Positions 1-11,607 of a stretch of DNA of 11,607 nucleotides are shown here, in pieces. The notes beneath the pieces are model-generated. The model saw only the letters and a program-made list of their open reading frames with translations. It searched no databases and was not told the origin of the DNA. How positions within the stretch are numbered: the first letter of the stretch is position 1; each line of letters starts with the position of its first letter. The translations under genes and the position numbers were made by a program. Origin of the DNA: DAOVGU01 sp030637775 [NCBI: bacterium] (lineage in GTDB: Bacteria; Ratteibacteria; UBA8468); NCBI GenBank assembly GCA_030637775.1, contig DAOWFY010000135.1, positions 1 through 11,607 of the forward strand. Direction: 5' to 3'.

Positions 1-9
1 GAATACTTT

Positions 10-100
10 CCAGAATAAGCAATCGTCCGGGCTCGCTTTTCAGCATTACCGTTGCGGGACAGCGAGAGGAATCACACCTCCACTTCCTTTACTTATCCGG
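10..100 (-). promoter_or_regulatory. Compact cobalamin riboswitch; target gene beyond the left edge
   Basis: Read on the minus strand, this has the conserved parts of a cobalamin riboswitch in order. A GGAAG element leads into a short P4 hairpin (arms at 77-80 and 66-69, seven-base loop). The core GCTGTCCCGCAACGGTAATG follows at 44-63, then a B12-box-like AGCCCGGACGATTGC at 19-33. The ends at 92-100 and 10-19 can pair as a closing stem, with one wobble and a bulge. Only about ten bases separate the core from the B12 box, so the peripheral arms of larger class members are missing. It reads toward position 1, so it should control a gene outside the window. A TonB-dependent corrinoid receptor is the natural guess, but that is inference. 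Confidence 0.75.
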
Positions 101-208
101 TTTTACCCCCTTTTCTCTAAACGCTAATCGTAATTTTATTCGCGAACTTTGATGGGCTAGACTTAATCACTTCACCCCCTTTTTGCCCTTGATTGATTCT
201 GGTATTTT
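101..208. other. Spacer between tonB and the left riboswitch
   Basis: About 108 bases separate the tonB stop from the closing stem of the left riboswitch. I see no convincing terminator hairpin and no strong promoter. The AT-rich stretch around 125-145 could hold a weak minus-strand -10 element, but no matching -35 is clear. Read-through from tonB into the riboswitch therefore remains possible. Confidence 0.4.
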
Positions 209-889
209 TTAATCCTTCAGCCTAAAGGTTATGGGCACGGTTATCTCTATCTCCTTTTTCTTTAAACCCTCGGGGATAGGAGGAAAGGGCGAGGCCCTTT
301 CAACAGTCCTTTTTGCCTCATTATCAAGGATGGTATGCTTGGATGAAGAAATTAAAGAAATGCTATTCGCTTCTCCATCAGCAGAAAGATTGAACCTGAC
401 AATAGCTTTCCCTTCAATTCCATTAAGTTGTGCTCCTCGAGGATACCTTTTCACCCTCTCAATTCTCTCCCTGATCTTTGCTAAAAAGAAATTTTTTAAC
501 CTTCCTGCTTTCTCTTCTGAAAAAACAGTGTCTTCCTTTAATAGAACATCAGAAGGATCAGGCAGGGGGACATTCTCTGAGTCCATTGCTCCTGCTTCTT
601 GTAAAAGATTTATCTTCTCCTTATGATCATTCTTAAAATTTCTTTCCGAAAAAATCAGTTTCTCGGGAAAAATTGTCTTCGAGAAAGATATCTCATTCGC
701 AGGATAAACACTCTTTTTTAAGGAGGCTTTAATAGGAATTATATCCTCCTTTATTTCAATGAGTCTTATCGGTATTACCTTTGGCCTAATCTGTAGACTA
801 CTTGAGCTACGACCAAAGAGAAGGAGTCCCGAAATTAGACCAAGATGAAGCAAAATTGAACCGATAAAAGGAATAAGCCTATCCTTCAT
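209..889 (-). CDS. tonB: TonB-family energy transducer
   Basis: 226 residues. TonB couples the inner-membrane proton motive force to outer-membrane receptors. A short cytoplasmic start is followed by one membrane anchor at about residues 6-26. It carries Ser11 and His15 with the same S-x3-H spacing as the functional Ser/His pair in the E. coli TonB anchor. A charged periplasmic linker leads to a C-terminal TonB domain at about 145-226, with the typical YP...G..G.A.V.F.....DG pattern and an SPFPPIP segment. The long Pro-rich Glu-Pro/Lys-Pro spacer of E. coli TonB is absent. Its ATG overlaps the stop of the upstream gene as ATGA. Sitting at the end of a B12 operon, it probably serves a corrinoid receptor. 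No exbB or exbD is in the window, so it must use partners encoded elsewhere. Confidence 0.92.
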   Translation of the reverse strand: MKDRLIPFIGSILLHLGLISGLLLFGRSSSSLQIRPKVIPIRLIEIKEDIIPIKASLKKSVYPANEISFSKTIFPEKLIFSERNFKNDHKEKINLLQEAGAMDSENVPLPDPSDVLLKEDTVFSEEKAGRLKNFFLAKIRERIERVKRYPRGAQLNGIEGKAIVRFNLSADGEANSISLISSSKHTILDNEAKRTVERASPFPPIPEGLKKKEIEITVPITFRLKD

Positions 890-1572
890 TTTTTATCTCT
901 GATTGACTCTGGCATTTTAAACAGATTTAAAATTCCATGGCACTGACAAGCGGTCCCTATGGCTAATGTTTGAGGTAATTCTTTTTTAACTTTATTCAGA
1001 AATTCTATGATGATTTCTGTCCTGATTCCTCCTAAGCCGACCGATATCTGCTCAGAAACAAAGATTTTGTTAATGTCAAACTTTCTAAAAATAGCATAAT
1101 TTAAAAGTGCATAGACTGGAGCAGGTCTTGGTTCTTTGGTTAAACGGCAATACTCATCCGGAGGAATACAGTCTTCCCTACAGGTCTTCTCTTTTGACAT
1201 ATAACTTAAGACTAAGGTAGATGTTGCTCTATCCTTTCTGCTGATTAAACTTTGCGGTAGGTATCTTACTACAATGGCCAAGCCTTCCGGAAAGGGTTTC
1301 AGATTGAAGACTTCTCTGAATAATCTTCCTGCAGTGTGCCCCGGCATAGCGGGAATGATAAAGTCTGGTTTTATTTCCATAATGAGATTTAAAATACCAC
1401 TTTTTCTCATCGGAATAAATTCATCAGTAGATAGAAATTTCCTTGCCGAACAATAAGAATTGTTATCTACGACAATAACTCTTCTGACATTTCTCTTTTT
1501 AGCAAATTTTACCGCTTTTGTCCCATATCTCCCACCACCAAAGATAAGAACGGTCTTATTTTTTAACTTCAC
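886..1572 (-). CDS. Unrecognised Rossmann-type protein with clustered cysteines, B12-operon associated
   Basis: 228 residues; I do not recognise the family. The first 40 residues look like a dinucleotide- or nucleotide-binding Rossmann unit: a beta strand, GGGRYG at 12-17, a helix, then a second strand ending in VVVDN with Asp36. The middle carries Cys131, Cys135 and Cys142. The C-terminus has Cys209, Cys211 and His212 in a TACQCHG motif. These could bind a metal or Fe-S cluster or act as redox thiols. No membrane segment or signal peptide is apparent, so it is probably cytoplasmic. The start is GTG with a strong GGGAGG just upstream, overlapping the btuD stop by 17 bases; its own stop overlaps the tonB start as ATGA. 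Coupling to the ABC importer suggests a role in handling imported corrinoid, such as reduction or ligand removal, but that is inference. Confidence 0.85.
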   Translation of the reverse strand: MKLKNKTVLIFGGGRYGTKAVKFAKKRNVRRVIVVDNNSYCSARKFLSTDEFIPMRKSGILNLIMEIKPDFIIPAMPGHTAGRLFREVFNLKPFPEGLAIVVRYLPQSLISRKDRATSTLVLSYMSKEKTCREDCIPPDEYCRLTKEPRPAPVYALLNYAIFRKFDINKIFVSEQISVGLGGIRTEIIIEFLNKVKKELPQTLAIGTACQCHGILNLFKMPESIRDKK

Positions 1573-2356
1573 CTTTCCCTCCCGGAACTAAACAGATAAG
1601 TGGTTTGGAAGAAATTGGATTTTTTTCTACCACCACCGGAGTCTTATAAACCTCCTCAATGATAGAGTAAGTGAGGATTTCATCGGCGGTGCCGATAGAA
1701 TGAACTTCTCCTTCTCTTAAAAGAAGCAGACGGTCACAGTAAAGACTGGCTAAATTTAAATCGTGAAGAACAATAATTACGGTAAGGTTATTTTGCTCAT
1801 TCAACCTCTTTACTAAATCAAGAATTTCTATCTGATGCCCAATATCCAGATGTATGGTTGGCTCATCCAAAAGAAGAAGTTCTGGCTCCTGTGCCAGAGC
1901 CCGGGCAATAATCGCCCGTTGTCTTTCTCCCCCACTTAACTCACCAACATTTCTTTCGGATAAATGGGTAATATCGGTCAACGACATCGTATTTGCCACT
2001 ATCTTTTCATCCGTTTTTGTTTCCAAAATCTGAAATCTCCTTCGGTAAGGAATTCTGCCTAAAAGGACATATTCCCTGACGGTAAAATTGAGTGTTATCT
2101 CTTCGGCAGATTGAGAAACCACTGATACTTTCTGTGCCAACTCCTTAAATCCCATCCTGTCAATTCTTTTTCCTTTAAAAAGAATTCCCCCTTTTAATGG
2201 TTTCAATACCCGTCTTATCGCCCGCAGAAGAGTGGACTTTCCCGAACCATTGGGACCGATGATTCCCATTAATTCGCCATCATTGACACTAAAAGTAATA
2301 TTCTTCAGGAAAAACCCGGCCTCATAACCACAGGTTAAATTTTTTACTCTTAACAT
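1556..2356 (-). CDS. btuD: Corrinoid ABC transporter ATP-binding protein, BtuD/FecE type
   Basis: 266 residues. The ATPase of the inner-membrane corrinoid importer, hydrolysing ATP on the cytoplasmic face to drive BtuC. It shows a complete nucleotide-binding domain: Walker A GPNGSGKST at 34-42, a Q-loop near 80-82 (VVSQS), the signature LSGGE at 140-144, Walker B LLLLDEP at 160-166, and the switch histidine His198 in VLHDLN. Length fits the iron-siderophore/B12/hemin subfamily. The start codon shares one base with the btuC stop (TAATG), indicating translational coupling. This subfamily carries either iron chelates or corrinoids; the surrounding cob genes and B12 riboswitches favour corrinoids. 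Confidence 0.92.
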   Translation of the reverse strand: MLRVKNLTCGYEAGFFLKNITFSVNDGELMGIIGPNGSGKSTLLRAIRRVLKPLKGGILFKGKRIDRMGFKELAQKVSVVSQSAEEITLNFTVREYVLLGRIPYRRRFQILETKTDEKIVANTMSLTDITHLSERNVGELSGGERQRAIIARALAQEPELLLLDEPTIHLDIGHQIEILDLVKRLNEQNNLTVIIVLHDLNLASLYCDRLLLLREGEVHSIGTADEILTYSIIEEVYKTPVVVEKNPISSKPLICLVPGGKGEVKK

Positions 2357-3357
2357 TATTTGGCTGTCCCTACCAACTGCTTCTTACTTAAGAAATAGAT
2401 AAATAATACCCCTCCGAGAATTCCCGTGATTACTCCTACAGGAAGTTCTATCGGGGAAATTACGGTGCGAGCAAGAGTATCGCAAAGAAGAAGAAAAATT
2501 CCTCCACCCAGAAAAGCGGCCGGTAAAAGTATGCGATGGTCACTTCCTACGAACATCCGCATAAAGTGCGGTACAACTAATCCTACAAAACCAATCATTC
2601 CTGAGACGGAAACGACTGAGCCAGTGAGTAAAGAGGCAAGAACAAAAAGTATTTTTTTAGTCCTTTCAACATTAATCCCCAAATGTAGTGCCTCCTCTTC
2701 TCCCAGAGAAAAAGCGTTAAGATTATGAGCGAAGAAAAAGGAAAGGATTGCACCTAAAATAGACAAGGTAATAACCAATCTTATCAATCCTAAGTTACTT
2801 TCCTCTAAGGAACCCATTATCCAGAAAAGAATGCCATGAAGTTTGGTTACATCGGCTAAAGCCATAATTAGAGTAATTAAAGATGAAGAAAGGAAACTGA
2901 GCATCACACCAATAAGCAGGAGGGTGGGAATTCGCAAAAGACCTTTACGGCTGGCAAGAAAGTAGACGATAAATATGGCTAAGATAGCTCCCGACATACC
3001 GGCTAAAGGAAGACAAAAACCTAAACCTAAGCTTATGCTTAATGTCACTCCTAAGGCTGCTCCTCCCGAAACACCCAAGGTATAAGGGCCAACTAAGGGA
3101 TTGCGAAACATTCCTTGAAAGATAACTCCCGAGACGGCCAACGCCCCTCCTATAAATATAGCTAAAAGAATCCGGGGGAACCGAATATGGAAAAGAATGG
3201 TAGATTCAATTCCCTTTTCTGGACTAAAAATTAAAGAGACAATTTTTGATAAGGAGATTTTGTCCGCTCCTACACTTAAAGAAAAGATAGCCGAAATTAA
3301 AAGAAAACCGGTTAAAGCAAATATCCAGATTAACCAACCTTTCAATTTTTTATTCAT
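2356..3357 (-). CDS. btuC: Corrinoid ABC transporter permease, BtuC/FecCD type
   Basis: 333 residues, largely hydrophobic, with roughly nine to ten membrane segments as in the FecCD/BtuC family. Family-typical stretches include HIRFPRILLAIFIGGALAVS near 57-76 and VSGMIGFVGLVVPHFMR near 251-267, the latter including the cytoplasmic region that contacts the ATPase. It forms the inner-membrane channel through which BtuF delivers its ligand. Its start overlaps the btuF stop by four bases (ATGA) and its stop overlaps the btuD start, so the three transporter genes look co-translated. Substrate assignment rests on gene context. Confidence 0.93.
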   Translation of the reverse strand: MNKKLKGWLIWIFALTGFLLISAIFSLSVGADKISLSKIVSLIFSPEKGIESTILFHIRFPRILLAIFIGGALAVSGVIFQGMFRNPLVGPYTLGVSGGAALGVTLSISLGLGFCLPLAGMSGAILAIFIVYFLASRKGLLRIPTLLLIGVMLSFLSSSLITLIMALADVTKLHGILFWIMGSLEESNLGLIRLVITLSILGAILSFFFAHNLNAFSLGEEEALHLGINVERTKKILFVLASLLTGSVVSVSGMIGFVGLVVPHFMRMFVGSDHRILLPAAFLGGGIFLLLCDTLARTVISPIELPVGVITGILGGVLFIYFLSKKQLVGTAK

Positions 3358-4235
3358 TTTCCGAATATTTCCGGATGAATCCTCTTAGCCAGTTCAGGAA
3401 GACCTTTAATGACTAAATTAGAAGAAGGTATGGTGATTATCTGGGAGCCAATATCATCATAAATTCGACCGTTCAAAACAGCAGAAATCCTTTGCCAACC
3501 TTTTCTTCTTTTCAGTGTTTCCTTACCATAACCCCTTCCCATATAGGGCAGAATAATTACTTCCGGATCCTTGCTGATGATAAATTCGGCCGATACACGA
3601 GGATAAGGTTTATCGATATTATGGGCAATATTTTCCCCACCAGCAATCTCAATTAGTTCATCGATAAACGAACCTTTTCCGCAGGTAAAAAGTGGGTTAT
3701 ATCCTGTCTCCACATAGACACGCGGTTGATTAAAAGAAGATGTCTGTGCTCTTATCTGTTCAATTCTTTTTTGCATCTTGCGGATAATCCTTCTTGCTTC
3801 TTCCGGAACTCCACAGATCTCCCCGATCCTTTTCACTTTAAGGAAAACTCCTTCTATTCCTTTTTCCTCAAATACTTCCACTCTTATCCCCAATTTCTTA
3901 AGGGTCTTTACTGTCTGTCTTTGACCCACATAATTAGTAGCAAACACCAAATCCGGAGAAAGACTGACAATTTTTTCTAAACTTGGCTTCATATAAAGCC
4001 CAATTCTCTCTACTTCCTTTACTTCTTTAAGATAATCGGAGGAGGTAGTTACCCCCACAATTCTATTCTGTAATCCTAACTCAATTAAGGTCTCGGTAAA
4101 TCCAGGTGCCAGAGAAATGACACGTTGAGGAGGTTTTTTTAGCTGAGAAATTTCATTTTTCTCTTTCCCGCAGTTAGCGAAACTAAATAGAATTAAAGAA
4201 ATTGCAATTACTTTAAGAGATTTAGAGAAAAGCAT
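3354..4235 (-). CDS. btuF: Corrinoid substrate-binding protein, probable lipoprotein, BtuF type
   Basis: 293 residues from the chosen start. It is the periplasmic or membrane-anchored binding protein that captures corrinoid and docks on BtuC. After a short basic N-terminus and a hydrophobic stretch, Cys22 lies in a loose lipobox (FANC). The mature part has the bilobed fold signature of this family: RVISLAPGFTETLIELGL near the start of lobe 1, SLEKIVSLSPDLVFA in the middle, and a lobe 2 region around ISKDPEVIILPYMG. A start 14 codons upstream exists, but the ATG at 4233-4235 has an AGGA sequence eight bases upstream and begins directly at the signal sequence, so I prefer it. It overlaps the cbiB stop by 28 bases. 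The lipobox is not canonical at its last two positions. Confidence 0.9.
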   Translation of the reverse strand: MLFSKSLKVIAISLILFSFANCGKEKNEISQLKKPPQRVISLAPGFTETLIELGLQNRIVGVTTSSDYLKEVKEVERIGLYMKPSLEKIVSLSPDLVFATNYVGQRQTVKTLKKLGIRVEVFEEKGIEGVFLKVKRIGEICGVPEEARRIIRKMQKRIEQIRAQTSSFNQPRVYVETGYNPLFTCGKGSFIDELIEIAGGENIAHNIDKPYPRVSAEFIISKDPEVIILPYMGRGYGKETLKRRKGWQRISAVLNGRIYDDIGSQIITIPSSNLVIKGLPELAKRIHPEIFGK

Positions 4236-5170
4236 ATTGCTATTCCTAAGAGGAAGAAAATTAAAGAAGCAAGCCACATCAGAGAAATTGCCTGAAGAAT
4301 ATCCTCCGGCTCCTTTTTCTTTAAATTTCTTCCAATTAAGGGTTTTTCCACCATTTCTCCCCGATAGAAATTACAGCCTCCCAGTCGAAGGGAAAGAGCT
4401 CCGGCAAAGGCTGCTTGGGGAATGCCGGCATTGGGACTGGGTGATTTATTCCCATCCCGATGAACCACTCTCCAGGATTGTCGAAAGCCCTTCCCCGAGA
4501 GAAAACTCACAGAGGGTATGAGCAATCCACCGATGCGCGCCGGAATCCAGTTTGCCAAATCGTCCAATTTAGCTGCAAACCAGCCAAAATCCAGATACAT
4601 TTTATTCCTGTAGCCAACCATAGAATCCAGGGTGTTCACCGCTTTGTAAGCCAAAGTCAGGGGAGCACCACCAAGAAAAGCATAGAAAAGAGGGGAGATT
4701 ATTCCATCGACACTGCTTTCGGCTACCGACTCCACCGTTGCTCTAATAATTTCCTCTTCATTCAAATTTTCTGTATCCCTTCCCACAATGACCCCTGCTC
4801 TCCTTCGTGCCAAAGAAATATCCCTTTTTTTCAACGCCTGGCAGACCTTTTTTGCTTCTATCCCCAAACTTTTGGTGGAAAGGGCGGTAAAGATTAGAAA
4901 GGAAGAGATGCCAAACTGTAACCAGAAATTTATTTTCCCAGTCCATCTGATAACTTCCCAGACTATTAGATAGGAGCCTCCTACAATTATCAGTACCAAA
5001 AGAAACCCGGCAAATTTCTGACCTTTGAAAATCTTGCGCAACCGGGGTCCCAAATAGGTAACTGCTCTTCCCATTCCCTTTACCGGATGGGGAAACCAAT
5101 AAGGATCACCAAAGGCTAAATCCAAAAAATAGGCAACAATAATTGAATAAATAAGATTAATCGAATTCAT
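4208..5170 (-). CDS. cbiB: Adenosylcobinamide-phosphate synthase
   Basis: 320 residues, close to the usual size. This inner-membrane enzyme joins cobyric acid to (R)-1-amino-2-propanol phosphate, the CobD product. Conserved family blocks are visible: FGDPYWFPHPVKGMGR at 20-35, GRDTENLNEEEIIRATVESV and then SVDGIISPLFYAFLGG in the middle, and YKAVNTLDSMVGYRN. Several hydrophobic segments fit a polytopic membrane protein, including two near the N-terminus and one at the C-terminus. The start overlaps the upstream Dph6-like stop by 14 bases and has only a weak GAAG ribosome site, consistent with translational coupling. The symbol cbiB is used because cobD is assigned to the decarboxylase in this operon; the two names are swapped in some organisms. 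Confidence 0.95.
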   Translation of the reverse strand: MNSINLIYSIIVAYFLDLAFGDPYWFPHPVKGMGRAVTYLGPRLRKIFKGQKFAGFLLVLIIVGGSYLIVWEVIRWTGKINFWLQFGISSFLIFTALSTKSLGIEAKKVCQALKKRDISLARRRAGVIVGRDTENLNEEEIIRATVESVAESSVDGIISPLFYAFLGGAPLTLAYKAVNTLDSMVGYRNKMYLDFGWFAAKLDDLANWIPARIGGLLIPSVSFLSGKGFRQSWRVVHRDGNKSPSPNAGIPQAAFAGALSLRLGGCNFYRGEMVEKPLIGRNLKKKEPEDILQAISLMWLASLIFFLLGIAICFSLNLLK

Positions 5171-5828
5171 ACTTCAAAACATTCAGAAACCAGTGACCAT
5201 TTTTAAGTACTTTATCGCTCTCCAAAATTTTTATTCTTCTTTTAAAGATTGGTCCATTGATCACAAATGTGTGATATTCGCCAGATTCCCCGCAGAGGTT
5301 AATCCTTTTTTTCTCTAACTCCTGAATGAAATTTTTATCTATTTTCTTACCCAACCAGTCCTTATCAAGAACCTCTGCTCTTATGGCGACAATGATTGCC
5401 TCAAAGCGAGCAAGGATAAATTCCTCAAGAAGTTCTTTTTGATTTTTACCCCAGAGGGGAAGATAAGCTTTTGTCTTCACTTCTCGGCAGACCCTTTCCA
5501 CCCAATCTCGATGCTCCTGGAGATCAATATCGCCAAAGACCCCTGCTTTTACTCCTTTTTCTTTGAGCTTCAAAACTGCTTTCTTAAATTCTTCTTCGTA
5601 GGTCTCCCAGGTGCATCTTTGCTGAAGAAGAGGAATATTTAAGGCCTCTGACTGAGCCTGAATCAACTTTGAATTTAAGCCATGTGACCTCGACCTTTCT
5701 CCATCTTCAGTAACCATATTGAGAAGATAGAAAATTTGAAAACCCTTTGAGATTGCCTGATGGAGAGCAAAACTACTTTCCTTTCCTCCACTCCAGGAGA
5801 CAAAGGCCTTTATATCAGTATCGCTCAT
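5157..5828 (-). CDS. Dph6-like PP-loop ATPase (ATP_bind_4/MJ0570 type)
   Basis: 223 residues from the preferred start. It belongs to the PP-loop adenylating family that includes eukaryotic Dph6, which amidates diphthine with ammonium. Visible motifs are the nucleotide-binding SGGKES at 13-18, a GDIDLQEHRDWVERVC block in the middle, and GEYHTFV at 183-189. Bacteria lack diphthamide, so the true substrate is unknown. An upstream ATG at 5925-5927 would add 33 residues, but that part overlaps the cysteine-rich tail of the previous gene and does not resemble the family. The tandem ATG-ATG at 5826-5831 sits immediately before the conserved strand; the first would add one residue. It overlaps the upstream gene by 14 bases and cbiB by 14. 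Its place suggests action on a corrinoid or side-chain precursor (inference). Confidence 0.85.
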   Translation of the reverse strand: MSDTDIKAFVSWSGGKESSFALHQAISKGFQIFYLLNMVTEDGERSRSHGLNSKLIQAQSEALNIPLLQQRCTWETYEEEFKKAVLKLKEKGVKAGVFGDIDLQEHRDWVERVCREVKTKAYLPLWGKNQKELLEEFILARFEAIIVAIRAEVLDKDWLGKKIDKNFIQELEKKRINLCGESGEYHTFVINGPIFKRRIKILESDKVLKNGHWFLNVLKYEFD

Positions 5829-6729
5829 CATAACAGTACCCACACACTTTGCAATGGGAAGTTTGGGGAAGAAAGCCGGTTCCACATCCGCTACATCTTT
5901 TCTCATTTTCCTTTGCTGGCGGAACATCCCCTACTACATCTCGATAAATCTTGTAGTAATAAAAATGCTCCTCACTCCTGAACCTTACTGGAAGCCTCTG
6001 GGCTTTTTCAAATTCTCTATCTGAAATCTTAGAGGTGAGAATCTCCCTTAATTTACTGAATCCTGAGCCAGATTCTATCGGCACCTTTTTTCTCCAGATA
6101 ATTTCTCTTGGTAAGGGATCTTCAAAGGCTTTACGCAAAATCCACTTCCCCCAAATTTCACCTTTTTCTCTCTTCAGCTTTAAATTCGGGGGAACGGAGA
6201 GAGCAAATTTTATGAATTTTTTATTCAGATAAGGCTGCCTTATTTTAATTCCTAAAAACTTGCCAAGTTTATTGGAGGAAAAATGCATTAAAGAAGCAAC
6301 CGCAGGAAGATATTCCTTTAAGTTAAGATGATGCATATAGGAATAGCCAGCAAAGAGTTCATCCGCCCCATCTCCCGTCATAACAGTTTTTATCCGCTGC
6401 TGCTTAGCCATTTTCAGGCCAAAGAATATGGCGAGATCATTGGGAATTACCGGATCAAAGGTCTTAAGAATCTTTATTACTTTTGGAATTGCTTTAATCG
6501 CCTCCTCTATTTCAACCCTTTCTCGGTACCACTCTATATTAATAAATTTAGCAACCTTTTCTGCATATTTTCGATCTTCTCCAGAGTTCTCCAGGGTAAC
6601 GGTAATTCCTTTTATTTTTGGGGCTAAAGAGGCTAAGATGGCAGAATCAAGTCCACCGGAAAGAAGTAACCCCTCGGCTAAATTCTCACCAACCGCCTTT
6701 GATAGTTCCTTCTTCAAATTCTCTTCCAT
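5815..6729 (-). CDS. Asparagine-synthase-like ATP-dependent amidoligase with C-terminal Cys-rich tail
   Basis: 304 residues corresponding to the synthetase half of asparagine synthetase B. The PP-loop is SGGLDS at 24-29 and the second signature is TGDGADELFAGY at 118-129. The N-terminal glutaminase domain, with its catalytic Cys2, is absent, so the enzyme would need free ammonia, a partner glutaminase or another nucleophile. The last 30 residues carry Cys279, Cys282, Cys293, Cys296 and Cys299, arranged CxxC...CxxCxxC, a probable zinc ribbon. That tail overlaps the next gene. The start overlaps the cobD stop by 16 bases and lacks a clear ribosome site. A housekeeping asparagine synthetase seems unlikely given the missing domain and B12 context; amidation or adenylation of a corrinoid-related carboxylate is my inference. 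Confidence 0.85.
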   Translation of the reverse strand: MEENLKKELSKAVGENLAEGLLLSGGLDSAILASLAPKIKGITVTLENSGEDRKYAEKVAKFINIEWYRERVEIEEAIKAIPKVIKILKTFDPVIPNDLAIFFGLKMAKQQRIKTVMTGDGADELFAGYSYMHHLNLKEYLPAVASLMHFSSNKLGKFLGIKIRQPYLNKKFIKFALSVPPNLKLKREKGEIWGKWILRKAFEDPLPREIIWRKKVPIESGSGFSKLREILTSKISDREFEKAQRLPVRFRSEEHFYYYKIYRDVVGDVPPAKENEKRCSGCGTGFLPQTSHCKVCGYCYDERY

Positions 6730-7835
6730 AATATTTTTCTAAAGGCTTGAAGTAATTTTTGATTCTCCTCTCTGCTTTTCACTGCCACGCGAATAAATGA
6801 ATTATTAAGTCCTCGGATATTACTACAGTCACGAATTAGAATCCCTTTCTTAAGTAATTTTTTCTGAAGGTGAGAAGCGGAATTTTCTCTCCCCTTCACC
6901 TCATTCCTCCCCCTCAAGGGGGGAGGAGATAGGTGGGGGCGTATCTTAATGAGGATAAAGTTTGTTTTTGATGGAAATGGTTTTAGCTTAGAAATCCTAG
7001 CCAGCCCATTAAAGAGAAAGAGCCTTTCCTTTTCCATAAATTCCCTGCTTTTCTTAATAAATTTACTATTTTTTAAAAGAGAGATGCCGGCAATCTGGGC
7101 TAAACTGTTTACTGACCAGGACGCTCTGATCTCATTTAATCTCTGGATTAACAATCTATTTCCTATGCCATAACCGAGCCGCAGCCCTGGAATGGCAAAG
7201 AACTTTGTGAATGACCTTAAGATAAAAAGATTTCTACTAACGGCCTTTTTTAGACTTTGCTCCTCCTGGTAGTCAATAAAGGATTCATCAAGGAAAAGAA
7301 AAATATTTCTCCTTTTGGTCAATCTTACTATCTCCATCAGTTCCTCGCGAGGGAAAATGGTTCCGGTAGGGTTATTGGGATTACAGAGAAAGATAGCATC
7401 TATCCCCTTTATATACCCGAGAAATTTCCTTAATTCAAACGAAAAATTATTTTTTTCTTTGAGAGGGAAAAATCTTATTTTGCTTCTCTGTATTCTTAAA
7501 GCCTTTTCATATTCGGAAAATGTGGGTATCAGGATTAAAACCTTCTTAGGGATAAATGCCTGAACAAAAAGATAGATCAAGGGCGTAGAACCATTTTCAA
7601 CAATTATCCTTCGGCAATCAACATCGAGATATCGGGATATCTCTTCTCTTAATAACTTGCATTCTGGATCAGGGTAATGAAGAATCTCAGAGAGATTTCT
7701 TTTAATCTGCTTCTTTAACCGGGCAGGTAAACCCAGAGGATTGATATTAGCAGAAAAGTCAACAATCTCCTTGGGAGGAATTCCAAACTCTTCTGCTGCC
7801 TGCCTGATATTGCCTCCGTGAGGCCAATTTTTCAT
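6714..7835 (-). CDS. cobD: Threonine-phosphate decarboxylase (PLP enzyme) carrying an in-frame repeat insert
   Basis: 373 residues from the chosen ATG. It decarboxylates L-threonine O-3-phosphate to (R)-1-amino-2-propanol phosphate for CbiB. It is a fold-type I aminotransferase relative; counted from the ATG, HGGNI (6-10) and DFSANINPLG (26-35) mark the CobD/HisC-like N-terminus. NPNNPTG is near 152-158, DES at 183-185 and the PLP lysine Lys211 in SFTKFFAIPGLRLGYG. RVAV near 349 precedes the C-terminus. A GTG at 7881-7883 opens the same frame 16 codons earlier, but those codons lie inside a palindromic repeat, so I use the ATG. That ATG has no close Shine-Dalgarno match. Between LIKI and NSASHLQKK, about 19 residues rich in Pro, Arg and Gly are encoded by another palindrome and look foreign to the family. 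Confidence 0.92.
   Translation of the reverse strand: MKNWPHGGNIRQAAEEFGIPPKEIVDFSANINPLGLPARLKKQIKRNLSEILHYPDPECKLLREEISRYLDVDCRRIIVENGSTPLIYLFVQAFIPKKVLILIPTFSEYEKALRIQRSKIRFFPLKEKNNFSFELRKFLGYIKGIDAIFLCNPNNPTGTIFPREELMEIVRLTKRRNIFLFLDESFIDYQEEQSLKKAVSRNLFILRSFTKFFAIPGLRLGYGIGNRLLIQRLNEIRASWSVNSLAQIAGISLLKNSKFIKKSREFMEKERLFLFNGLARISKLKPFPSKTNFILIKIRPHLSPPPLRGRNEVKGRENSASHLQKKLLKKGILIRDCSNIRGLNNSFIRVAVKSREENQKLLQAFRKILWKRI
6885..6941. repeat. Palindromic repeat inserted in frame within cobD
   Basis: An imperfect inverted repeat inside cobD. The inner hairpin pairs 6906-6913 (CCTCCCCC) with 6919-6926 (GGGGGAGG) around a five-base loop. Outer arms CCCCTTCACCT (6891-6901) and AGGTGGGGG (6931-6939) extend it. 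It is far more G/C-rich than the surrounding gene and encodes a PHLSPPPLRGR-type peptide, which resembles peptides from widespread dispersed bacterial palindromes that I know generally. The stretch keeps the reading frame (about 57 bases, 19 codons) and falls between two conserved parts of the enzyme, probably in a surface loop. Confidence 0.8.
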
Positions 7836-7841
7836 TTTTAT

Positions 7842-7886
7842 GTAGTGGTCAACCTTGGTTGACAGCCGAGTAAACTCGGCCACTAC
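7842..7886. repeat. Three-way palindromic repeat at the cobS-cobD junction
   Basis: A 45-base element with outer inverted ends GTAGTGG (7842-7848) and CCACTAC (7880-7886). It encloses two hairpins: GTCAACC/GGTTGAC (7848-7863) and GCCGAGT/ACTCGGC (7865-7880). The folded form is a small cloverleaf. On the minus strand its first bases complete the cobS stop codon TAG (7883-7885), and its body forms the whole spacer between cobS and the likely cobD start. The second hairpin recurs exactly at 10256-10271. Confidence 0.85.
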
Positions 7887-8623
7887 GAACTATTACCGAG
7901 GATGATTATTAGAAGAGCGACAACTTCAACAATTTCATTTATTGCTCCCAAATTATCCCCGGTAATTCCCCCAATTCTTCCTTTGAAGATTACCAAAAGA
8001 AGAAATGTTGCCGATAGGAGTCCCCCTAAGAGATAAAAAAAGGAAAATTTGATAAGAAGCAAGCCGAGCACGGTTATCAATAGAGAAGTAAGAAGTATCT
8101 CTCTTCTCCCACTATTTTCGACAAATATTCTCCCCAGACCTTCCTCCTTAGCATAAGGAAGGAAAGCTGCCGCCAGGACCATTGCCCAGCGACCTAAAGC
8201 AGGAACAAGAAGTAGGGCATGATTACGAAGGGTAAATGGCAATTGATATAGGAAAAGATATTTTGCTCCTAAGAGAAGAATTAATGCAATCGCGCCTTTT
8301 GCCCCAATATTGCTATCCGCCATAATCCTTAAGATTTCCTCTTTGTCTTTACCTCCGGAAAGACCATCGACGGTATCGGCAAGACCATCCAGATGAAGAG
8401 CACTTGTAATACCGATCCAGACGAGTAGGAGCAGCAGATTAAGGGTAAGAATGGGAAGGAATTTTCTCAGAGAGATGGCAATCAACATCAATATCCCACC
8501 AATAAAAAGACCAACAAGAGGAAAGAAAATTACAGAACCAGCTAAATCTTTCTCCTCTATTTTTATTCCTTTAGGTATCGGAATAATGGTTAAAAATTGG
8601 AGTGCCGCCAAAAAACTTTTCAT
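7883..8623 (-). CDS. cobS: Adenosylcobinamide-GDP ribazoletransferase (cobalamin synthase)
   Basis: 246 residues, the usual length. This integral inner-membrane enzyme joins adenosylcobinamide-GDP with alpha-ribazole phosphate, the last assembly step before dephosphorylation. The family signature HLDGLADTVDGL lies at 77-88, followed by RIMADSNIGAKG at 99-110, the metal-binding acidic motif region. Six or so hydrophobic segments are visible. The start overlaps the cobT stop as ATGA. The final codons and TAG stop run into a palindromic repeat, so the native C-terminus may have been a few residues different, but no conserved part seems lost. Confidence 0.95.
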   Translation of the reverse strand: MKSFLAALQFLTIIPIPKGIKIEEKDLAGSVIFFPLVGLFIGGILMLIAISLRKFLPILTLNLLLLLVWIGITSALHLDGLADTVDGLSGGKDKEEILRIMADSNIGAKGAIALILLLGAKYLFLYQLPFTLRNHALLLVPALGRWAMVLAAAFLPYAKEEGLGRIFVENSGRREILLTSLLITVLGLLLIKFSFFYLLGGLLSATFLLLVIFKGRIGGITGDNLGAINEIVEVVALLIIILGNSS

Positions 8624-9711
8624 AATTTTTCTGATACTCCTGCCTCCTCAAAACTTGCCATCTGGTTCAAAATCTTGACTCCGGCCTCGATAATATTAAT
8701 CGCAAGGGCTGCCCCTGTCCCCTCTCCTAATCTCATCTTAAGATCAAACATTGGTCTTTGGTCCATTTCCCTCAGAGCAATGTTATGACCAATTTCCACC
8801 GATTTATGGGAAGCAAACAGGTAATCCTTAACAAGAGGAGCCAGTTGAGTGGCAACGAGGGCACTAACAGTAGAAATAAAACCATCGATCACTACCGGAA
8901 CCTTATTGGCAGCCGCGACAAGAACAACACCGGCCAATCCTCCAATCTCATAGCCTCCGACCTTAGCTAAAATATCTATCGGGTCGGTGGGATCAGGTCT
9001 ATTTACCCTTAGCGCTCTTTTTATCACTTCAATCTTATTTCTCAACTGTGTATCATCAATTCCTGTCCCCCGACCGGTAACATCCTTTACTCTTGCCTTG
9101 GTAATTGCGGCGAGGATAGCACTGACGGCGGTGGTATTTCCAATGCCCATATCACCAATTCCGGCAATATCAATACCATTCTTTTCAAGTTCTTCTTCAA
9201 AGACCTCTACCCCCGCTAAGATCGAGCTCAGTGCCTCTTTTTTAGTCATCGCTGGTCCCTTTGCCATATTCCCTGTTCCATAATTTATCTTTCTATCCTT
9301 GAAATTTTCGAATTTTGATTTCGGGGTACTCATACTGCGTATGGGTTGTTTGATTTTTTCTGCTACCCCCATATCTACCACTACCACCCTTGCTCCGACA
9401 TGGCGGGCCAATACATTGATGCCGGCTCCTCCCGATAAAAAATTGTAGACCATCTGTGCGGTAACCTCAACAGGATAGGCGCTCACTCCTTCCTCAGCAA
9501 CGCCATGGTCAGCAGCAAAGGTGAAGATTACTTTCTTTTCCAGTGAAGGATTGTTTTTCCTGGTGATGCCTGTGATTCTCTTAGCAAATTCTTCCAATCT
9601 TCCCAGACTCCCGATAGGCTTGGTAAGACTATCCAATCTCTTCTGCGTTTCCTGCATAAATCTCTCGTCAACCGGCTTGATTCTTTTAATTATCCCCCTG
9701 ATCCTTTCCAT
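8620..9711 (-). CDS. cobT: Nicotinate-nucleotide-dimethylbenzimidazole phosphoribosyltransferase
   Basis: 363 residues. It transfers phosphoribose from nicotinate mononucleotide to the lower-ligand base, giving alpha-ribazole phosphate. Family blocks are intact: LDSLTKPIGSLGRLE at 27-40, FAADHGV near 65-71, GAGINVLARHVGA, the nucleotide-binding GIGDMGIGNTT at 184-194, GRGTGIDD at 213-220, and RLGEGTGAA near 328-335. Glu330 in the last block matches the catalytic glutamate. The ATG has a strong purine-rich site (GGGAGGGG) upstream and overlaps the cobU stop by 22 bases. No dimethylbenzimidazole synthesis gene (bluB or bza) is present, so the lower ligand must come from elsewhere. Confidence 0.97.
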   Translation of the reverse strand: MERIRGIIKRIKPVDERFMQETQKRLDSLTKPIGSLGRLEEFAKRITGITRKNNPSLEKKVIFTFAADHGVAEEGVSAYPVEVTAQMVYNFLSGGAGINVLARHVGARVVVVDMGVAEKIKQPIRSMSTPKSKFENFKDRKINYGTGNMAKGPAMTKKEALSSILAGVEVFEEELEKNGIDIAGIGDMGIGNTTAVSAILAAITKARVKDVTGRGTGIDDTQLRNKIEVIKRALRVNRPDPTDPIDILAKVGGYEIGGLAGVVLVAAANKVPVVIDGFISTVSALVATQLAPLVKDYLFASHKSVEIGHNIALREMDQRPMFDLKMRLGEGTGAALAINIIEAGVKILNQMASFEEAGVSEKL

Positions 9712-10244
9712 TTCTTTCCCCTCCCTTTCAACTTAATTGGTATTCCCGCCACCACAAAATATACCTCATCCGCTCTTTCTGCCACTATCTGATTAGCAGA
9801 GCCTGCTAAATCCCTGAATCTTCTGGCTAATTCATTATTGGGAACAACCCCATCGCCTACTTCATTGGAAACAATAATCGTGGTGTATTTTGCTTTGCGT
9901 AATAATTTTACTATCTCTCTTACCTCTTTTAAGATTTTTCCTTCGGCCTCATCAGAGAGAAGAAGGTTGGAGATAAAAAGGGTTAAACAGTCAATAATCA
10001 AAAGATGGCAAAAAGATTCTTTGATTCTTCTGATCACTTTCAGAATATTTTTCTCCTCGGCAATTGTCTTCCAATCCCTGGGACGGTTCTCTTGATGGAT
10101 TTTTACTCTTTCAGCCATCTCCTTATCTTTGGGTAAACCGGTAGCTAAAAAAATTACCTTTTTCCCAAAACCCCTGGCTAATTTTAAGGCAAACTTACTC
10201 TTACCGCTTCTCACACCACCGGTGATAAAGATTACTTTACCCAT
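9690..10244 (-). CDS. cobU: Bifunctional adenosylcobinamide kinase / guanylyltransferase
   Basis: 184 residues, standard for the family. It phosphorylates adenosylcobinamide with a nucleoside triphosphate, then transfers GMP to give adenosylcobinamide-GDP, the CobS substrate. The P-loop is GGVRSGKS at 9-16. His50 in the RVKIHQENRP segment is the likely guanylylated histidine. Further family blocks are IDCLTLFISNLL near 94-105 and VSNEVGDGVVPNN near 124-136. It is the first gene after the riboswitch-terminator leader. No Shine-Dalgarno match lies in the 16 bases before the ATG, and a palindromic repeat begins about 12 bases upstream, so the original translation start region may have been displaced. 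Confidence 0.95.
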   Translation of the reverse strand: MGKVIFITGGVRSGKSKFALKLARGFGKKVIFLATGLPKDKEMAERVKIHQENRPRDWKTIAEEKNILKVIRRIKESFCHLLIIDCLTLFISNLLLSDEAEGKILKEVREIVKLLRKAKYTTIIVSNEVGDGVVPNNELARRFRDLAGSANQIVAERADEVYFVVAGIPIKLKGRGKKWKGSGG

Positions 10245-10255
10245 AATAAAACAAA

Positions 10256-10308
10256 GCCGAGTAAACTCGGCAACTACAGATTATTGTAGTAGCAAAGTTC
10301 ACTTTGCC
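10256..10308. repeat. Paired palindromic repeats just upstream of cobU
   Basis: Two seven-base-pair hairpins, GCCGAGT/ACTCGGC at 10256-10271 and GCAAAGT/ACTTTGC at 10292-10307, flank a short inverted pair CTACA/TGTAG (10274-10278 and 10285-10289). The first hairpin is identical to the one at 7865-7880 and is followed by the same ACTAC sequence. The second looks like a diverged copy in opposite orientation. The block lies between the leader terminator and the cobU start and will be in the cobU mRNA leader. Confidence 0.8.
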
Positions 10309-10315
10309 TACTCCT

Positions 10316-10355
10316 AAATAAAAAGCCCTTGACAAAAGTTATTATGTCAAGGGCT
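10316..10355 (-). terminator. Intrinsic terminator in the cob leader, likely riboswitch-controlled
   Basis: An 11-base-pair stem pairs AGCCCTTGACA (10324-10334) perfectly with TGTCAAGGGCT (10345-10355) around a ten-base loop. On the minus strand it is followed directly by TTTTATTT, a good U-tract. It sits between the cobalamin riboswitch and cobU, where an expression-platform terminator is expected, so B12 binding probably favours termination. On the plus strand the hairpin has no T-run and should not terminate. Confidence 0.85.
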
Positions 10356-10374
10356 GCACCCTGATTTCTTTGCC

Positions 10375-10440
10375 CTTTTTTCTTCAGTCCGCCATCTGGC
10401 GAATCTGAAGGCCACTCTTTTCTTTCCGCGAAGAAAAAAG
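10375..10440 (-). other. Extended leader hairpin between riboswitch and terminator
   Basis: Two complementary 11-base arms, 10375-10385 and 10430-10440 (CTTTTTTCTTC with GAAGAAAAAAG), can pair across the leader. They enclose a second hairpin with arms CTTCAG/CTGAAG (10381-10386 and 10404-10409) and an inner CGCCA/TGGCG. The two pairings share bases and so may be alternatives. The inner TCCGCCA...TGGCGA sequence resembles the palindrome found in the riboswitch, so part of it may also be repeat-derived. Confidence 0.55.
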
Positions 10441-10448
10441 AAGTTTTA

Positions 10449-10651
10449 TCCAGGCAGGTCTTCTGACTCGAAACTCAAACCTACTTGCTCACCTTCCCAT
10501 CCACCTGAGGCAGACAGTGGTATTTTGAGCTTTCGTCGTTTCTCACAGCGTCGGGAGCGTGTCCGCTTTAATTTGACACAAAGTGTCATTCCGCGTCCGC
10601 CACCGAACCAATGGCGGACGAGGAATCTCTACGGACTTCCCTTAACCTGGA
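10449..10651 (-). promoter_or_regulatory. Cobalamin riboswitch controlling the cob-btu-tonB operon
   Basis: On the minus strand the aptamer opens with TCCAGG (10646-10651) and closes with CCTGGA (10449-10454), a perfect P1. In order it has GGGAAGTCCG (10632-10641), the P4 partner CGGAC (10561-10565), and the core CGCTCCCGACGCTGTGAG (10542-10559). CCACTG (10515-10520), GGGAAGG (10492-10498) and a near-perfect B12 box within 10450-10469 follow. The P4 loop, normally about seven bases, is here about 65 bases and holds a palindromic repeat. The terminator downstream suggests transcriptional control. Whether the expanded P4 still allows ligand binding cannot be judged from sequence alone. Confidence 0.93.
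10574..10626. repeat. Palindromic repeat inserted in the riboswitch P4 loop
   Basis: A long hairpin with arms ATTCC (10588-10592) plus CGTCCGCCA (10594-10602), pairing with TGGCGGACG (10612-10620) plus GGAAT (10622-10626) around a nine-base loop. A second small hairpin TGACAC/GTGTCA (10574-10579 and 10583-10588) abuts it. The GAGATTCCTCG...CGGAATGACA layout resembles dispersed palindromes known from many bacterial genomes. Removing roughly 60 bases here restores an ordinary P4. Confidence 0.8.
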
Positions 10652-10658
10652 CATTCTA

Positions 10659-10688
10659 ATTATACAATCTTCCTTTACAAAATGTCAA
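10659..10688 (-). promoter_or_regulatory. Consensus sigma70-type promoter for the B12 operon
   Basis: On the minus strand a perfect -35 TTGACA (10683-10688) and a perfect -10 TATAAT (10659-10664) are separated by 18 bases. Transcription should start near 10651-10653, exactly at the first base pairs of the riboswitch P1 stem, which strongly supports both calls. With such a strong promoter, regulation must come mainly from the riboswitch and terminator. Confidence 0.9.
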
Positions 10689-10695
10689 CAATCCT

Positions 10696-10724
10696 TTGAT
10701 TTTCTCCTGAAAATATGTTATCTT
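10696..10724 (+). promoter_or_regulatory. Possible weak promoter for the divergent enolase-superfamily gene
   Basis: TTGATT (10696-10701) and TATCTT (10719-10724) are separated by 17 bases on the plus strand. Each matches four or more of six consensus bases. The start point would be near the ribosome site, leaving a very short leader. This is the best plus-strand match between the divergent genes, but it is weak. Confidence 0.3.
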
Positions 10725-10740
10725 CAAATGGGAGAAGAGA

Positions 10741-11607
10741 ATGCAATCGGATATCAAAATTTTAGAGGTAGAGACCACCTTCACTCCTTTGAAGTTCCGC
10801 ACACCCTTAAAATTTGGTGCGGTGGTGATCAAGGAGACAGTTTACAGTCAGGTCAGGGTGAAGGTGGAGAACCACCGGGGAGAAATAGCCGAGGGCTTTG
10901 GCGGAATTCTTCTTTCCGATGGCTGGGCCTGGCCAAGTAAGGTCGTTGAGCATCACCAGAGGGAAAGAACAATGAAGGAGGTAACAGAAGAGCTTTGCCG
11001 ACTCTTTGCCTCATCTAAAGATTTCGGCCATCCGATTCAAATCTTCTTTAACTTAGAAGAGGAATTTAAGAGGATAAATAAAGAGGTCTATCATAGAATG
11101 AACATCGAGGAAGGAATGCCATTTTTAGGCGTCCTTCTCTGTGCCTCCCCGATTGATGCCGCCCTTCATGATGCCTTCGGTAATGTCAATGAAATCTCCA
11201 GTTATAATGGATACGGAAGAGAATTTATGCCAGACCTCTCCCCCTGGTTAGGAGAGGAATTTAAAGGAAGGTATATCGCCGATTACCTCAGGAAAGAATA
11301 TCTTCCCCGGATTCCGGTCTTCCATTTAGTGGGAGGGTTAGATAAATTGAGAAAGAGCGAGGTTGATAAAAATGATATCCCCGCCGATGGTCTACCCAAT
11401 TCCTTAGAGGAATGGATAGAAAGGGATGGGCTTACCTGCTTGAAGATTAAATTGAAAGGAAATGACCTCAATTGGGATGTCGACCGGGTCTTAGAGATAG
11501 TGAAGGTCTCGCATGAGATGAAAATCTCCAAAAATAGAGGTGAACTCTATTTTAGTGCCGACACCAATGAGCAATGCGAGAATCCCGAATATCTTATTGA
11601 AATGCTC
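10741..11607 (+). CDS. Enolase-superfamily (mandelate racemase/muconate lactonizing type) protein, 3' end outside window
   Basis: The frame is open for 289 codons from ATG 10741 to the right edge with no stop, so the gene is partial. GGAG lies six bases before the ATG. The first 130 residues fit the capping domain, with FGAVVIKETVYSQVRVKVEN and EIAEGFGG. ASPIDAALHDAFG at 135-147 is the usual bridge into the barrel. KIK at 235-237 within CLKIKLKG matches the catalytic K-x-K strand, and Asp274/Asn276 in SADTNEQ matches the first metal-ligand strand. Later ligands and the second catalytic residue lie beyond the window. Substrate cannot be assigned: racemases, dehydratases and cycloisomerases share these features. 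The divergent orientation and absence of a B12 signal on this side suggest it is unrelated to the cob operon. Confidence 0.85.
   Translation, partial: MQSDIKILEVETTFTPLKFRTPLKFGAVVIKETVYSQVRVKVENHRGEIAEGFGGILLSDGWAWPSKVVEHHQRERTMKEVTEELCRLFASSKDFGHPIQIFFNLEEEFKRINKEVYHRMNIEEGMPFLGVLLCASPIDAALHDAFGNVNEISSYNGYGREFMPDLSPWLGEEFKGRYIADYLRKEYLPRIPVFHLVGGLDKLRKSEVDKNDIPADGLPNSLEEWIERDGLTCLKIKLKGNDLNWDVDRVLEIVKVSHEMKISKNRGELYFSADTNEQCENPEYLIEML

Follow-up and report, generated by a model that had tools for sequence, protein, structure and literature searches.

The window analysed in this study is a stretch of 11,607 nucleotides (contig DAOWFY010000135.1, assembly GCA_030637775.1) from DAOVGU01 sp030637775, a member of the Ratteibacteria known from a metagenome-assembled genome of 1.40 Mb in 177 contigs (83.5% complete). 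It contains a cobalamin riboswitch followed by 12 co-directional genes on the minus strand, in agreement with the first-pass annotation, a model's reading of the bare sequence, which had described a 12-gene operon. The annotation and organization of the locus are provided in Table 1. The three transporter genes (btuF-, btuC- and btuD-like) are of the B12/iron ABC type, and the gene at 886-1572 gave no match in Pfam. RF00174 was the sole Rfam riboswitch above its curated cut-off in the window (72.4 against 31.5 bits) and it matched over the whole model; the first-pass annotation had noted all the conserved blocks. The P4 arms had also been placed correctly and they match each other. The second riboswitch, at the left end, has the seven-base P4 loop attributed to it.

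For comparison, the source genome (G000) was set beside one genome of the same genus (G001) and two of the same family (G002 and G003). The RF00174 search covered 35 genomes of the class, 26 of which gave a match; G002 (77% complete) had none in this search. Contig C239 of G001 is syntenic with the window. The terminator downstream of the aptamer is kept in the window, G001 and G003, with a strong predicted stem; it has a 10-nt loop and was thus not listed by the terminator scan, which allows loops of up to 8 nt. The L5 sequence UCCCG is present in the aptamer. Given that no convincing complementary L13 was recognized by eye downstream, control of the terminator by the aptamer is something that we infer; that the riboswitch still drives the operon is likewise deduced from the conserved promoter, aptamer and terminator.

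Two other palindromes lie in this leader. The linker palindrome is unsupported as a dispersed repeat, its matches being the window and its G001 orthologue only. The palindrome just 5' of cobU, also delimited as 10256-10271, has a 6-bp stem with a T-rich tail, and it recurs at 7864-7894 (the cobS/cobD junction) and elsewhere in the genome.

Table 1. Annotated features of the window, together with a riboswitch insert of a related genome (last line).
Feature	Position	Strand	Basis or remark
Left riboswitch (AdoCbl-type), 7-nt P4 loop, cut by contig end	1..114	-	RF01482, 31.1 bits, cut-off 50
Other operon genes: cobT, cobS, cobD, Asn_synthase-like, Dph6-like, cbiB, btuF-like, btuC-like, btuD-like, unassigned, tonB	209..9711	-	
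cobU (adenosylcobinamide kinase/guanylyltransferase), first gene of the operon	9690..10244	-	NF004469, 192 bits, cut-off 161
Second dispersed palindrome (GTAGTTGCCGAGTTTACTCGGC), terminator-like, just 5' of cobU	10256..10285	-	
Intrinsic terminator AGCCCTTGACA..TGTCAAGGGCT + T tail (expression platform)	10316..10355	-	By eye and folding
Linker palindrome between aptamer and terminator	10382..10415	-	In window and G001, not in G003
Cobalamin riboswitch aptamer, RF00174	10436..10664	-	cmscan 72.4 bits, E 1.2e-16, model 1-189
P4 3' arm CGGAC	10561..10565	-	Pairing probability 0.95-0.98
60-nt insert, member of a dispersed palindrome family, in L4 T-loop after UAG	10569..10628	-	Empty site in G001
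Insert hairpin 2, GACAC-UUU-GUGUC, 5 bp	10575..10587	-	Fold
Insert hairpin 1, ATTCC/GGAAT frame stem + GTCCGCCA../..TGGCGGAC core	10588..10626	-	Fold
P4 5' arm GUCCG	10632..10636	-	Pairs with 3' arm at 0.95-0.98
Sigma-70-type promoter TTGACA-18-TATAAT	10659..10688	-	12/12 consensus matches; kept in G001 and G003
75-nt insert of the G003 riboswitch	L047 1727-1801 (G003:C234:2726-2800)		

The P4 loop of the main riboswitch, estimated at about 65 bases in the first-pass annotation, was counted at 66 nt and consists of UAG, a 60-nt insert and AAG, against 6 nt in the G001 orthologue. The insert sits after the third loop base, between T-loop residues 3 and 4, which is the fixed triloop position at which a helix interrupts a T-loop. 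It forms two hairpins, as had been proposed; hairpin 1 folds as 12 bp plus 5 bp across a 1x1 mismatch, where the first-pass annotation had counted a 14-bp stem. The 72-nt P4 stretch folds at -32.8 kcal/mol (z = -4.33), and none of 200 shuffled sequences was as stable.

Comparison with G001 revealed an empty site. Window positions 10316-10568 and 10628-10692 match G001 at 91.3 and 92.3%, respectively, and the two matches join at a single G001 base. The G001 sequence at the site is AAGTCCGTAG|AAGCGGAC, the window having its insert at the bar, and that of G003 (GTCCGTAAAGTGGAC) is likewise short. The corresponding P4 elements are GTCCG-TAGAAG-CGGAC in G001 and GTCCG-TAAAG-TGGAC in G003, in leaders that are otherwise alignable. 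With respect to G001 there is no target-site duplication beyond 1 nt, while with a G003-like empty site (GTAAAG) a duplication of TA is possible. Most simply, the insert would have arrived after the split from G001. The insertion is considered recent because the loops of both relatives are short and because the insert belongs to a dispersed family.

A long P4 arm shared by close relatives had been named beforehand as the observation that would speak for an ancestral extension; what the relatives carry is a short loop. The proposal that the long L4 is an ancestral P4 extension, grown locally and with no repeat involved, was rejected on the short L4 of G001 and G003, the same-genus and same-family genomes with a riboswitch at this place. 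It might draw on the extra L4 bases found in 14 of the 25 other riboswitch-bearing genomes of the class, 13 of which have arms that are not dispersed, but the window insert matches a dispersed family, and we regard this origin as very improbable.

The insert core occurs once in the assembly, and the family to which the insert belongs is defined by the frame AGATTCYTC-[variable hairpin]-RGAATGACA. A search of the source genome with the 72-nt P4 region gave eight further partial matches, from which the frame was recognized; the GGAATGACA-tail part is covered by the best of them, and the weakest is at chance level. The frame pattern matched 14 times in the source genome (the copy in the window included), 44 times in G001 (one match nested in another), 4 times in G002, 16 times in G003 and 3 times in the distant genome G047; the other 11 of the 16 genomes searched had no match, nor did the reversed-pattern control in any of the 16. 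A narrower frame pattern gave 59 matches in G004, which belongs to another family of the class. Other copies do therefore exist in the host genome, whose absence had been the second condition named against a dispersed palindrome.

The family core varies freely. In the 81 listed matches the variable pair of the frame was C-G in 31, T-A in 49, C-A in one and T-G in none, so that this stem position pairs in 80 of the 81 and the hairpin is maintained. The core stem of the window copy (GTCCGCC/GGCGGAC) is also that of the copy on contig C113 of the source genome. The tail hairpin TGACAC-UUU-GUGUCA was found, exact or nearly so, after several other family copies. At two orthologous sites of the source genome and G001 (C53/C79 and C77/C8, respectively) the frame arms are kept and the core hairpins are entirely different, which suggests replacement of the core rather than simple point drift. 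Further empty sites were sought with the flanks of 6 of the 20 prepared copies, of which 4 could be aligned, and no second clean family empty site between the source genome and G001 was found among those 6. Of the 4 aligned, two are the sites just described, with shared frame arms and different cores (C53 and the G001 copy on C8). The copy on C93 shares its right end alone with G001; at the site of the C57 copy G001 has other sequence; the C113 flanks match different G001 contigs, and those of C49 gave only a short match.

Mobilization of the window family by RAYT transposases was considered and is unsupported. Y1_Tnp genes were present in all five genomes searched, and the eight Y1_Tnp loci examined, out of 12, held no full copy of the family, the only match being one of 10 nt at chance level. 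GTAG preceded none of the 24 other family copies and CGTC preceded one; the GTAG before the window insert is also present in the G001 empty site. The window insert thus lacks the two marks of GTAG-tagged REP/RAYT systems, namely a GTAG end and a RAYT gene flanked by copies. Contig C157 of G001 has both a Y1_Tnp gene and copies of the family, some kilobases apart.

Arms in L4 are common in the class. L4 was taken from one riboswitch per genome (from two in G001 and in G014), and the rows G014b, G032a, G039, G050 and G058 were left out of the comparison of loop lengths. Extra bases or a hairpin were found in the 14 genomes mentioned above, and L4 was short in the remaining 11. Within genus g8, L4 is UG[G/A]AAAU in G016 and G024, while G010 and G022 have 11 extra nucleotides at the same point, which is also the loop position of the window insert; those of G022 hardly pair by eye.

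These arms cannot all be taken as repeats, given that 13 of the 14, each taken within its own query segment, had no second place in their own genome below E 0.4. The exception is G013, whose arm recurs at five other places, three of them with E < 0.001 and two with weaker matches. In this search reversed halves matched only at E > 0.1, and a G027 match across an artificial query junction reached E 1.4e-4. Single matches near this value are therefore unsafe, and the G013 arm was accepted as a repeat because of its five matches. Its genus-mate G019 has an arm in the same place, which may be a diverged homologue; overall identity is 69%, and the arm proper can be aligned in part only.

The riboswitch of G003 holds an insert of its own elsewhere in the aptamer, just before AAATACCACTG, with a length of 75 nt and two hairpins. 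Among the matches listed there were a full-length copy in G001 (C254, 77% identity), partial ones in the source genome and several short ones in G003, and none of them fell on the reversed controls. Positions 28-44 of this insert (16-17 nt) recur within about 260 nt of a Y1_Tnp match in 3 of 8 RAYT loci, one each in G003, G000 and G001, with E values of 3e-4, 3e-4 and 0.02 (best reversed control, 0.31). The G003 insert is thus probably a RAYT-associated REP.

Repeat-derived arms are accordingly counted in three cases, the fresh one of the window (L4), that of G013 (L4) and that of G003 (another loop), and repeats supply some riboswitch arms, not most. As a tentative generalization, to which we give somewhat less than even odds, dispersed palindromes could be a recurring source of cobalamin riboswitch arms: they would insert into loops that accept extra length (L4, the accessory region), be tolerated at once by folding on themselves and then drift into lineage-specific variable insertions.

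With regard to the window riboswitch, we consider that a palindrome landed in a 6-nt L4 T-loop and now points outward as a tolerated arm of a switch that still works, with a probability of about 0.7. A dispersed, non-coding palindrome would have inserted into the L4 of an existing riboswitch after the split from the nearest sampled congener, and, folded on itself, would project from P4 as an additional arm. The aptamer with its four-way junction would keep its fold and B12 would still control the terminator before the operon, so that, at most, ligand affinity or kinetics would have changed. The insert is read as an extra arm because it closes on itself and sits where L4 takes extra bases in other genomes. 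With the insert in place, the P4 arms are predicted to pair at 0.95-0.98. In folds of truncated transcripts P4 closes at 100 nt, after the insert hairpin, which is fully formed by 75 nt. UUCCU of the insert is paired with the conserved GGGAA region in the 45- and 60-nt folds, and this pairing is resolved by 75 nt. It must be noted that energy folds of the whole leader miss the known architecture of the aptamer whether the insert is present or not, and that they are informative for P4 and the insert only.

The main alternative is a switch broken or strongly weakened by the insert, which would split the L4 T-loop and abolish the L4-L6 contact, leaving the operon constitutive or constitutively terminated. 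This contact organizes the four-way junction of cobalamin riboswitches, according to the part of PMC10907184 available, and P4-L4 swaps were inconclusive, with several chimeras losing activity, in the available part of PMC9600662. The aptamer also scores lower in the window than in G001 (89.7 bits), and over 168 shared aptamer sites there were 9 window-only changes against 4 in G001 only and 6 in G003 only, numbers that are too few for a difference. A P5 pair is lost through one of the window-only changes (G to A at 10551), while those at 10514, 10512 and 10503 keep the pairing of the accessory stem (U-A, U-G and G-U, respectively). Against a broken switch, P4 still forms in the folding, the terminator stretch had no window-only change in 45 sites, and many natural members carry extra bases or hairpins in L4, as also described in the portion of PMC2258182 available. 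This pattern of changes and conservation fits a live switch without being a proof of it. The loop departs from the P4 T-loop consensus (U-GNR-A plus two bulged bases) irrespective of the insert, being UAG...AAG in the window and UAGAAG in G001. The conserved T-loop G is missing from both UAGAAG and the UAAAG of G003, a family-wide trait that predates the insert, and the window riboswitch appears to be an RF00174 member with a degenerate L4. As the L4 of this family has no consensus G, its contact with L6 may have been weak even before the insertion. Loss or strong weakening of the switch is regarded as unlikely.

The tolerated arm was also weighed against an insert that is kept for a function, such as stabilization of the mRNA or faster folding of P4. 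The great stability of the hairpin and its formation before P4 closes in the truncated folds are in line with such a role, as are the arms of genus g9 and G033, which keep pairing despite drift in sequence and length; however, the window arm bears no sign of selection and no second species with it was seen among the genomes examined, which makes a function improbable. An artefact of assembly has less still in its favour. Repeats are a common cause of false assembly joins and the source genome is a fragmented and incomplete one, but the core of the insert is single in the assembly, both flanks are orthologous to G001, and at 60 nt the insert is shorter than usual reads. Such an error is therefore hardly probable.

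The tolerated arm has precedents. Helix-interrupted T-loops at P4 of AdoCbl riboswitches were described in 2007 (Barrick and Breaker, PMC2258182). The variable insertions of that report, in the part available, resemble the window insert in that a stem-loop interrupts the terminal triloop of the same loop and leaves the core intact; their origin is not given there, whereas the window arm is a dispersed repeat with an empty site in a congener. The P6 accessory region is also highly variable, according to the accessible part of PMC9600662. The window insert is thus less unusual than the first-pass annotation suggested, given how common L4 arms are in the class and that helix-interrupted T-loops are known at P4.

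Outside riboswitches, RPE palindromes occur in the tmRNA and M1 RNA of Rickettsia (Ogata et al., 2002, cited in PMC2229807). As presented in the available part of the citing article, they are, like the window insert, dispersed palindromes that sit within the gene of a structured RNA and are tolerated to all appearances; they differ in being 105-146 bp long and of Rickettsia, while the window insert has 60 nt, is of another family and lies in a ligand-sensing cis-regulatory RNA. With REPs, the GTAG- and CGTC-tagged palindromes treated in the accessible portion of PMC3733652, the window family has in common that it is short and dispersed, and it differs in the lack of a preceding GTAG at the 24 copies inspected, in its free core and in its absence from the RAYT loci examined. 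It is the G003 insert that contains GTAG and has 16-17 nt in common with sequence beside RAYT genes. Among the titles and abstracts listed from the open-access literature, none described a dispersed repeat within a riboswitch or the frame sequence.

Variable riboswitch insertions are well known, and the present one is an L4 interrupted by a helix that derives from a repeat and has been observed shortly after it arrived. With age, the origin of variable insertions becomes difficult to trace; in this case the insert is fresh, and its family and its empty site are found with it. Since two natural orthologues, about 91% identical outside the arm, can be compared, it becomes measurable where a new riboswitch arm comes from and what it costs. 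Palindrome insertion in structured RNA, as known for tmRNA and M1 RNA, is extended to a ligand-sensing switch.

Other observations were made at this locus and in its relatives. The cobD gene carries, at window positions 6883-6941 (minus strand), an in-frame insertion of 17 residues in CobD (the HLSPPPLRGRNEVKGRE region) with respect to the L091 homologue. The DNA of this insertion is palindromic, and pieces nearly identical to it occur elsewhere in the source genome (41 nt, 95%, L074) and in G001; it constitutes a second repeat insertion in the operon, inside a protein gene, like RPEs. In G001, an element of 150-160 nt lies between the terminator and cobU (L092 about 2109-2268; G001:C239:3317-3483). 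It belongs to a high-copy family found in all four genomes searched (G000-G003; for example, L172) and its ends look complementary by eye. No Rfam match was obtained up to E 0.05 for L172 or for the stretch in L092, and a MITE and an RNA element are both candidate identities for it. A FuFi-1 match in G001 scored 26.3 bits, below its cut-off of 59.6, and was taken as chance. Finally, L091 (DYKC01000013.1, labelled Vermiphilus) had no riboswitch above the cut-off in the 2.5 kb before cobU. Its genome is apparently G019, of another family of the class, and its cob genes have about 80-85% nucleotide identity to those of the window, pointing to either a mis-binned contig or horizontal transfer.
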